A stretch of DNA of 64,000 bases from Gemmatimonadaceae bacterium (GTDB lineage: Bacteria > Gemmatimonadota > Gemmatimonadetes > Gemmatimonadales > Gemmatimonadaceae): the NCBI GenBank assembly GCA_035533755.1, contig DATLTC010000010.1, positions 62,001-126,000 on the forward strand. Direction: 5' to 3'. Below, piece by piece: positions 1 to 64,000 of this stretch (its first letter is position 1; every line of letters begins with the position of its first letter). The notes beneath the pieces were generated by a model, which saw only the letters and a list, made by a program, of their open reading frames with translations, was not told the DNA's origin and made no database searches. The position numbers and the translations under genes were made by a program.

Positions 1-51
1 GATGCCGACGCCTTCGCCAAGGTTGAGGATCGTGGAGAGAAGGGAAGCCAT
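1..51 (-). CDS. ABC transporter permease, N-terminal fragment
   Basis: Only the first 17 codons lie in the window, reading in from ATG at 51. The start lies 3 bases beyond the stop of the permease gene upstream of it on the same strand. The visible residues (MASLLSTILNLGEGVGI) resemble the amphipathic N-terminal stretch before the first membrane helix of FtsX/MacB-type permeases. The position at the end of an efflux operon fits a second permease, making a permease heterodimer. The product class is inferred mainly from context. Confidence 0.4.
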   Translation of the reverse strand, partial: MASLLSTILNLGEGVGI

Positions 52-54
52 CCG

Positions 55-1296
55 CTACTCCTGGCGCAGGGCCGCGATCGGGTCGAGCAGGGCGGCGCGG
101 CTGGCCGGATAGACGCCGGCGATGATGCCCACGCCGGCGCCCACCGACACGCCCACCACCACGGACCAGAGCTCGACGGATGCCGGGAGCGGGGTCAGGG
201 CGGAGATCAGCTTGGCGAGGGCGAATCCGAGGGCGACGCCGACGGCGGCGCCGAGCATGGCCAGCGTGGTGCTCTCCACCAGGAACTGGCGCAGGATGTC
301 GCGGCGGCGCGCGCCGAGCGCTTTGCGGATGCCGATCTCGCGGGTGCGTTCGGCCACCGCCACCAGCATGATGTTCATGATCACGATCGCGCCCACCACG
401 AGCCCGATCGCCGGCAGCGCCACGCCCGCCATCACCAGATAGCCCTGGATCTTCTTCCAGAACGCGAGCGCGGAATCGGAGGTCTCGAGCGTGAAGTCGT
501 CCGCCTGCTCAGGGCGCAGGCGGTGCCGGGCCCGCATCACCTCGCGCACCCGCTCCTCGTTGTCGCTGATGCCGGCCTCGGTGGGCGACTGCACGATCAC
601 CGCGTCCACCACGCCGTGCGGATTGAGCAGGCGCTGGATGGGCGCGCGGGCCGGCGCCACGAGGAACCCGTCGAACGACATGCCGAACGCGCTGCCCTGC
701 GTCTCGGCCACGCCGATCACCGAATAGGGCACGCCGGCCACCTTCAGCTCGCGGCCCAGCGGGTTGAGATCGGGGAAGAAGTGGTCCTGGACGTCCTTGC
801 CGATCACGATCACCGGCGACCCGAGGATGTATTCCTGCGGCGACGGCAGGCGTCCCAGGGTCACGCCCATGCGCTTGATCGTGAAATACTGATCGCTCAC
901 GCCGTACGCGGTCACGCGGCGCGGCGTGCCGTACTGCGATTCCACGTTGACGCCGCTCTGGCTGTATTCAGCCCACAGCGTGCCGGTGGCGAGCGACGCC
1001 GCCACCTCGGGCACGTCGTACTCGTAGATGCTCGGGCGCAGGCGCCAGGCGCGGCGCTCCGCCTCGTTCACGTCGCCGATGTTGAGGTTGGGGCGCTGGC
1101 GCAGCTCGAACGAGTTGAGGGCGATGAGCTTGCCCACCAGTTCGTTCTTCATGTAGTTGCCCATGCCGCTCACGATCGAGACCACGGCGATGAGGAACAT
1201 CACGCCGATCATGACGCCGAGCAGCGTGAAGAAGCTCTTGAGCTTCTGGACGCGGATCTGGGCGAAGGCGAGGCGGATGGCTTCGTAGAACGGCAC
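55..1296 (-). CDS. MacB/FtsX-type ABC transporter permease
   Basis: A 413-residue permease with a GTG start. It has an N-terminal membrane helix (about residues 20-45), a large periplasmic MacB-type core domain (about 50-280), and an FtsX domain with three C-terminal helices (about 285-405). The cytoplasmic loop contains ERTREIGIRKALGARRRDI, the usual coupling motif of MacB/LolC-like permeases. In E. coli MacB the ATPase and permease are fused. Here they are separate, and the ATPase is the gene immediately upstream on this strand. It probably moves a periplasmic substrate (peptide, lipid or drug) toward the TolC-like channel encoded in the same operon. The substrate cannot be told from sequence. 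Confidence 0.9.
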   Translation of the reverse strand: MPFYEAIRLAFAQIRVQKLKSFFTLLGVMIGVMFLIAVVSIVSGMGNYMKNELVGKLIALNSFELRQRPNLNIGDVNEAERRAWRLRPSIYEYDVPEVAASLATGTLWAEYSQSGVNVESQYGTPRRVTAYGVSDQYFTIKRMGVTLGRLPSPQEYILGSPVIVIGKDVQDHFFPDLNPLGRELKVAGVPYSVIGVAETQGSAFGMSFDGFLVAPARAPIQRLLNPHGVVDAVIVQSPTEAGISDNEERVREVMRARHRLRPEQADDFTLETSDSALAFWKKIQGYLVMAGVALPAIGLVVGAIVIMNIMLVAVAERTREIGIRKALGARRRDILRQFLVESTTLAMLGAAVGVALGFALAKLISALTPLPASVELWSVVVGVSVGAGVGIIAGVYPASRAALLDPIAALRQE

Positions 1297-1328
1297 GGCG
1301 GGCGGGAGACGGGGGAGCCTTCGAAAGG

Positions 1329-1364
1329 CGCGAGGCGGCGAAGGAGGACCTCCGCCGCCTCGCG
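1329..1364 (-). terminator. Intra-operon GC hairpin
   Basis: A perfect 12-bp inverted repeat (cgcgaggcggcg at 1329-1340, cgccgcctcgcg at 1353-1364) with a 12-base loop sits in the 90-base gap between the ATPase stop and the permease start. There is no T tract on either strand. It may act as a processing or attenuation element that sets the ATPase:permease ratio. Confidence 0.4.
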
Positions 1365-1386
1365 ATGGGGCGCTACGGGCGCGCGG

Positions 1387-2177
<791 letters not shown>

Positions 2178-2181
<4 letters not shown>

Positions 2182-3464
2182 TGGGACCCCGCCTGAGGTT
2201 TCTTGGTGTCGACCTTGGTTTCCTTCACCACCATGCCGTCCTTCAGGTCGCGAATGGCCTGATAGGTGCCGGCCACGATGCGCTCACCCTGCTTGAGCCC
2301 GTCCAGGACCTCGAAGTCCTTCTCGCCGGCGATCCCTACCTTTACGGGGCGGAACGTCACTTTGTTGTCGGACCCCACCACGAACACCCCTTCCACATCC
2401 TTCTTGCCCACGTCGACCTTGGGCTTGGGCTTGCCCAGGCCGACCGCCGTGTCGGCGTTCTGCAGCGACTGGTTCTCCCGCACCGTGAGGGCGATGATGG
2501 GGATGGCCAGCGCGTTCTTCCGCGTGTCGGTGATGACCTTGGCCGTGGTCGAGAAGTCCGGCCGCGTGTCCTGGGGCACGTTCAACAGGCGGATCGTGAC
2601 CTCGTAATCTACCGCCTGGTCGCTGCTGGTGGCCGTGGCGGTGGCGCCGGTGACCGAGCTGTTGGCGATCTCGGTGACCCGGCCCAGGAAGGTGGTGTCC
2701 GGGAAGGCGTCGATCTGGACGACGGCCGAATCGCCGACCGCGATGCGCGCCACGTCGGTCTCATCCACCTTGACCTTGGTCTCGAGGTCGGACATGTCGC
2801 TGATCGTGAGCAGCGTGGCGGCGTCCTTGTTCAGCGTTCCCTGAATGGCCGTCTCACCCGCTTCGACGTTGAGCCGCGTGACGCGGCCCGACATCGGCGC
2901 GTAGATCGTGGTCTTGTTGAGCGACGACTGCGCGTTCTCGAGCGACGCCTGGGCCTGGTCCACCTGGTGGCCCGAGGCCTCGAGCATGGCCTGGTTCACG
3001 TCCACGGCGGTCTTGAGCTGGTCCAGCGACTCGGGCGACACGAACTGGGCGTTGGCCTTCTTGAGCTGCAGCGAGCGGTCGTAGGCCTTCTGGGCCTGGA
3101 TCAGGTTGGCCTTGGCCTGTTCCTGGGCCGCCTTGGCCGACGCCACGTTGGCTTCCCATTGCTTGACCGTGGCCTGGGCGAGCGACGGGTCGATCTGGAG
3201 CAGGAACTGCCCCTTGGTCACCATGTCGCCCTCCTTCACGGCGAGCTTGGTGATCTTGCCCGAGACATCGGAACTGAGGTCCACCTTGGTGTGCGGGCTC
3301 ACCTGGCCGCTGGCCGTCACCGAGGCCACCAGATTCATGCGCTGCACCGGCTCGATGCGCACGAAGACGCCCGCATTGGACTTCTTGGCGGCCGCGGCGG
3401 CGATGATGCCGCCGAGGGCGAGGACGACGACACCGCCGATGGTCAACTTCACGCGCTTGGTCAT
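2178..3464 (-). CDS. HlyD/MacA-type periplasmic adaptor subunit
   Basis: A 428-residue membrane-fusion protein. An N-terminal membrane anchor (about residues 7-27) is followed by the first biotinyl-lipoyl half ([14 protein letters not shown]), a long alpha-helical hairpin (about 100-190) and the second lipoyl half ([16 protein letters not shown]). Beta-barrel and membrane-proximal domains follow. It should bridge the inner-membrane ABC proteins and the TolC-like channel in the periplasm. It lies 15 bases downstream of the TolC-like gene and overlaps the ATPase gene by 4 bases. The Lys-rich tail after residue 410 is poorly conserved in such proteins. The family is confident, the cargo unknown. 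Confidence 0.92.
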
Positions 3465-3479
3465 GGAGGTCCTCAGGGG

Positions 3480-4955
3480 CTATCGGAGGGGGCGCCCCAC
3501 CGCGTTTTCCAGCGCGGCGAAGGCCCGATGATAATCATAGACGGAATTCAGCCGGTCCACCTGCGCCTGCACGAACGTGCCGTGCGCGGTGGTCACGTCC
3601 AGGTACGTGGCCTGGCCCACGCGGTACCGCTCCTCTGCATACTGGAACTCTTCACGCGCCTTGTCGGCGTTCTGCTGGCGGAGGCCGATGGTTTTGGACG
3701 CGAGCTGCAGGTTGAGGAACGCCTGCGTGACGTTGGTCCGCGTGGCCAGCTCCTGCGCCTTCACGTTGTACGCCGCCGCTTCCTTCTGCGCGATGGCCTG
3801 CTGCACGCTCTGCTCGCGGTTGAAGCCGTCGAAGATGGGCAGCGACAGCCCGGCCGAGACGGACAGCGGCGAGCGCGTGAACTTGAACGGGAAAACGCTG
3901 TTGCCGCTGCGGATGCTCTGGATCTCGGCGCCGGTGAGCGTGGCCGAGCCGCACGGATACGCCCCCAGCCCCACCGCCGTGCGGATCGAGTCGGTCTGCA
4001 GACAGCCGTTGTAGCTGCCCATGGCGGCCGCCTGCGCGCGTCCCACGAGGTACTCGGAGTTGGTGTACTGATACGCATTGCCGCCCCACCCGGTGCTCAC
4101 CGTGAGCGTGGGTGTGTAGCGCGACCGCGCCGTGCTCACGCCCAGGACGGCCGCGCGCTCCTGCGAGCGCAGCGCCCGGATGGCCGGGTTCTGCCCGCGC
4201 GCCATGTCGAGCAGCGAGTCGAGCGAGAAGTGGGGCGTCTCGATGGCGAATGTGGTGGTGAGGTCGACGCCGCCCGGCGGTTCCGGCACGCCGATCTGCT
4301 GGTACAGCGTGACCTTGGCCACCTCGACGCTGTTGTGCGCCGTGAGGGCCGCGATCTGCGCCTGGCCCAGCGCCACCTCGGCGCTGCGCACGTCGAGAAT
4401 CGTGCCCTGTCCCACCGCCATCTTGGCGTTGGCCAGGTCGAGCTGCCCCTGGGCGGTGATCACCAGCGTGTCCTGGAGCGCGGCGTTGGCCTGCGCGCCA
4501 AGCGCGTTGAGGTAGGCCGTGGTCACGTTGGCGCGGACGATCTCCGCCTCGCCCGTGATGTTGGCCTCGGTGGCGTCGCGGTTGGCCTTCTGGAACTTGG
4601 GGTCCATGAACGACGCCGCGCTCAGGCTGTAGTTCACGCCCACGTTGTAGTGCGACGTCATGGCGTCGGACGAGCCGCTGAACGTGAGGCCGTTGAACAC
4701 CTGGCTGCCGGCCTGCTGGTACCCGACGCCGAACGATGAACTGACCGTGGGCAGAAACGCGCCGTACGCGGTGCGCACCGCGGCGTCGGCCGACCGCCGG
4801 CCGGTGGCCATCTGCAGGTACGTGGGGTTGCTCTGCCTGGCGAGCGCGACCGCTTGCTCGAGAGACAGGGGCGTGCTGGCGGCGGGAGGCGCCCCCTGGG
4901 CGGCCGCCACCTGACCGACAAGCGCGAGCAGCGCTGCAGACACCGAAAAACGCAT
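3480..4955 (-). CDS. TolC-family outer membrane efflux protein
   Basis: 491 residues, the usual length for the family. A signal peptide ends near AAAQG (about residue 20). The two outer-membrane efflux repeats (about 35-240 and 255-485) carry the typical coiled-coil heptads, for example LDLANAKMAVGQGTILDV and EEFQYAEERYRVGQATYLDV, which are visibly the same repeat. It is the first gene of the operon that continues with the adaptor, ATPase and permease(s), so it forms the outer-membrane exit duct. A two-cysteine insertion near residues 315-335 (GCLQTDS, YPCGS) between beta strands may form a disulphide in the extracellular or periplasmic loop. Confidence 0.92.
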   Translation of the reverse strand: MRFSVSAALLALVGQVAAAQGAPPAASTPLSLEQAVALARQSNPTYLQMATGRRSADAAVRTAYGAFLPTVSSSFGVGYQQAGSQVFNGLTFSGSSDAMTSHYNVGVNYSLSAASFMDPKFQKANRDATEANITGEAEIVRANVTTAYLNALGAQANAALQDTLVITAQGQLDLANAKMAVGQGTILDVRSAEVALGQAQIAALTAHNSVEVAKVTLYQQIGVPEPPGGVDLTTTFAIETPHFSLDSLLDMARGQNPAIRALRSQERAAVLGVSTARSRYTPTLTVSTGWGGNAYQYTNSEYLVGRAQAAAMGSYNGCLQTDSIRTAVGLGAYPCGSATLTGAEIQSIRSGNSVFPFKFTRSPLSVSAGLSLPIFDGFNREQSVQQAIAQKEAAAYNVKAQELATRTNVTQAFLNLQLASKTIGLRQQNADKAREEFQYAEERYRVGQATYLDVTTAHGTFVQAQVDRLNSVYDYHRAFAALENAVGRPLR

Positions 4956-5084
4956 CGAGAAGGGATCCTGTGGTGAGGGTCAGCCTGCCGTACGGCGAGG
5001 GGCCGGCCGTGGTTTCAAGACGGCCCTGCCGCACGCGTTAGACACCGCGCGCGGCACCTCCGATGTCACGATGCGCCGGCCGCG

Positions 5085-5777
5085 TCAGCGCGGCAGGTCG
5101 TCTCGCTGAGCCACGAGGCCCTGGGCGGCAATGGTGACGCGGAGCAGGTGCCCCTGCGCGTCCACCCAGATGTCCCGGGTCGCGCCATTGCCGCCGACCA
5201 GCGCGTAGTGCCGGGCGCCGACCGTGCTGCGTCCCACGCGGATCGACTCCTGGCCTCGTTCCTCGAATCGCAATGTAGCCTGTGTACCGGCCCTGGGATC
5301 GATGGCCGCGAACGACGCCGGGTGGGGGGCGAGGGTGGCGAAGTAGTAGGGGTCGAACGCGCTCGCGTCGAGGGCGAGCGGGTGGTCGCCCATCACGTAG
5401 TCGCGGGCCGCTTCCCCGTGGACGGTGCGCACCAGCGTGCTGAACCGCCCCGGGCGGCCGCTGCCGTCCACGTGCGACACGACCTGGCTCTGGCCGGGGA
5501 CGTGCACCTCCACCTCGTACGTGAGCGGCGCCCCGGCGGAATCGGTGGTCAGGCGGAGCGTGAGGCGGTTGGCGTCGAACGAGATCGTGGCCGTGGCGCG
5601 ATACGCCTGCCCGCCCACGCCGGCGGCGCGCACGATGCGGTACGCCTCCCGCCCCACCGGGGCGCCGTTGCGCGTGATCACCAGCGTACCCTCGTCCACC
5701 AGGCTTTCCTGCGCCATGGCGGTGGCGTGCACGGACGCGGTGAGGGCCAGAACGAGCGCGAGCGGGACCAGTCGCAT
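5085..5777 (-). CDS. Secreted protein of unknown function
   Basis: 230 residues starting at ATG 5777. The frame is open further upstream, but the segment MRLVPLALVLALTASVHA is a clear Sec signal peptide, so this start is preferred. The mature part begins near QESLVDEGTLVITRNG and is an all-beta lipocalin or DUF3108-like sequence with no recognisable catalytic residues. Periplasmic localisation is predicted. It lies 32 bases downstream of the creatininase-like gene on the same strand, so the two may be co-transcribed. No function is assigned. Confidence 0.75.
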   Translation of the reverse strand: MRLVPLALVLALTASVHATAMAQESLVDEGTLVITRNGAPVGREAYRIVRAAGVGGQAYRATATISFDANRLTLRLTTDSAGAPLTYEVEVHVPGQSQVVSHVDGSGRPGRFSTLVRTVHGEAARDYVMGDHPLALDASAFDPYYFATLAPHPASFAAIDPRAGTQATLRFEERGQESIRVGRSTVGARHYALVGGNGATRDIWVDAQGHLLRVTIAAQGLVAQRDDLPR

Positions 5778-5809
5778 ACGTGGAGGGTACCCAGACAGGG
5801 GGGTCGGGT

Positions 5810-6553
5810 TCAAGGCGTCCCGGCCGGCGCGCCGAATACGCGCTCCCGGACCCGGTTCCGGATCCGCTCGTACAGCAGGCGTCCCTTGGCGGCCGTTGCC
5901 AGGGTGGGTCTGCCGATTGAGCCCGGGCTCTCCCCGGGTACCTTCAACCATCCGCGACGGTACCGTCGCAGCTCGTCGGCCGACATCGTATAATCCTGCG
6001 CCAGCGACATTTGCACCAGTTCCGGCGCGAGGTACAGCAGGAGCGACGTGTCCACCTCATCCCCGTGCATGGGTTCCAGCTGCCCTTCCAGCAGGTCGCT
6101 GAACTCCAGACCGAATATGTTCACCGCCCGCAGCCGCGCGCCCGACGTGATGACGGTCTCCAGCGCTTCCAGATGGGGATCGTGCTCGTGCGCGGTGAGC
6201 AGCACGAATTCGCGCACGCCCTCCGCCTCCCACGAGTCGATGAGGTCGTTCATGGTGCGGTGGAGCGTCTTGCGGCGCACCGACGCATTGCCGGCAAATC
6301 GCCGCGCCGTGGCCACGTTCACCCCGTACTCGATGGTGGGGGCGCGGAGCACCCCGAACTCGGTGGACAGGTCGTCGGCCAGGCGCTCGGCGATGATCGT
6401 GTCGCTGCCAAGGGGCAGGTGGGGGCCGTGTTGCTCGCAGGTGCCCACCGGCACGATGAGCCGCGGGTCAGCGGCCAGTGTGGCCGCCACCTCGGCGGGA
6501 CGCATTTCCTTGAGTCGCCGCGGACGCGGGACACCGGCGTATGTGGGACTCAT
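5810..6553 (-). CDS. Creatininase-family metal-dependent amidohydrolase
   Basis: 247 residues matching the creatininase fold. The N-terminal metal motif is intact (EQHGPHLPLGSD, residues about 40-51, supplying Glu, His and Asp ligands), and HGDEVDTS near residue 164 corresponds to the family HAGExETS segment. The usual central NGHGGN or GHYEN motif is replaced by LTAHEHDPH. Known members open cyclic amides (creatinine), or act in riboflavin or mycofactocin pathways, and the substrate here is unknown. The gene is divergent from the large sensor kinase with only 16 bases between the starts, so promoters must overlap coding sequence. Confidence 0.85.
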   Translation of the reverse strand: MSPTYAGVPRPRRLKEMRPAEVAATLAADPRLIVPVGTCEQHGPHLPLGSDTIIAERLADDLSTEFGVLRAPTIEYGVNVATARRFAGNASVRRKTLHRTMNDLIDSWEAEGVREFVLLTAHEHDPHLEALETVITSGARLRAVNIFGLEFSDLLEGQLEPMHGDEVDTSLLLYLAPELVQMSLAQDYTMSADELRRYRRGWLKVPGESPGSIGRPTLATAAKGRLLYERIRNRVRERVFGAPAGTP

Positions 6554-6569
6554 CGGATGGAGGTGAGCG

Positions 6570-9500
6570 GTGACGGCCGCGCGCGCTGACCGGCTGCGCG
6601 CGGCCTACTGGCCGGTGGCCGCGGCCCTGGCGCTGGTTGCCGCCTGCCAATGGCTTAACGGTACGAGCGTAGAGTACCTCGTGGCCGCGGCCCTCGCCAC
6701 CGCAGGCGCCGCGGCGGGGCTCCGGACGATCCCGGGAAGCGGGCGCCTGTGGGCCTCGGTGTCCACGGCGGCGCTGGTGCTGGTGGTGGGGCTGGCCGGC
6801 GTCGCGCAGTGGAAGCTGTACGGCATCGACAACCGGTGGCCCTCGGTACGCTCGGCCCTCAACGCCGATGCCCTGGCGGCCCTGGATGGCCGGGTGGACC
6901 AGGCGGCGTCGGACCTCCAGGCCTCGGCCCAACGGGCGCTCGACGCGCCGCTCGACACCGCGGCAGCGTTCGGCGCCCTGGCGTCGGTCGTCCCTCCGCG
7001 CGGGGATGCCGGCGTGGTGCTGTACCAGGGGGGCGAGCCGATGGCGTGGGCGGGCCGTATCCACGTGCGCACGGACTCGCTCCACGAGACGATCGGCGTG
7101 GCGCGCAGTGCGTTCTACACCAGCCTCTATGCGGTGGCGGTGCGCGGGACGCGGCGGGCCGTGGCCACCGAGTTGCTGGACGCCACGCCGCCGGCCGACC
7201 GGCTCAGCGCGCCGATCGCGGGCGAGATCGCGAAGCTCGTGGGCATCCCGGGGTTCGAGTTCTCCACCGCGCCGGCCGCGGCCGACATGGTGGAGTGGCA
7301 GGCGTTGCGCGCGCGCGCGCAGCTTCTCGTGTACGCGCGGCCGGCGCCGGTGACCCAAGCGGCGCTGCGGCTGGAGACGCTGGAGCGCGCGCGCCTGGCG
7401 GTGGCGCTGGCGGCGGCCATTGCGCTGGCCTGCTTCCTGGTGGGCACATGGCGCGTGGGGCGGCTGTTCCGGTGGCGCCTGGCGGCGGTGGCGGTGGCGC
7501 TCACCTGCACGGCGCTGGTGCCGCTGGGGGCTTTCTCCAACTATTCGCGACTGTTCGATCCGGCGCTGTACTACACGGAGATCGGCGGGGCGCTCACCGC
7601 CAACGCGGGAGCGTTGATCATCACCGGCGTGCTCACCCTGCTCATCCTGCTGGCGGCCGTGCGCCGGCTGGCGCGCGGCCGTCCACGCTGGTGGTGGGGG
7701 CTGGCGGTGCTGGTGATCGCGGGGTTGGGACCGTTCCTCATGCGCGATCTGGCGCGGGGCATCGCGATTCCGGCGTACGGCGTGAATCCGTCCCTGTGGA
7801 TGATCTGGGAGGTGCCGATCTTCCTGGCCGGGACGGCGGTGCTCCTGGCGGGCGCGGCGGCGGGCAGCCTGGCGCTGCGGCCGAGCCGCGGCCTCACGCC
7901 GTGGGCGGGGCCGGCGCTGGCGGCGCTGGCGGCGATCCTGGGCCCGGTCACGTGGGAATCCTCGGGGCGGTGGCCCTGGTGGTATCCCATTCCGTGGATC
8001 GTCGCGATCGGCGCGCTGGCGCTCGCGCGGCGGTCGCGGGCCATCGTGTCCAGCGTGGCCACGGTGGCGGCGCTGGGCGCCGCGACGCTCGTGTGGGGGG
8101 CCACGACGCGCGGGCGCGTGGCGCTGGCCGAACGGGACGTGCGGGGCCTGAGCGAGATCGATCCGTACGTGGTGTCGCTGCTCTCGCGGTTCGCGGCGAG
8201 CGTTCACCTGGCCGGTACGCCCGAGGCGTCGCGCCGGTGGCTGCTCCGCGCGTACGCCACGTCGTCGCTGGCGCCGGCCGGATTCCCGGTGTGGCTGTCG
8301 GTGTGGAAGTCGGATTCGGCGCCGGCGGCCACGCTTCCCGCGGCCGCGTTCGACGTGCCGCTCGATCAGGTGCGGTCCATCGTCGCCCAGGCGCTGCGTG
8401 CCGACACGGCGGTGGAGTATCCGCTCATCGCCGAGCCGGCCGTGGAGGTGGGGATGGCGCTGCCCACCGACAGCGGCGTGGTGGTGGTGGTGGCGTCGTC
8501 GCGCACGCGGCTCATCGCCGCCGATCCGTTCGCCAAGCTGCTCGGCATCGACCAACCGCCCGAGGCGGAGCCGCCGTACACGCTACAGCTGGCCGAAGCG
8601 CCGCTGCGCGTGCCGCTGGGTCCGCCGCGCGTGGCGTGGCGCCGCGAGGGCACGGCGCTGCACGGCGACTGGGCGGCCCGCACGGGGCTGGGCGCGTCGC
8701 GCGTGCACGTGGAAGTGGAGTTGCGCTCGGTGGGGGCCCTCGTGCAGCGCGGCGCGCTGGTGGTGCTGGGCGATCTGGCCATCGTGGGCCTGATCTGGCT
8801 GGTGAGCGTGATGGCCGATGGCGCCGTGGGCCGGTGGCTGCGCGACCGGCAGCGCCGCTGGCGGCGCAGCTATCGCACGCAACTCACGCTGGCGCTGTTC
8901 GCGTTCTTCCTCATTCCCGCCGTCGCGTTCGCGGCGTGGTCGTACCAGCAACTGGCCTCCGACGCCGCGCAGAGCCGCGAGTTGCTGGTGGCGGCCACCC
9001 TGCGCGCGGTGGCGCCGGTGTCCGACGAGCGGGCATGGCTGGCGAGCGAGAGCGGGCGCGTGCAGGCGCCGCTGTTCCTGTATCGCAGCGGGGAGTTGGT
9101 GGGGGCCAGCGATTCGCTGCTCGCCGCGCTCGCGCCCATGGGACGGTTCCTCCAGCCCGACATGCAGATGGCGCTCGTGGTGCGCGACGAGGTGTCGGAG
9201 AGCCGCGACGTGCACCTGGGGGCGTCGCACGCTTTGTTCGGGTTCCGCGCCGTGGACGATCCCGCGGGTCCGGCCGTGATCGCCGCTCCGGCGCGCGCCG
9301 ACGACGTGCCGCTGGAGCGCCGGCGCCGCGACCTCGTGATCCTGGTGATGTTCTCCACGGCCGCCGGCGCGTTGGCGGCGTTCTGGCTGAGCGGGATCGC
9401 GGCGCGCACGCTGGCCGGCCCCATCCGGTCGCTGCGCCAGGCGGCGCTCACCCTGGCGGCGGGCGGGCGCGCGCCGGTGCTGGAGCGCAACCCGACGGAG

Positions 9501-10241
9501 GAGTTCCGCCCGGTGTTCAACGCGTTCCAGCGCATGGCCAGCGATCTCGAAGCGAGCCGCGCCGCCACGGCGCACGCCGAGCGCGTGCTGGCGTGGGGCG
9601 AGATGGCGCGCCAGGTGGCGCACGAGATCAAGAACCCGCTCACGCCCATCCGGTTGGGGGTGCAGCATCTGCGCCGGGCGCGCGCCGACAAGCGGGTGGA
9701 CTTCGATCGGGTGCTGGACGAGAACGTGGAGCGCATTCTCGCCGAGATCGACCACCTGGACGAGATCGCGCGGGCGTTCAGCCGCTACGGGGCGGCGCCG
9801 CACGAGCGGCCGCCGGTGGAGGACACCGACGTCGCCGCGGTGGTGCGGGATCTGATCGGGCTGGAGCGCATGGGCGAGGGCAATGTCCGCTGGGCGCTGG
9901 AGGGGGCCGAGGCGCGGTGCCTGGCGGCGGCGCAGCGCGACGAATTGCGCGAGGTGCTGCTCAACATCTACGAGAACGCGCGGCTGGCGGGCGCGGCCAC
10001 GATCACCACCACGCTGTCCCGCAATGGGACGGTGACGATCGAGGTGCGCGACGACGGGCACGGGATCGCGCCCGAGGTCCTGCCGCGCATCTTCGAGCCG
10101 CACTTCTCCACGCGCACGAGCGGGAGCGGGCTCGGGTTGGCGATCAGCCGCCAGCTCATCGAAGGGTGGGACGGGACGATCGACGTGGCGAGCGTCGTCG
10201 GCCGGGGCACCACGGTGCGCATCGTCCTCCGGCCGGCGTGA
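6570..10241 (+). CDS. Large multi-pass sensor histidine kinase, NtrY-like
   Basis: A 1223-residue kinase, much longer than typical NtrY (about 750). GTG start at 6570 behind an SD-like GGAGGTGAG at 6559-6567. The N-terminal two thirds contain many hydrophobic helices (clusters near residues 10-75, 275-420, 440-520 and around 730-790) with extracytoplasmic segments between them. A HAMP-like region follows (LAGPIRSLRQAALTLAAGG). The catalytic part has a HisKA box with H1018 (ARQVAHEIKNPLTPI), an N box (LLNIYENARLAGA), G1 (DDGHGIAPE), F (IFEPHFSTR) and G2 (SGSGLGLAISRQL). No response regulator is adjacent. An NtrC-type regulator lies 26 kb downstream and is a candidate partner only. Confidence 0.9.
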   Translation: MTAARADRLRAAYWPVAAALALVAACQWLNGTSVEYLVAAALATAGAAAGLRTIPGSGRLWASVSTAALVLVVGLAGVAQWKLYGIDNRWPSVRSALNADALAALDGRVDQAASDLQASAQRALDAPLDTAAAFGALASVVPPRGDAGVVLYQGGEPMAWAGRIHVRTDSLHETIGVARSAFYTSLYAVAVRGTRRAVATELLDATPPADRLSAPIAGEIAKLVGIPGFEFSTAPAAADMVEWQALRARAQLLVYARPAPVTQAALRLETLERARLAVALAAAIALACFLVGTWRVGRLFRWRLAAVAVALTCTALVPLGAFSNYSRLFDPALYYTEIGGALTANAGALIITGVLTLLILLAAVRRLARGRPRWWWGLAVLVIAGLGPFLMRDLARGIAIPAYGVNPSLWMIWEVPIFLAGTAVLLAGAAAGSLALRPSRGLTPWAGPALAALAAILGPVTWESSGRWPWWYPIPWIVAIGALALARRSRAIVSSVATVAALGAATLVWGATTRGRVALAERDVRGLSEIDPYVVSLLSRFAASVHLAGTPEASRRWLLRAYATSSLAPAGFPVWLSVWKSDSAPAATLPAAAFDVPLDQVRSIVAQALRADTAVEYPLIAEPAVEVGMALPTDSGVVVVVASSRTRLIAADPFAKLLGIDQPPEAEPPYTLQLAEAPLRVPLGPPRVAWRREGTALHGDWAARTGLGASRVHVEVELRSVGALVQRGALVVLGDLAIVGLIWLVSVMADGAVGRWLRDRQRRWRRSYRTQLTLALFAFFLIPAVAFAAWSYQQLASDAAQSRELLVAATLRAVAPVSDERAWLASESGRVQAPLFLYRSGELVGASDSLLAALAPMGRFLQPDMQMALVVRDEVSESRDVHLGASHALFGFRAVDDPAGPAVIAAPARADDVPLERRRRDLVILVMFSTAAGALAAFWLSGIAARTLAGPIRSLRQAALTLAAGGRAPVLERNPTEEFRPVFNAFQRMASDLEASRAATAHAERVLAWGEMARQVAHEIKNPLTPIRLGVQHLRRARADKRVDFDRVLDENVERILAEIDHLDEIARAFSRYGAAPHERPPVEDTDVAAVVRDLIGLERMGEGNVRWALEGAEARCLAAAQRDELREVLLNIYENARLAGAATITTTLSRNGTVTIEVRDDGHGIAPEVLPRIFEPHFSTRTSGSGLGLAISRQLIEGWDGTIDVASVVGRGTTVRIVLRPA

Positions 10242-10242
10242 G

Positions 10243-11610
10243 CTACAGCCGCACGCGCACCGTCTTCACGTTCACGAATTCGCGCAGCCCGAAGCCGCTC
10301 AACTCGCGGCCGTAGCCCGACGTCTTCACGCCGCCGAACGGGAACCGCGGGTCGGACGCGACCATCGCGTTCACGAACACGCTGCCCGCCTCCAGGTCGC
10401 GGGCCAACCGCCTGGCCTCGGCGGCATCGCGCGTCCAGGCGCTGGCGCCGAGCCCGAACCGCGTGTCGTTGGCAATCCGGATGGCGTCGTCGAGGTCGCG
10501 GGCGCGGAACAGCGACGCCACGGGGCCGAACAGTTCGTCGGCGTACGCCGGCGAGCCGGGCGGCACGTCAGCGAGCACGGTGGGCTGGAAGTACGAGCCC
10601 GCCCCGTCGATGCGGCGGCCGCCGGTGAGCACGCGCGCCCCAAGCTCCACCGAGCGCCGCACCTGCGCTTCGAGGTCGGCGGCGAGGCGCGGGCTGGCCA
10701 GCGGCCCCACCTGCGTGCGGTCGTCCATCGGGTGGCCCACGATCAGCGCCGCCATGGCGCGCACGAACCGCTCGGTGAACGCGTCGGCCACGGCCTCGTG
10801 GACGATGAACCGCTTGGCGGCGATGCATGACTGGCCGTTGTTCACGGTGCGGGCGCGCACGGCCGTCTCCACGGCGCGGTCGAGGTCGGCGCTGGGCATG
10901 ACGATGAACGGATCGCTGCCGCCCAGTTCGAGCACCGTCTTCTTGAGATGGCGGCCGGCCGTCATCGCCACCTGCGAGCCGGCGTCCTCGCTGCCGGTGA
11001 GGGTGGCCGCGGCCACGCGCGGGTCGGCGAGCAGGCCGGCCACGTCGGCCGACGGTATGAGTAATGTCTGAAATACGCCCGGCGGGGCGCCGGCGTCGGC
11101 GAACAGCGCTTCGAGGGCCAGCGCGCACTGCGGCACGTTGGACGCGTGCTTGAGCAGCGCCACGTTGCCGGCCACGAGCGCCGGGGCGGCGAACCGGATC
11201 ACCTGCCAGAACGGAAAGTTCCAGGGCATCACGGCCAGCACCACGCCCAGCGGATGGAACTCCACGCGCGCCTGCTCGCCGTCCACCGGCACGCGTTTGG
11301 GGGCGAGGATCGTGTGGGCGTGCTCGGCGTAGAAGCGGCAGGCGGCGGCGCACTTGGCGGCCTCGTCGCGCGCGGCGCCGATGAGCTTGCCCATCTCCAG
11401 CGTCATCAGGCGCGCGTAGCGTTCGCGATCGTCGTCGAGCCGCGCGCCGGCCCTGGCCACGACGCGGGCGCGCTCGGCGGTGGGCGTGTCGCGCCAGGCG
11501 CGGGCCGCCGCCGCGGCGCGCGCCAGCCGCTGTTCGACGTCGGCGGCGGTGTGCGGGGCGAATACCCGCACGCGCTGGCCGGTGGCCGGATCGATCGTCT
11601 CGATGGGCAT
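10243..11610 (-). CDS. NAD(P)-dependent succinate-semialdehyde dehydrogenase-like ALDH
   Basis: 455 residues, the length of the short Sad/YneI subgroup of succinate-semialdehyde dehydrogenases. The start PIETIDPATGQRV is typical of that subgroup. The catalytic Cys is C262 in NNGQSCIAAKRF, the general base Glu is in LELGGSDPF, and the C-terminal FPFGGVKTSGYGRELSGFGL is the subgroup signature. It oxidises an aldehyde to an acid in the cytoplasm, probably succinate semialdehyde in GABA or related catabolism; substrate by homology only. Its stop lies 1 base from the stop of the convergent sensor kinase, so the two transcripts overlap. Confidence 0.88.
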   Translation of the reverse strand: MPIETIDPATGQRVRVFAPHTAADVEQRLARAAAAARAWRDTPTAERARVVARAGARLDDDRERYARLMTLEMGKLIGAARDEAAKCAAACRFYAEHAHTILAPKRVPVDGEQARVEFHPLGVVLAVMPWNFPFWQVIRFAAPALVAGNVALLKHASNVPQCALALEALFADAGAPPGVFQTLLIPSADVAGLLADPRVAAATLTGSEDAGSQVAMTAGRHLKKTVLELGGSDPFIVMPSADLDRAVETAVRARTVNNGQSCIAAKRFIVHEAVADAFTERFVRAMAALIVGHPMDDRTQVGPLASPRLAADLEAQVRRSVELGARVLTGGRRIDGAGSYFQPTVLADVPPGSPAYADELFGPVASLFRARDLDDAIRIANDTRFGLGASAWTRDAAEARRLARDLEAGSVFVNAMVASDPRFPFGGVKTSGYGRELSGFGLREFVNVKTVRVRL

Positions 11611-11628
11611 GTGGCTATGCCTGGCGCG

Positions 11629-13401
<1,773 letters not shown>

Positions 13402-13413
13402 GCCGGGGTCCGC

Positions 13414-13728
13414 CTACATCCGGGATTCAGAGAGGATCTCCTGCGCGCTCTGGGCCAACTCGGGGATGCCGACGCCGTCGGGTCGCACGAACACCTCCAC
13501 CAGCCGCACCTGCAGCGGGGCGCCGCCGCCGTCGGGCACCGACCTGGCAGAGGGGACGTGGACCGTCACCGCCACCACCCGCCAGCAGGTATTCGGCCCC
13601 GCGGCCTCGCCTCGGGCGTCGAGCGTGTCGAGCACCAGCGTCTCGCCCCGCGCCGGCACCACGGTGCTCGTGCAGTCCGCCAGCACCAGGTCCTGTCGGT
13701 CGTGTCGGATCACGCGCAGGGTGTACAT
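13414..13728 (-). CDS. Small conserved-looking protein co-transcribed with the kinase
   Basis: 104 residues from ATG 13728 (MYTLRVIRHD). An in-frame upstream extension is possible but is Arg/Pro-rich and unlike protein. The sequence is predominantly beta (YTLRVIR, ETLVLDTL, CWRVVAVTVHV, LQVRLVEVFV) and has an acidic C-terminus. No signal peptide or membrane helix is present. I do not recognise the family. The 12-base gap to the kinase gene makes an operon likely and suggests a substrate or regulator of the kinase; this is inference. Confidence 0.6.
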   Translation of the reverse strand: MYTLRVIRHDRQDLVLADCTSTVVPARGETLVLDTLDARGEAAGPNTCWRVVAVTVHVPSARSVPDGGGAPLQVRLVEVFVRPDGVGIPELAQSAQEILSESRM

Positions 13729-13911
13729 CGGGCGGCTCCGGAGAGGGCGGGATGCAGGGGCGAGACAGGGGATGCGCGCCGGTCGCCGGCGCACCGAAAA
13801 GCTATCGGCCGACCGGGGGAGGCACTAGTGTTTGCCGTCACGTTCGGATCACGCTGAAACCTCCGTGCGGCGGCGACGTAGGGACACACGAGAACGCTAC
13901 TGGGAGATCCC

Positions 13912-14190
13912 GTGTTCCAATTCATCGGCTTTGCGGCCACCGTAGCCGCCACCGTGTTCGGGTACATCGCCGCGCGCCGCTTCGTGGAGCAGAAGCTGCG
14001 GTACGTGGACAGCATCCACACGCTCAAGGCCCCGATCGTGGCGGGAGTAGTGGCCGCCCTGGTGGCGGCGCCCATCGTCTGGCTGCTGCCGCTGGTGGGC
14101 GGGGGCACGGCAATCATGTTCGGCGCGAGCGTGGCGCTGGGCGTGTCGAACGGATCGCGCGAGGTGAGGAAGCAACTCGGTTCGGGGTAG
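13912..14190 (+). CDS. Small two-helix membrane protein
   Basis: 92 residues with a GTG start and two hydrophobic segments (about residues 4-20 and 43-75, the second perhaps a helical pair), separated by a basic loop RRFVEQKLRY. The C-terminus is basic and cytoplasmic-like. I cannot assign a function. It is followed by a hairpin at 14232-14251 and is probably monocistronic. Codon usage matches neighbouring genes. Confidence 0.65.
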   Translation: MFQFIGFAATVAATVFGYIAARRFVEQKLRYVDSIHTLKAPIVAGVVAALVAAPIVWLLPLVGGGTAIMFGASVALGVSNGSREVRKQLGSG

Positions 14191-14231
14191 GTCCGCGAGC
14201 GGTTGAATCGCCGATCCCACAATTGCGCGAC

Positions 14232-14251
14232 GGGCGCCCCGATGGGCGCCC
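14232..14251 (+). terminator. Hairpin terminator after the small membrane protein
   Basis: GGGCGCCC at 14232-14239 pairs with GGGCGCCC at 14244-14251 around a 4-base loop, followed by ttcgtgcgttcc. It lies 42 bases after the stop codon. The T tract is weak, so this is a terminator-like hairpin rather than a canonical one. Confidence 0.6.
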
Positions 14252-14336
14252 TTCGTGCGTTCCGGGACGAGGATTTGGCCCCCACGGCGGGAATCTGGTT
14301 GGGGGGCCCCCGCACCGGCGCGCCAACTTGCCCCGC

Positions 14337-15857
14337 ATGCTCGCCGCCATCCGCTCGGCCGCCGTGCTGGGCATAGAAGCCTACGACGTCACGGTCGAGG
14401 TGGACGTGTCGCCGGGATTGCCGCAATGGAGCATCGTGGGGCTGGCGTCCAGCTCGGTCAAGGAGAGCCGTGAGCGCGTGATCGCCGCGCTCGCCAACTC
14501 GGGGCTCGCCCTGCCGCCGCGGCGCATCACGGTGGGGCTCTCCCCGGCCGATGTGCACAAGACGGGCTCGGCGTTCGACCTCCCGATCGCCATCGGACTG
14601 CTCACCGCGTTGGGCGTGGTGCCCGAAGGGATGGCGGCGCGCGTGCTGGTGCTGGGCGAGCTGGGACTGGACGGGAGCGTGCGCGCGGTGCGGGGCGTGC
14701 TCCCGGTGGCGCGGCGTTCGGCGAGCGCGTCCGGCGGCCGCACCCTGGTGCTGCCCAGCGACAACGCGGCCGAAGCGGCGCTGGTGGATGGCGTCAGGGT
14801 GTGCGCTCCGCAGACGCTCACCCAGCTCGTGGAGTGGATGCGGGCCGATTCTCTGCCGCCGCCGGCACTGCCGCCGGTGGCGCGCGGCGGCACCGACGGG
14901 CTGGACTTCGCCGACGTGGTGGGGCAGGAGAGCGCCAAGCGGGCGCTCGAGATCGCGGCGGCGGGCGGCCACAACGTGCTGATGGTGGGCCCGCCGGGCG
15001 CGGGCAAGACCATGCTCGCGCGCCGGCTGCCGTCCATCCTGCCGGCGCTCACGAGCGACGAAGCGCTGGAGGTGACGGCCATCCATTCGGTGGCCGGCCT
15101 GACTGCGGGCTCGGGCGCGCTGTGCGCGGAGCGGCCGTTCCGGTCGCCGCATCACACGATCTCCACGGCCGGGCTCGTAGGGGGCGGCAGCAGCCCGCGG
15201 CCGGGCGAGGTGAGCCTGGCGCACCTCGGCGTGTTGTTCCTGGACGAGATGCCGGAGTTTCCGCGCTACGTGCTCGAGGCGCTGCGGCAGCCTATGGAGG
15301 ACGGGCGGGTGGTGATCGCGCGGGCCATGCAGGCGGTGGGATTCCCGGCGCGGTTCACGCTGGTGGGCGCCATGAACCCCTGTCCCTGCGGCCACGCCGG
15401 CGATCCGTCGCGCGCGTGCGTGTGCGCCGAGAGCGAGGTGCAGCGGTACCGCGCGCGGCTGTCGGGGCCGCTGCTCGACCGCATCGACATGCACGTGAGC
15501 GTGGGGGCGGTGCCGATGACGCTGTTCGGCGATGGGTCGGCGGTGGCGGGCGAGCCGTCGGCGGCGATCCGCGCCCGGGTGGACGCGGCGCGCGGCGTGC
15601 AGCGCCAACGATATGCGAAGTTGAATAGCGCCCGGTGCAACGCGCACGCCGGCGGGCGGTGGCTGGACCTGCATGGCGGACTCACGCGCGAGGCCCGGGC
15701 CATGCTCACCAGCGCGGCCGACGCGCTGCGCCTGTCGGCGCGGGCGTATCACCGCGTGATCAAGGTGGCGCGGACGATCGCCGATCTGGCCGGCGAGCGC
15801 GAGGTGGGCGCGGCGCCGGTGGCGGAGGCGCTGCGGTACCGGCCGCGGGTGGGGTAG
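14337..15857 (+). CDS. comM: ComM/YifB-type Mg-chelatase-like AAA+ ATPase
   Basis: 506 residues, the standard length. The start at ATG 14337 (MLAAIRSAAVLGIEAYDVTV) matches the conserved family N-terminus; the open frame upstream of it is not coding-like. The N-terminal ChlI-fold domain (about 20-150) is followed by the AAA+ module with Walker A GPPGAGKTM, Walker B VLFLDEMPEFP and the Cys-rich loop MNPCPCGHAGDPSRACVC. The C-terminal segment SARAYHRVIKVARTIADL is also diagnostic. ComM is a hexameric helicase that promotes branch migration of incoming DNA during natural transformation, so integration of homologous DNA is a plausible role. It converges on the ABC-2 operon. Confidence 0.95.
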   Translation: MLAAIRSAAVLGIEAYDVTVEVDVSPGLPQWSIVGLASSSVKESRERVIAALANSGLALPPRRITVGLSPADVHKTGSAFDLPIAIGLLTALGVVPEGMAARVLVLGELGLDGSVRAVRGVLPVARRSASASGGRTLVLPSDNAAEAALVDGVRVCAPQTLTQLVEWMRADSLPPPALPPVARGGTDGLDFADVVGQESAKRALEIAAAGGHNVLMVGPPGAGKTMLARRLPSILPALTSDEALEVTAIHSVAGLTAGSGALCAERPFRSPHHTISTAGLVGGGSSPRPGEVSLAHLGVLFLDEMPEFPRYVLEALRQPMEDGRVVIARAMQAVGFPARFTLVGAMNPCPCGHAGDPSRACVCAESEVQRYRARLSGPLLDRIDMHVSVGAVPMTLFGDGSAVAGEPSAAIRARVDAARGVQRQRYAKLNSARCNAHAGGRWLDLHGGLTREARAMLTSAADALRLSARAYHRVIKVARTIADLAGEREVGAAPVAEALRYRPRVG

Positions 15858-15883
15858 GGACAGCGCCCGCCCCACCCGCGGCC
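15841..15883. terminator. Bidirectional hairpin between convergent genes
   Basis: A perfect 14-bp inverted repeat, ggccgcgggtgggg (15841-15854) and ccccacccgcggcc (15870-15883), with a 15-base loop that contains the comM stop codon. The right arm ends 2 bases before the stop of the convergent ABC permease gene. It likely terminates transcription from both sides. Confidence 0.7.
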
Positions 15884-15885
15884 GT

Positions 15886-16719
15886 CTACAGATCCCTCTG
15901 ATTGAAGTGGTACAGCGCCACGGCGAGCGCGACGCCCAGATACACCGCGGCGTACGCCACGGCGGTGAGGCTCGGGATGGACACGTTGGCGAACGGCGAG
16001 AACGACAGCGACCCCGCCAGGGGCGTCTGCATCTCGTACGCGGCGCGGCGCCAGAGCGACTCGCCCGGCATGAGCAGGCTCGACACGATCCCCAGCGTCA
16101 CGATGTGCACGCTCTGCGAGAAGCCGCTCACCTGTTCCAGCCACCCGCCCATGAACGCCACGCCCTGCAGCCCCAGCACCATCACGCCGTTGGTGAGCGT
16201 CGAGAACCAGGTGCCGAACATGAACGTGAGACTGAGCGCGAGCACGCACTCGAACACGACGAGCAGCAATCCGCGCACGGGATGCTGCGGGAGCACGCCC
16301 GTGGTGGCGTACGCCACCCAGATCGTGGCGTAGAAGGTGACGACGACGTACGCCGAGATCATCCCCACGAATCCCAGGAACTTGCCCACCAGGATCTGCC
16401 AGCGCGCGATGGGCTTGGTGGCGATGGCGTGGATGGTTCCCGAGCTGATCTCGCCGGCCAGCGTGTCGATGGACGTGAGGATGGTCAGCACCACGGCCAG
16501 CAGGTCGCAGGTATAGAGGCCGATCATGAGCATGCCGGCTTCCACCTGATAGCGCACGAAGGGCGACATCGCGCGCCCCTGGAATTCCATCACCTGCAGG
16601 TGCATCGCCACGGCGAACACGGTGAGCAGCAGCGCTCCGGCCACGAGCGCCGTCCAGAGAATCTTCCGCCGCGCGGCCTCGCGCAGGGTGAGGCCGGCCA
16701 TGATCCAGATCGCCTTCAT
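15886..16719 (-). CDS. ABC-2 family transporter permease
   Basis: 277 residues starting at ATG 16719 with about six hydrophobic helices (near 20-40, 65-90, 110-140, 150-185, 190-220 and 250-270) in the ABC-2 arrangement. The conserved segment EISSGTIHAIATKPIARWQILVGK lies between helices two and three. ATGA (16716-16719) overlaps the stop of the ATPase gene, so the two are translationally coupled. It forms the membrane part of an export or retention ABC system in the inner membrane; substrate unknown. Confidence 0.9.
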   Translation of the reverse strand: MKAIWIMAGLTLREAARRKILWTALVAGALLLTVFAVAMHLQVMEFQGRAMSPFVRYQVEAGMLMIGLYTCDLLAVVLTILTSIDTLAGEISSGTIHAIATKPIARWQILVGKFLGFVGMISAYVVVTFYATIWVAYATTGVLPQHPVRGLLLVVFECVLALSLTFMFGTWFSTLTNGVMVLGLQGVAFMGGWLEQVSGFSQSVHIVTLGIVSSLLMPGESLWRRAAYEMQTPLAGSLSFSPFANVSIPSLTAVAYAAVYLGVALAVALYHFNQRDL

Positions 16720-17642
16720 AGTCCGCGGTCCTCCCCCATGAGCGTGACGAACACCTCCTCGAGCGACGGTCGCTCCGGGGTCACCCGGAACACGTCGGCC
16801 CCCGTCTGCACCAGATGCCGCACGACGTCGGGCAGGACGCTCTCGGCGGACACGCTGAACTGGAGCTGGTCGCCGTCGAGCTGGGGCGCCGAAGTCCACT
16901 GCGCGAGGCCGGCCATGGCGTCGTTCGACACGTGGCGGGCATGCACGACCACGCGCGTCTCGTCCTGCCAGCCCGTGCCCAGGTCGCGGGTGGCCACCAC
17001 CTCGCCGTCCCTGATGAACGCCACGCGGTCGCACGTCACCTCGATCTCGCTGAGCAGATGCGAATTGAGGAACACGGTGGCGCCGCGGTCGCGTTCGGCG
17101 CGCAGAATGTCGCGCACCATGCGGCGCCCCATCGGGTCGAGCCCCGACGTAGGCTCGTCGAGGAAGATGAGCTGCGGCTCGTGCACCAGCGCCTGGGCCA
17201 GCCCGATGCGCTGCAGCATGCCCTTGGAGAACCCGCGCAGCGTGCGGTGGCGGTGCGGCGTGAGCCCCACCAGGTCGAGCACGTCGGGCACTCGCGTCCG
17301 CAGTTGGGCCGCGGTCATCCCGCACAAACGCCCGTGCAGTCGCACCAGTTCCGTGGCCGTGAGCCATTCGTAGAAGCGGAAATCCTCGGGCAGGAAGCCG
17401 ATGTGCCGCCGTACCTCGACGTCGCCCACCGGGGCGCCGAGCACCAACGCCGTGCCGGCGGTGGGGCGCACCAGGCCCAGCAGCATCTTGATCGAGGTAC
17501 TCTTGCCGGCGCCGTTGGGCCCCAGGAACCCGAAGATCTCGCCGCGCGGCACGGCGAGCGTGAGGCTGCGCACGGCCACCTGCGGTCCGAACACCTTGTG
17601 CAGCGCGTGCGTCTCGATGGCGAAGTCCGTGGATGCGGTCAT
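16716..17642 (-). CDS. ABC-2 family ATP-binding protein
   Basis: 308 residues from ATG 17642. Walker A GPNGAGKST, Q-loop IGFLPEDFRFYEW, a CcmA/DrrA-type signature (LRGFSKGMLQRIGLAQAL), Walker B LIFLDEPTSGLD and the switch His in LNSHLLSEIE are all present. The C-terminal 70 residues form the accessory domain common to DrrA/NatA-type exporters, including SLEEVFVTLMGED. Both ends overlap neighbouring genes by ATGA (17639-17642 and 16716-16719). It powers the downstream ABC-2 permease. Confidence 0.93.
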   Translation of the reverse strand: MTASTDFAIETHALHKVFGPQVAVRSLTLAVPRGEIFGFLGPNGAGKSTSIKMLLGLVRPTAGTALVLGAPVGDVEVRRHIGFLPEDFRFYEWLTATELVRLHGRLCGMTAAQLRTRVPDVLDLVGLTPHRHRTLRGFSKGMLQRIGLAQALVHEPQLIFLDEPTSGLDPMGRRMVRDILRAERDRGATVFLNSHLLSEIEVTCDRVAFIRDGEVVATRDLGTGWQDETRVVVHARHVSNDAMAGLAQWTSAPQLDGDQLQFSVSAESVLPDVVRHLVQTGADVFRVTPERPSLEEVFVTLMGEDRGL

Positions 17643-18586
17643 GGGGCGGTCCCCGCGTCGGGCATGGAGTTGGCCAGCGGGACGGCGTCGGCGGAGCTGC
17701 CGTAGCCGGTGAGCGAATACACGCGTCCGCCGGCGGTCCACAGCAGTTCGTACGTGGGGCCGCGCCGGCCGGCCGTGTTTAAGAGCATCGCGGATGCGCC
17801 GTGCACCTGCACCATCTGGTACGACCGGATGAAGCGCGGCATGGTGAGCGCGAGCGCGGCCGGCCACGTGACCGCCTGCTGAAAATCCCTGGCCTGGTTG
17901 GGGCTCATCCCGGCCACTTCCACGGCCACGCCGGCCAGTTGCTGCATGTCGAGTCCCGTCGGGATCTGCGCCGTGACCACGGGGCGCTGTTCGAGGATCA
18001 CGCAATCGCCGTTGTCGGTGGAGGCCGGCGGCCGCTGCGCGATCTGATTGGTGAGCGTCTGCCCTTCGTCCACCGGACAGTGTCCGTATCGGGCCCGGAT
18101 GGCGGCCGGCGTGTCGATGGTGAGCGTGGCGCCGTCGATCGCCGCCGGCAGCGCCGTGGCGGACAATCCCGCTTCGGTGAAGATGGTGCGCAGTCCGTTG
18201 CGATTCACGCGCATCGTGATCGAACGCGCGCTCTCCACCGACAGCGTGGGCGGATCCTTGCGGGCGGCCGGCAGCCGCGGCGTGAAGCTGGCCAGGCGCG
18301 CGGCGGCTGCCGCGTCGGCCACGGTCGTATCGCGCGCTTCGCGGGTGACGTGGGCGCTGTCGGCCAGCATGCCGGCCACGGCGTCCTGCAGCCGCCGCGA
18401 GCCGGTGGGGCCGGAGAACGCGGGCACCGTCACGCTCACGCCCTGCGGACGCGCGATGCGCAGCGCGGCGAAGAACTGTCGTCGCGCGGCGCGCCCGGAC
18501 GCGGTGATCGTGAGCCACAGCACGATCGCGAGCGGAATGATCGCCAGCCAGCGCCATCGGCGCGGCCGGGTAGCGGACCCGTCCAT
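17639..18586 (-). CDS. Membrane-anchored periplasmic protein coupled to an ABC-2 transporter
   Basis: 315 residues from ATG 18586 (MDGSATRPRRWRW); ATG 18610 is an alternative. One N-terminal helix (about 14-31, IIPLAIVLWLTITASG) anchors a roughly 280-residue periplasmic domain of mixed alpha/beta character. Two cysteines (GHCPVDEG and GDCVILEQ) could form a disulphide. I do not recognise the family. It is the first gene of a three-gene unit and its stop overlaps the ATPase start (17639-17642), which suggests a substrate-binding or lipid-interacting partner of the ABC-2 transporter. That role is inferred only from coupling. Confidence 0.75.
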   Translation of the reverse strand: MDGSATRPRRWRWLAIIPLAIVLWLTITASGRAARRQFFAALRIARPQGVSVTVPAFSGPTGSRRLQDAVAGMLADSAHVTREARDTTVADAAAAARLASFTPRLPAARKDPPTLSVESARSITMRVNRNGLRTIFTEAGLSATALPAAIDGATLTIDTPAAIRARYGHCPVDEGQTLTNQIAQRPPASTDNGDCVILEQRPVVTAQIPTGLDMQQLAGVAVEVAGMSPNQARDFQQAVTWPAALALTMPRFIRSYQMVQVHGASAMLLNTAGRRGPTYELLWTAGGRVYSLTGYGSSADAVPLANSMPDAGTAP

Positions 18587-18748
18587 GGGGAGTGCCTCTA
18601 TCGCGCGCATCGGGGGGGACGCCGCACGTTGCGATGCGGCTGCGAAGCGATGATAGGGGCCGTACACGGCGCGCGGTAGTGAGAATTTACGAATGCGCCG
18701 TGATTGTCAGTTTGGTGTCAGCTTGGGCGGGTGCGGGGGTATGTACAG

Positions 18749-18754
18749 TATATT
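18749..18754 (+). promoter_or_regulatory. Candidate -10 element for the plug-domain protein
   Basis: TATATT at 18749-18754 sits 30 bases before the GTG start at 18784 in an otherwise GC-rich stretch. A -35 match at the right spacing is weak (TTGGGC, 20 bases upstream), so only the -10 is suggested. Confidence 0.3.
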
Positions 18755-18783
18755 CCGGCGAGACACGGTTCACGGGAGGCCGC

Positions 18784-19545
18784 GTGCGACTCGGCAGGGT
18801 CTTGGCGACGATCGTGATCGTCGCCGCGTGGTGGCCGTTGCGTTCGGCGTTCGGCCAGCGCGTGGTGGTCCGCGTCCTTGAGACAACGACGCGGACGCCG
18901 ATCGCGGGAGCGTCCGTTGTCCTTGATGACTCGGCGCGCCTTGGGGCCACGGATTCGGCTGGCATACTGCGCGCGGCTGGGGTGAGGTCCGGGAGGCACG
19001 CGCTCAGGGTGGGAAAGATCGGCTACCGGCCGACGGTCACCACGGTCGAGGTGGGTGCCGATGCGGTGGCGCCGGTCCAGGTCCTGCTCGACGTCTTGCC
19101 CGTGGACCTCCCATTGGTCGCCGTGAACGCCCGGAAAATCGATATGCGGATGTCGGACTTCGAACGTCGCCGAGCCGACGGTGGCGGGACGTTCTTCACT
19201 CGCGCACAACTCGACAGCAACGCGGGCCAGACCGTTGTGGACCTGCTGCGCGCCCGCAGTGTTGCCCACTTCGTACGCGCAGAAGATGGCTCCGAATACC
19301 TTGCCTCCGCCACGCAGCAAGGACCGGACGAATTTCGCGGACCGCCGCGCCCATGCTTCGCACAGATCTTCGTGGATGGCATCAACGTCTACACGCCTGA
19401 CCCCAACGTGCCGAGCGTGCTTCCGCCTGATCTCCGCGACTTCGGCGTGTCAGATCTGGATGCGGTGGAGTTCTACTCCAGCGTGGCGCGCACGCCGCCG
19501 GAATTTCGGTCGGGGGCGCCGGCGTGCGGAACGCTTGTGGTGTAG
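18784..19545 (+). CDS. Secreted carboxypeptidase-regulatory-like and TonB plug-like protein
   Basis: 253 residues from GTG 18784, which opens a signal peptide (VRLGRVLATIVIVAAWWPL) cleaved near AFG/Q. Residues about 25-115 form a carboxypeptidase-regulatory-like beta-sandwich (VVVRVLETTTRTPIAGASVVL, GRHALRVGKIGYRP). Residues about 120-253 resemble the plug domain of TonB-dependent receptors (VDLLRARSVAHFVR, FVDGINVY, LDAVEFYSS) and end with CGTLVV. No outer-membrane barrel follows. Such barrel-less forms are, as I recall, frequent in Gemmatimonadota, and their role is unknown. The gene converges on the DUF3761-like gene with a 27-base gap. Confidence 0.75.
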   Translation: MRLGRVLATIVIVAAWWPLRSAFGQRVVVRVLETTTRTPIAGASVVLDDSARLGATDSAGILRAAGVRSGRHALRVGKIGYRPTVTTVEVGADAVAPVQVLLDVLPVDLPLVAVNARKIDMRMSDFERRRADGGGTFFTRAQLDSNAGQTVVDLLRARSVAHFVRAEDGSEYLASATQQGPDEFRGPPRPCFAQIFVDGINVYTPDPNVPSVLPPDLRDFGVSDLDAVEFYSSVARTPPEFRSGAPACGTLVV

Positions 19546-19572
19546 AGCCGCACGGGTCGGTAGCACGCTCCG

Positions 19573-20136
19573 CTACGGGCGATGCGGTCTCGGAATTGGC
19601 AGCGCGGCCTTCTCCGCGAACACCGCGGCAACGCCGCCGCGCGCGTCACAGCGGTCGGCGGTGGGCGTTCCGCTCAGATAGGTGCCGTCCTTGCAGCGCA
19701 TGGTCGTGCCGGCGGGGGGCGGCCCGCTGGGTGGGGCCACGGAGCGCGACACGCTCGGCGCCGCGGGTGCCGGCGCGCGGGCCGGTGGCGGCGGGGGCAC
19801 GCGCGCCGCGGGTGGCGCGGGAACGGCGAGCGATGCGGCAGCAGGCGCCGCGCCGCGCGGCGCGGGCGCGATGGGCGGCGGGCTGGCCGGATTCATGGCC
19901 TTGACCGGCGCGGGCGTGGCGGCGCGTCGCGCCGCGGAAACCACTGGCGCGGCGGCAGGAGGTGGCGGCGCGTGGGGCGGCGCGAGCGTGGGCAGGGGGC
20001 GCGTGTACTGCTCCGGCTTGGGCGGCGCTGACTGCGCGGCCGCGGCGCCCGCGGCAAGGGCCACCGCGAACGCGGCGCCAACGCATGGGGTGACGGGCAG
20101 TGCGCGGATCAACGCGCGGAGTGGGCGCATGGTCAT
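19573..20136 (-). CDS. Proline-rich secreted protein with C-terminal DUF3761-like domain
   Basis: 187 residues. The start at ATG 20136 overlaps the stop of the giant Ig-repeat gene (ATGA, 20133-20136); a second ATG two codons on (20130) also fits. A signal peptide runs to AAAAQS (about residue 33). Residues about 34-140 are an extended Pro/Ala-rich region that could span the periplasm or surface layer. The last 45 residues (MRCKDGTYLSGTPTADRCDARGG, residues split by two Cys) match the DUF3761 pattern CkDGTy...C..rGGv, with the cysteines presumably forming a disulphide. Translational coupling points to joint function with the giant protein. Confidence 0.78.
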   Translation of the reverse strand: MTMRPLRALIRALPVTPCVGAAFAVALAAGAAAAQSAPPKPEQYTRPLPTLAPPHAPPPPAAAPVVSAARRAATPAPVKAMNPASPPPIAPAPRGAAPAAASLAVPAPPAARVPPPPPARAPAPAAPSVSRSVAPPSGPPPAGTTMRCKDGTYLSGTPTADRCDARGGVAAVFAEKAALPIPRPHRP

Positions 20137-23100
20137 GGCATCACCGTGAAGGTGTTGGTATACGATTTGTAGTTGGCGGCCGTGAACGTCGCGCTCGCCG
20201 TGCCGGCGCTGAGCGCCTTGACGTAGAACGTCACCGACTGCGCGCCGGCGGGCACCGCGATGCTCGTGATCACGCTGCTGGTCGCGCCGCCCGTCACGAA
20301 CTCGATGTTCGCATTGGGCGTGAGCGTCCACGTGGTGGCGGCGAGCACGTTACGCACGTTCTGCGAGGGATCGCGCGCATACAACGTGATCGCCACCGAG
20401 TCGGCGCCCGACAACGAGAGCGAAGTGGGCCACCCGCCGAGCGGGTCGATGCGTCCGCTGTCCACCACCGTGTACGCCGTGGCCGGGTTGTGGAAGGGCG
20501 ACGACGCCGATGCGACGAGGGTATCGGTGCCCGCGGAGGCGCCGATCACCCGGAAGTACGCGTAACTGCTCCCGGCTGGGATGACCACGCTGGCCGGTGC
20601 CGTGGTGCGGGCGGTGCCGGGATGCGCGAGCGTCACGGTGAGCGGATTCACCTGATTGTCCGGCACCGAGACATAGAAGTAGTTGTCGGCATACTGCCCG
20701 ATGCCGAGCGTGTTGAAGTTGCCCAACGTGAGCGACGGATTGATCACGGCGGTATTCACCGTGCCCGTGTTGTACTTGTAGATCGCGGCGCGCGTGTCGG
20801 ACGCCGAGAGCTGCGCCGTGCCTACGAGCCCCGGCGACCAGGTGGCGAGGTTGTTGTAGTAGCCGCCCGCCGGGATCGTGACCGTGGTCGAGTCGAGCGA
20901 CGCCACCGTGGGGCTGGACGACGCCAGCGTCACGGTGACGTTCTCCGTGGTGTAGTGCGTGGTGCCGTTGGCGTCCTCGGCGTACACCGTCACGCCCTGC
21001 TTGGGCGATGTGGTGTTGACCTGGCCGCTGGTGTAGATCTGGAACTTGGGCTGCGTGACCTGCGCGGTCATCGAGGTGGCGCGGTAGCCGGTGGCCGTGG
21101 CCTGGATCTGGATGGTGCCCACGGTATCCAGCGCCGTGACGCCGAAGTAGGCGTAGGTCTGTCCGGCCGCAATGGTGACCGAAGCCGGCACGGTGGCCAC
21201 GCGCGTGCCCGTGCTGGCCAGGGTCACCACCAGCGGGGTGGCCACGGCGTTGGGCACATAGACGTACACGCCCGACGCGCCGGTGGTCTGCCGCATGCCG
21301 AGGACGGTGCTCGACGTGCTGAGCGCCAGCGACGGGCCGGTGACCGTGACGGTGTTGGTGGTGGAGGGCAGGTAGCCGGTGCCCGCCGAGTCGGAGTAGG
21401 TGATGGATGCCGTGCCCGGACCCACGATGTTCACCGTGGTCGAGGCGTAGTAGGCGTTCTTGGGAATGCGGAAGTACGGTTGCGCCGGACGGATGACGTT
21501 GGTGTCACTGGACACCGCCGCGATGACGAGCGTGTCGGAGACGTAGTGGGCGCTGCTCGTGATGCTGTCCTCTGCGTACACGTTGACAGTGAACGGCGGA
21601 TTCGTGGTCGTCGTGCTGCCCGGCAATCCGCTGGTGGCCAGCTTGGGCGTGGTGACCGTGACGTACGCCGTGTCGGGCAGGTAGCCGGTGGCCGTTGCGA
21701 CGATCGTGTCGGCGCCCTTGGTCAGGCCGAAGAACGAGAAGTACTGGTAGTTGCTCGCCGCCGGGATGGTGAGCGAGGTGGCGGTGAGCGAGTCCACCGC
21801 GGCGTGCTTCTGGGTGAACGTCACGGTCACCGGCGTCGGACGGCTGTTGGGGGTGTAGGCGTAGAAGTCGGTGGGGCTGCGGTGCTGGCCCTTGCCGATC
21901 GTGTAGTTGTAGAGGGTGAGATTGAGCTTGGGCGTCTGGACGGTGAAGCTGTTGCTGTCCCCGCGCTGCCCCGCCGCCGTGGCGTAGAGCTTGGCCGTGC
22001 CGACGCCGGTCGGGGTCACGGTGGCGGTATTCGCGTAGTACAGGCCGGCCGCGATGGTCACCGACGACGAGTCGGAACGGAGCACCGTGGTATCGCTGGA
22101 CGACAGCGACACCGTGAGCGGCGTCATGCGGTAGTGCGCCGATCCCACGGAGTCTTCGGAGTACACGGCGATGCCCTGCGCGGGGCCGAAGTTGTTGAGC
22201 GTCGTGCCCCCCGACAGCACCACGCGCGGCGTGGTGACCGTGTACGTGGCCGTGTCGGCCTGGTAGCCGATGGCGCTGGCGATGATCGGCATCGTGCCCA
22301 GGCCGTTGCCGCGGACATTGAAGTACGCGTAATTGCTGCCCTGCGGAATCGTGACCGTCGGCTGCACGCCGACGATGCTCGTGTCGGCGCTGAGCAGATT
22401 GACCACCAATGGGGAGGTCACGGCGTTCGGCGTGTACACGTACAGGTTCACGTCCTGCTGCCCGAGGCCGAGGCGATTGGCCGTCCAGCTCAACGCCAGC
22501 TTGGGCCCGGTGACGGTGTACTGCGTGGAGTCGCTCGTGTGCCCGCTCGCGCTGGCCACGATGTACGCCGATCCGCCCAGCCCGCCAGGAATCACGCGCG
22601 CCGTGCCGTTGTAGTACGTACCCGGGGCGATCGTCACCACCGAGTCCAGCACCTTCATCACCGTCGTGTCGGTGGAGTGGAGGCGCACGACGAGCGAGTT
22701 GGTGCGGTAGTGCGCGGCCTTGAGGGAGTCTTCCGAGTACACGGCCACCGTGACGGCCGGGCTCGTGGTCACCAGTGCGTAGCCGCAGCAGATCCCCACG
22801 TGCGGCGCGGTGTTGAGCACGGCGAGCGAGTTGGTCGTGGTCCACCCCGGCGCCGACGCCGTGATGGTGGCCGTGCCAGTCGCCAGCGCCGTGGTGGTGA
22901 AATACACGTAGTTGCTGCCGCCGGGAATGGTGACCGTGTGGGGCACGGCCGCGATCGTCGAATCGGAGCTGGTGAGCGTGATCGCCACCGGCAGGTTGTT
23001 GGACGTGGGGATGTACAGATAGACGCTGGGCTCGTACTGGCCCGCGCCCAGCCGGATGCTCGTGTTGTTGAAGCGCAGCCACGCGCCATACGCCGTGAAG

Positions 23101-26100
23101 TTCGACGCCGTACCGTTCACCCCGATCGCGGTGGGCGTGATGGTCGTGGTTCCGGAGTCGACCGCGGTGATCTGGATGTCCGCCGCCAGTTGCCCGGCGG
23201 GAATGAACGCCGGACTCGGCGACACCGCCGCCACGCCCGCGGTGCCGTAGTTGAACGTCACGTACGTGCCGCCCGCCGGCGACGGATCGGACAGCAACAC
23301 CTGCGTGTTCACCTGATCGGTGGTGTTGATCGCGTAATACGTGCTGGTGAGCTTCATCGACGCCTGCACGGCCAGCACCGCCGTGGCGCTGGAATAGCCG
23401 GTGCCGCTGCTGTCGACGGCGGTCACGATCGTGGTGCCGGCGTTGTGCCCATTGAGCGTGGCGTTCACCGCCGTCTGTCCGGCGGGGATCACCACGTTCG
23501 CGCTCGACCAGAACGCCGTCGTGTCGCCCACGGTGAGGTGCACGGTGACGGGCGCCGCATTGGGCTTGCTCAGGTAGATCGGGATCGACGCGCTCGAGCC
23601 GCGCCCCACCGACAGCGTGTCGCGTCCGAACGAGATCGCCGCCGGCACCGTCCCGCCCACTGTGATCGTGGATTGATTGGACGTGATCGACCCGCTGGAT
23701 GCCGTGATGAACGCCGTGCCGTTGGCCACGCCGGTCACCGCGCCGGTGCTCGCATTCACCGTGGCCACGCCCGGCGATCCCGACGTGTACGTGAACGTGC
23801 CGCCCGAGATGAACTTTCCACGCGCGTCGAGGCCGCGGGCCACAAGCGCCGCCGACCCGGTCACGGCGATCGTGTCGGCGGCCGGCGTCAACTGGATGGA
23901 CGCCAGCACCTGCGACACCTTCAGTGTGGCGCTGCCGGTGATGCCTTGCGCCACGGCCGTGATCGCCGTGAGGCCGTTGGCCGCCGCCGTGGCGCGCGCG
24001 GTGGTGGCGGTGATCGAATCGAGCACGGCCACGGAGCCGTTGGTGGACGTCCAGGTGAACGTCACGCCGGTCATCGGCGCGTCGAGCGTGTCGTGGGCCA
24101 CGGCCGTGAACGTGCGCGTCGCGGTGAGCGAGGTGAGGGACGTGGTGTCGGTCACCGGCAGGGCGGAGGAATCGCGGCCCACCACGATGCGGGTGATGGG
24201 CGTGAGAATGCCGATGGTCGCCACGCCGGTGATCGAACCCGTGGTGGCGCTGATCTGCGCCCCGCCGAGCCCAACGCCGGTCACGAGACCGGCCGAGCTC
24301 ACGGTGGCCACCGCCGGCGCGTTGGTGGCCCAGGTGAACGTGGGCGTGCCCGTCATGGCATGGCCGCGGCCGTCCACCGCCGCCGCCGTGAGCGTGTACG
24401 TGCGCGTGAGGTAGATGTTGCGCGCGGAGGGCGTGATGTTCACCGTCGCCACCCGTTGCTGCACCACGATCTGCGCCGAATCCTGCTTCCCGCTGGCGTC
24501 GCTCGCCACCACCCACGTGCTGCCGTTCGCCACGGACGTCACGACGCCCGCGCTGCTCACCGTGGCGGTGGCCGGCACCCGGCTCACCCAGGTGAACGTG
24601 TCCGCGACCACCGCATTCGCGGTGTCGTGCGCCTGCGCCGTGAGCGTGTACGTGTCGCCGAGCGAGGTGAGCGTGTCCAGATGCGGGGTCATGAGTATCG
24701 ACGCGACGCGATTGGTGGTCCCGATCAGCGTGGCCGTGAACGTGACGCTGAGGCTGCCGCTCGTGGCGTGCAGCGACTGGGCGCCGGTCGCTCCCACGGT
24801 CCATCCGCCCACGGTTGCAAGCCCGGCGGCGTTAGTCGTGACGCTGGCGCCGGTCACGCTGCCGCCCCCCGACGCGACGGCAAAGGTCACGGGGAGTCCG
24901 GCGACGGGATTCTTGGATGCATCGGTGATCTTGACGGTGGGCTTCACCGGCACCGCGCTGCTCGCGGCCACGGTCTGGGTGTCGCCCGCGGTCTTGGTCA
25001 TGACGGCCGCCACGCCAGCCGCGGCGATCTCGTGGAACGTCGTGCTGATCGACGTGCCGACCGATGCGGTGACCACGTACGTGCCCACGGTGGCGCCGAA
25101 TACGAAGCTGGTCTGCGCCTTGCCGCTCGAGTCGGTCACGGCGAGCGGCGGCGTGAGGGTGCCGCTGCCCGTGGTCACGGTCCAGGTCACGTGCGCGCCG
25201 GCTACGGCGTTGCCGTGGGCATCGGTGACCTTCACCACCAGCGGGTTGGCGAGCGCGGTGCCGACGGTCCCCGACTGCGCGTCGCCCGAGACCACCGCGA
25301 TCGCCGCGGCGGTGGTCGCCTCGCCGGACGCGGTGAACAGCACCGCGGACGCCGGGATGCCGTGGACGGCGGCGGAGACGGTATCCACGCGTACCACGGG
25401 GCCCAGCGTGTAGCCGACGCTGGCCAGCCCGGCGGAATCCGACGTCGACGACGCCGCGGCGAGGGTGCCGGCGCCCGCCACGCGCGTCCAGTCGACGGTC
25501 GTGCCGGCCACCGGATTGCCGAACGCGTCGGTGACCCTGACCACGAACGGATGCGACAGCGCGTGCCCCACGCTGTCCGCCTGCGCGTCGCCCGACACCT
25601 TGGCGAGTGTCGCGGCGGCGGCGGCCGTGGCCGACTCGGCGGCCGTGGCGCCGGTGAGTCCTCCGGCGGCGGCGCCGAAACTCTGTGTGCCGGCCGTGGT
25701 GCCCAGCGTCATCGTGGTCTGCGCGCGGCCGGCGGCGTCGGTGAGCGCCGACGTTGGATTCACGGTGCCGGTGGCCGGCGCCGTGAACGTCACCGCCACG
25801 CCCGGCACGGGGGTGCCGTCGGCGGTCTGCGCCTGCACCACCAGCGGCTGGGCCAGGGCGCTGCCGGCGGTGCCGGTCTGCCCGGCGCCGCTCACCACCA
25901 CCAGCCGCGTGGGCGGCGCCGTGATCGTGAGCGTGGTGGAATCGCGCAGGCCGTTGGGCGTGGCGGCCACGATCCGTGTCACGCCCTGCTTGCCGCTGGG
26001 CGTGAAGGCGCCGTTGCCGTCGATGCTCCCGAGGGTGGCGTCGGACGTGCTCCACGCCACGGCCACCCCGCTCACCGGCGCGCTGTGGTCGTCGGTGGCG

Positions 26101-26633
26101 GCGTACCGGTAGACCACGGTGCCGCTGACCCGGATGGCCGTGTCGCGCGGCGCGATGGCGAGGTGCGTGGCGCCGGCGCCGGGGCCCACGTAGACGATCG
26201 GGATGCTGGGCGGCGGACCGGACGACGTGCCGCCGACGGTGGCGGTGATGGTCTGGGTGCCCGAGAACAGGACCTCGTTGCCGCTGAGCAGCTCGATGTG
26301 CACGAGGAGCTGCTCGGTGGGCGCATTCAGGATCACCGGCAGGTCGAGCACGAGCGAATCGGCGCCAGCGGGCACGGCGATCAACGTGTCAAACGCCGTC
26401 GCCGGCGGATGATCGATGTGGATGTGGATGTGGTCCACCGTGAGTCCGAACTGGCCGAGGGTCCGGTACACGGCGGCGCTCTGCACGGAAAAGCTCGGGG
26501 CCAGGCGGAGGCTCGCGCGTCCGCCGTGGGCCCCACCGGGTGCGGTTGGGCTTTCGGTGCAGGTGACGCCGCTGAACGCCAGCGCGCTGTACGCGGCGAT
26601 TCGCAGCCATCGGCGGATGCGGCCAGCCAACAT
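20133..26633 (-). CDS. Giant secreted multi-Ig-domain (BIG) surface protein
   Basis: 2166 residues. A signal sequence (RWLRIAAYSALAFSGVTC, with Cys at about residue 25) may be a non-standard lipobox. After an N-terminal unique domain (about 40-190, with HIHIHIDH), about four Big_1/invasin-like units follow (about 238-630; each opens like VVSGDAQSGTVGTALANPL). About four Big_2-like units come next (630-990), then twelve units of roughly 98 residues (990-2166). In the last ten, two types alternate: one with YVYVPN and YAYF motifs, the other with VYAEDS..HY and G.YY motifs. It is very Thr/Ser/Ala-rich and nearly Cys-free. It is probably a long cell-surface stalk or adhesin. Confidence 0.9.
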   Translation of the reverse strand: MLAGRIRRWLRIAAYSALAFSGVTCTESPTAPGGAHGGRASLRLAPSFSVQSAAVYRTLGQFGLTVDHIHIHIDHPPATAFDTLIAVPAGADSLVLDLPVILNAPTEQLLVHIELLSGNEVLFSGTQTITATVGGTSSGPPPSIPIVYVGPGAGATHLAIAPRDTAIRVSGTVVYRYAATDDHSAPVSGVAVAWSTSDATLGSIDGNGAFTPSGKQGVTRIVAATPNGLRDSTTLTITAPPTRLVVVSGAGQTGTAGSALAQPLVVQAQTADGTPVPGVAVTFTAPATGTVNPTSALTDAAGRAQTTMTLGTTAGTQSFGAAAGGLTGATAAESATAAAAATLAKVSGDAQADSVGHALSHPFVVRVTDAFGNPVAGTTVDWTRVAGAGTLAAASSTSDSAGLASVGYTLGPVVRVDTVSAAVHGIPASAVLFTASGEATTAAAIAVVSGDAQSGTVGTALANPLVVKVTDAHGNAVAGAHVTWTVTTGSGTLTPPLAVTDSSGKAQTSFVFGATVGTYVVTASVGTSISTTFHEIAAAGVAAVMTKTAGDTQTVAASSAVPVKPTVKITDASKNPVAGLPVTFAVASGGGSVTGASVTTNAAGLATVGGWTVGATGAQSLHATSGSLSVTFTATLIGTTNRVASILMTPHLDTLTSLGDTYTLTAQAHDTANAVVADTFTWVSRVPATATVSSAGVVTSVANGSTWVVASDASGKQDSAQIVVQQRVATVNITPSARNIYLTRTYTLTAAAVDGRGHAMTGTPTFTWATNAPAVATVSSAGLVTGVGLGGAQISATTGSITGVATIGILTPITRIVVGRDSSALPVTDTTSLTSLTATRTFTAVAHDTLDAPMTGVTFTWTSTNGSVAVLDSITATTARATAAANGLTAITAVAQGITGSATLKVSQVLASIQLTPAADTIAVTGSAALVARGLDARGKFISGGTFTYTSGSPGVATVNASTGAVTGVANGTAFITASSGSITSNQSTITVGGTVPAAISFGRDTLSVGRGSSASIPIYLSKPNAAPVTVHLTVGDTTAFWSSANVVIPAGQTAVNATLNGHNAGTTIVTAVDSSGTGYSSATAVLAVQASMKLTSTYYAINTTDQVNTQVLLSDPSPAGGTYVTFNYGTAGVAAVSPSPAFIPAGQLAADIQITAVDSGTTTITPTAIGVNGTASNFTAYGAWLRFNNTSIRLGAGQYEPSVYLYIPTSNNLPVAITLTSSDSTIAAVPHTVTIPGGSNYVYFTTTALATGTATITASAPGWTTTNSLAVLNTAPHVGICCGYALVTTSPAVTVAVYSEDSLKAAHYRTNSLVVRLHSTDTTVMKVLDSVVTIAPGTYYNGTARVIPGGLGGSAYIVASASGHTSDSTQYTVTGPKLALSWTANRLGLGQQDVNLYVYTPNAVTSPLVVNLLSADTSIVGVQPTVTIPQGSNYAYFNVRGNGLGTMPIIASAIGYQADTATYTVTTPRVVLSGGTTLNNFGPAQGIAVYSEDSVGSAHYRMTPLTVSLSSSDTTVLRSDSSSVTIAAGLYYANTATVTPTGVGTAKLYATAAGQRGDSNSFTVQTPKLNLTLYNYTIGKGQHRSPTDFYAYTPNSRPTPVTVTFTQKHAAVDSLTATSLTIPAASNYQYFSFFGLTKGADTIVATATGYLPDTAYVTVTTPKLATSGLPGSTTTTNPPFTVNVYAEDSITSSAHYVSDTLVIAAVSSDTNVIRPAQPYFRIPKNAYYASTTVNIVGPGTASITYSDSAGTGYLPSTTNTVTVTGPSLALSTSSTVLGMRQTTGASGVYVYVPNAVATPLVVTLASTGTRVATVPASVTIAAGQTYAYFGVTALDTVGTIQIQATATGYRATSMTAQVTQPKFQIYTSGQVNTTSPKQGVTVYAEDANGTTHYTTENVTVTLASSSPTVASLDSTTVTIPAGGYYNNLATWSPGLVGTAQLSASDTRAAIYKYNTGTVNTAVINPSLTLGNFNTLGIGQYADNYFYVSVPDNQVNPLTVTLAHPGTARTTAPASVVIPAGSSYAYFRVIGASAGTDTLVASASSPFHNPATAYTVVDSGRIDPLGGWPTSLSLSGADSVAITLYARDPSQNVRNVLAATTWTLTPNANIEFVTGGATSSVITSIAVPAGAQSVTFYVKALSAGTASATFTAANYKSYTNTFTVMP

Positions 26634-26752
26634 CGGAGTCCCGGGGGGGCACGGAGTGATTCCGCCACGGAGGCGGGGGCGCGCGACATGCCTTGTGCAG
26701 CGGGGCTAAGGTCGGCGTCCACGGGTTGGCTTGTCAAGCGTCCGGATCACAG

Positions 26753-26768
26753 TGTGAGCGATGTCACC
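26753..26768 (-). promoter_or_regulatory. CRP-like operator candidate upstream of the giant gene
   Basis: TGTGA-GCGATG-TCACC matches the CRP consensus TGTGA-N6-TCACA at 9 of 10 positions. Its centre is about 26 bases upstream of a minus-strand TTGACA. That would place it near -60 from a start point predicted around 26700, the classical class I position. The -10 is poor, so this remains a candidate. Confidence 0.3.
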
Positions 26769-26906
26769 GGAGCGGCGGTCGGGCGCCGGTTGGCGGCGTC
26801 GAGCGATATATGTGTGCCCATGCAACTCGCACGCCGCGCTTGGTTTACCGGGAGGGGTGCTGGCGCGATGGGTACCGATGGGGCCGGTGGCCCGCCGGAA
26901 TGCGCG

Positions 26907-26942
26907 GACCGCCCCGCCGAGCAACGGCTCGACGGGGCGGTC
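26907..26942 (-). terminator. Strong hairpin behind the porin-cytochrome gene
   Basis: gaccgccccgccgag (26907-26921) pairs with ctcgacggggcggtc (26928-26942), a 15-bp stem with one mismatch and a 6-base loop. It begins 56 bases after the stop at 26998 in the direction of transcription. No T tract follows on the minus strand. Confidence 0.6.
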
Positions 26943-26997
26943 AGGTGTTTCCTGTGGTGCTCGCGCCGCCGGAGCGGCGCGGGTGACTATTGGCGTA

Positions 26998-28455
26998 TTA
27001 GAATGCCACCCACATGTAGGTGTACAGGGTGTTGTTGTCGGTGGCGGAGCGGCCCGACCCGTCATACCCGGTGGTCCCGCCGTTGAACTTGGTGTAGGCC
27101 ACGTACTGGACCCCCAAGCGCAGGTTCTGCCACACGTTGTAGGTGAGTTCGCCCATCAGTCCCTGGCTGTCGGGACTGCCGTTGGCGCTCCCGGTCACGG
27201 CGCCGGGTTGATACATGAGTGCGTCGGCGGTGCCGGTGGTCTGGAAGTAGCCCAGCGACAGCCCGTACTTGAGCGACGTGGCCCACGAGACGTTGGCGTT
27301 CAACGAGGCCAGGTTGTTGTCCAGCGACTGTGACGCCGGATTGGCGGCATAGAAGTCCGCGTTCCGGTGCTGCGACTCGTGCGTCCACCGGGCCCGGGCG
27401 ATGATGGCGCCGTCGCCCGAGGGATGCTCGTACTGTCCGTCAAAGCCCCAGTCGGTGAACTGGTTGGTGAGGCCGCTGACGCCCGCGGGATACAGCTCGG
27501 CGTGCAGGCCGAAGGTGCCGAGCATGAGGTAGTCGGCGGCGAAGTTGTGCTGCCAGGCGATGCGCCAGTACGGGGCGAGGCCGCTGGTGGTGTTCACGGC
27601 GGTCGAGTCGGCCGGCAGGGCGGCGCCCTGCGGTGCCGAGCGATAGGCGCTCACCTCGGCGTACAGCTGCGAGTCCCACATGGAATAGGCGCCGAGGCCG
27701 ATCACGGCCTGCGACAGCCCGCCTTCCAGCAGGGTGCTCGCCATCGGCCCGGGCGCGGTGCCGGATCCGATGAACGGATAGCCCCACGCGGGCAGCGTGT
27801 TCCACAGGTCCTGCATCGAGGGGTTGTTGTTCAACGTGAGCCCGAGGAGCAGGTCGTGGCCGGCGACCTCGTGGTGGTCGGCGTAGCGGAATTCGGTGTT
27901 GTCGATGCCGAACGTGCCGGCGTCGGGCTCATACGTGAATTGGGAAAATATCCCGACCGTGGGACTGATCTGTCCGCCCAGGAACAGGCTGGCCTGCTGG
28001 GGGAACTCGGCGGTGTTGTTCTGCGTGCCGGGCAATTCCTTGCCGGTGTGCGTGCCGGAGACCATGAACATCGCCGCCATCTGCGGAATCGGAGACAGCT
28101 TGAGGCTCGGATCGCTGGCGGTGTCGTTGGGCGCCACGATGGACGTGAGGCCGGTCATCGTATAGCCGTTGAGCTTGAACATGCGGCCGAACGGCGTGAG
28201 CTCGGGGAACTGATAGTGGCACACGCTGCAGGCGAGCTTGGTCTGCCGCGAGAACGCCGGAATGGCGGCGTGGGCGGCGGCAATGGCGCTCATCAGGCTC
28301 CGATTGAGCACGGCGCGGTCGGCGCTGGCGCCGTACACGGACCCGTGCGTATCGAGCGCGCGCGCGGCGCGCTGGGGAACGACGATGAGCAGAGCGGCGA
28401 ACAGGAACGGCATCCACATACGTGCGCGATCGGCGCGCGAGTGGCTCGGGTTCAT
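26998..28455 (-). CDS. Outer-membrane beta-barrel with N-terminal haem c site
   Basis: 485 residues. A signal peptide is clear, with M13 or M15 as alternative starts closer to its hydrophobic core; cleavage is near ARA/L. A single c-type haem motif CSVCH (C76, C79, H80) follows, within the pattern CxxCH-x2-FP-x-L-x2-FG-x3-F-x-L-NGY. From about residue 105 to the end the sequence is strand-rich with alternating aromatics (SLFLGGQISPTVGIFSQFTYE, NLRLGVQYVAYTKF) and ends ...YMWVAF, a typical outer-membrane barrel terminus. It likely places one haem at or inside a porin to pass electrons across the outer membrane. It sits 11 bases after the cytochrome c gene, which precedes it in the operon. Confidence 0.82.
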   Translation of the reverse strand: MNPSHSRADRARMWMPFLFAALLIVVPQRAARALDTHGSVYGASADRAVLNRSLMSAIAAAHAAIPAFSRQTKLACSVCHYQFPELTPFGRMFKLNGYTMTGLTSIVAPNDTASDPSLKLSPIPQMAAMFMVSGTHTGKELPGTQNNTAEFPQQASLFLGGQISPTVGIFSQFTYEPDAGTFGIDNTEFRYADHHEVAGHDLLLGLTLNNNPSMQDLWNTLPAWGYPFIGSGTAPGPMASTLLEGGLSQAVIGLGAYSMWDSQLYAEVSAYRSAPQGAALPADSTAVNTTSGLAPYWRIAWQHNFAADYLMLGTFGLHAELYPAGVSGLTNQFTDWGFDGQYEHPSGDGAIIARARWTHESQHRNADFYAANPASQSLDNNLASLNANVSWATSLKYGLSLGYFQTTGTADALMYQPGAVTGSANGSPDSQGLMGELTYNVWQNLRLGVQYVAYTKFNGGTTGYDGSGRSATDNNTLYTYMWVAF

Positions 28456-28466
28456 GGAACCTCCAG

Positions 28467-28868
28467 TTAGGGCTTCACGGAGTGGTGATTCACGGCCCAG
28501 ATGTAGGCGGCGACTTCAGTGGCGAGTGCGTCGCTGATCCCATTGGGATGAGCGATCATGACCGTGCCCGGCACGCCGTGCGTGACCACACGGAAGATCT
28601 CGGGAAAGGTTCCGTCCTTGGCGGCCATCCACGGCTTGCCCTTCTTGTCCAGCGGCGGCGCCACCGGGGAGCCTTCCAGGCTGCCGCCGTGACACACGAA
28701 ACAACCACCCTGGCCGTGAAAGATGCCGCGTCCGGCGGCGACCATCTGTGCGGTGATCTGGCTGGTATCGGGTTGGGAGGCCGCCGGCGCCTGCCGGTGT
28801 GCGCCGCCGCCGCCGGACACCATCATGGCCGCGAACGTTCCGCGCGCCAGCGTCAACAAGAAAGCCAT
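28467..28868 (-). CDS. Monohaem cytochrome c
   Basis: 133 residues with a short N-terminal hydrophobic segment (about 1-20) acting as a signal peptide or anchor. The haem motif is CFVCH (C56, C59, H60), and the likely axial methionine is M104 in GTVMIAHPNG. The remaining pattern (ARGIFHGQGGCFVCHGGSLEG, VTHGVPGTVM) is that of small class I soluble cytochromes c. It is the first gene of a two-gene unit with the haem-bearing barrel and probably carries electrons in the periplasm to or from it. Confidence 0.88.
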   Translation of the reverse strand: MAFLLTLARGTFAAMMVSGGGGAHRQAPAASQPDTSQITAQMVAAGRGIFHGQGGCFVCHGGSLEGSPVAPPLDKKGKPWMAAKDGTFPEIFRVVTHGVPGTVMIAHPNGISDALATEVAAYIWAVNHHSVKP

Positions 28869-29192
28869 CGGTCTGTTGCCCTCGAAAAAGTCGTACCCAA
28901 TCGCGAACTGTCACTGTTGTGACGCGCGTCAATCTGCACATATCGCGACAGCGTGCCATCGGAATTCTTCCGCCGCCGCGTGGGGAAATCCCTGAGAAAA
29001 AGACAAAGATCTCACAAAGAGCTGCCAAACGACTTGCGGACCGTCGCTGGCAAGTCGCCGCGCACTGCACCCGTTTGATGACGACGGCAGGGAAACGGTC
29101 ACGCCGAAGATCCACTCTCGTAACATACTCATGCCATGTCCGATGCGGTCCGGGCGCATCGCAGCCTCCATGCTTCTCACCCGGATACCATC
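28869..29192. other. 324-base divergent intergenic region
   Basis: This region separates the divergent cytochrome and BNR-repeat genes. It includes a Crp/Fnr-type palindrome (28919-28932) close to the cytochrome start and a TAACAT hexamer at 29121-29126 that could be a -10 for the plus-strand gene. No open frame here looks like a gene. It is noticeably less GC-rich than its surroundings around 28990-29040. Confidence 0.5.
28919..28932 (-). promoter_or_regulatory. Crp/Fnr-type palindrome before the cytochrome operon
   Basis: On the minus strand TTGAC-GCGC-GTCAC, containing the perfect 12-bp palindrome TGACGCGCGTCA (28920-28931). It matches the TTGAC-N4-GTCAA pattern used by FNR/DNR/NnrR-type regulators in 9 of 10 half-site bases. 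It lies about 50 bases upstream of the cytochrome start, where it could overlap the promoter. A Crp/Fnr-family gene is at 58085-58771, but no link is shown. Confidence 0.45.
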
Positions 29193-30584
29193 ATGGGTTG
29201 TCACCCTCGCCGTTCGTTCGTCGCCCGTGTGTCGGCGGCTCTCGGGCTTATCGCCCTCACCGCGGTTTCCGCGGCTGACGCCCAGACCGACACACGTGCG
29301 GCGGAACGCGCTCCCGCCCCGTCCTCGCCTTGCCCCCGGTGGCGCATCGCCACCGACCGGGGCGCGCGCACGGCGCGGGGGCAGCCGGTATACGTGGAAC
29401 AGCCGGCCGCCCTGGCGCTGCCCGCAGGTCTGGCGCTGTTCGGCAGCCCGTCGTTCATCTGGCAGGACTCGGCGGTGTTCGCCTCCATTGATTCCGCGGG
29501 ACACCGCCCCGACGCGGGCGACTTCGCGCTCGCCGGGCTCCTCCTCGACTCGGCGATGACGCCGCGCCCCATGCCGTTGCCGCCCGGAGTCGCGCGGATG
29601 CTCGCGCCGCGCGTCCTTCCCGGGCCGCGCGGTGTCGCCGACGTGTACTGGGGGACGGCCGCGGACACGGCCACCGGCCCGGAACCCAGCGCCACCGAGA
29701 TCTGGCACGCCACGTTCGACGGCCGCGCGTGGTCCACGCCGGACCAGGTCTTCCGCGCCGCATCCATGACGTGGACCGTCACCGCCCCCACCGTGGTGGT
29801 CGGCGGCGCGCCCACCATTGCCGTGCCCGCCACCGCCCAGGTCGACGGGGTCGACCACGATGGCGTGGCGATCATCCGGCGCGCGGGCGGGGCGTGGGCC
29901 GTGTCATGGATCGATGTCCACTCCGCAACGCCCAACACCACGGCGCTCGCGGCGCTGGGGGGCGGGCGGCTGTTGCTCGTGTTCGTCGGCAGTCTGTGGT
30001 CCCCCGCGCTCCGGGTGACCAACGCCGTCTTCGCCGCGCGTTCATCCGATGGCGGCGCCACGTGGACCGCACCCACCGTGCTGCTGTCCTACGGCTCGCG
30101 AATGGTGAACGAACTGCAACTGGTCGCCATGCCGTCGGCGGAGCTGCACCTCTTCTGGCTGCGGCGGGTGAGTCCGTCGCAGATGTTCAGCGATAGCGTG
30201 CAGCACGCCGTGAGCCGGGATGCGGGAGCCACGTGGGAGTTCCTCCCGGGCGTGGGCGGCGTTCCGGCAGTGGCCGGGCTGGCCGTCGCCCCGCTGCCCG
30301 ATGGGGCGATCGCGGTCGCGGCGCGGAGCGTGATCGCCGACTCGCTGCTGCTCGCGATCTGGGACGCCAGTGCGTGGCGCCTGCCGCCGCGTGGCGCGCT
30401 GTCGGCGGTCCACTCGTCGCCGCGATTCGTCGGCCGTTCCGCCGACGCGCTCTGGCTGGTCTGGGGCGTGGCCAGGCGCGGCGGCGTGCCACAGTTCCCG
30501 AGCGCGATGGTGCCGGAGCTGCGCATGGCTCCGCTGCAGCGATGGTGCGGCGTGGACGCGGCGCCGCGCGACTCCTTGCCATAG
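29193..30584 (+). CDS. Secreted sialidase-like (BNR/Asp-box) protein
   Basis: 463 residues from ATG 29193. The frame is open upstream, but this Met directly precedes a signal peptide (ARVSAALGLIALTAVSAADA). Two Asp-box motifs, SSDGGATW and SRDAGATW, the S-x-D-x-G-x-T-W hairpin of sialidase-type beta-propellers, lie near residues 288 and 347. Repeated blades are suggested by the periodic strand pattern. No sialidase catalytic Arg triad or Tyr/Glu pair could be identified, so a binding or structural role is as likely as hydrolysis. Confidence 0.75.
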   Translation: MGCHPRRSFVARVSAALGLIALTAVSAADAQTDTRAAERAPAPSSPCPRWRIATDRGARTARGQPVYVEQPAALALPAGLALFGSPSFIWQDSAVFASIDSAGHRPDAGDFALAGLLLDSAMTPRPMPLPPGVARMLAPRVLPGPRGVADVYWGTAADTATGPEPSATEIWHATFDGRAWSTPDQVFRAASMTWTVTAPTVVVGGAPTIAVPATAQVDGVDHDGVAIIRRAGGAWAVSWIDVHSATPNTTALAALGGGRLLLVFVGSLWSPALRVTNAVFAARSSDGGATWTAPTVLLSYGSRMVNELQLVAMPSAELHLFWLRRVSPSQMFSDSVQHAVSRDAGATWEFLPGVGGVPAVAGLAVAPLPDGAIAVAARSVIADSLLLAIWDASAWRLPPRGALSAVHSSPRFVGRSADALWLVWGVARRGGVPQFPSAMVPELRMAPLQRWCGVDAAPRDSLP

Positions 30585-30631
30585 CGAATCGACGCTGTCG
30601 TTGCCGGCCACACCGCTGGCGCTGATTCGCT
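30583..30631 (+). terminator. Hairpin after the BNR-repeat gene
   Basis: agcgaatc (30583-30590, overlapping the stop codon) pairs with gattcgct (30624-30631); inner bases gacgc and gcgct extend the stem partly. The loop is GC-rich and no T tract follows. Confidence 0.35.
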
Positions 30632-30692
30632 GTTCCACGGGCCTATGGACCGGGCCGGGCCTCCCCTCATGTCCCAAACCCGGAGGATTCCC

Positions 30693-31718
30693 ATGTCCAT
30701 ACACCGCACTTGTCGTCACCCCGTCGTCGCCGCGCTCGCGTTGGCGATGGCCGCCGCGTGCGCCGACGCGCCCACGCGCCCCGACGCGCGGCCCCCCGCC
30801 GCCGATCCGCCGCCGGCGCCCTTGGTGGCCGGCCCTGGAGCGCGCGTGCTCACGCCCGCCGAATCGGCAATCCACGCCACGGCCGCCGCGTGGGCGGCCG
30901 GCGGCAACCGCACGCTGCAGGACTTCCTGGCCACCGACGCCCTGTGGTCGGAGTCGGCCCGCTCGGCATTCGCCGCCGCGTCCGGGGGCCCGAGCGCCGT
31001 GCCGGCGCCGCCGATCCCGCCGAGCGGCGCGGCGGAGACGGGCGTCCCGCCCACGGTGCCGATCACGCCGGAGACGTTTCCCCGGGCGTACATCGTCGCG
31101 TCGAGCACGCAGGCGTTCACAAATGGCGCGGCGGGCGCCGTCACGTCGATCGTCACGTACTACGGCGTTCGCGCGCACACCGACGTGACCTACTCGTCCA
31201 ACGACGACAGGGGACAGGTGGTGAATCCGAAAACCATCGTCTCCAACGAGGGATATTCGGAGGGCGCGATCGGATGCCTCTCGAACACCACGGCCAGCTG
31301 CACCTTCCTCGGTTCGCTGGTCACGCCGATCGCGAACATCAACTTCGGCCGGTCGTGCGGCGTGACCCTGTCGGCGTCGGCGCATCACCGCGCCTGGTTC
31401 CAACTGCCCATACCCCTCGTCGATCAGATCCTCACCCGGTGGCACTGGTATCTGCTCGAATGGGGTTGGAACACCGGCGACGATCAGGTCGCCAACGCGT
31501 CCAACGGCCCGTGTCCCACCGAGGTCGTGACGCAACCGGTCTGCGGCACGCAGCTGATCTACGATGCGACCACGTGCGACGACGGCGGCGGCGACAACCC
31601 CGCGCTTCTGGGTGCCGCCGATCCGCAATGCACGCTCTGGCTGATCCAGATCGAACAGTCGTACGACGGCGGCCGCACCTGGTACGTCGTGGACTCATGG
31701 ATCGAACAGCGGTGCTAA
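30693..31718 (+). CDS. Putative lipoprotein of unknown function
   Basis: 341 residues from ATG 30693. The N-terminus has a short signal peptide with lipobox AAAC (ALALAMAAACADAP), then a Pro/Ala-rich linker. The rest includes a region ending DYGGGDN-like repeats and several paired cysteines (GCLSNTTASC, SCGVTLS, GPCPTEV, QPVCGT, TTCDDGG, QCTLW, QRC), suggesting a disulphide-stabilised extracytoplasmic domain. Its C-terminal YDGGRTWYVVDSW resembles a lone Asp-box. The family was not recognised. It may be co-transcribed with the next gene. Confidence 0.7.
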   Translation: MSIHRTCRHPVVAALALAMAAACADAPTRPDARPPAADPPPAPLVAGPGARVLTPAESAIHATAAAWAAGGNRTLQDFLATDALWSESARSAFAAASGGPSAVPAPPIPPSGAAETGVPPTVPITPETFPRAYIVASSTQAFTNGAAGAVTSIVTYYGVRAHTDVTYSSNDDRGQVVNPKTIVSNEGYSEGAIGCLSNTTASCTFLGSLVTPIANINFGRSCGVTLSASAHHRAWFQLPIPLVDQILTRWHWYLLEWGWNTGDDQVANASNGPCPTEVVTQPVCGTQLIYDATTCDDGGGDNPALLGAADPQCTLWLIQIEQSYDGGRTWYVVDSWIEQRC

Positions 31719-31730
31719 CCCACCACGTTC

Positions 31731-31756
31731 GGCCGCGGCGCATCCGCGCCGCGGCC
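31731..31756 (+). terminator. Perfect hairpin between secreted-protein genes
   Basis: ggccgcggcgc (31731-31741) and gcgccgcggcc (31746-31756) form a perfect 11-bp stem with the 4-base loop atcc, 13 bases after the preceding stop. No T tract; a rho-independent-like or processing hairpin. Confidence 0.6.
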
Positions 31757-31785
31757 CTCACCCGGTCATCTCCAAGGAGTTTCAC

Positions 31786-32295
31786 ATGCGAATGCACGGC
31801 AACACATTGGTCATCGGGGCGCTGGTCGCCGCGGGCGCGCTCGGCGCGCCGGCGGCGGGCGCTCAGCAGCAGCCGGCGCCGCCGCCGGGACGCGTCGCGG
31901 TCATCGTGGCCGTGGCCGACCAACCGCTCTTCGGTCAGGGCACGGTGATCCTTCGGCGGGGCGGCGCGCTGGGCCCGAGCGTGATCGTGATGTCGCGCGA
32001 GGCCGCGACGCCCGAGCACCTCGCGGCCGCCGCGGCCACCCTGGCCGCGATCCTGGAACGCGACGGCGACGCGGGCGCGGGCGAGGGGCTGTTCCGAATC
32101 GCGGATTCCGTGGTCGGACCGGCCGCTGAACTTGTCGCGGCACGCCACGCGCTTGCCGGCGTCAACTCGGCATCCATCGACACCGTTCCCGGCGTCGGAG
32201 CGGCCCGCACGGCGCGCATCTATCTGCCGGATCGAACCGCGCGCGCCGATCTGCGCGCGCGCGGAAAGCTGACGCTGCAACGGCGTCCCCAATGA
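31786..32295 (+). CDS. Small secreted protein of unknown function
   Basis: 169 residues. A good ribosome site (AAGGAG at 31774-31779) supports ATG 31786. The signal peptide (LVIGALVAAGALGAPAAGA) ends near AQQQ. The mature part is small, Ala-rich and cysteine-free, with an alternation of predicted helix (residues 75-95) and strands. No recognisable domain. It lies between two hairpins and could be transcribed alone. Confidence 0.65.
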   Translation: MRMHGNTLVIGALVAAGALGAPAAGAQQQPAPPPGRVAVIVAVADQPLFGQGTVILRRGGALGPSVIVMSREAATPEHLAAAAATLAAILERDGDAGAGEGLFRIADSVVGPAAELVAARHALAGVNSASIDTVPGVGAARTARIYLPDRTARADLRARGKLTLQRRPQ

Positions 32296-32297
32296 AC

Positions 32298-32338
32298 GCG
32301 CGGGGGCGGGTTCCTTCCGGGGCCCGCCCCCCTCGCGC
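32298..32338 (+). terminator. GC-rich hairpin terminator candidate
   Basis: gcgcgggggcggg (32298-32310) pairs with cccgcccccctcgcgc (32323-32338) with one bulge, starting 2 bases after the stop codon. The stem is long and very GC-rich; no T tract follows. Confidence 0.55.
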
Positions 32339-32421
32339 GCCGTGCGGGCGCGCGCCCGCGGGCTGGCCCAATCCGTGCACCGGCGCGCATACTCCAGTCC
32401 GGTCCACTCTTGCCGTGCCTC

Positions 32422-34188
32422 ATGGCTCCTTTCCGCGCGCTGATTCTCGCTTCGCTCTGCTGCGCCGCTCCGCTCGCGGCGCAGAGCCGATTCCCCGCCC
32501 AGGTCCTGATCGTGCCCACGTTCCACGGCCCCGACCGTGGGCAGGCTCACCGGGCCGCGGACCTCGTGCGCAATCGCGTGGCCGATGCGTTCTCTCGCCG
32601 CGAACTGCGCGTGGTCTCGGCCGGCGACGTCGCCGACTGGCTCGAGAAGTCGGGATTCGACGAGGACTCGACCTTCCTCCCATCCGAAGCGCGAGACATC
32701 GCGCGCCACTTCCGCGCCGACGAGCAGATCACGGGCACGGTGACGCGGATGGCCACCGGCGTCCGCGTGCGCGCCGTGCTCACCGTGGTCCGCGATTCGC
32801 AGATGGCGCAGCCGCTCGTGGCCGAGGCGCCCACGGTGGACGCGGCGGCGCGTGCGGTGGGCGACGAGGCGGTGGCTGCGCGACGGCAGATGCTGCCGCT
32901 GCGGCGCTGCGAGAATTTCGCGCGCGACGGCCAGTTGGACAGCGCCGCCAAGGCGGCGGCGCAGGGGGTGGCGGCGTACCCGCGGAGCACGCTCGCCCGC
33001 GCCTGTCTGCTGCGCGTGCTGGTGCGCATGCCGGGCAATCTCACCGACTCCGTGATCGCCGTGGCCCGGGCCATGCTCGCCGCGTCGCCGGCCGATCCGA
33101 TCGCCCTCGAACAGTTGGGACTGGCCCTCGACACGCGCGGCGCATTTGCCGACGCGTCCCAGGCCTGGCTGCGCCTGCTGGCCACCGATTCGCTGAACGC
33201 GTCGCTCCTCCAGCAGGTGGTGGAGGCGCTGTCGCGCGAAGGAAACGCCCGCCTCGCCGAGCCAATCATCGTCCGGGGTACCGACGCCAATCCGGAAGAT
33301 CTGCCGCTCCTCAAGCTGCGCTGGCTGGTTCACTTGGCCACGGGCAACTGGCCGGCCGCCATCGCCGCGGGCGAGCGCCTCGAGGCGCAAGACGCCGCCG
33401 CGCGAGCCGATCCCGACTTCTACCTGCGCCTGGCCTCCGCCTACCGCGCCGACAGTCAGCCGGAGCGCGCGCTGTCCACGGCGGCCGCCGGCGTGGCCAG
33501 CTTCCGGTCCGACGCCTCGCTGTATTCGTTGTACGTGCAGTTGCTCCAATCGGAGAACGCCACGGCGCTGCCCCGCGGACTGTCCCGCTTTCCCGACAAC
33601 GCCGATCTGCACGCCCTGGCTGCGCAGTCGCTCAACGCCGCGGGCGATGTGGCGGGCGCCGCGCGTGAGATGCGAGTCGCGCTGGCCGCCAACCCGGCGC
33701 TCCCCCACGGATTCCTGCAGCTCGCCGTCTACGACATGGCCCTCAACGCGCCGGACAGCGCGCTCGCGGCGCTGAACGGCGCGCTGGCGCACGGCGAGGG
33801 CGCGGCCACGGTGGCGCAGTTCGCGCTGGCGCGCGGCAACGCGCTCTACGCCGCCGCCAACGGCACCAAGCTGCGCGCGGACTTCGAGCGGGCGCACCGG
33901 TTCCTGGCGCTCGCGGAGCGCCTCGATCCCAGCGCGCAGGCGGAGTTCCTGCTGGGCGCGTCGGCGCTCTCGGTGGGCCAGTACGCGGCCAACGAAGCCC
34001 CGGCGGCCAGGCGCTGCGACCTGTCCCGGCTGGCCGACTCGTCGTTGACGGAAGCGGCGGCCCGGCTCACCAGCGGGCGGTCCGCGGCCCCGGAGGCCGC
34101 GGACCAGTTCCTCCAGTACCTCGGCACGCTGCGGCCGTTCGTGGCCAACCAGATCAAGGCGTTCTGCCCGCCGGGCGGCACGCGCTGA
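32422..34188 (+). CDS. Secreted TPR-repeat protein
   Basis: 588 residues from ATG 32422 (MAPFRALILASLCC); the signal peptide is cleaved near LAAQ/S. An N-terminal alpha/beta domain (about 25-140: VLIVPTFHGPDRGQAHRAADLV, ITGTVTRMATGVRVRAVLTVV) resembles the CsgG/TolB-N-like fold that precedes TPR arrays in similar proteins. Residues about 150-540 are tetratricopeptide-type helical repeats (ALEQLGLALDTRGAFADASQAW, DLHALAAQSLNAAGDVAGAARE). It probably acts as a periplasmic scaffold. The partner is unknown. Confidence 0.8.
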   Translation: MAPFRALILASLCCAAPLAAQSRFPAQVLIVPTFHGPDRGQAHRAADLVRNRVADAFSRRELRVVSAGDVADWLEKSGFDEDSTFLPSEARDIARHFRADEQITGTVTRMATGVRVRAVLTVVRDSQMAQPLVAEAPTVDAAARAVGDEAVAARRQMLPLRRCENFARDGQLDSAAKAAAQGVAAYPRSTLARACLLRVLVRMPGNLTDSVIAVARAMLAASPADPIALEQLGLALDTRGAFADASQAWLRLLATDSLNASLLQQVVEALSREGNARLAEPIIVRGTDANPEDLPLLKLRWLVHLATGNWPAAIAAGERLEAQDAAARADPDFYLRLASAYRADSQPERALSTAAAGVASFRSDASLYSLYVQLLQSENATALPRGLSRFPDNADLHALAAQSLNAAGDVAGAAREMRVALAANPALPHGFLQLAVYDMALNAPDSALAALNGALAHGEGAATVAQFALARGNALYAAANGTKLRADFERAHRFLALAERLDPSAQAEFLLGASALSVGQYAANEAPAARRCDLSRLADSSLTEAAARLTSGRSAAPEAADQFLQYLGTLRPFVANQIKAFCPPGGTR

Positions 34189-34259
34189 CGCGCGCGCGGC
34201 TCGGCGCCCAGCGCCCGGCCGCCCTGCCCACGCGCGCCCGGGCGAACTACCATTCGTGC

Positions 34260-35174
34260 ATGTCGCACGAATCGTTCGCGCCCAGCCAGGATGCGGAGTC
34301 CAGGGAGGCGGCGCTCATCCAGTGGTTGCGGTCCGAGGCGCGGGTGGCGGTGGGGTTCAGCGGCGGCGTGGATTCAGCCTACCTGGCCTGCATGGCCGTG
34401 GACGCGCTGGGTCGCGACGCCATGCTCGCCATCATCGGACGCAGCGCCTCGTACCCCGCCGTGCAGTGGGCCGCGGCGCGCCGAGTGGCCGACGACTTCG
34501 GCGTGCCGGTGCTCGAGCTGGATACCGACGAGATCCACGACCCGCGCTACGCGGCCAATCCGGTCAATCGGTGCTACTTCTGCAAGACCGAGCTGTGGAC
34601 CAAGCTCGTGCCGGCGGCGCACGCGCGCGGCTTTCATACGGTGGTGGACGGCACCAACGCCGACGATCGCGGCGATTACCGGCCCGGCGCGCAGGCGGGA
34701 CGCGAACACGACGTGCGCTCGCCGCTCGCCGAGTTGGGGTTCACCAAGGCCGACATCCGCGAACGCTCACGCGCGCGCGGCATTCCCAGCTGGCACCAGC
34801 CGTCCTCGCCCTGCCTGTCGTCGCGGCTGCCGTACGGCACCGCCGTCACGATCGAGCGCCTGCGCCAGGTGGAGGTGGCCGAGGAGCAGCTCCGCCGGCT
34901 CGGCGTGGCGGGCGATCTGCGCGTGCGGCACCACGGCGACACGGCGCGCGTGGAGATCGCGTCGCGCGAGCTGGGCCGGTGGCTCGCGGCGGACGGCGCG
35001 GCGGCGGTGGAGCGCGCCGTGCGTGCCGCCGGATTCGCCGCGGTGGAGATCGACCCCCGCGGGTACCGGTCGGGTGCCCTGAACGTGCTGGCCGGGGTTG
35101 GGCCCGCCGCGGCCACCGGCGCTCCCTCCGCGCTCACGCGACCGGCGTCCGGTGCGCCTGTTCCTCGCGATTAA
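34260..35174 (+). CDS. larE: ATP-dependent sulfur transferase LarE
   Basis: 304 residues with the PP-loop SGGVDS (about 34-39) and the LarE segments GRSASYP, RCYFCKTELW, VVDGTNADDRGDYRPG and PSSPCLSSRLPYG. LarE adenylates and sulfurates the pyridine-dicarboxylate precursor of the nickel-pincer nucleotide cofactor. Cysteines C105, C108 and C185 are present, the pattern of cluster-binding LarE rather than the single-cysteine sacrificial type. LarB, LarC and a cofactor-using racemase are absent from the window. The last 23 bases overlap the 2'-5' RNA ligase gene. The first 25 residues are variable, and start choice is by frame and spacing. Confidence 0.9.
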   Translation: MSHESFAPSQDAESREAALIQWLRSEARVAVGFSGGVDSAYLACMAVDALGRDAMLAIIGRSASYPAVQWAAARRVADDFGVPVLELDTDEIHDPRYAANPVNRCYFCKTELWTKLVPAAHARGFHTVVDGTNADDRGDYRPGAQAGREHDVRSPLAELGFTKADIRERSRARGIPSWHQPSSPCLSSRLPYGTAVTIERLRQVEVAEEQLRRLGVAGDLRVRHHGDTARVEIASRELGRWLAADGAAAVERAVRAAGFAAVEIDPRGYRSGALNVLAGVGPAAATGAPSALTRPASGAPVPRD

Positions 35175-35718
35175 CCTCGAGGAGTCCACGCGGGCGGCGG
35201 TCCACGCTGCGGCGGCGCCGCTCCGTGACGCGGCCCCGCAGTTGGCGTGGGTGGCCGAGCGGCGCCTGCACCTGACGCTGAAGTTTCTCGGCGAGCGGCC
35301 GGAGCACGAGGTGCCGCGGATCGCCGCCGCCATGGACGCGGCTGCCGGCGCCCACGCCGCGATCCCCACGGCGGTGGGCGACTTCGGGGCGTTCCCGAAC
35401 TTTCGGCGGGCTCGCATCGTATGGATCGGCATGGACAACGAGCCTCGACTGGAACTGGTCCATCACGACGTCGAGATGGGGTGCGAGGCGTTCGGGTATC
35501 CGCTCGACGCGCGTCCGTTCCGCCCGCACGTGACGCTGGCCCGGGTCAAGCATCAGTTGGGTGTGGAGCAGTTGCGCGCGCTCAGCCGCGCCGCGCGCGC
35601 CGGCGCGGGCGCGTCGTTTCCGACCGTGATTCGCAGCATCGATCTCATGTGCAGCACGTTGCGCCCGGAAGGCGCCGCGTATGAATTGCTGCACGCCTCT
35701 CCTCTCCGGGAATCGTGA
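35152..35718 (+). CDS. thpR: RNA 2',3'-cyclic phosphodiesterase / 2'-5' RNA ligase
   Basis: 188 residues from GTG 35152 (VRLFLAINL), inside the larE 3' end. Two HxTL motifs of the 2H phosphoesterase superfamily are present, HLTL and HVTL, about 85 residues apart. The family hydrolyses 2',3'-cyclic phosphates and can ligate tRNA halves in vitro; its cellular role is unclear. The 5' end is fixed by homology (RLFLAI is the usual start); the frame extends 18 codons further up but that segment is low-complexity Pro/Arg. Confidence 0.9.
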   Translation: MRLFLAINLEESTRAAVHAAAAPLRDAAPQLAWVAERRLHLTLKFLGERPEHEVPRIAAAMDAAAGAHAAIPTAVGDFGAFPNFRRARIVWIGMDNEPRLELVHHDVEMGCEAFGYPLDARPFRPHVTLARVKHQLGVEQLRALSRAARAGAGASFPTVIRSIDLMCSTLRPEGAAYELLHASPLRES

Positions 35719-35721
35719 CCC

Positions 35722-36369
35722 ATGGGATGCCTCGCCCGCCTCGGTTGCCTCGTCCTGCTCGTGCTGTTGGGGTTCGTCGCCTGGCTCACGCGCGATCGAT
35801 GGCTGTCTCACTTCCACGCCGCGCCGCCGGCCGCCGCGGCGCACATCGACTGGCAGCCGCTCACGCTCATGGGCGCGCGGCGCGCGCAGGCGGCGCTGGA
35901 TACGCTGAGCGAACTCAAGGGTCCGGTGTTCCAGAACGTGGCGGCCGGCGACGCCTCGGCCTACGTGCTGCGGGCGCTGCTCGGCGCGCTGCCCGAGGAG
36001 GCGGACAGCGCCGAGGCGGCCGTGGTGGGCGACCAGCTCCTGGTCCGGGCATCCGTGAAGCTGCGCGAGGTGGGCGCGAGCGCCGTGCTGGGCCCGTTGG
36101 CGTCGCTGCTCGGCGACCGCGAGCGGATGCAGCTGGCCGGCAGCTTCCACGTGATTCGTCCGGGACTCACCGAGTTCCGGGTGCGCACGCTCACGCTGCG
36201 CAACCTCACCGTGCCAGAGGCGGTCATTCCCAAGCTCATCGCGCGCCTGAGCAAGGGGGTGCGCTCCGACAGCCTGTCCGCGAATGGGCTGCCCATCGCC
36301 ACGCCCAGGTACCTGGTCGACATCCGCATCACCAACGGCCATCTCACGCTCTACAAGGGGCTGCCGTGA
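35722..36369 (+). CDS. Membrane-anchored protein of unknown function
   Basis: 215 residues starting 3 bases after the thpR stop. One N-terminal hydrophobic segment (about 5-22, RLGCLVLLVLLGFVAWL) anchors a soluble, likely extracytoplasmic domain. That domain shows a repeat-like beta pattern (VVGDQLLVRASVKLREVG, FHVIRPGLTEFRVRTL, YLVDIRITNGHLTLYKG) reminiscent of lipid-binding or AsmA/DUF2993-type modules. I cannot assign a specific function. Co-directional with larE-thpR and possibly in the same transcript. Confidence 0.65.
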   Translation: MGCLARLGCLVLLVLLGFVAWLTRDRWLSHFHAAPPAAAAHIDWQPLTLMGARRAQAALDTLSELKGPVFQNVAAGDASAYVLRALLGALPEEADSAEAAVVGDQLLVRASVKLREVGASAVLGPLASLLGDRERMQLAGSFHVIRPGLTEFRVRTLTLRNLTVPEAVIPKLIARLSKGVRSDSLSANGLPIATPRYLVDIRITNGHLTLYKGLP

Positions 36370-36444
36370 TCGCCGCCGCGGCGTTGGCGCGCCGATGGCA
36401 CCGGGGTAGCTTTCACCGATGAACCGCCGTCCCCCTCGATTGGC

Positions 36445-37830
<1,386 letters not shown>

Positions 37831-37854
37831 GCGCGCGAATGGAAAGGAGCCGCT

Positions 37855-38331
37855 GTGCCCGAACGTGACTGGTCCAAGGAACTCGCCAAGATCGACAAGC
37901 AGCTCGGGTCGATGTCGGACGACGCGCTGCTCCCCAAGGAGAAGCCGGCCGCCGGCGCCGCGGGGACGCGTCCCGCGGCCGCTCCGTCCGGCGGCGCGCC
38001 GGCCGCCCGCGACCCCGCGCGCCAAACGCACTCGTTCGGCGTGTTCGCGCGCCTCGCGCTGTCGGTGGTGCTCGGCGTGGCCATCGTGCTCTGGCCGTAC
38101 CAGTCCCGCTGCGGATTCGGGTTGGCGGCGTACCTCGCCGCGGTGGCCGTGGTGGCCCTGAGCGGCGGATGGAGCGCCGTGTGGACCTGGCGCCACCGCG
38201 CGCCCAAGGCGCACGTCCTGTCACTGCTGATTCTCCTCTGGGGGCTGGTGCTGGGATCCCTCGAGGTGCTGCCGCGCATCGGGTACGCCAACCACGATGC
38301 GCAACACCCGGCCACGTGGGTCTGCAAGTGA
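37855..38331 (+). CDS. Membrane protein with N-terminal disordered tail
   Basis: 158 residues with a GTG start at 37855, 24 bases after the regulator's stop and behind AAAGGAG (37841-37847). Residues 1-60 are charged then Pro/Ala-rich (SKELAKIDKQLGSMSDDALLPKE) and likely disordered in the cytoplasm. Three or four hydrophobic helices follow (about 66-82, 88-105, 120-140). One Cys lies near the end (TWVCK). Not recognised. Its proximity to the NtrC-type gene suggests co-transcription only. Confidence 0.6.
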   Translation: MPERDWSKELAKIDKQLGSMSDDALLPKEKPAAGAAGTRPAAAPSGGAPAARDPARQTHSFGVFARLALSVVLGVAIVLWPYQSRCGFGLAAYLAAVAVVALSGGWSAVWTWRHRAPKAHVLSLLILLWGLVLGSLEVLPRIGYANHDAQHPATWVCK

Positions 38332-38370
38332 GCGCGCCGTGGAGGCGCGCCAATTCCTGATACGATACTC

Positions 38371-39858
38371 ATGACGACGACATTCAAGAATTTCATTGGC
38401 GGGGAGTGGGTGGCCCCGGCCGGCGGCGAGTATTTCGACAACCGGAATCCGGCCGACAGCGGCGACCTGATCGGGCGCTTCCCGCGCTCCGACGCGCGCG
38501 ACGTCCAGCAGGCGGTGGAGTCGGCCAAGCGCGGGTTCGACCTCTGGAAGCGCACGCCGGCACCGGCCCGCGGCGACGCCCTGCGGCGGGCCGGCGACAT
38601 CCTGGTGGCGCGCAAGGACGAGATCGCCGATCTCATGACCCGCGAGATGGGCAAACCGCTGGCCGAGACCAGGGGCGACGTCCAGGAGGGGATCGACACC
38701 GCGTATTACGCGGCCACCGAGGGGCGCCGGCTGTTCGGGCACACGGTGCCGAGCGAACTGCGCAACAAATGGGCGATGAGCTTCCGGCGGCCGATCGGCG
38801 TGGCCGGCATCGTGACGCCGTTCAACTTCCCGCTCGCCATCCCCACCTGGAAGATCTTCCCGGCGCTGTTGTGCGGGAACTCGGTGATCTTCAAGCCGGC
38901 CGAGGACGTTCCGCACACGGGCCACGTGTTCGTGGAGATCCTGCTCGAGGCGGGCGTTCCGCCGGAGGTCGTGCAGCTCGTGCACGGGATGGGTGAACAC
39001 GCCGGCAAGGCGCTGGTCGAGCATCCCGAGGTGCCGGTGGTGTCGTTCACCGGCTCCACCGAGACCGGCAAGCTGGTGGGGGAAACGTGCGGCCGGATGC
39101 ATAAACGCCTGTCGCTCGAGATGGGCGGCAAGAACGCGATGATCGTGCTCGACGACGCCGACCTCGACCTGGCGCTCGACGGCATCCTCTGGGGTGCGTT
39201 CGGGACCACCGGCCAACGGTGCACGGCCACCAGCCGGTTGATTCTGCAGTCCGGCGTGCACGATCACTTCCTGGGGCGACTGGTGGACCGCGTGAAGGAG
39301 CTCCGGCTGGGCGACGGGCGGGCGGCGGGCACCGAGGTGGGGCCGATGATCCACGAGGCGGCGGTGCGCAAGGTGGAGCATTACGTGGACGTGGGGCAGG
39401 CGGAGGGGGCCGACCTGCTATGCGGGGGCCGCCGCGCCAAGGGGAAGGGGCTCGACAAGGGCTGGTTCTTCGAGCCGACGATCTTCGCCCGGGTGCAGGC
39501 GGGGTCGCGCATCGAGCAGGAGGAGATCTTCGGGCCCGTGCTGTCGGTGGTGCGCGTGTCCACGCCCGACGAGGCCTTCGCGGTGAACAACGGGGTGAAA
39601 TACGGCCTGTCGTCGTCGCTCTACACGCGCGACGTGAACCTGGCGTTCCGCGCCCTCAACGAGCTGGACAACGGGATCACGTACATCAACGCGCCGACGA
39701 TCGGCGCCGAGGCCCATCTGCCGTTCGGCGGCGTGAAGCAGACCGGGAACGGACACCGCGAGGGGGGGTGGGAGGTATACGAGTTCTACTCGGAGACCAA
39801 GGTGGGGTACGTGGACTTTTCCGGCGCGCTCCAGCGCGCGCAGATCGACAATTACTGA
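38371..39858 (+). CDS. Aldehyde dehydrogenase family protein
   Basis: 495 residues, full length for NAD(P)-dependent ALDH. Catalytic Cys C284 lies in TTGQRCTATSR, the general base Glu in LEMGGKNAM, and the nucleotide-binding FTGSTETGK and GGVKQTGNGHREGG segments are intact. The subfamily resembles alpha-ketoglutaric semialdehyde/alpha-aminoadipic semialdehyde-type enzymes, but substrate is not assigned. A GC-rich inverted repeat follows the stop. This is a second ALDH beside the one at 10243-11610; the two are not close paralogues in their active-site motifs. Confidence 0.9.
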   Translation: MTTTFKNFIGGEWVAPAGGEYFDNRNPADSGDLIGRFPRSDARDVQQAVESAKRGFDLWKRTPAPARGDALRRAGDILVARKDEIADLMTREMGKPLAETRGDVQEGIDTAYYAATEGRRLFGHTVPSELRNKWAMSFRRPIGVAGIVTPFNFPLAIPTWKIFPALLCGNSVIFKPAEDVPHTGHVFVEILLEAGVPPEVVQLVHGMGEHAGKALVEHPEVPVVSFTGSTETGKLVGETCGRMHKRLSLEMGGKNAMIVLDDADLDLALDGILWGAFGTTGQRCTATSRLILQSGVHDHFLGRLVDRVKELRLGDGRAAGTEVGPMIHEAAVRKVEHYVDVGQAEGADLLCGGRRAKGKGLDKGWFFEPTIFARVQAGSRIEQEEIFGPVLSVVRVSTPDEAFAVNNGVKYGLSSSLYTRDVNLAFRALNELDNGITYINAPTIGAEAHLPFGGVKQTGNGHREGGWEVYEFYSETKVGYVDFSGALQRAQIDNY

Positions 39859-39870
39859 TCGGGCGGGACC

Positions 39871-39892
39871 GCCCCCCGGGCCCCGGGGGGGC
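39871..39892 (+). terminator. GC-only inverted repeat after the ALDH gene
   Basis: gccccccggg (39871-39880) pairs with the following cccgggggggc (39882-39892), giving a 10-bp GC stem with one bulge and almost no loop, 12 bases after the stop. A terminator-like element without a T tract. Confidence 0.4.
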
Positions 39893-39978
39893 GCCCCTGC
39901 TTGCATACGGGGCATGGCGCCATTAATTCCAGACCAGACCGGGGTTGCAGCACGCGTGCGTGCGGGACGAGAGGCTGA

Positions 39979-40770
39979 ATGGAAGTGAACGATACCGATT
40001 CCTCCGCCACGCCGGCGCTCCCTCCGCGGGACATCACGACGGAGCAGCGCACGGACGCGTTGCGTCAGGTGAACGGCCGCCGGCGGCCGCTGGCCTTCCT
40101 CTGGGAATGGACCAAGATCTTCTGGATCTCGGTGGCCCTGTTCCTGGTCATCCGCACGTTCGTCGTCGAGGCGTTCAAGATCCCCACGGGGAGCATGGAG
40201 AACACCTTGCAGGTGGGGGATTTCCTGCTCGTCAACAAGTTGGCGTACGGCGCCGAGGTGCCGTTCACGCACGACCGGCTGCCGGCGCTGGAGCATCCCA
40301 AGCACGGCGACGTGATCGTCTTCGACTGGCCGGTGGACCCCACGCAGAATTTCGTGAAGCGGCTGGTGGGGCTGCCCGGCGATACGCTCGAGATGCACGA
40401 CGGGATCCTGGTGCGCAACGGCCACGTGGTGCAGGAGAGCTACGTGCGGCGCAGCGACCCGGATGCCGATCCGTCGAACGAGGAGTTCACCTGGCAGCGG
40501 GACTATCTGGTCCGTACGGCGCACGCGGCGGTGAGCTATCATCCTTCCCGGAACAACTGGGGCCCCCTGGTGGTTCCGCCCAAGGACTATTTTGTTCTTG
40601 GCGACAATCGCGACAATTCATTGGACAGCCGGTACTGGGGATTCGTGCCCGACTCCATGGTCACCGGCCGTCCGATCCTGATCTATTACAGCTACGCACC
40701 AGACTCGTCCCAGGATCTCGACTGGGTCACCCACGTCCGCTGGAAGCGGCTGGGCGAGATCGTGCACTGA
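39979..40770 (+). CDS. lepB: Signal peptidase I
   Basis: 263 residues. A cytoplasmic N-tail and one membrane helix (about 45-65) precede the catalytic Ser S72 in IPTGSMENTL and the Lys K127 in NFVKRLVGLPGD. Box D GDNRDNSLDSRYWG is intact. It cleaves Sec and Tat signal peptides on the outer face of the inner membrane. Start at ATG 39979; the loop between boxes (about 155-195, EEFTWQRDY) is an insertion common to larger type I peptidases. It is followed after 82 bases by the sigma factor gene. Confidence 0.96.
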   Translation: MEVNDTDSSATPALPPRDITTEQRTDALRQVNGRRRPLAFLWEWTKIFWISVALFLVIRTFVVEAFKIPTGSMENTLQVGDFLLVNKLAYGAEVPFTHDRLPALEHPKHGDVIVFDWPVDPTQNFVKRLVGLPGDTLEMHDGILVRNGHVVQESYVRRSDPDADPSNEEFTWQRDYLVRTAHAAVSYHPSRNNWGPLVVPPKDYFVLGDNRDNSLDSRYWGFVPDSMVTGRPILIYYSYAPDSSQDLDWVTHVRWKRLGEIVH

Positions 40771-40852
40771 GTGCGAGATCCCACCGCTAGTGTCCGCCCC
40801 CGGGCCCCGCGTGTAAGCCTCTGAGTTCTTCGCCACCAGGAGCCGCTGCAGT

Positions 40853-41713
40853 ATGCCCTCGCCTGGCACCAAGAAGACATCGTACGAGGAAGGATCCCTC
40901 GATCAGTACCTGCGCGACATCAGCGCCTATCCGCTCATCTCCCGAGAGGAAGAAGTGCGGCTGGCGCAGCGTATCCGCAAGCACGATCAGGAAGCCCTCG
41001 ACAAGCTGGTGCGCTCCAACCTGCGGTTCGTGGTCTCGGTGGCCAAGAAGTACCAGAACCAGGGCGTCTCGCTCTCCGATCTGATCAACGAGGGCAACCT
41101 CGGGCTCATCCGGGCGGCGCACAAGTTCGACGAGACCAAGGGCATCAAGTTCATCTCGTACGCCGTGTGGTGGATCCGCCAGGCGATCCTCCAGGCGCTG
41201 GCCGAGCAGTCGCGAATCGTGCGCGTGCCGCTGAACCGGGCCGGCACGCTCCACCGCATCGGCAAGCGGGCCAACGTGCTGCTCCAGGAGTTGGGGCGCG
41301 AGGCCACGCACGCCGAGATCGCCGACGGGATGGACATCACCGAAGAGGAAGTCGCGAAGACGATGTCGATCTCGCAGACCCACCTCTCGCTGGATGCTCC
41401 GCTCACCCCCGGCGAAGACAACAAGCTTCTGGACTACCTCCCGGACAATCTCAACCCCACGCCCGACGAGCTGACCTTCGAGAAGGCGCTCACCGAGTCG
41501 ATCGAGGAGGCGCTCTCGCACCTCAAGGAGCGCGAGTCCAAGATCCTGCGCCTGTACTTCGGCCTGGGCGACGAGGCGGAGCCCATGACCCTCGAGGAGA
41601 TCGGCGCCCTGCTCGGCATCACCCGCGAGCGCGTGCGCCAGATCAAGGAGAAGGCGCTGAGCCGGCTGCGGCATGTGAGTCGCGCCCGGGCGCTGGAATC
41701 CTACTTGGGGTAG
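40853..41713 (+). CDS. Short sigma-70 factor, RpoD/SigA type
   Basis: 286 residues. Region 1.2 (SLDQYLRDISAYPLIS), region 2 with NLRFVVSVAKKY, LIQEGN-like LINEGNLGLIRAAHKFD and the -10 reading helix FISYAVWWIRQAI, region 3 and region 4 with HTH MTLEEIGALLGITRERVRQIKEKAL are all present. Region 1.1 and the non-conserved region are missing, giving the compact form that serves as primary sigma in Bacteroidetes-like and some Gemmatimonadota genomes. Whether it is the housekeeping factor or a group 2 factor cannot be decided here. The stop abuts the large inverted repeat at 41715-41860. Confidence 0.9.
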   Translation: MPSPGTKKTSYEEGSLDQYLRDISAYPLISREEEVRLAQRIRKHDQEALDKLVRSNLRFVVSVAKKYQNQGVSLSDLINEGNLGLIRAAHKFDETKGIKFISYAVWWIRQAILQALAEQSRIVRVPLNRAGTLHRIGKRANVLLQELGREATHAEIADGMDITEEEVAKTMSISQTHLSLDAPLTPGEDNKLLDYLPDNLNPTPDELTFEKALTESIEEALSHLKERESKILRLYFGLGDEAEPMTLEEIGALLGITRERVRQIKEKALSRLRHVSRARALESYLG

Positions 41714-41714
41714 G

Positions 41715-41860
41715 AAGGACGGTAGGGCGGTAGGGGCGTAGGAGGGGGACCGATCGCCGCTGCGGTGCCGTGGGGTAGCGGCGTCCATGGAAACCGTGCA
41801 TTGTCAGAAGTCCGTGCACGTCCGTCCTTCCCTCCTACCATCCTACCGTCCTCCCGTCTT
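41715..41860. repeat. Long imperfect inverted repeat, 146 bp
   Basis: The segment from 41715-41746 (aaggacggtagggcggtagg...) pairs with 41829-41860 (ccctcctaccatcctaccgtc...), about 25 of 32 positions, around an 82-base loop. Each arm is itself made of short ggtagg-type direct repeats. It begins 2 bases after the sigma factor stop and ends 4 bases before the yajQ start, so it fills almost the whole gap and could fold into a long hairpin in the transcript. Confidence 0.7.
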
Positions 41861-41864
41861 CTCC

Positions 41865-42365
41865 ATGGCATCCACCTCGTCCTTCGACGTCACCACCGGC
41901 GTTGATCTCCAGGAAGTCGACAACGCGGTCAATCAGGCCCAGAAGGAGATCGCCCAGCGTTACGACTTCAAAGGGTCCAAGGCGACGATCGAATTCAAGC
42001 GCGCCGAGTCCCTGCTCGTCCTCGCGGCCGACAGCGACTTCCAGATGAAATCGCTGTTCGACGTGGTTCAGACGCGCCTCATCAAGCGCGGCGTGTCGGT
42101 CAAGAACCTCGACGTGGGCGAGGTCAAGCCCGCCGGCGGCGATACCGTGCGCCGCGAGGTCAAGCTCAAGACCGCCCTCGACGGCGAGACCTCCAAGAAG
42201 ATCGCCGCCGCCATCAAGGACGCGAAGTTCAAGAAGGTCCAGGCCGCCATCCAGGGCGAGCAGGTGCGCGTCACCTCCCCCTCCAAGGACGACCTCCAGG
42301 AGGTCATGACGCTCCTCCGGGCCCAGGACTTCGGCGTCGAACTCCAGTTCGGCAACTACCGCTAA
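41865..42365 (+). CDS. yajQ: YajQ family cyclic di-GMP/nucleotide-binding protein
   Basis: 166 residues, the family length. ATG 41865 (MASTSSFDV) is preferred over an in-frame ATG 26 codons upstream because family members start SFDVVS.. and the upstream part lies in the inverted repeat. Conserved segments: VDNAVNQAQKEIAQRYDFKGS, IEFKRAESLLVLAADSDFQ, DDLQEVMTLLRAQDF. YajQ has two RNP-like folds and binds c-di-GMP in Xanthomonas. An HD-GYP protein in the window (54266-56254) fits c-di-GMP signalling, but no direct link is shown. Confidence 0.92.
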   Translation: MASTSSFDVTTGVDLQEVDNAVNQAQKEIAQRYDFKGSKATIEFKRAESLLVLAADSDFQMKSLFDVVQTRLIKRGVSVKNLDVGEVKPAGGDTVRREVKLKTALDGETSKKIAAAIKDAKFKKVQAAIQGEQVRVTSPSKDDLQEVMTLLRAQDFGVELQFGNYR

Positions 42366-42421
42366 CAAGAACGCGACGGTCAGGCTGTGCCGCGCCCCCG
42401 GGGCGCGCTAGTTTTCAGCCC

Positions 42422-43801
42422 GTGAAGGTCTCCTTCGTCACCCTCGGCTGCGACAAGAACACGGTCGATTCCGAGCGCTATCTGGCGCAGCTCGCCGACC
42501 GCGGCGCGGAATTCGCCGCCGATGCCTCGCAGGCCGACGTCATCGTCATCAACACCTGCGGGTTCATCGACGCGGCCAAGAAGGAGTCGATCGACGCCAT
42601 CGTCGAGGCCGGCCGCATGAAATCCGAAGGGCGCGCCCAGGCCGTGGTGGCCGTGGGCTGCATGGTCCAGCGCCACAAGGCCGAACTCGAGGCCGAGCTT
42701 CCCGAGGTCGATCTCTTTCTCGGCGCCGCCGAGATGGACCGGCTGATCCCCGAGCTCCAGGCCCGCGGCCTCATCGACGACGCGCCGCGGCCCCATCCGG
42801 GCATGCGCCTGTTCACCGGCCAGCTCCCCCACATCCGCTATCTCAAGATCAGCGAAGGGTGCGATCACGGCTGCGCCTTCTGCGCCATCCCGCTCATGCG
42901 CGGCAAGCACCGCTCGTTCGCGCTCGACGACGTGGTGCGCGAGGCCCAGCTGCTCGAGGCGCAGGGCGCGCGCGAGATCAACCTCGTGGCCCAGGATCTG
43001 GCCCACTACGGACGCGACCGCCGCGACGGCATCGCCCTGCCGCAGCTGCTCGATACGCTGGTGAGCGAGACCTCGGTGCCGTGGATCCGGATGCTGTACC
43101 TGTATTCGGCGGGCCTCACGCCGGAGTTGCTGGACCTGATGGCGCGCCAGCCGCGCATCGTGCCGTACCTCGACATGCCCATGCAGCACGCCTCCGATCC
43201 CGTCCTCGCGCGCATGCGCCGTCCCGAACGGCAGGCCACGATCCGCGACCGCGTGGCCCGCATCCGCGACGTGGTGCCCGACGTGGCCATCCGCACCACC
43301 TGCATCGTGGGGTTTCCCGGCGAGACGGACGACGATTTCGCGCGGCTGCTGGCGTTTCTCGAAGAGGTGCAGTTCGACCGCGTGGGCGCGTTCACCTACT
43401 CGGCGCAGGAGGGCACGCGCGCCGCGCAGATGGACGACGACGTCCCCGAATCGCTCAAGCGCGAACGCCTGGAACGGCTCAACGAGGTCCAGCGCTCGGT
43501 CACGGCCGATCGCTACGAGGCGCGCCTGGGCCGCACGGTGCGGGCCATGGTCGACCGCGTGAACGACGACGGCACGGTGCAGGCGCGCACGGTGTGGCAG
43601 GCCGACGACATCGACGGCGTCACCTGGCTCGACGCCGACGCCGCGCCGGGCACGCTGGTGGACGTGGTCATCGACGACGTGGACGATTACGACTTCCGGG
43701 CGTCGGTCACGGGCGTGATCTCCGCGCCCCCCGCGCCGGCGCTCCGTCGGCGCCTGCTCCCCATGGCCGCCGCGGCCACGATCGGGAGCTTCGGCCGATG
43801 A
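42422..43801 (+). CDS. rimO: Ribosomal protein S12 methylthiotransferase RimO
   Basis: 459 residues from GTG 42422. N-terminal MTTase domain with cluster-binding C10, C46 and C80; radical SAM domain with C147, C151 and C154 (GCDHGCAFC); C-terminal TRAM domain (about 375-445). It methylthiolates Asp88 of ribosomal protein S12 using two Fe-S clusters and SAM. The domain order and YLDMPMQHASDPVLARMRRP are typical of RimO rather than MiaB. ATGA (43798-43801) couples it to hemL. It is the first gene of a long overlapping gene series. Confidence 0.95.
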   Translation: MKVSFVTLGCDKNTVDSERYLAQLADRGAEFAADASQADVIVINTCGFIDAAKKESIDAIVEAGRMKSEGRAQAVVAVGCMVQRHKAELEAELPEVDLFLGAAEMDRLIPELQARGLIDDAPRPHPGMRLFTGQLPHIRYLKISEGCDHGCAFCAIPLMRGKHRSFALDDVVREAQLLEAQGAREINLVAQDLAHYGRDRRDGIALPQLLDTLVSETSVPWIRMLYLYSAGLTPELLDLMARQPRIVPYLDMPMQHASDPVLARMRRPERQATIRDRVARIRDVVPDVAIRTTCIVGFPGETDDDFARLLAFLEEVQFDRVGAFTYSAQEGTRAAQMDDDVPESLKRERLERLNEVQRSVTADRYEARLGRTVRAMVDRVNDDGTVQARTVWQADDIDGVTWLDADAAPGTLVDVVIDDVDDYDFRASVTGVISAPPAPALRRRLLPMAAAATIGSFGR

Positions 43802-45087
43802 ACGAGCGCACGCGATCGGCGGCGATCATGGAGCGCTCGCGCGGCATCTTCCCGGGCGGCGTCAACTCGCCGGTGCGCGCGTTCGGTGGCGTGGGCGGCG
43901 TGCCCGTGGTGGCCGAGCGCGGTGCCGGCTGCCGGGTGATCGACGCCGACGGCAACGAATACATCGACTTCGTGCTCTCGTGGGGGCCGCTCGTGCTGGG
44001 GCACGCGCCTCCGGCGGTGCTCGACGCCCTCGACGAAGCGATGCACCGCGGCACGAGCTTTGGCATGCCCACCGAGTTGGAGCTGCGGCTCGGCGAACTC
44101 ATCCGCGCCCGCATGCCCCACCTGGAGCGGATGCGGTTCGTGTCCAGCGGCACCGAGGCCACGATGAGCGCGGTGCGCGTGGCGCGCGCGCTCACGGGCC
44201 GCGACGCCATTCTCAAATTCGACGGCTGCTACCACGGCCACGCCGACTCGTTCCTCGTGCGCGCCGGATCGGGCGTGGCCACGCTGGGGTTGCCCAACTC
44301 CCCCGGCGTGCCGGCGGCGCTGGCCGAGTTGACCCTCGTGGCGCCGTACAACGACGTGCCCGCGGTGGAGCGGCTCATGGCCGCCCAGGGGCCGCGCATC
44401 GCGGCGATCATCGTCGAGCCGGTGGTGGGCAACGCCGGGTTCATCGCGCCAGATCCGGAATTCCTGCCGGCGCTGCGGCGCTTGGCCGACGCGTCGGGCG
44501 CCCTGCTCATCTTCGACGAGGTGATGACCGGGTTCCGCATCGCGCCGGGCGGCGCGCCCGAACGGTTCGGCGTGACGCCCGACCTCACCACGCTGGGCAA
44601 GGTGATCGGCGGCGGCCTTCCCGTGGCGGCGTATGGCGGCCGCGCCGATCTCATGGACCAGGTGGCGCCGACGGGGCCGGTGTATCAGGCGGGCACGCTC
44701 TCCGGCAATCCGCTCGCCATGGCCGCGGGGTACGCCACGCTCAGCATGCTCACGCGCGATCTGCACGCCAGGATCGAGGGCCGCACGGCGCGGCTGGTGC
44801 AGGGGTTGCGCGAGGTCGCGGCGCGGCGCGGCGTGCCGTTCACCGCCGACCACGCCGGCTCGATGTGGGGATTCTTCTTCCGCGCCGAGCCGGTGCGCAA
44901 CTTCGCCGACGCGCGCGGCGCCGACGCCGATCTGTTCCGCCGGTTCTTCCACGAAGCCCTGGCGCGCGGCGTCTATCTGGCGCCGTCGCCGTTCGAGGCG
45001 GCGTTCATGTCGGCCGCGCATGGCGATGACGATGTGGCCCTCGCCATCGAGCGCCTGGATGCGGCTCTGGGCGCGGCCCGTGGGTAG
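43798..45087 (+). CDS. hemL: Glutamate-1-semialdehyde 2,1-aminomutase
   Basis: 429 residues, start ATG 43798 within the rimO stop. PLP lysine K268 lies in TLGKVIGGGLP; other markers are FPGGVNSPVRAFGGV, SSGTEATMSA, FDGCYHGHAD and FDEVMTGFR. It converts glutamate-1-semialdehyde to 5-aminolevulinate in tetrapyrrole synthesis via the C5 pathway. HemA and other haem genes are not in the window. Its 3' end overlaps the SpoIID-like gene by 29 bases. Confidence 0.96.
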   Translation: MNERTRSAAIMERSRGIFPGGVNSPVRAFGGVGGVPVVAERGAGCRVIDADGNEYIDFVLSWGPLVLGHAPPAVLDALDEAMHRGTSFGMPTELELRLGELIRARMPHLERMRFVSSGTEATMSAVRVARALTGRDAILKFDGCYHGHADSFLVRAGSGVATLGLPNSPGVPAALAELTLVAPYNDVPAVERLMAAQGPRIAAIIVEPVVGNAGFIAPDPEFLPALRRLADASGALLIFDEVMTGFRIAPGGAPERFGVTPDLTTLGKVIGGGLPVAAYGGRADLMDQVAPTGPVYQAGTLSGNPLAMAAGYATLSMLTRDLHARIEGRTARLVQGLREVAARRGVPFTADHAGSMWGFFFRAEPVRNFADARGADADLFRRFFHEALARGVYLAPSPFEAAFMSAAHGDDDVALAIERLDAALGAARG

Positions 45088-46504
45088 GGGCGTCGCCGCG
45101 CTGCTGCTCTGCTCGCTGCTCGCCTGTACCACGGTCATCTACGGCCGCCAACCCGCGCCCACACCGGCGCCCGCTTCCGCTCCCGCGCCCACGGTGCCGC
45201 CGCCGGCGCCGCCCGCCGCGCGCCCCACCTCGCGCGCGCCGACGGCGAGCGCGCCTCCAGCCGAGCGTCCTCCGCTGCTCATCGAAGGCCTGCCGCGCGT
45301 GCCCGTGGTCATGCGCGACGGGGAGCAGATCGTCCGCGTGGCGCTGCTCACCGAAGCGGCGTCGGCCAGTATCTCGGCCACCGGCACCTGGCGATGGTAC
45401 GAGGCCGACGGCCGCTCGTTCGTGGCCCGCGGGCTGGCCAACGAGCCGTGGCGCGTGGAACACAACGGGCGCGACGTGCGCGCCGTGCGGAGCGACGGCG
45501 TGCCCACGGTGTGGAAGCCCGGCGCGATGGTCGCCCGCCCCGACGATCCGTCGGCCCTGATGATCGTGAACGGCAAGCACTACCACGGCGAGATCCGCGT
45601 GGTGGGCTCGGACAACGGAATGCTGGTGATTGATCGCGTGGACGTGGAGGAATACCTGCGGGGCGTCGTCCCGCTCGAGATCGGCGACCGCGCGCCGGGC
45701 GACTCGGCGGCCGTGGAAGCCCAGGCGGTGACGGCGCGTAGCTACGTGTTCACGCACATGTCCGACGCCGCGGGCGACGTATACGACGTGACGGCCGGCG
45801 TGCTCGACCAGGTATACGGCGGCGTGGACGCCGAGACGCGCGTGGGGGACGACGCCGTGGAGGCCACGCGCGGGATGGTGATCACCTACGGCGGCCGGGT
45901 GGTGAACGCGCCGTATCACTCGACGTGCGGCGGCGAGACGGCCCGGCCGTCCGAGGTGTGGCACGCGCCCGATGAACCCTATCTCCAGCGGGTGAGCGAC
46001 CGCATCCCGGGCACCGACCGGTATTACTGCGATATCGCGCCCCGGTTCACGTGGACGCGCACGCTCTCGGCCGGCGATCTGAACGCCGCCGTGCTCCGCT
46101 ACCTCAAGGCGTACGTCGCCGTGCCGGGCGGCAACCCCGGCCTGGTGCGGAGCGTGCGCGTCACCGGCCGCACGCCGTCGGGCCGCGTGGGAACGCTGGG
46201 CGTGGAGACCACGCGGGGGTCGTACACGCTCCGCGGTAACGACATGCGGTTCGTGCTCCGCGCACCCGGTGGCGAGATCCTCAACAGCACGTATTTTTCC
46301 GTGGCCAGCGAGCCCACGCGCGACGGCATGCTGGTGCGCCTGGTGCTCGACGGCCGCGGCTATGGTCACGGCGTGGGGATGTGTCAGTGGGGCGCGATCG
46401 GGCGGGCGCGGGCGGGGCAGGATTTCCAGACGATCCTGCGGACCTACTATCCCGGCACGGCGCTGGCCGTGGCCGAGCAGGGGCGGGCGGAGAGGGCGCA
46501 ATGA
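45059..46504 (+). CDS. SpoIID/LytB-domain lipoprotein
   Basis: 481 residues from ATG 45059 (GTG 45080 is an alternative; neither has a clear SD). A signal peptide ends in lipobox LLAC (SLLACTTV), then a Pro/Ala-rich linker. The SpoIID domain spans about 190-470: VDVEEYLRGVVPLEI, EAQAVTARSYV, YHSTCGGETARPSEVW and RLVLDGRGYGHGVGMCQWGA. SpoIID proteins are peptidoglycan lytic transglycosylases acting on denuded glycan strands. The gene overlaps hemL upstream and the Gfo/Idh/MocA gene downstream (ATGA 46501-46504). Envelope role likely. Confidence 0.88.
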   Translation: MRLWARPVGRGVAALLLCSLLACTTVIYGRQPAPTPAPASAPAPTVPPPAPPAARPTSRAPTASAPPAERPPLLIEGLPRVPVVMRDGEQIVRVALLTEAASASISATGTWRWYEADGRSFVARGLANEPWRVEHNGRDVRAVRSDGVPTVWKPGAMVARPDDPSALMIVNGKHYHGEIRVVGSDNGMLVIDRVDVEEYLRGVVPLEIGDRAPGDSAAVEAQAVTARSYVFTHMSDAAGDVYDVTAGVLDQVYGGVDAETRVGDDAVEATRGMVITYGGRVVNAPYHSTCGGETARPSEVWHAPDEPYLQRVSDRIPGTDRYYCDIAPRFTWTRTLSAGDLNAAVLRYLKAYVAVPGGNPGLVRSVRVTGRTPSGRVGTLGVETTRGSYTLRGNDMRFVLRAPGGEILNSTYFSVASEPTRDGMLVRLVLDGRGYGHGVGMCQWGAIGRARAGQDFQTILRTYYPGTALAVAEQGRAERAQ

Positions 46505-47505
46505 CAGATAGTGTTCGCATTGGACTCGTGGGCGCCGGCGCCATCGCGCAGCTGGCGCATCTTCCCGTGCTCAGCAAGATGCGCGGCGTTCATCTGGCGG
46601 CGATCTGCGACAACGACCGCGCCAAGGCGCAGGCGCTCGCCGAACGATTCGAGATCCCCGATGTCGTGACCGACATCGAGGACCTGCTCGAGATCGACGA
46701 GATCGACGCCGTGATCATCGCCACGCCCAACCATCTGCACGAGCCGCACGTGGCGAGCGCGCTGGCCGCGCACAAGCACGTGCTGTGCGAGCGTCCGTTG
46801 GCGCTCTCCGCGCGCGGCATCGAGCGCCTGCTCGAGGCCGCCCAGCGCGCCGATCGATTCATGGTCGTGGCCAACAATCACCGGTTCCGCACCGACGTGC
46901 AGGCCCTGGACCGGTTCCTCCGCGGCGGCGAGTTGGGGCGCGTGAACGGCGTGCGCGCCGGCGCCTACCACTTCAAGCGGCCCGACGCCGGTTGGCGCCA
47001 GCGGCGCGCCGAGTCGGGCGGTGGCGCGTTCTTCGACTACGGCATCCCGCTGCTCGATCTGGCGCTGTGGCTGGCCGACTTCCCGGAACCGCGTCGGGTG
47101 AGTGCCTACATCGAGCGGCCCGCGGTTGCCGGCGCGGTGGAGGACGCGATGCTCGTGCATCTCGAATGCCGCAACGGCGCCACGCTCGCGTTCGACGTGT
47201 CGAGCGCGTATGTGGGGCAGGAGGAGCGGTGGTGGTTCGAGGTGCTGGCCGCCCGCGGCAGCGCGCGGCTGGCGCCGCTCCGCGTGGTCAAGGAGTTGAA
47301 CGGCCGTCCGTTCGACGTGTCCCCCAGCGGGGCCGCCGGCCGCGAGAGCGCGTTCATCCAGTCGTACCGCGCCGAGCTCGCGCACTTCCTGGCCGTCGTC
47401 CGCGGCGCATCGGCGTACGAGGCGCCCACCGATCAGGTCCTGCTGCATCGCGTCGTCGAGGCGATCTACCGGTCGGCGGACGAGGGGCACGAGATCACCC
47501 TGTGA
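46501..47505 (+). CDS. Gfo/Idh/MocA-family protein lacking usual catalytic residues
   Basis: 334 residues. Rossmann nucleotide-binding domain (IGLVGAGAIAQLAHLP, ICDNDRAKA) and a C-terminal alpha/beta domain identify the family. The conserved catalytic EKP Lys is replaced (ERP in VLCERPLALS), and in the DxGxHxxD segment the His is Pro (FFDYGIPLLDLALW). Both changes argue against ordinary dehydrogenase activity. It may bind NAD(P) as a regulator or act by a different chemistry. Overlaps the preceding SpoIID-like gene by 4 bases (ATGA) and lnt follows, a setting suggesting an envelope sugar role, which is inference. Confidence 0.85.
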   Translation: MTDSVRIGLVGAGAIAQLAHLPVLSKMRGVHLAAICDNDRAKAQALAERFEIPDVVTDIEDLLEIDEIDAVIIATPNHLHEPHVASALAAHKHVLCERPLALSARGIERLLEAAQRADRFMVVANNHRFRTDVQALDRFLRGGELGRVNGVRAGAYHFKRPDAGWRQRRAESGGGAFFDYGIPLLDLALWLADFPEPRRVSAYIERPAVAGAVEDAMLVHLECRNGATLAFDVSSAYVGQEERWWFEVLAARGSARLAPLRVVKELNGRPFDVSPSGAAGRESAFIQSYRAELAHFLAVVRGASAYEAPTDQVLLHRVVEAIYRSADEGHEITL

Positions 47506-47507
47506 CC

Positions 47508-49061
47508 ATGCGCGTCCTCAAGCCCGATCGCGCCGAGCTCGCCGCCGTGTTGGCGTCGGCCCTGCTGTTCTTCTACGCGTTCCCGCCGTTCACGCTGGTG
47601 GGGCCGGCGTTCGTGTGCCTCGTGCCGCTCGCCATCGCCATCGCGAGGGCCGCCGATCGCGGCGATCCGGCGTGGACCGGCATCCGGCTCGGCACCTGGT
47701 TCGGGATCTTCGCCTACGGCGCCGCCATCTACTGGATCGCCACGGCGCTGCTCATCTTCACCAACCTGGCCATCCTCGGCTACCTGGGCGCGCTGTTCGT
47801 GATCACGGTGACGCTGGCCGCCACCGGGGGCGCGCTGTTCGTGGCGCGGCGGATCACGCGCTGGCCCATGGCCGCGCTGCTCCCCGTGGTGTGGGTGGCA
47901 TCGGAGATGGCGTTCAATCACATGTCCGCGCTGGCGTTTCCCTGGCTGCCGCTGGGGCTGGCCACCGCCAGGACGCCGGTGCTGGCGCAGATCGCCGACC
48001 TCAGCGGCGTGCACGGCGTGAGCTTCTGGATTGCGCTCACCAACGGGCTGGTGGCCGACATGTGGCTATCGCGCGGCGACCGGCGGGGCAACCTGCGGCG
48101 CGGCGCGGCGATCGCCGCGATGGCGGTGGCAGTGGTGGCGTACGGCCGCTGGCGCATGCGCACGATCCCGCTCCGGCCGCTCGCGCACATCGGCATCGTG
48201 CAGCCCAACGTGCCCGAGGACGAGAAGTGGCAGGCCGACAACCTCGGCAAGATCATCGGCCTCATGGCCAACGGCACGCACCAGGCACTGGCGCAAGGGC
48301 ATCCGCAACTCGTGATCTGGCCGGAGGTGGCCCTTCCCGACTACATGTATCGACACCCGGAGTGGTCGGACAGCATCCGCAACCTGACCATGGAGTCCGG
48401 CACGCCGCTGCTCACCGGGATGCTCGATCTGGTGTGGCATTCGAAGACCGACTACCAGTACTACAACGCCGCGTTGCTGGTGGATGCCTACGGCCGCCAG
48501 ACGCAGGCCATCTATCACAAGCGCCACCTGGTGCCGATCGTGGAGCGCGTGCCGTTCGTCAACCCCGAGTGGTTCCGCTGGGCGGGCCAGTATTTCGGCG
48601 GCTACGGGGTGGGCGACGGCCCGGTGGTGTACCACCTGCCGTTCGGCAGCTTCGGCGTGCTCATCTGCTACGAGTCGATCTTCCCCGGGGAATCGCGCCA
48701 GTACCGCAACGACGGCGCCGATTTCCTCATCAACATCACCAACGACGCGTGGTTCGGGCACAGCCTGGCGCCGTACCAGCACTTCGCGCACCTCGCGCTG
48801 CGCGCCATCGAGAACCGCACCGCCGTCGTGCGGTCGGCCAACACCGGCATCTCGGGGTGGATCGACCCGCTGGGCCGCGTGCGCGCCGCCACGCCGATCT
48901 TCGTGCCGGCGGCGCAGACGTACGACGTCCTGACCAGCGACGTGCGCACTCCCTACGACGCGATGGGAGACATCGTGGGGCTGCTGTCCGTGGTCGCCAC
49001 GCTGGCCCTGGTGGGGCGCGACTGGTGGTCGCGGCGCACCGTGCGTCGGAGATCGGCGTGA
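47508..49061 (+). CDS. lnt: Apolipoprotein N-acyltransferase
   Basis: 517 residues from ATG 47508; an in-frame GTG at 47502 overlapping the previous stop as GTGA is an alternative. About seven membrane helices occupy residues 10-220, then the nitrilase-like domain carries the catalytic triad E273 (IWPEVALPD), K338 (HKRHLVPI) and C387 (LICYESIFP). It adds the third acyl chain to lipoproteins in the inner membrane, the last step of lipoprotein maturation. Confirms a Gram-negative envelope. GTGA (49058-49061) couples it to hyuA. Confidence 0.95.
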   Translation: MRVLKPDRAELAAVLASALLFFYAFPPFTLVGPAFVCLVPLAIAIARAADRGDPAWTGIRLGTWFGIFAYGAAIYWIATALLIFTNLAILGYLGALFVITVTLAATGGALFVARRITRWPMAALLPVVWVASEMAFNHMSALAFPWLPLGLATARTPVLAQIADLSGVHGVSFWIALTNGLVADMWLSRGDRRGNLRRGAAIAAMAVAVVAYGRWRMRTIPLRPLAHIGIVQPNVPEDEKWQADNLGKIIGLMANGTHQALAQGHPQLVIWPEVALPDYMYRHPEWSDSIRNLTMESGTPLLTGMLDLVWHSKTDYQYYNAALLVDAYGRQTQAIYHKRHLVPIVERVPFVNPEWFRWAGQYFGGYGVGDGPVVYHLPFGSFGVLICYESIFPGESRQYRNDGADFLINITNDAWFGHSLAPYQHFAHLALRAIENRTAVVRSANTGISGWIDPLGRVRAATPIFVPAAQTYDVLTSDVRTPYDAMGDIVGLLSVVATLALVGRDWWSRRTVRRRSA

Positions 49062-50980
49062 GCGCGTCGGTGGGCATCGACGTCGGCGGCACGTTCACCG
49101 ACCTCGTCTCCATCGATGTCGACGGCACGGTGGAGACGCGCAAGGTGTTGAGCACGCCCGCCGATCAGAGCCAGGGCGTGGAACAGTCGCTGCGCGCCCT
49201 CGGCCGCGCCGACGTGGAGCGCGTGGTGCACGGCACCACCGTGGCCACCAACATGCTGCTCGAACGCGCCGGGGCGCGCGTGGTGCTCTGCGCCACGGCC
49301 GGCTTCACCGACCTGCTCGAACTGCGCCGCCAGGTGCGCGCCTCGCTGTACGATCTCACCCGCCACCAGCCGCCGCCGCTCGTGGCCGCCGACTGCGTGG
49401 TGCCGGTGGACGAACGCATCGCGCCCGAAGGCGTCATCCGCGCCCTCACGGCGGCGGCGATCGACGAGGCCGTGGCGCGGGTGAAGGCACTCGCGCCCGA
49501 CATCGTGGCCGTGGCGCTGCTGCACGCCTACCGCGATCCGTCGCACGAACGGGGGCTGGCCGCGGCGCTCCGCGCGCGGTTGGACGGCGTGGACGTGGTC
49601 TGCTCGTCCGACGTGTTCCCCGAGATCCGCGAGTACGAACGCACGGCCACCACGGCCGCCGAAGCGTACCTGCGACCCGGCGTGGCCCGCTACGTGCGGC
49701 GCCTGGCCGAACGGCTGCGCGCGATGTCGCTGCCCGCGCTGGGCGTGATGACGTCCAGCGGCGGCATGCGTTCGGCGCACGACGCGTCGTCGGGCGCGGC
49801 GCAGCTGGCGCTCTCGGGGCCGGCGGGCGGCGTGGTGGGCGCGGCCGCGGTGCTCCGCGCCGCGGGACTGCCGCGCGCGCTCACGGTGGACATCGGCGGC
49901 ACGAGCGCCGACGTCGGGTTGATCCTCGACGGCGAACCGCTCGTGGAACCCGGCGGCGAGGTGGCGGGCGTGCCGATTGCGCTGCCCCGCGTGCTGGTCG
50001 AGACCGTGTCGGCCGGCGGCGGCAGCATCGCCTGGATCGACGACGGCGGCGCGCTGCGCGTGGGGCCGCGGAGCGCGGGGTCGGTGCCCGGTCCGATCGC
50101 GTTCGGCCGCGGCGGCGTGCAGCCCACGGTCACCGACGCCCACGTGATGCTCGGGAACATCCGCGCCGAGCGCATGAGCGGCGGCGTGCAGCTGGATGTG
50201 CAGGGCGCGCGCGACGGCATCGCCGCGATCGCCGTACGCCTGGGCCGGAGCGCGGAGGAGACCGCCCGCGCCATCGTCGCCACGGCCGACGCCACCATGG
50301 CCCGCGCCCTGCGCCGGGTGAGCGTGGAGCGCGGCGTGGATCCGCGACAGTGCACGCTCGTCGCGTTCGGCGGCGGCGGGCCGCTGCATGCGTGCGGGCT
50401 CGCCGACATCGTGGGCGCGGCGCGCGTGCTGGTGCCGCCGCACGCCGGCGTGCTCAGCGCCCTCGGCCTGGCGATGACCGCCGAACGGCGCGAAGGCATG
50501 GTGAGCGTGATGCGCCGCGCCGGTGCGTTGAGCGCCGAGGCGCTGGAGCGCGCGATGCGCGACGCCGAAGCGCGGTGCGACGGGCCCGGCGGCTGGTCGC
50601 GCAGCTGGTTCCTGCGGGCGCGGTTCGTGGGGCAGGGGCACGAGCTGGACGTGCCGGCCGCGCCGGGCGACGCCCCCGAGGTGGCGCGCGCGCGGTTCAG
50701 CGCGTTGCACAAGCAGCGTGTGGGGTTCGACCTGCCGGTGGACGTCGAGATCGTGAGCGTGCGCTGCGTGGTGAGCGACGCGGCGCGGAGCGTGCGGCTG
50801 GAGCGGCGCGGCGGCGCGGGGTGGAACGCCGACGCGCGCACCGACGACGGCGGCGCGTGCGAGGCCGAGCTCGCCGAGCCATGCTCGGTGGTGCTCCCCG
50901 ACGCGACGATGCTCGTGGCCGAGGGCTGGCGCGCCCGCGCGCTGCCCATCGGGGGCTGGATGCTGGAGCGGATGCGATGA
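49058..50980 (+). CDS. Hydantoinase/oxoprolinase A-type subunit (HyuA)
   Basis: 640 residues, start GTG 49058 inside the lnt stop. Actin-like (ASKHA) ATPase core with [12 protein letters not shown] and [13 protein letters not shown] at the N-terminus and [12 protein letters not shown] near residue 445. The family couples ATP hydrolysis to opening of cyclic imides or lactams (N-methylhydantoin, 5-oxoproline) or to related reactions; it needs the HyuB-type partner. Length is right for a single A subunit, not the fused eukaryotic 5-oxoprolinase. The exact substrate cannot be assigned. Confidence 0.9.
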
Positions 50981-52521
50981 GCGATTTCGACGTGCTGGAG
51001 CTGAGCGTGATGGCCAACGCCTTCGCGATGATCGCCGAGGAGATGGGCACCGTGCTCGTGCGCAGTGCGCTCTCGCCCAACATCCGCGAGCGGCGCGACG
51101 CGTCGGCGGCGCTGTTCGACGCCCGTGGCCTGATGGTGGCGCAGGCGGCGCACATCCCGGTGCATCTGGGCGCGATGCCCGAGTCGGTGCGGGCCGTGAT
51201 GGCGTGCGCCCCCGCGCCGGGCGACGTGTTCATTCTCAACGATCCGTACCGCGGCGGGTCGCACCTGCCCGATCTGACGCTCGTCGAAGCGATCGCGCAG
51301 GACGGCGGGACGGTGGGGTTCGCGGCCGTGCGCGCCCATCACGCCGACGTCGGCGGGATGAGCCCGGGCAGCATGCCGCAGGGAGCCACCGAGCTGGTGC
51401 AGGAGGGGCTGGTGATCCCGCCCGTGCGTCTGGTGGCGCGGGGCGTGCTCGACGAGATGATCCTGAACTTCATTCTCGCCAACGTGCGCACCCCGGACGA
51501 GCGGCGCGGCGACCTGCGCGCCCAGCTCGCGGCGTGCGCCGCCGGCGCGGCCGGATGGCGCGCGCTGCTGGCGCGCGAGGGGGCGGAGCGGGTGCATGCC
51601 GCGGTCGACGCCGTGCTCGACTACACCGAGCGCCGGGCGCGGGCCCGCGTGGCCGCGCTGGGCGCGCTCGACACGCGGGCCAGCGACGCGCTCGAAGGCG
51701 ACGGCGTGAGCGACGACGCCGTGCCGGTGGTGGTGCGGGTGCAGGCGCTGGGCCACACGCTGCGGCTGGACTTCACCGGCAGTGCGCCCATCGTGCGCGG
51801 CAACGTGAACTGCCCGCTGGCCGTGACGCGCGCGGCGGCGGTGTTCGTGCTGCGCACGCTGCTCGACGACGACGTGCCCACCAACGAGGGCATCGCGCGC
51901 GCCATCGAGCTGGTGGTGCCCGACGACTGCGCGCTCAACGCTCGCTGGCCGGCGGCCGTGGCGGGCGGGAACGTGGAGATGTCGCAGCGTATCACCGACA
52001 CGATCATGCTGGCGCTGGCCGGCGCCGGCGTGCCGGTGGCGGCGCAGGGGCAGGGGACGATGAACAACGTCACGTTCGGCGGAGCCGGCTGGACGTTCTA
52101 CGAGACGCTGGGCGGCGGGCAGGGCGCGAGCGCCCGGGCCGACGGCCCCGACGCGGTGCACGTGGGGATGAGCAATACGCTCAATACGCCCATCGAAGCA
52201 TTAGAGAACACATATCCCTTGCGCATCGAGGAGTACGCGGTGCGGCGCGGATCGGGCGGCGCCGGCGTGCATCGCGGCGGCGACGGCGTAGTGCGGCGGT
52301 ACCGGGCTCTGGAACGGTGCACGGTCACGCTGATCACCGAGCGGCGGACCACGGCGCCGCGGGGCGCCGCCGGCGGCGCCGACGGCACGCGCGGACGGAA
52401 TCTGCTCAACGGGGCCGAGCTGCCGGCCAAGTGCCGGCGGGAACTCGTGGCCGGCGACGTGGTGACGATCGAGACACCGGGTGGGGGCGGGTGGGGCGAA
52501 CCGCCCAACCGCCCCAACTGA
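50977..52521 (+). CDS. Hydantoinase/oxoprolinase B-type subunit (HyuB)
   Basis: 514 residues from ATG 50977, overlapping the hyuA stop by ATGA. Family segments: [48 protein letters not shown], and [10 protein letters not shown]-like [14 protein letters not shown], with the Gly-rich tail ETPGGGGWG. It forms the catalytic partner of HyuA. Its last codons and TGA lie in the left arm of the 156-bp palindromic element at 52516-52671, so the final residues (PNRPN) may be element-derived in part. Confidence 0.9.
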
Positions 52522-52671
52522 AGGCTCAAAGCCGCAAGCTGTTGGCTGTAAGCTGTTAGCAACGGCGCGGGGACCCTGTGGTGCCCCTGTCGCCGACCGT
52601 GCGCCCTGATGCGTCCCAGCGCCGTTGCTGATAGCTCCTAGCTGTCAGCTCACAGCTTTGAGCCTTCAGTT
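52516..52671. repeat. 156-bp palindromic element, copy 1
   Basis: The outer arms are a perfect 17-bp inverted repeat (aactgaaggctcaaagc at 52516-52532, gctttgagccttcagtt at 52655-52671). A second arm set agctgttagcaacggcgc (52551-52568) pairs with gcgccgttgctgatagct (52619-52636), 16 of 18. The central loop is similar to copy 2 at 54116-54271. It lies exactly between the stops of the convergent hyuB-type and 132-residue genes and contains both stop codons. Confidence 0.85.
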
Positions 52672-53064
52672 ATCAGTTCCCGCCGTTTCATCCGGCGCCG
52701 TTATCGCTTCGCGCCGCGCTTCCCGCGCCAATCCCGCGCGCATCCGCTTCTCCGTGAGCGCCATCCGCATATGCACCGACCCGATCCCGAGCCACATCAA
52801 GCCGCCGGTGAACACCACGAACCCGATCCCCAACGCCACGTGGCCGAGCGCCACGTACGACAGCACGTGCGTCACCCCGTCCTTGACGGCGGCGGTGACG
52901 GCGAGCGGAACGCCGAGCATGATTCCCCACCGGGCCACCTCCCGGCGCCGGATCGGACGACGCGCCTCCTTCCACCACGCGAGTTCTTCCGGCGTCGGCG
53001 GGGGCTCGATCGGATGCGCTGTCTGGCGTTTCATGAACCAGGGAGGACGGCTCGACGTTGTCAT
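52666..53064 (-). CDS. Two-helix membrane protein, unknown
   Basis: 132 residues from ATG 53064, whose ATGA overlaps the stop of the upstream Zn-ribbon gene. Two hydrophobic helices (about 47-62 and 70-95) flank a short loop; the N-terminal third is Pro-rich and the C-terminal 35 residues are basic helical (EKRMRAGLAREARREA). The last residues GTDN and the stop come from the palindromic element. Not recognised. Likely co-transcribed with the gene before it. Confidence 0.65.
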   Translation of the reverse strand: MTTSSRPPWFMKRQTAHPIEPPPTPEELAWWKEARRPIRRREVARWGIMLGVPLAVTAAVKDGVTHVLSYVALGHVALGIGFVVFTGGLMWLGIGSVHMRMALTEKRMRAGLAREARREAITAPDETAGTDN

Positions 53065-54053
53065 CCAGCGCTCCCCCCCTTCAGCCGCTCCAGGTGTTGG
53101 AGCACGCCGGGCGGCAGCATGAGGCCATCGGCGATCTCCGCGATCTCTTCCGCCAGCCGCCAGTCGGATTCGAGCTCGGCCAGCTCCGCCTTGGTCGCCA
53201 GCCGTTCGCTCTCGTCTTGCAGGGCCATCTCCAACGCGAGCTTGATCTCGGCGGGGTAGAACACCATCCGGTTGATACCCGCGGACGGGGCCACCTTCGC
53301 CAGGTGGCGGATGTACGCCTCCGCGGAGCCGGCCTCCTCCAGGAGGCGCAGCGCGCCCTCGACGCGGCGGGGGCGCGCGCCGTCGAAGTTCGTCGCGGTG
53401 AGCACGGCGCGGAGTCCGCGCCGTGCCGCGGCGCCGGTGACCGGAGCGTCGTCCGACAGATTCCATCGCAGCGCCCACCCGAGATCTCCGTCCGGGACGA
53501 GGCTCGCGCTGTTGGTCCGCGCGGTGTTGAGTTTCACCACTCGGCCGTCGGCATCCGCCACCCGAGCGCCGTGCAGCCTCATCCGTTGCAGAAAATAGAC
53601 GAACGCGAATCCGCCGAGGGCTGCCGTGTCGCCCATGCCGATGCTCGTCGTGAAGCTCAGCATCTGGAGTCCGATGAGTCCGGCGCCGACGCCGGCCATG
53701 GGCAGTCCGACCCGGCGCCACCGCTGTTGCAGCTCCCGCGCGTAGCGCCACGCGGCGATCTCCGGTCGGTTCGGCTTGCCCACGCGCACCAGCTCCAGCC
53801 CCTCGCGTGTTCTGGTGAGTCCGATGTTGTCGGTGGACGCCCGGAGCCGCGTGGCGCGGAACTGCCGCTCGCACTCCTCAATGGCTTCCCACCGCTCTTC
53901 CAGCGGCGTGAGATTCCACCGGTGGCATCGGGGGCAGACCACCCAGAGCCGCCCCTTCGCCGCATCGAACGCCAGCCGCTGCCCCACGGGGAAGGCCTCG
54001 ATGACCTCGTTGGCGCCGAGCTTCGCGTTGCAATGGAGGCAGGTGGAATACAT
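53061..54053 (-). CDS. Zn-ribbon membrane-associated protein, unknown
   Basis: 330 residues. An N-terminal zinc-ribbon-like module has CLHC (residues 5-8) and CPRC (40-43). A charged region follows, then two hydrophobic stretches (about 115-135 and 142-155) and a C-terminal helical domain (about 200-330). I do not recognise the whole. Its stop overlaps the start of the 132-residue membrane gene (53061-53064). The 213-base gap to the HD-GYP gene upstream holds palindromic element copy 2. Confidence 0.65.
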   Translation of the reverse strand: MYSTCLHCNAKLGANEVIEAFPVGQRLAFDAAKGRLWVVCPRCHRWNLTPLEERWEAIEECERQFRATRLRASTDNIGLTRTREGLELVRVGKPNRPEIAAWRYARELQQRWRRVGLPMAGVGAGLIGLQMLSFTTSIGMGDTAALGGFAFVYFLQRMRLHGARVADADGRVVKLNTARTNSASLVPDGDLGWALRWNLSDDAPVTGAAARRGLRAVLTATNFDGARPRRVEGALRLLEEAGSAEAYIRHLAKVAPSAGINRMVFYPAEIKLALEMALQDESERLATKAELAELESDWRLAEEIAEIADGLMLPPGVLQHLERLKGGSAG

Positions 54054-54115
54054 GGGGACGCCGGGGGCAGGGGTATACTTCCCTACTCATACGCCAGCGG
54101 ATGAAGCGACGCAAG

Positions 54116-54271
54116 AACTGCAGGCCGAAAACCGTAAGCTGCGAGCGGTGAGCCGCTGGCAACGGCGCGGGGACCCGGTTGCGTCCCGGCCGCCGACGGC
54201 GCGCCCCGATACGTCCCGGCGCCGTTGCTGATAGCTCACCGCCGTCAGCTCTCCGCTGAGAGCCTTCAGTT
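54116..54271. repeat. 156-bp palindromic element, copy 2
   Basis: Same length as copy 1 and homologous to it, most clearly in aacggcgcggggaccc (54160-54175) and gcgccgttgctgatagctc (54220-54238). The arms (aactg... at 54116, ending ...cagtt at 54271) pair imperfectly over about 53 bp, more diverged than copy 1. It sits at the 3' end of the HD-GYP gene, whose stop (54266-54268) it contains, and runs toward the Zn-ribbon gene on the same strand. Confidence 0.85.
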
Positions 54272-56254
54272 ATCGGTGTCCGCCGCTCCCGTGGCTTCAC
54301 TCGCCTTTGCGACCGCCCGGAACACGCCGGCCTCGATGAACGTCCCCAGCAGCTCGGCGTCCAGCATCCCCTCCTTCGCCTCCGCCGCCAGGATGTCCAG
54401 CGCCCGCTCGTGGCTCACCGCCCGCTTGTACGGCCGATCGGTGGCCGTGAGCGCGTCGAAGATGTCCGAGATCGTCATCATGCGCGTCTGCACCGCGATC
54501 GCCTCGCCCTTGATCTGCCGCGGATAGCCGCGGCCGTCCAGCTTCTCGTGGTGCCCGTAGGCGATGGCCGGAATCCCCGCCAACTCGCGCGTCCACGGGA
54601 TCTGCCCCAGGAACCGGTATGTGTGCGTCACGTGGGATTCGATCTCGCGCCGCTCGCGCTCGTCGAGATTGCCCTTGCGAATCATCAGAAACTGCAGCTC
54701 GTCGTCGTGCAGCAGCGGCCGCTGCTCGCCGTCGAAGTCCAGGTACGCCCGCTGATTGATCTCGTACAGCTCGTCGAACGTGCCCTCGGGCATGATCGTC
54801 GGCTCGTTGGCCTTCACGATGGCGTCCAGGAACCGCTCGAGCTCGGCGCGCTTGGCGCGCCGCGCCTCGTTCAACTGCGTCACCGCCTGGTCGTACGTGC
54901 CCGGCCCGTGTTCCAGCAGATAGTTGGCGCGCTCGCGCTCGAACTGCAGATCGGCCCGCTGCAGCAGGTACGCGAACCGGTGGCGGATGAGGTCGAGGTC
55001 CGACCCGTACAGCTTCTTCTGCTTCACCAGCACCTGCTCGCGCACGCCCACCTTGCCGAAGTCGTGGAGCAGCCCCGCGTAGCGGATCTCGCGGATCTGC
55101 TCGGCGTTGAACCGCAGCCCCGTGTAGCGGCCGGCGCCGCCGCGGTTCACCGCCTCGGCCAGCCCCACGGTGAGCGTGGCCACGCGGCCCGAGTGACCCG
55201 ACGTGGTGGGATCGCGCGACTCGATGGCCGTCACGGCCGCCGTCACGAACCCCTCGAACAGCTTCTCGATGTCCTCGTAGAGCAGGCTGTTCTCGATGGC
55301 CACGCCGGCCTGCGCCGCCAGCGCCGAGACCAGCTCCAGGTCGTGCGGTGCGTACGGCAGCACCTCGCGCTCCACCTCCTCAGGCGACGACAGCGTGACG
55401 TCGTACCGTCGCTTGCGGTTGATGAGCTGCAGCACGCCGATGACCTCCTCGCGGTGGGTCTTCATCGGCAGCACGAGCACCGACTTGGTGCGGTACCCGA
55501 ACTTCGTGTCGAAGCTGCGGTTCTGGTGGTAGGGCACGGCCTCGGACAGCAGATACACGTCCTCGATGGCCAGCGGCTCGCCGGTGACGGCGGCGTGCCC
55601 GGCCAGGCTCGAGTGGTCGATGGGGACCACGAACTCGCTGAACTCCAGGTCGGGGATCGAGTGGTTCTGCGACAGCCGGAAGCGAAGCGTCGTGGCCGGC
55701 GTGCCGTCGGCATTGCGGTCCACCAGATAGAGCGAGGCGGCGTCGCTCCACGTGATGCGCCGCGCCTGGCTGAGGATCATCTCGAGCAGCGTCGTGAGAT
55801 CGCGCTCCGTGGACAGCGCCACCCCCACCTGCGTGAGGTCGGCCAGCTCGCGCCGGCTGCGCTCCTCGCGGTACCGCGCGCGATCGGCATCCACGATCGT
55901 CGCCGCGTGGCGGAACGCGCCGCGCAGCTGCACGGCCACCACGGCCGCCGGCGCGTCGGCCGGCACGAAGCTCGTGATCAGGTGCGCCGGAAGCTCCGCC
56001 GCCGGCTCGCGCTCGCCGGGCTCGCCCACGGCCAGCAGGGCTGCGCGCGCCGCGATGCCGGCCAGTGCCGCGGCGGCGTCCTGGCCGGCGGCGCGCACCA
56101 GCGCGCGGTCGAGCACCACCACCGCCGCGCGGTCGGGATCGAGCGTGGCGGGGTCGGGCAGGGCACGCACGCGGCGCACTTCGATCGCTGGGTCCGCGTC
56201 GAGCGGCGCGCCGCCCAGCGTCCGGCCCTCGGACAGGATCAACAACGGCTTCAT
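54266..56254 (-). CDS. GAF and HD-GYP domain protein, putative c-di-GMP phosphodiesterase
   Basis: 662 residues. Residues 1-125 look like a degenerate receiver or regulatory domain (KPLLILSEGRTLGG, AVVVLDRALVRAA) without a clear phosphoacceptor. A GAF domain (about 145-330) follows. The HD-GYP domain carries HDFGK (H397, D398) and HHEKLDGRGYP (H568, H569), so metal-binding and catalytic motifs are intact, with a roughly 130-residue insertion between them containing a helical segment. It should degrade c-di-GMP. The stop and last residues DTDN lie in palindromic element copy 2. Confidence 0.92.
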   Translation of the reverse strand: MKPLLILSEGRTLGGAPLDADPAIEVRRVRALPDPATLDPDRAAVVVLDRALVRAAGQDAAAALAGIAARAALLAVGEPGEREPAAELPAHLITSFVPADAPAAVVAVQLRGAFRHAATIVDADRARYREERSRRELADLTQVGVALSTERDLTTLLEMILSQARRITWSDAASLYLVDRNADGTPATTLRFRLSQNHSIPDLEFSEFVVPIDHSSLAGHAAVTGEPLAIEDVYLLSEAVPYHQNRSFDTKFGYRTKSVLVLPMKTHREEVIGVLQLINRKRRYDVTLSSPEEVEREVLPYAPHDLELVSALAAQAGVAIENSLLYEDIEKLFEGFVTAAVTAIESRDPTTSGHSGRVATLTVGLAEAVNRGGAGRYTGLRFNAEQIREIRYAGLLHDFGKVGVREQVLVKQKKLYGSDLDLIRHRFAYLLQRADLQFERERANYLLEHGPGTYDQAVTQLNEARRAKRAELERFLDAIVKANEPTIMPEGTFDELYEINQRAYLDFDGEQRPLLHDDELQFLMIRKGNLDERERREIESHVTHTYRFLGQIPWTRELAGIPAIAYGHHEKLDGRGYPRQIKGEAIAVQTRMMTISDIFDALTATDRPYKRAVSHERALDILAAEAKEGMLDAELLGTFIEAGVFRAVAKASEATGAADTDN

Positions 56255-56282
56255 GCGGGTCGGGCAGGTGGGGAAACGCCAA

Positions 56283-56320
56283 GTCGCCGGCGGGCCGCGT
56301 TGGTGCGGGCCGCCGGCGAC
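56283..56320 (-). terminator. Hairpin between CsgG-like and HD-GYP genes
   Basis: gtcgccggcgggcc (56283-56296) and gggccgccggcgac (56307-56320) form a 14-bp stem with one imperfection, 22 bases past the CsgG-like stop; ttggcgttt follows on the minus strand. It probably ends or attenuates the upstream transcript. Confidence 0.65.
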
Positions 56321-56341
56321 TCTAATATGCGGGCCGATCGG

Positions 56342-57088
56342 TCAGTCGCCAGACTTCGAGACTTTCTCGAGGTTCGTCTTGGCGGGCGAGTAGTCGGGGA
56401 ACTTGACCAGCACCTGCCGGAACAGCTCGGCGGCCCTTTTCGGATCGCCGTTGTCCTTGGCGTCGAGGGCCTTGGAGTAGAGCATGGCGGTGCGAATGTC
56501 CATCTTCTCGGGCTTGGACCCCATGTTGCCCATGTTGCCCATGCTCTTGTCGGTCATCCCGGTGTTGTGATGCTCCATTGGCGGGAGCTTCATGTCGTGC
56601 GTCACCTTGTCCGACATCTTGGCGATCATGCCGAGCACGTCGTCGGTCTTGGCCTGCACGCGCTGCGGGTTCGTCACCGCCGTCGTCTGCACGCTGATCG
56701 AGCGGGCGGTGAGCACCATGTTGCCGCGCCCGTCGCTCATGAACCCGCCGGTGATCATGTACTGGGCGCCGAGGATCTTGCCGATCCGCACCGCGGTCTC
56801 GGGGTCGATGGCGCCCTGCTTGATCAGGTTCTGCTCCTGCAGCACCTGCTGGATCCGGTCGCGGTCCACGACCACGACGTTCGGATTGCCGGCCAGGTCG
56901 GTGATCAGCATGTCGGCGACGCCCTTGCCGATGCCGTTGTAGTCGGCGGCGTCCTTGCCGATCGAGTTGTTGTCGAAGCTCAACACCGCCACCACCGGCT
57001 TGTTGGCGCCCTGGGCCTGCGCCATCGCCGGCGCCACCATCGCGCCCGCCAGACCCAGCGCCCACGCCGTGCGAACGAAACGCTTCAT
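56342..57088 (-). CDS. CsgG-like secreted protein with TPR-like tail
   Basis: 248 residues. ATG 57088 is chosen over an upstream ATG because of the strong SD GGGAGGAG (57092-57099) and the signal peptide MKRFVRTAWALGLAGAMVAP (cleaved near AQAQ). The core (about 30-155: VVAVLSFDNNSIG, VDRDRIQQVLQEQNL, GKILGAQYMITGGFM) is the CsgG/TolB-N-like fold used to assemble secretion pores in curli systems; CsgA, CsgE and CsgF are absent. A Met-rich linker (KSMGNMGNMGS) precedes a short TPR (AAELFRQVLVKFPDY). Pore function is not assured. Confidence 0.82.
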   Translation of the reverse strand: MKRFVRTAWALGLAGAMVAPAMAQAQGANKPVVAVLSFDNNSIGKDAADYNGIGKGVADMLITDLAGNPNVVVVDRDRIQQVLQEQNLIKQGAIDPETAVRIGKILGAQYMITGGFMSDGRGNMVLTARSISVQTTAVTNPQRVQAKTDDVLGMIAKMSDKVTHDMKLPPMEHHNTGMTDKSMGNMGNMGSKPEKMDIRTAMLYSKALDAKDNGDPKRAAELFRQVLVKFPDYSPAKTNLEKVSKSGD

Positions 57089-57122
57089 GGTCTCCTCCCG
57101 AGACACGTGCCTGCGTGCACCG

Positions 57123-57995
57123 CTACACCGTCAACGTCATGCCTTCCGCGGCGGCCACCACGTCCAGCCGGCCCCCGTGCTCCTTCACCATCGCGCGGCA
57201 TGCCGCCACGCGCTCATCCACTTCGTCGTCGCTCCGTTCGGGCTTGTGGTGGAACAGCACCAACTGCTCCACGCCCGCCTCGAGGGCCAGCGTCACCGCG
57301 TCGCCGTACGTCGAATGCCCCCAGCCGCGAAAATGGTCGTACTCGTCCGCGGTGTAGGTGGTGTCGTGCACCAGCACCCGCGCGCCCCTCACGAACTCCA
57401 CCAGCCCCGCCCGCCATCCGTCGGGCGTGTCGTACTTGCCGCCCGCGCCCAGCTCGTTGTCCGAGATGTACACCAGCGCCTTGGCCCCGCGCCGCGCCTC
57501 GATGAACCGATACCCGAGCGCCCCGCCCGGGTGTCGCACGGGATACGCCGATACCTCGTAGCCGTGCCGGCGCTGCGTCTCGTGCGCAATCTCCGAGAAA
57601 TCGATCGTCGCGTCCAGTTCCTCGAACGTGACCGGAAACACCACCGGCGACATCTGGTCCCGCACCACGCGATCGATGCTCGTCTCCAGCGTCTTGGAGC
57701 CCCAGATCGTGAAGTGGTTGCCCCGCTGGAAGATCGGCCCGAAGAACGGGATGCCCTGGATGTGATCCCAGTGCGCGTGCGTGAGAAAGATGTCGCCTTC
57801 GATCGGCGCCCCGTTCGCCCGCGCGATCAGCGACCGCCCCAGCTCGCGAAGCCCCGTGCCTGCATCCAGAATGATCAGCCACCCGTCGGACGTGCGCACT
57901 TCCACCGACGGCGTGTTGCCCCCGTAGCGCACCGTCTGCGGACCCGGGCTCGGGATCGAACCCCGGGTACCCCAGAATTGAAGTCGCAAGCTCAT
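57123..57995 (-). CDS. MBL-fold metallo-hydrolase
   Basis: 290 residues. Begins LQFWGTRGSIPSPGP; the metal motif THAHWDH (residues 72-78) and later His and Asp ligands (PVRHPGG, LVHDTTYT) are present. The sequence resembles the PhnP/class II cyclic phosphodiesterase branch of MBL enzymes rather than beta-lactamases. It directly follows the Crp/Fnr gene on this strand (89-base gap), so a cyclic-nucleotide phosphodiesterase role is tempting but unproven. Cytosolic, no signal peptide. Confidence 0.85.
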   Translation of the reverse strand: MSLRLQFWGTRGSIPSPGPQTVRYGGNTPSVEVRTSDGWLIILDAGTGLRELGRSLIARANGAPIEGDIFLTHAHWDHIQGIPFFGPIFQRGNHFTIWGSKTLETSIDRVVRDQMSPVVFPVTFEELDATIDFSEIAHETQRRHGYEVSAYPVRHPGGALGYRFIEARRGAKALVYISDNELGAGGKYDTPDGWRAGLVEFVRGARVLVHDTTYTADEYDHFRGWGHSTYGDAVTLALEAGVEQLVLFHHKPERSDDEVDERVAACRAMVKEHGGRLDVVAAAEGMTLTV

Positions 57996-58084
57996 CGCCG
58001 TGGCTCTCGGAGCGCCAGCACTAAGGATGCGGCCGGCCGCGACCAGCGGCTAGGCGTGGTGTCACGATTGCGAGGTGACAGCGG

Positions 58085-58771
58085 TCACACGCGCACCTGG
58101 GCGCGCCGTTCCAGCGCCCCCCGGTCCGCCACCGTGATCCGCCGCCGCTCCACGGAGATCCAACCCGAATCCTGAAATTCCTTCATCGCCCGCGAAACCG
58201 TCTCGCGGCTGGCGCCGATCATCTGCGCAATGGTCTGATGCGTGAGCGACTTCTCGATCACCGGCCCGCCGCTCTCGTCGGCCAGGTCGAGCAGCAGGCG
58301 CGAGATCCGGCCCGGCACGTCCAGCAGCACCAGCCCGCCGATCTTGTCGTCGGCCCGCCGCAGGCGGCGCGACAGCTCGGTGAGCAGCGACCAGGCCACG
58401 GCGGGGCTCGATTCCACGCGCGTGCGGAAGTCGTCGCGGCGCAGCACCAGGAGGTCCGAGTCCTCCATGGCGATCACATGCGCCGAGCGCGGGCGGTCGT
58501 CGATCAGCGCCAGCTCGCCGAAGTGCTCGCCCACGCCGAGCACGCCGAGGATGACCTCGCGTCCGTCCTCGCCGATCAGCACCACCTTCACCCGCCCCTT
58601 GCGGACCACGAACAGCGAGTCGCCGGGGTCGTCCTCGAACAGGATCACGCTCCCCCGCGGGTACGCCTTCTCCCGCGTCAGCTCGGCAAACCGGAGCAAC
58701 TCCGCCCGGTCGAGCCCGCTGAACAGCGGGACCGTGGCCAGGAAGTCGGCGGTGGTCTGGTTCTGGGTCAA
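58085..58771 (-). CDS. Crp/Fnr-family transcriptional regulator
   Basis: 228 residues, TTG start at 58771. Cyclic-nucleotide-binding domain (about 12-130) with the phosphate-binding cassette FGELALIDDRPRSAHV, in which the Arg-Ser-Ala that contacts cAMP in CRP is retained, so nucleotide binding is plausible. C-terminal Crp-type HTH: LTHQTIAQMIGASRETVSRAMKEF. No N-terminal Fe-S cysteine cluster, so it is not an FNR-type oxygen sensor. Candidate operators in the window are at 28919-28932 and 26753-26768. Divergent from rpmE. Confidence 0.93.
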   Translation of the reverse strand: MTQNQTTADFLATVPLFSGLDRAELLRFAELTREKAYPRGSVILFEDDPGDSLFVVRKGRVKVVLIGEDGREVILGVLGVGEHFGELALIDDRPRSAHVIAMEDSDLLVLRRDDFRTRVESSPAVAWSLLTELSRRLRRADDKIGGLVLLDVPGRISRLLLDLADESGGPVIEKSLTHQTIAQMIGASRETVSRAMKEFQDSGWISVERRRITVADRGALERRAQVRV

Positions 58772-58880
58772 CGGGGGCCGGCCTCGGGCATGGGACTCCT
58801 GCTTCGGGGGTTCAGGCGCCTGATGGGCGCGAAGTTACGGTGATCCGGCCGGTAAGTCAATTCGGCAACCCCTTGTCCGC

Positions 58881-58910
58881 TTGTCTTTTACGGCAGAACC
58901 CGGCTATATT
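58881..58910 (+). promoter_or_regulatory. Promoter for rpmE-prfA operon
   Basis: TTGTCT at 58881-58886 and TATATT at 58905-58910, separated by 18 bases, resemble a sigma70 promoter; the expected start is near 58917, 32 bases before the rpmE GTG. It is the clearest promoter match in the window. Confidence 0.6.
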
Positions 58911-58948
58911 TCCTTGCTCTGTAATACGCCCATGATTCGAGGTTCCAC

Positions 58949-59152
58949 GTGAAGACCGACATCCATCCCGTGTACGCCACCGCCACCGTCAAGTGTGCCT
59001 GCGGCAATACATTCGAGACACGCTCCACCCAGGCCGAGATCCACACCGACGTGTGCTCCGAGTGCCATCCGTTCTACACCGGGAAGCAGCGTCTGGTCGA
59101 TACGGCCGGCCGCGTGGAACGCTTCCGTCAGAAGTTCGGGAAGAAGGCCTGA
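58949..59152 (+). CDS. rpmE: 50S ribosomal protein L31
   Basis: 67 residues with GTG start at 58949. Zinc-binding type: C16, C18, C36 and C39 ([17 protein letters not shown]). Standard C-terminus FRQKFGKK. A small subunit-bridging protein of the large ribosomal subunit. Its TGA stop (59150-59152) overlaps the putative CTG start of prfA, so the two genes look translationally coupled. Confidence 0.96.
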
Positions 59153-60216
59153 GCCTCCGCGACCGTCTTGTCGACGCGCTGGCCAAGGCCGAGGAAGTCG
59201 AGCGCGCGCTGTCCGACCCCGCCACGCTCCGCGACCCCCGCAGGTTCGCGGAACTGGGGCGGGAACACCGCCGCCTGACACCGCTGGTCGAGCTGGCCGC
59301 GCGGCTCACGAAAGAAGAGAACGAGCTCGTGCAGTCGCGCGAGCTCGTTTCCGTTGACGACCCCGAGATGGCGGCCGAGGCCACGGCCGAGGTCGCGCGC
59401 CTCACGGCGTCCATCGCCGAGATGGAAGAGCGCCTCAAGCCGATGATCGTGCCCCACGATCCCCTCGACGATCGCAACGCCATCGTCGAGATCCGCGGCG
59501 GCACCGGGGGCGACGAGGCCGCGCTGTTCGCGGCCGACCTCTATCGCATGTACACCCGCTACTGCGAGCGGCAGGGCTGGCGCATCGAGGTCATGGCGTA
59601 CTCCGAAGGCACCCTCGGCGGCGTCAAGGAAGTGATCTTCAAGGTCTCCGGCGACGGGCCGTTCGGCGCCATGCGCTGGGAGTCGGGCGTCCACCGCGTG
59701 CAGCGCGTGCCCGCCACCGAGAGCCAGGGCCGCATCCATACCTCCGCCGCCACCGTGGCCGTGCTCCCCGAGGCCGAGGAGGTGGACGTGAAGATCGAGG
59801 ACAAGGATCTGCGCATCGACGTGTTCCGCGCCTCGGGACCGGGCGGGCAGGGCGTGAACACCACCGACTCCGCCGTGCGCATCACGCACCTCGCCACCGG
59901 CATCGTGATCAGCCAGCAGGACCAGCGTTCGCAGATCCAGAACAAGGCCAAGGCCATGGAGGTGCTGCGCGCGCGGCTGCTCGATCTGCGCCTGGCCGAG
60001 CGCGAAGCCGAGCGGGCCCGCATGCGCAAGACGCAGGTGGGCACCGGCGACCGCTCGGCCAAGATCCGCACGTACAACTTTCCGCAGAGCCGCATCACCG
60101 ACCATCGCATCGGGTACACCACGCACGACCTCCAGGGCGTGCTCGACGGCGACATCGGCGATCTCATCGAGGCCCTGCGCCTGGCCGACGTGGAGGAGCG
60201 CCTGAGTGGCACCTGA
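59149..60216 (+). CDS. prfA: Peptide chain release factor 1
   Basis: 355 residues if started at CTG 59149, giving the expected RF1 length and an N-terminus ([18 protein letters not shown]) aligning with other RF1 proteins. No ATG, GTG or TTG lies in frame from there up to 58993, and the first downstream in-frame Met would delete most of domain 1. The stop-recognition PxT is PAT in [15 protein letters not shown], and the peptidyl-tRNA hydrolysis GGQ lies in [10 protein letters not shown]. It releases peptides at UAA and UAG. Stop codons in the window are mixed, so RF2 is presumably present elsewhere. Confidence 0.93.
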
Positions 60217-61132
60217 TCGCCGGCCGCCACTGTCGGGCGCCACGCCGCTCGTCGCGCAAACGGCCACGTTCAGCGTGGACGCGGTGCTCGAGCAGACGGC
60301 CGGTGAACTCGCGCGGCTCGGGCTGCCCAACGCCGTGGGCGGCGCGCACGAGATCGTCGCCGCGCTGCTCGACGTGGGCCGCCACTGGCCGGCGCTGCAC
60401 GGTGCCGCGCCGGCCGACGCCATGCTGGTGGTCCGCGCGCTGCATGCGGCGCGGCGGCTGGCCCGCGGCATGCCGTTCCAGTACGCGGTGGGGCGCGCGG
60501 CGTTCCGCGGCCTCACGCTCGAGGTGGACGAGCGGGTGCTCATCCCGCGTCCCGAGACCGAGATGCTGGTGGAGCTCGTGCTCGAGCTCACGCGCGACGC
60601 GCGCGGCGGCACGGCGATCGACGTGGGCACGGGGTCGGGGGCGATCGCGCTGGCGCTGGCGCAGGAGGGGACGTTCGACCGTGTGATCGGCACCGACATC
60701 TCCACGGATGCGCTGACGGTGGCGCGATGCAACGCGGCGGCGCTGGCCGGCCGGCTGCACGCGCCGGTCGAATTCCGGCATGGTTCGCTGCTCGGCCCGG
60801 TGGCCGGCGAACGGGCGCGGGCGATCGTGTCCAATCCGCCCTACATTGCCTTCGAAGAGGCGGCCGCGCTGCCCAACGCGGTGCGCGACTGGGAGCCGGC
60901 GCTGGCGCTGCTCAGCGCCGACAACGGGCTGGCGGTCACGCGCCGGTTGGTGCGCGAGTCCGCAGCGCGGTTGGCCGAGGGCGGGGTGCTGGCGCTGGAA
61001 GTGGACGCGCGGCGCGCCGCGCTGGTGGCGGAGATGGTCTCCGCCGAAGCAGGTTTCACCCACGTCTCGGTGAGGCTCGACCTCGCCGGACGCGAACGCT
61101 ACGTCATCGCACGCCGACGGGAGTTGACATGA
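60206..61132 (+). CDS. prmC: Release factor glutamine methyltransferase
   Basis: 308 residues with GTG start at 60206, overlapping prfA by 11 bases. N-terminal helical domain, [12 protein letters not shown] motif [13 protein letters not shown] and catalytic NPPY ([10 protein letters not shown]) are all present. It methylates the Gln of the GGQ motif in RF1/RF2. Adjacent to its substrate gene, as in most bacteria. The 3' end overlaps the next gene by ATGA (61129-61132). Confidence 0.95.
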
Positions 61133-61482
61133 TCGAGGAGAAAGCCAAGGAGCTGGGCCGGTTGATCGGCCAGAGCGCGGAATATCAGGCCCTCAAGCGC
61201 GCCAACGAGGCGCTGGCCGAGGACAAGGACGCGGTGGCGCTGCTGCGCCAGATGGAGAACCTGCGGCTCGACGCCCAGCGCATGATGGCGGGCGGGGAAC
61301 GGCCCACGCACGAGATGGAGGAGCAGCTGGACGCGCTGCTCGGCAAGGTGCAGGGGCAGGCGGTGTATCAGCGCCTGATCGTGGCCCAGGAGAATTTCGA
61401 CAAGACGATGTCCAAGGTGAATGATTGGATCCTCGACGGCATCGAGAAGGGTGCGGCGAGTCCGATCATCATGCTCGGGTGA
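61129..61482 (+). CDS. YlbF/YmcA-family small regulator
   Basis: 117 residues from ATG 61129, translationally coupled to prmC. Almost entirely alpha-helical ([41 protein letters not shown]), matching the YlbF family. In Bacillus the YlbF-YmcA-YaaT complex modulates RNase Y and competence; in other bacteria the function is not established. It ends 1 base before tmk. Assignment by sequence pattern. Confidence 0.82.
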   Translation: MIEEKAKELGRLIGQSAEYQALKRANEALAEDKDAVALLRQMENLRLDAQRMMAGGERPTHEMEEQLDALLGKVQGQAVYQRLIVAQENFDKTMSKVNDWILDGIEKGAASPIIMLG

Positions 61483-61483
61483 C

Positions 61484-62131
61484 ATGGCGCGCGGCCCGCT
61501 GATCGTCTTCGAAGGGGCGGAGGGCGCCGGCAAGACCACGCAACTCCGCCGGCTCGCCTCGTGGCTGGAATCGGGCGGGCGCGTGGTGCATGCGCTGCGC
61601 GAGCCCGGCGGCACGCCGTTGGGCGACGAGATCCGGCGGCTGCTGCTCGATCCGGCGTCCGACATCGCGCCGCGCGCCGAAGCGCTGCTGTTCATGGCGT
61701 CGCGGGCCCAGCTCGTGGAGCGGTTGGTGCGGCCGGCACTGGAGGCGGGGCAGGTGGTGCTGCTCGACCGCTTCTTCCTCTCCACCTACGCGTATCAGGG
61801 AGCCGGGCGCGGCCTTCCCGAAGCGCAGGTGCGCCAGGCCAACGCCGTCGCGACGTCGGGGCTGGTGCCCGATGTCACGCTGCTGCTCACCCTCCCCGTG
61901 CGCGAGGGGCTGGCCCGCGCCGAGCGCCGGGGCGCCCGCGACCGCATGGAGCAGAACGCCGACGAGTTCCACCACCGCGTGTCCGAAGCGTTCACCACGT
62001 TCGCCTCGGCGGCGTGGCAGGCGCAGCACCCGGAGTGCGGGCCGATCGTGATCGTGGATGCGTCGGGATCGGAAGACGCCGTGTTCGCGCGCGTCCGGGC
62101 GGCGGTCGAGGACCGGCTCCGGATCAGCTAG
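61484..62131 (+). CDS. tmk: Thymidylate kinase
   Basis: 215 residues from ATG 61484. P-loop FEGAEGAGKTT, DR(F) motif LLDRFFLSTYAYQG, and the lid segment ERRGARDRMEQ are typical; the Arg in the lid suggests the type II arrangement. It phosphorylates dTMP to dTDP, essential for DNA synthesis. The 3' end overlaps the convergent VKOR gene by 8 bases (62124-62131), so there is no room for a terminator between them. Confidence 0.95.
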   Translation: MARGPLIVFEGAEGAGKTTQLRRLASWLESGGRVVHALREPGGTPLGDEIRRLLLDPASDIAPRAEALLFMASRAQLVERLVRPALEAGQVVLLDRFFLSTYAYQGAGRGLPEAQVRQANAVATSGLVPDVTLLLTLPVREGLARAERRGARDRMEQNADEFHHRVSEAFTTFASAAWQAQHPECGPIVIVDASGSEDAVFARVRAAVEDRLRIS

Positions 62132-62582
62132 CCTGGCCGGCCCGCGGGCGCAGCGGGTCGCTCATCACCTGGATCACGAGCAGGGCCAGCACCAGCACGT
62201 GGATGGCCGTGCACCACGCGCAGATCTTGCCGACCACTCCCAGCTCCTGATACACGAGCCAGAGCACGTTCGCCGTGCCGGCCAGCACCCAGCCGAACCC
62301 CGCGGCGCGCAGCCACGCCGGCTCCGCTCGCTCGCCGGCGCGCGACGTGAGCAGCGCCAGCACGAGCGCCACGACGAACCAGACCAGCCCCCACACCGCC
62401 ACGGGAACACCGAGCATGAAGGCGGACGCACTGGTGAGCACCTGCTCGCAATTCACGAGCGGCCCCCCGCTGCACACGAGGGGCACGTTGCTGTCATAGT
62501 GGAGCAGCGTGAGGTAGCCGGCGATCAACAGCCCGGCTACCGAGAACGCCACCCGCAGGCGGTCGTAGGACCGCAGCCGCAT
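62124..62582 (-). CDS. Vitamin K epoxide reductase-family thiol oxidoreductase
   Basis: 152 residues with four membrane helices (near 11-27, 55-78, 92-112, 118-140). The loop cysteines C37 and C45 (PLVCSGGPLVNCEQ) and the CxxC pair C121 and C124 (KICAWCTAI) are the VKOR active-site set. In bacteria VKOR reoxidises a DsbA-like partner, replacing DsbB. Start overlaps the stop of the upstream DUF929-type gene by one base (TGATG), implying coupling. Confidence 0.92.
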   Translation of the reverse strand: MRLRSYDRLRVAFSVAGLLIAGYLTLLHYDSNVPLVCSGGPLVNCEQVLTSASAFMLGVPVAVWGLVWFVVALVLALLTSRAGERAEPAWLRAAGFGWVLAGTANVLWLVYQELGVVGKICAWCTAIHVLVLALLVIQVMSDPLRPRAGQAS

Positions 62583-63466
62583 CAGGGCACCTTGCTTGGC
62601 AGTGCCTTCACGGCCTTCGTGACGGCGGCGCCCGAGCAGACGGCCGCCGGCTGGTTGCCGTCCACGGCGCAGATGGCGGCCGTGATCTCATTGGCGTTGG
62701 CCAGAATCGCCTGCGCCGCGGCCCCGGATCCGCTGGGCAGCGTGGCGGCGAGATCGGCCTGCGTCCGGCCCGCGAGCACGCCCGGGTTGAACGGCGACCC
62801 GCTCCACATGTAGCGCCCACCGATCAGCATGAACGGGATGCCGCCGGCGCTGGCCTTGTCGAGGAAGGGCGGACCGTCGTACTTCTCCAACAGGGCTTCC
62901 TGCGCCGGCGTGGGGGCTTCGAGCATCGGATACCGGCCGTCCACGGGCTCGGCGTCCTGCAACTCCACCGACCGGAACTCGATGTACGGGCTCGTGTAGG
63001 CGCCGCCGTGGAACGAGAACGTCGGCGTGCTGGCGTACACGTCCACGGACGACGACGCCGAGTACGACAATCCGCTGAAGCTGCCGAATCGCGAGAGGGC
63101 GGCGATCACCGACCAGCGGGCCGCGGCGCAGTACGGGCAGTAGAGCGCGCCGATGTAGAGCACCTCCGGCTTGCCGCTGGCCGTGTCGGCGGCGCCCACG
63201 AACACCGGCACGGTGGCGCCGGTGGTCCCGGCCTGCTCCCATGTTGCCGGCGGGATCGACGTGAAGTTGGCCATCACCGGGGCCGGCACGGGCGTGGGCG
63301 GCGCGGCCGTCGCCGCTGCCGGCGCCGAAGCGCGGCGGTGGTTGACGGCGAACGCGACCGTGGCCACGAGCGCCACCGCGACCACCACCAGCAGCGAGTT
63401 CATTCTCTTGGGGCGTCCGGGGGCGTTGCCGCCCGTCGCCGGTGCATCCGTCGGTTTCCCAGCCAT
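62582..63466 (-). CDS. DUF929-like thioredoxin-fold protein
   Basis: 294 residues. A single N-terminal membrane anchor (about 24-42) is followed by a Pro/Ala linker and an extracytoplasmic domain with CPYC (C110, C113) in [16 protein letters not shown], a thioredoxin-like active site. The C-terminal part retains further family patterns ([14 protein letters not shown]). DUF929 proteins are often next to VKOR genes, and here the two are translationally coupled, so it is probably the disulphide donor partner of the VKOR in periplasmic protein folding. Confidence 0.85.
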
Positions 63467-63481
63467 GAATGCTTCTCCAGT

Positions 63482-64000
63482 TCAGCGTTCGATGACGCGC
63501 ACGCCCTTCGGTACCACGAATCGGAATGCCGTCGCGCTCACCGGCACGTTCACCTGCAGATCGGTGAGCCGCACGCGGCGCGTGACGCCGTTGGCCTGTA
63601 CCACTTCGAATTGCCTGATGTAGCCGTCGCCGTCGTCCACCCACACACGGGCGCTGGTGAACGCCGTGGGGCCATTGGGCTTGGGTTGGAGGATCACCTC
63701 GCGCGTCGGCCGGCCGTCCACCGTGTCGGCGCCGGCGTCGGCGATCGCGTACTTGGCGAACGGATCGTCCAGGAACTGGCTGGTGAGATCCACCGTGCCG
63801 CTGCCGCCCGCGGGCGCCGCTTCCCTGATCACCTGATCGGGCGCGCTGCTCGGCAGGTACAGCCAGAGATAGGTGCCGTCGGACACGATCTGATCGCCGT
63901 CGGGATCGTGGAATCGCACGGCCAGCCGGTCGGGGCGGCGCTGCTCGTATTCGCCCGTGGCGCGCGCCGACGTGCCGGTGAGCGAGTTGGACACGGTCTG
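63482..64000 (-). CDS. LolA-like outer-membrane lipoprotein carrier, 5' truncated
   Basis: The frame runs off the window at 64000, so the N-terminus and signal peptide are not seen; 172 residues are present. Family pattern: QTVSNSLTGTSARATGEYEQRRPDRLAVRFHDP (given in part), DGTYLWLYLPSS and the C-terminal FRFVVPKGVRVIE. LolA shuttles lipoproteins across the periplasm to the outer membrane, in line with Lnt in this window. It ends 15 bases before the DUF929-like gene on the same strand; they may be one operon. Confidence 0.85.
   Translation of the reverse strand, partial: QTVSNSLTGTSARATGEYEQRRPDRLAVRFHDPDGDQIVSDGTYLWLYLPSSAPDQVIREAAPAGGSGTVDLTSQFLDDPFAKYAIADAGADTVDGRPTREVILQPKPNGPTAFTSARVWVDDGDGYIRQFEVVQANGVTRRVRLTDLQVNVPVSATAFRFVVPKGVRVIER

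Follow-up and report, generated by a model that had tools for sequence, protein, structure and literature searches.

Paired 156-bp hairpin elements at gene ends in a Gemmatimonadaceae genome and their arm homology to an S23 gene element of a sister species

In the 64,000-nucleotide stretch of a Gemmatimonadaceae genome analyzed here (the window), two similar hairpin elements of 156 bp lie at the ends of genes, as predicted with a gene caller trained on codon-position GC. Copy 1 (52516-52671) is found between the convergent genes hydB (50977-52521, plus strand), which encodes a hydantoinase B/oxoprolinase (Pfam PF02538, 8.6e-186), and gene B (52666-53064, minus strand; about 123-132 aa). Copy 2 (54116-54271) occupies the space between the stop of a GAF/HD-GYP-type phosphodiesterase-like gene (54266-56254, minus strand; Pfam PF13487 and PF01590) and the start of gene A (53061-54053, minus strand; 330 aa), which sits between the two copies. 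No Pfam match was obtained for gene A or gene B; genomes of the genus each carry several paralogues of gene A. The copies share the same orientation, are 1.6 kb apart, and align without gaps over 156 columns with 80% identity. Their coordinates and equal length agree with a first-pass annotation of this DNA.

Three of the neighboring genes obtain their stop codons from the element ends. The left arm of copy 1 (52516-52574) contains the hydB stop codon TGA (52519-52521), and its right arm (52613-52671) carries the gene B stop codon (52666-52668) on the minus strand, so that the element overlaps the stop codons of both convergent flanking genes. In copy 2 (left arm, 54116-54174; right arm, 54213-54271), the minus strand of the right arm carries the HD-GYP stop codon (54266-54268). 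hydB terminates with AAC TGA, while gene B and the HD-GYP gene terminate with GAT AAC TGA, and the two proteins both finish in ...TDN* (...AGTDN* and ...DTDN*, respectively). One full TAACTGA unit is present at each of these two ends, within ACTGATAACTGA for gene B and GATAACTGA for HD-GYP. The copies had been described as noncoding and near gene ends. They are indeed ORF-less, but as hydB, gene B, and the HD-GYP gene all take their stop codons from the element ends, the copies are not wholly outside genes; the association with gene ends is closer than had been proposed, as the elements begin in stop codons.

A vectorised ungapped stem scan with Markov controls placed a 38-nt loop between 59-nt arms in copy 1, the outermost 17 bp of which pair perfectly (AACTGAAGGCTCAAAGC / GCTTTGAGCCTTCAGTT), as had been noted before. 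It is the sole stem of such strength in the 64-kb window, and the Markov control gave 0. The first 150 nt of copy 1 fold as RNA at -87.5 kcal/mol (z = -8.3) and those of copy 2 at -82.1 kcal/mol (z = -4.2), and neither value was equalled by any shuffled sequence, which bears out the earlier view that both copies form long hairpins. Copy 2 retains Watson-Crick pairing at 40 of 59 positions, with damage to the outer arm; its arms had likewise been called diverged yet pairing, and judged by its sequence, this copy looks decayed. The four arms of the window copies are 69-85% identical among themselves and consist of degenerate 7-nt repeats (GCTNNNA) around a core, AGCAACGGCGnnGGGAC, which appears in both left arms as GCAACGGCGCGGGGAC. 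The right arm of copy 1, for example, reads GCTGATA GCTCCTA GCTGTCA GCTCACA GCTTTGA GCCTTCA GTT. At a lag of 7, 99 of 208 positions in the four arms match themselves, compared with 55 ± 6 after shuffling (maximum of 79 in 5000 shuffles).

The suggestion of an RNA element in the first-pass annotation found no support in covariation between the copies or in Rfam. When the two copies were compared pair by pair, one two-sided compensatory change stayed Watson-Crick, while eight Watson-Crick pairs became mismatches, and covariation between the copies is therefore unsupported. An Rfam search of the window at gathering scores returned no match, a tRNA/tmRNA search found none, and a search for intrinsic terminators found no terminator-like site and no U-tract at either copy.

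We searched the whole genome (G000; 3.25 Mb, 98% complete) by BLAST and recovered copies 1 and 2 and no third copy. Strong hairpins are few in this genome, with five in 392 kb (three at a higher cutoff, none in Markov controls; the count is based on these 392 kb plus the window). The only PF05635 gene of G000 was considered as the parent element and rejected, as its flanks do not have such arms. The copies look inactive in G000, since there are only two of them, they are 20% diverged, their arms are decaying, and the genome holds no S23 element.

The best match to the window copies outside G000 (E = 1.2e-11) is on contig 252 of the sister species G001, a contig matched by the record of Gemmatimonadota isolate REEB322. 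It lies beside a PF05635 gene (23S_rRNA_IVP/S23), the product of which also passes TIGR02436, four helix bundle protein. The matched arm and its inverted partner bracket the S23 gene, and the 5' arm of this element is 75-81% identical to the window arms, the nearest being the right arm of copy 2 (81%). The window copies themselves have loops of 38 nt and no S23 ORF. Two more ORF-less elements with the same ends and a different inner stem are present on contigs 120 and 320 of G001, and the core AGCAACGGCGnnGGGAC also occurs in orthologous ORF-less hairpins of G008, a relative of the same family, and of Gemmatimonadaceae P6-2. Scanning 84,980 species with the core pattern gave six matches, of which two are real, both in Gemmatimonadota. 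The matches in Mesopusillimonas, Marivita, a Clostridiales, and Halovenus have no such hairpin and were taken as chance. Another S23 gene of G001, on contig 226, is bracketed by arms of about 156 bp made of a 14-nt repeat (CAAGAACGGCGCCGG-like) with 82% complementarity, the strongest inverted flanks in our S23 set.

We investigated S23 genes across the order by scoring the inverted repeat between left and right flanks at the 47 loci with sufficient flank. At 31 of them the score surpassed the 99th percentile obtained with mismatched flank pairs. In a second control, 309 genes of G008 were scored likewise and three reached 40, among them an S23 gene and its neighbor. Where the arms are clear, the right arm usually starts 0-13 bp past the S23 stop, and about 75-150 bp separate the end of the left arm from the S23 start; no clear consensus motif was found upstream of the start among the S23 loci. 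Arm sequences vary between subfamilies, and a period of 7 recurs both in S23 flanks and in ORF-less hairpins. In G008, arms of 58-59 bp are common to one S23 element and three ORF-less hairpins, with 84-88% identity, which indicates that both forms coexist in one genome.

G008 is rich in such elements. It carries ten S23 genes, and 400 kb of it yielded 36 strong hairpins (30 at the higher cutoff, none in Markov controls), which are ORF-less and show the 7-nt periodicity. None of the 35 hairpins with called neighbors falls inside a gene. The distance to a stop codon is at most 15 nt in 21 of 33 cases (median of 7), and the distance to a start codon is longer (median of 65). The orientation classes match the background, with 7 of 35 hairpins between divergent genes. 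Between G008 and G040, three sites, including one occupied in G008 by an S23 element, carry unlike hairpins in the two species, and two sites carry the same kind. At one place, G040 (contig 144) has about 170 bp where G008 (L135:15918-17419) has about 1.5 kb. The locus of the window pair also differs between relatives: genes A and B (52666-54053) are missing from the hydB/HD-GYP junction in G001 and G003, each of which has one hairpin of differing sequence there, and are present in G002, which has a short hairpin beside HD-GYP and an apparent half-element remnant beside hydB. No clean empty site was seen; the corresponding positions in sister species are usually taken up by another hairpin or by a remnant. 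Orthologous sites often carry different hairpins, so that occupancy is kept while the sequence changes. By sequence comparison, this turnover fits either recurrent insertion at gene ends or selection that maintains some hairpin at these sites.

Searches for mobilizing enzymes covered draft genomes. Y1_Tnp (RAYT) was not found in G000, G001, G008, or G040 with a search that gave matches in five control genomes, and reverse transcriptase was not found in G000, G001, or G008, the matches being in G040 only. Neither was thus retained as the mobilizer in hairpin-rich G008, where the two usual helpers seem to be unavailable, as far as drafts allow this to be said.

We consider the window copies to be relic ORF-less (MITE-like, nonautonomous) members of a family of S23-associated hairpin elements, in whose fuller relatives the same arms enclose a loop with a single S23/23S-rRNA-IVP four-helix-bundle gene; we put the probability of this at roughly 0.6. 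It brings together the element anatomy, the arm homology, the association with S23, the hairpin abundance of a relative, and the placement at stop codons. The elements would multiply by being copied into sites at gene ends; there, their termini (AACTGA, TAACTGA-like) would provide a stop codon and the neighboring gene would survive. The long stem, when transcribed, would form a hairpin at the 3' end of the mRNA, where the RNA structure probably has its effect: it could block exonucleases or, like the ribosomal S23 intervening sequence of Coxiella (PMC4990558), be cut by RNase III.

Hairpins that adjoin stop codons, and that persist at a site from species to species despite a differing sequence, could also be encoded by the host, as terminators or mRNA 3' stabilizers that either change in situ or are exchanged by recombination, with S23 genes merely settling there. 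We regard this as unlikely. A U-tract was not found at the window copies and their arms are without covariation, and G008 has 7 of 35 hairpins between divergent genes, just as in the background. The same arm families are, moreover, dispersed over many sites and common to S23 elements, and the genome of the window has few hairpins. A purely local history, in which one hairpin was duplicated with or around genes A and B and has no meaning beyond the locus, seems less probable still. It would account for two copies of equal length and orientation, 1.6 kb apart and alone in the genome, and for the single hairpin at the junction in G001 and G003, which do not have genes A and B. The first-pass annotation had stated that two copies only, without compensatory changes, would speak for such a duplication rather than a family. 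G000 by itself comes close to this, but the relatives show a family. The arm of the G001 S23 element resembles either copy as closely as the two copies resemble one another, and the remnants at the locus in G002 indicate that the elements are old. Local duplication may nonetheless be the reason why there are two copies.

Least probable of all are REP/BIME-type elements mobilized by a RAYT (Y1) transposase, or retroelements mobilized by a reverse transcriptase in trans. The window elements are palindromic, are located downstream of genes, and have a possible mRNA 3' role, as REP/BIME sequences do; relatives have many copies, intergenic and at gene 3' ends, and PF05635 proteins are described as resembling Avd of diversity-generating retroelements (PMC10053308). 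Unlike REP/BIME, however, the window elements have 59-nt arms built of heptamers. As no RAYT was found in the four genomes of the group searched, despite the positive controls, and reverse transcriptase searches were negative in G000, G001, and G008 (a hairpin-rich genome with ten S23 genes), we rejected membership in the REP/RAYT class, and with it the REP-like label of the first-pass annotation. Its other label, a mobile or multicopy MITE-like element, was upheld by the relatives, with the same arm recurring in sister species, including around an S23 gene, and similar hairpins abundant in G008, but not by G000 with its two copies. Like MITEs, the window copies are short (156 bp), palindromic, and ORF-less, with inverted termini and with ends common to an ORF-bearing form in relatives. 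Unlike MITEs, they have no parental transposase, the ORF of the parental form being S23, and the copies of G000 are two adjoining ones rather than dispersed; similar hairpins are dispersed in G008. A target-site duplication was not established at sites whose orthologues carry other hairpins or remnants.

To our knowledge, the layout of an S23 gene within a hairpin has so far been known mainly from insertions within ribosomal RNA genes. S23/IVP proteins, which resemble Avd, have been described from 23S rRNA gene insertions. The S23 intervening sequence of Coxiella is reported to be excised by RNase III (PMC4990558), and S23 proteins are also reported from rRNA insertions of CPR bacteria (PMC11270868). 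The relatives described here resemble these intervening sequences (PMC4990558, PMC11270868) in that the loop of their long stem contains a PF05635/S23 ORF and in being small and without a transposase. They differ in lying between protein genes at stop codons, in having arms of 7-nt repeats, and in the existence of ORF-less copies; the window copies, also between protein genes, carry no ORF. Repeats of TAACTGA are described in Beggiatoaceae, cyanobacteria, and others (PMC4679880), and the Thiomargarita genome is described as having palindromic repeats and TAACTGA (PMC4853749). The window elements share with the TAACTGA repeats the 7-nt unit, the intergenic location, the overlap with gene ends, and proteins that finish in ...TDN*. 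Unlike the window elements, those repeats are mostly direct and without hairpin arms, and S23 is not mentioned in that report (PMC4679880). A nonexhaustive literature search, with subscription journals and bioRxiv outside its scope, returned no report that joins S23 genes and 7-nt-repeat hairpins in the portions of the sources that were accessible.

The pair in the window is a modest find in G000 and a pointer to a broader pattern. Tentatively, and with more doubt than confidence, S23 hairpins with 7-nt-repeat arms could be widespread minimal selfish elements outside rRNA genes, which would need no transposase, RAYT, or reverse transcriptase to spread, would insert precisely at stop codons, would displace each other at the same sites, and would give rise to ORF-less copies such as the window pair. 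If most S23 genes of an order sit in intergenic hairpins with ORF-less offspring, the natural partner of S23 would be the hairpin. G008, with about 30 hairpins per 400 kb, ten S23 genes, and neither RAYT nor reverse transcriptase detected, is a place to test whether S23 suffices for such an element. The elements also offer a possible origin for the 7-nt repeat clusters at gene ends that have been reported without explanation in other bacteria.

Other repeats were observed in G000 and a relative. A further hairpin on contig 10 of G000 (L108:11318-11411) is of a 7-nt GGACGGTA type, a subfamily that differs from the window pair. Two long hairpins on contig 26 (L122:688-895 and L122:3549-3759), about 2.7 kb apart, have GGATGCTCCGGAT-like arms and by eye are not of the 7-nt type. 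On contig 51 (L005, around 1500-1570), a mixed 7-nt repeat stretch (GAGCCGTGAGCTGACAGCTAACCGTCCTACTGTCC...) lies between two apparent tRNA genes, and a similar mixed stretch is present in G002 (L011).
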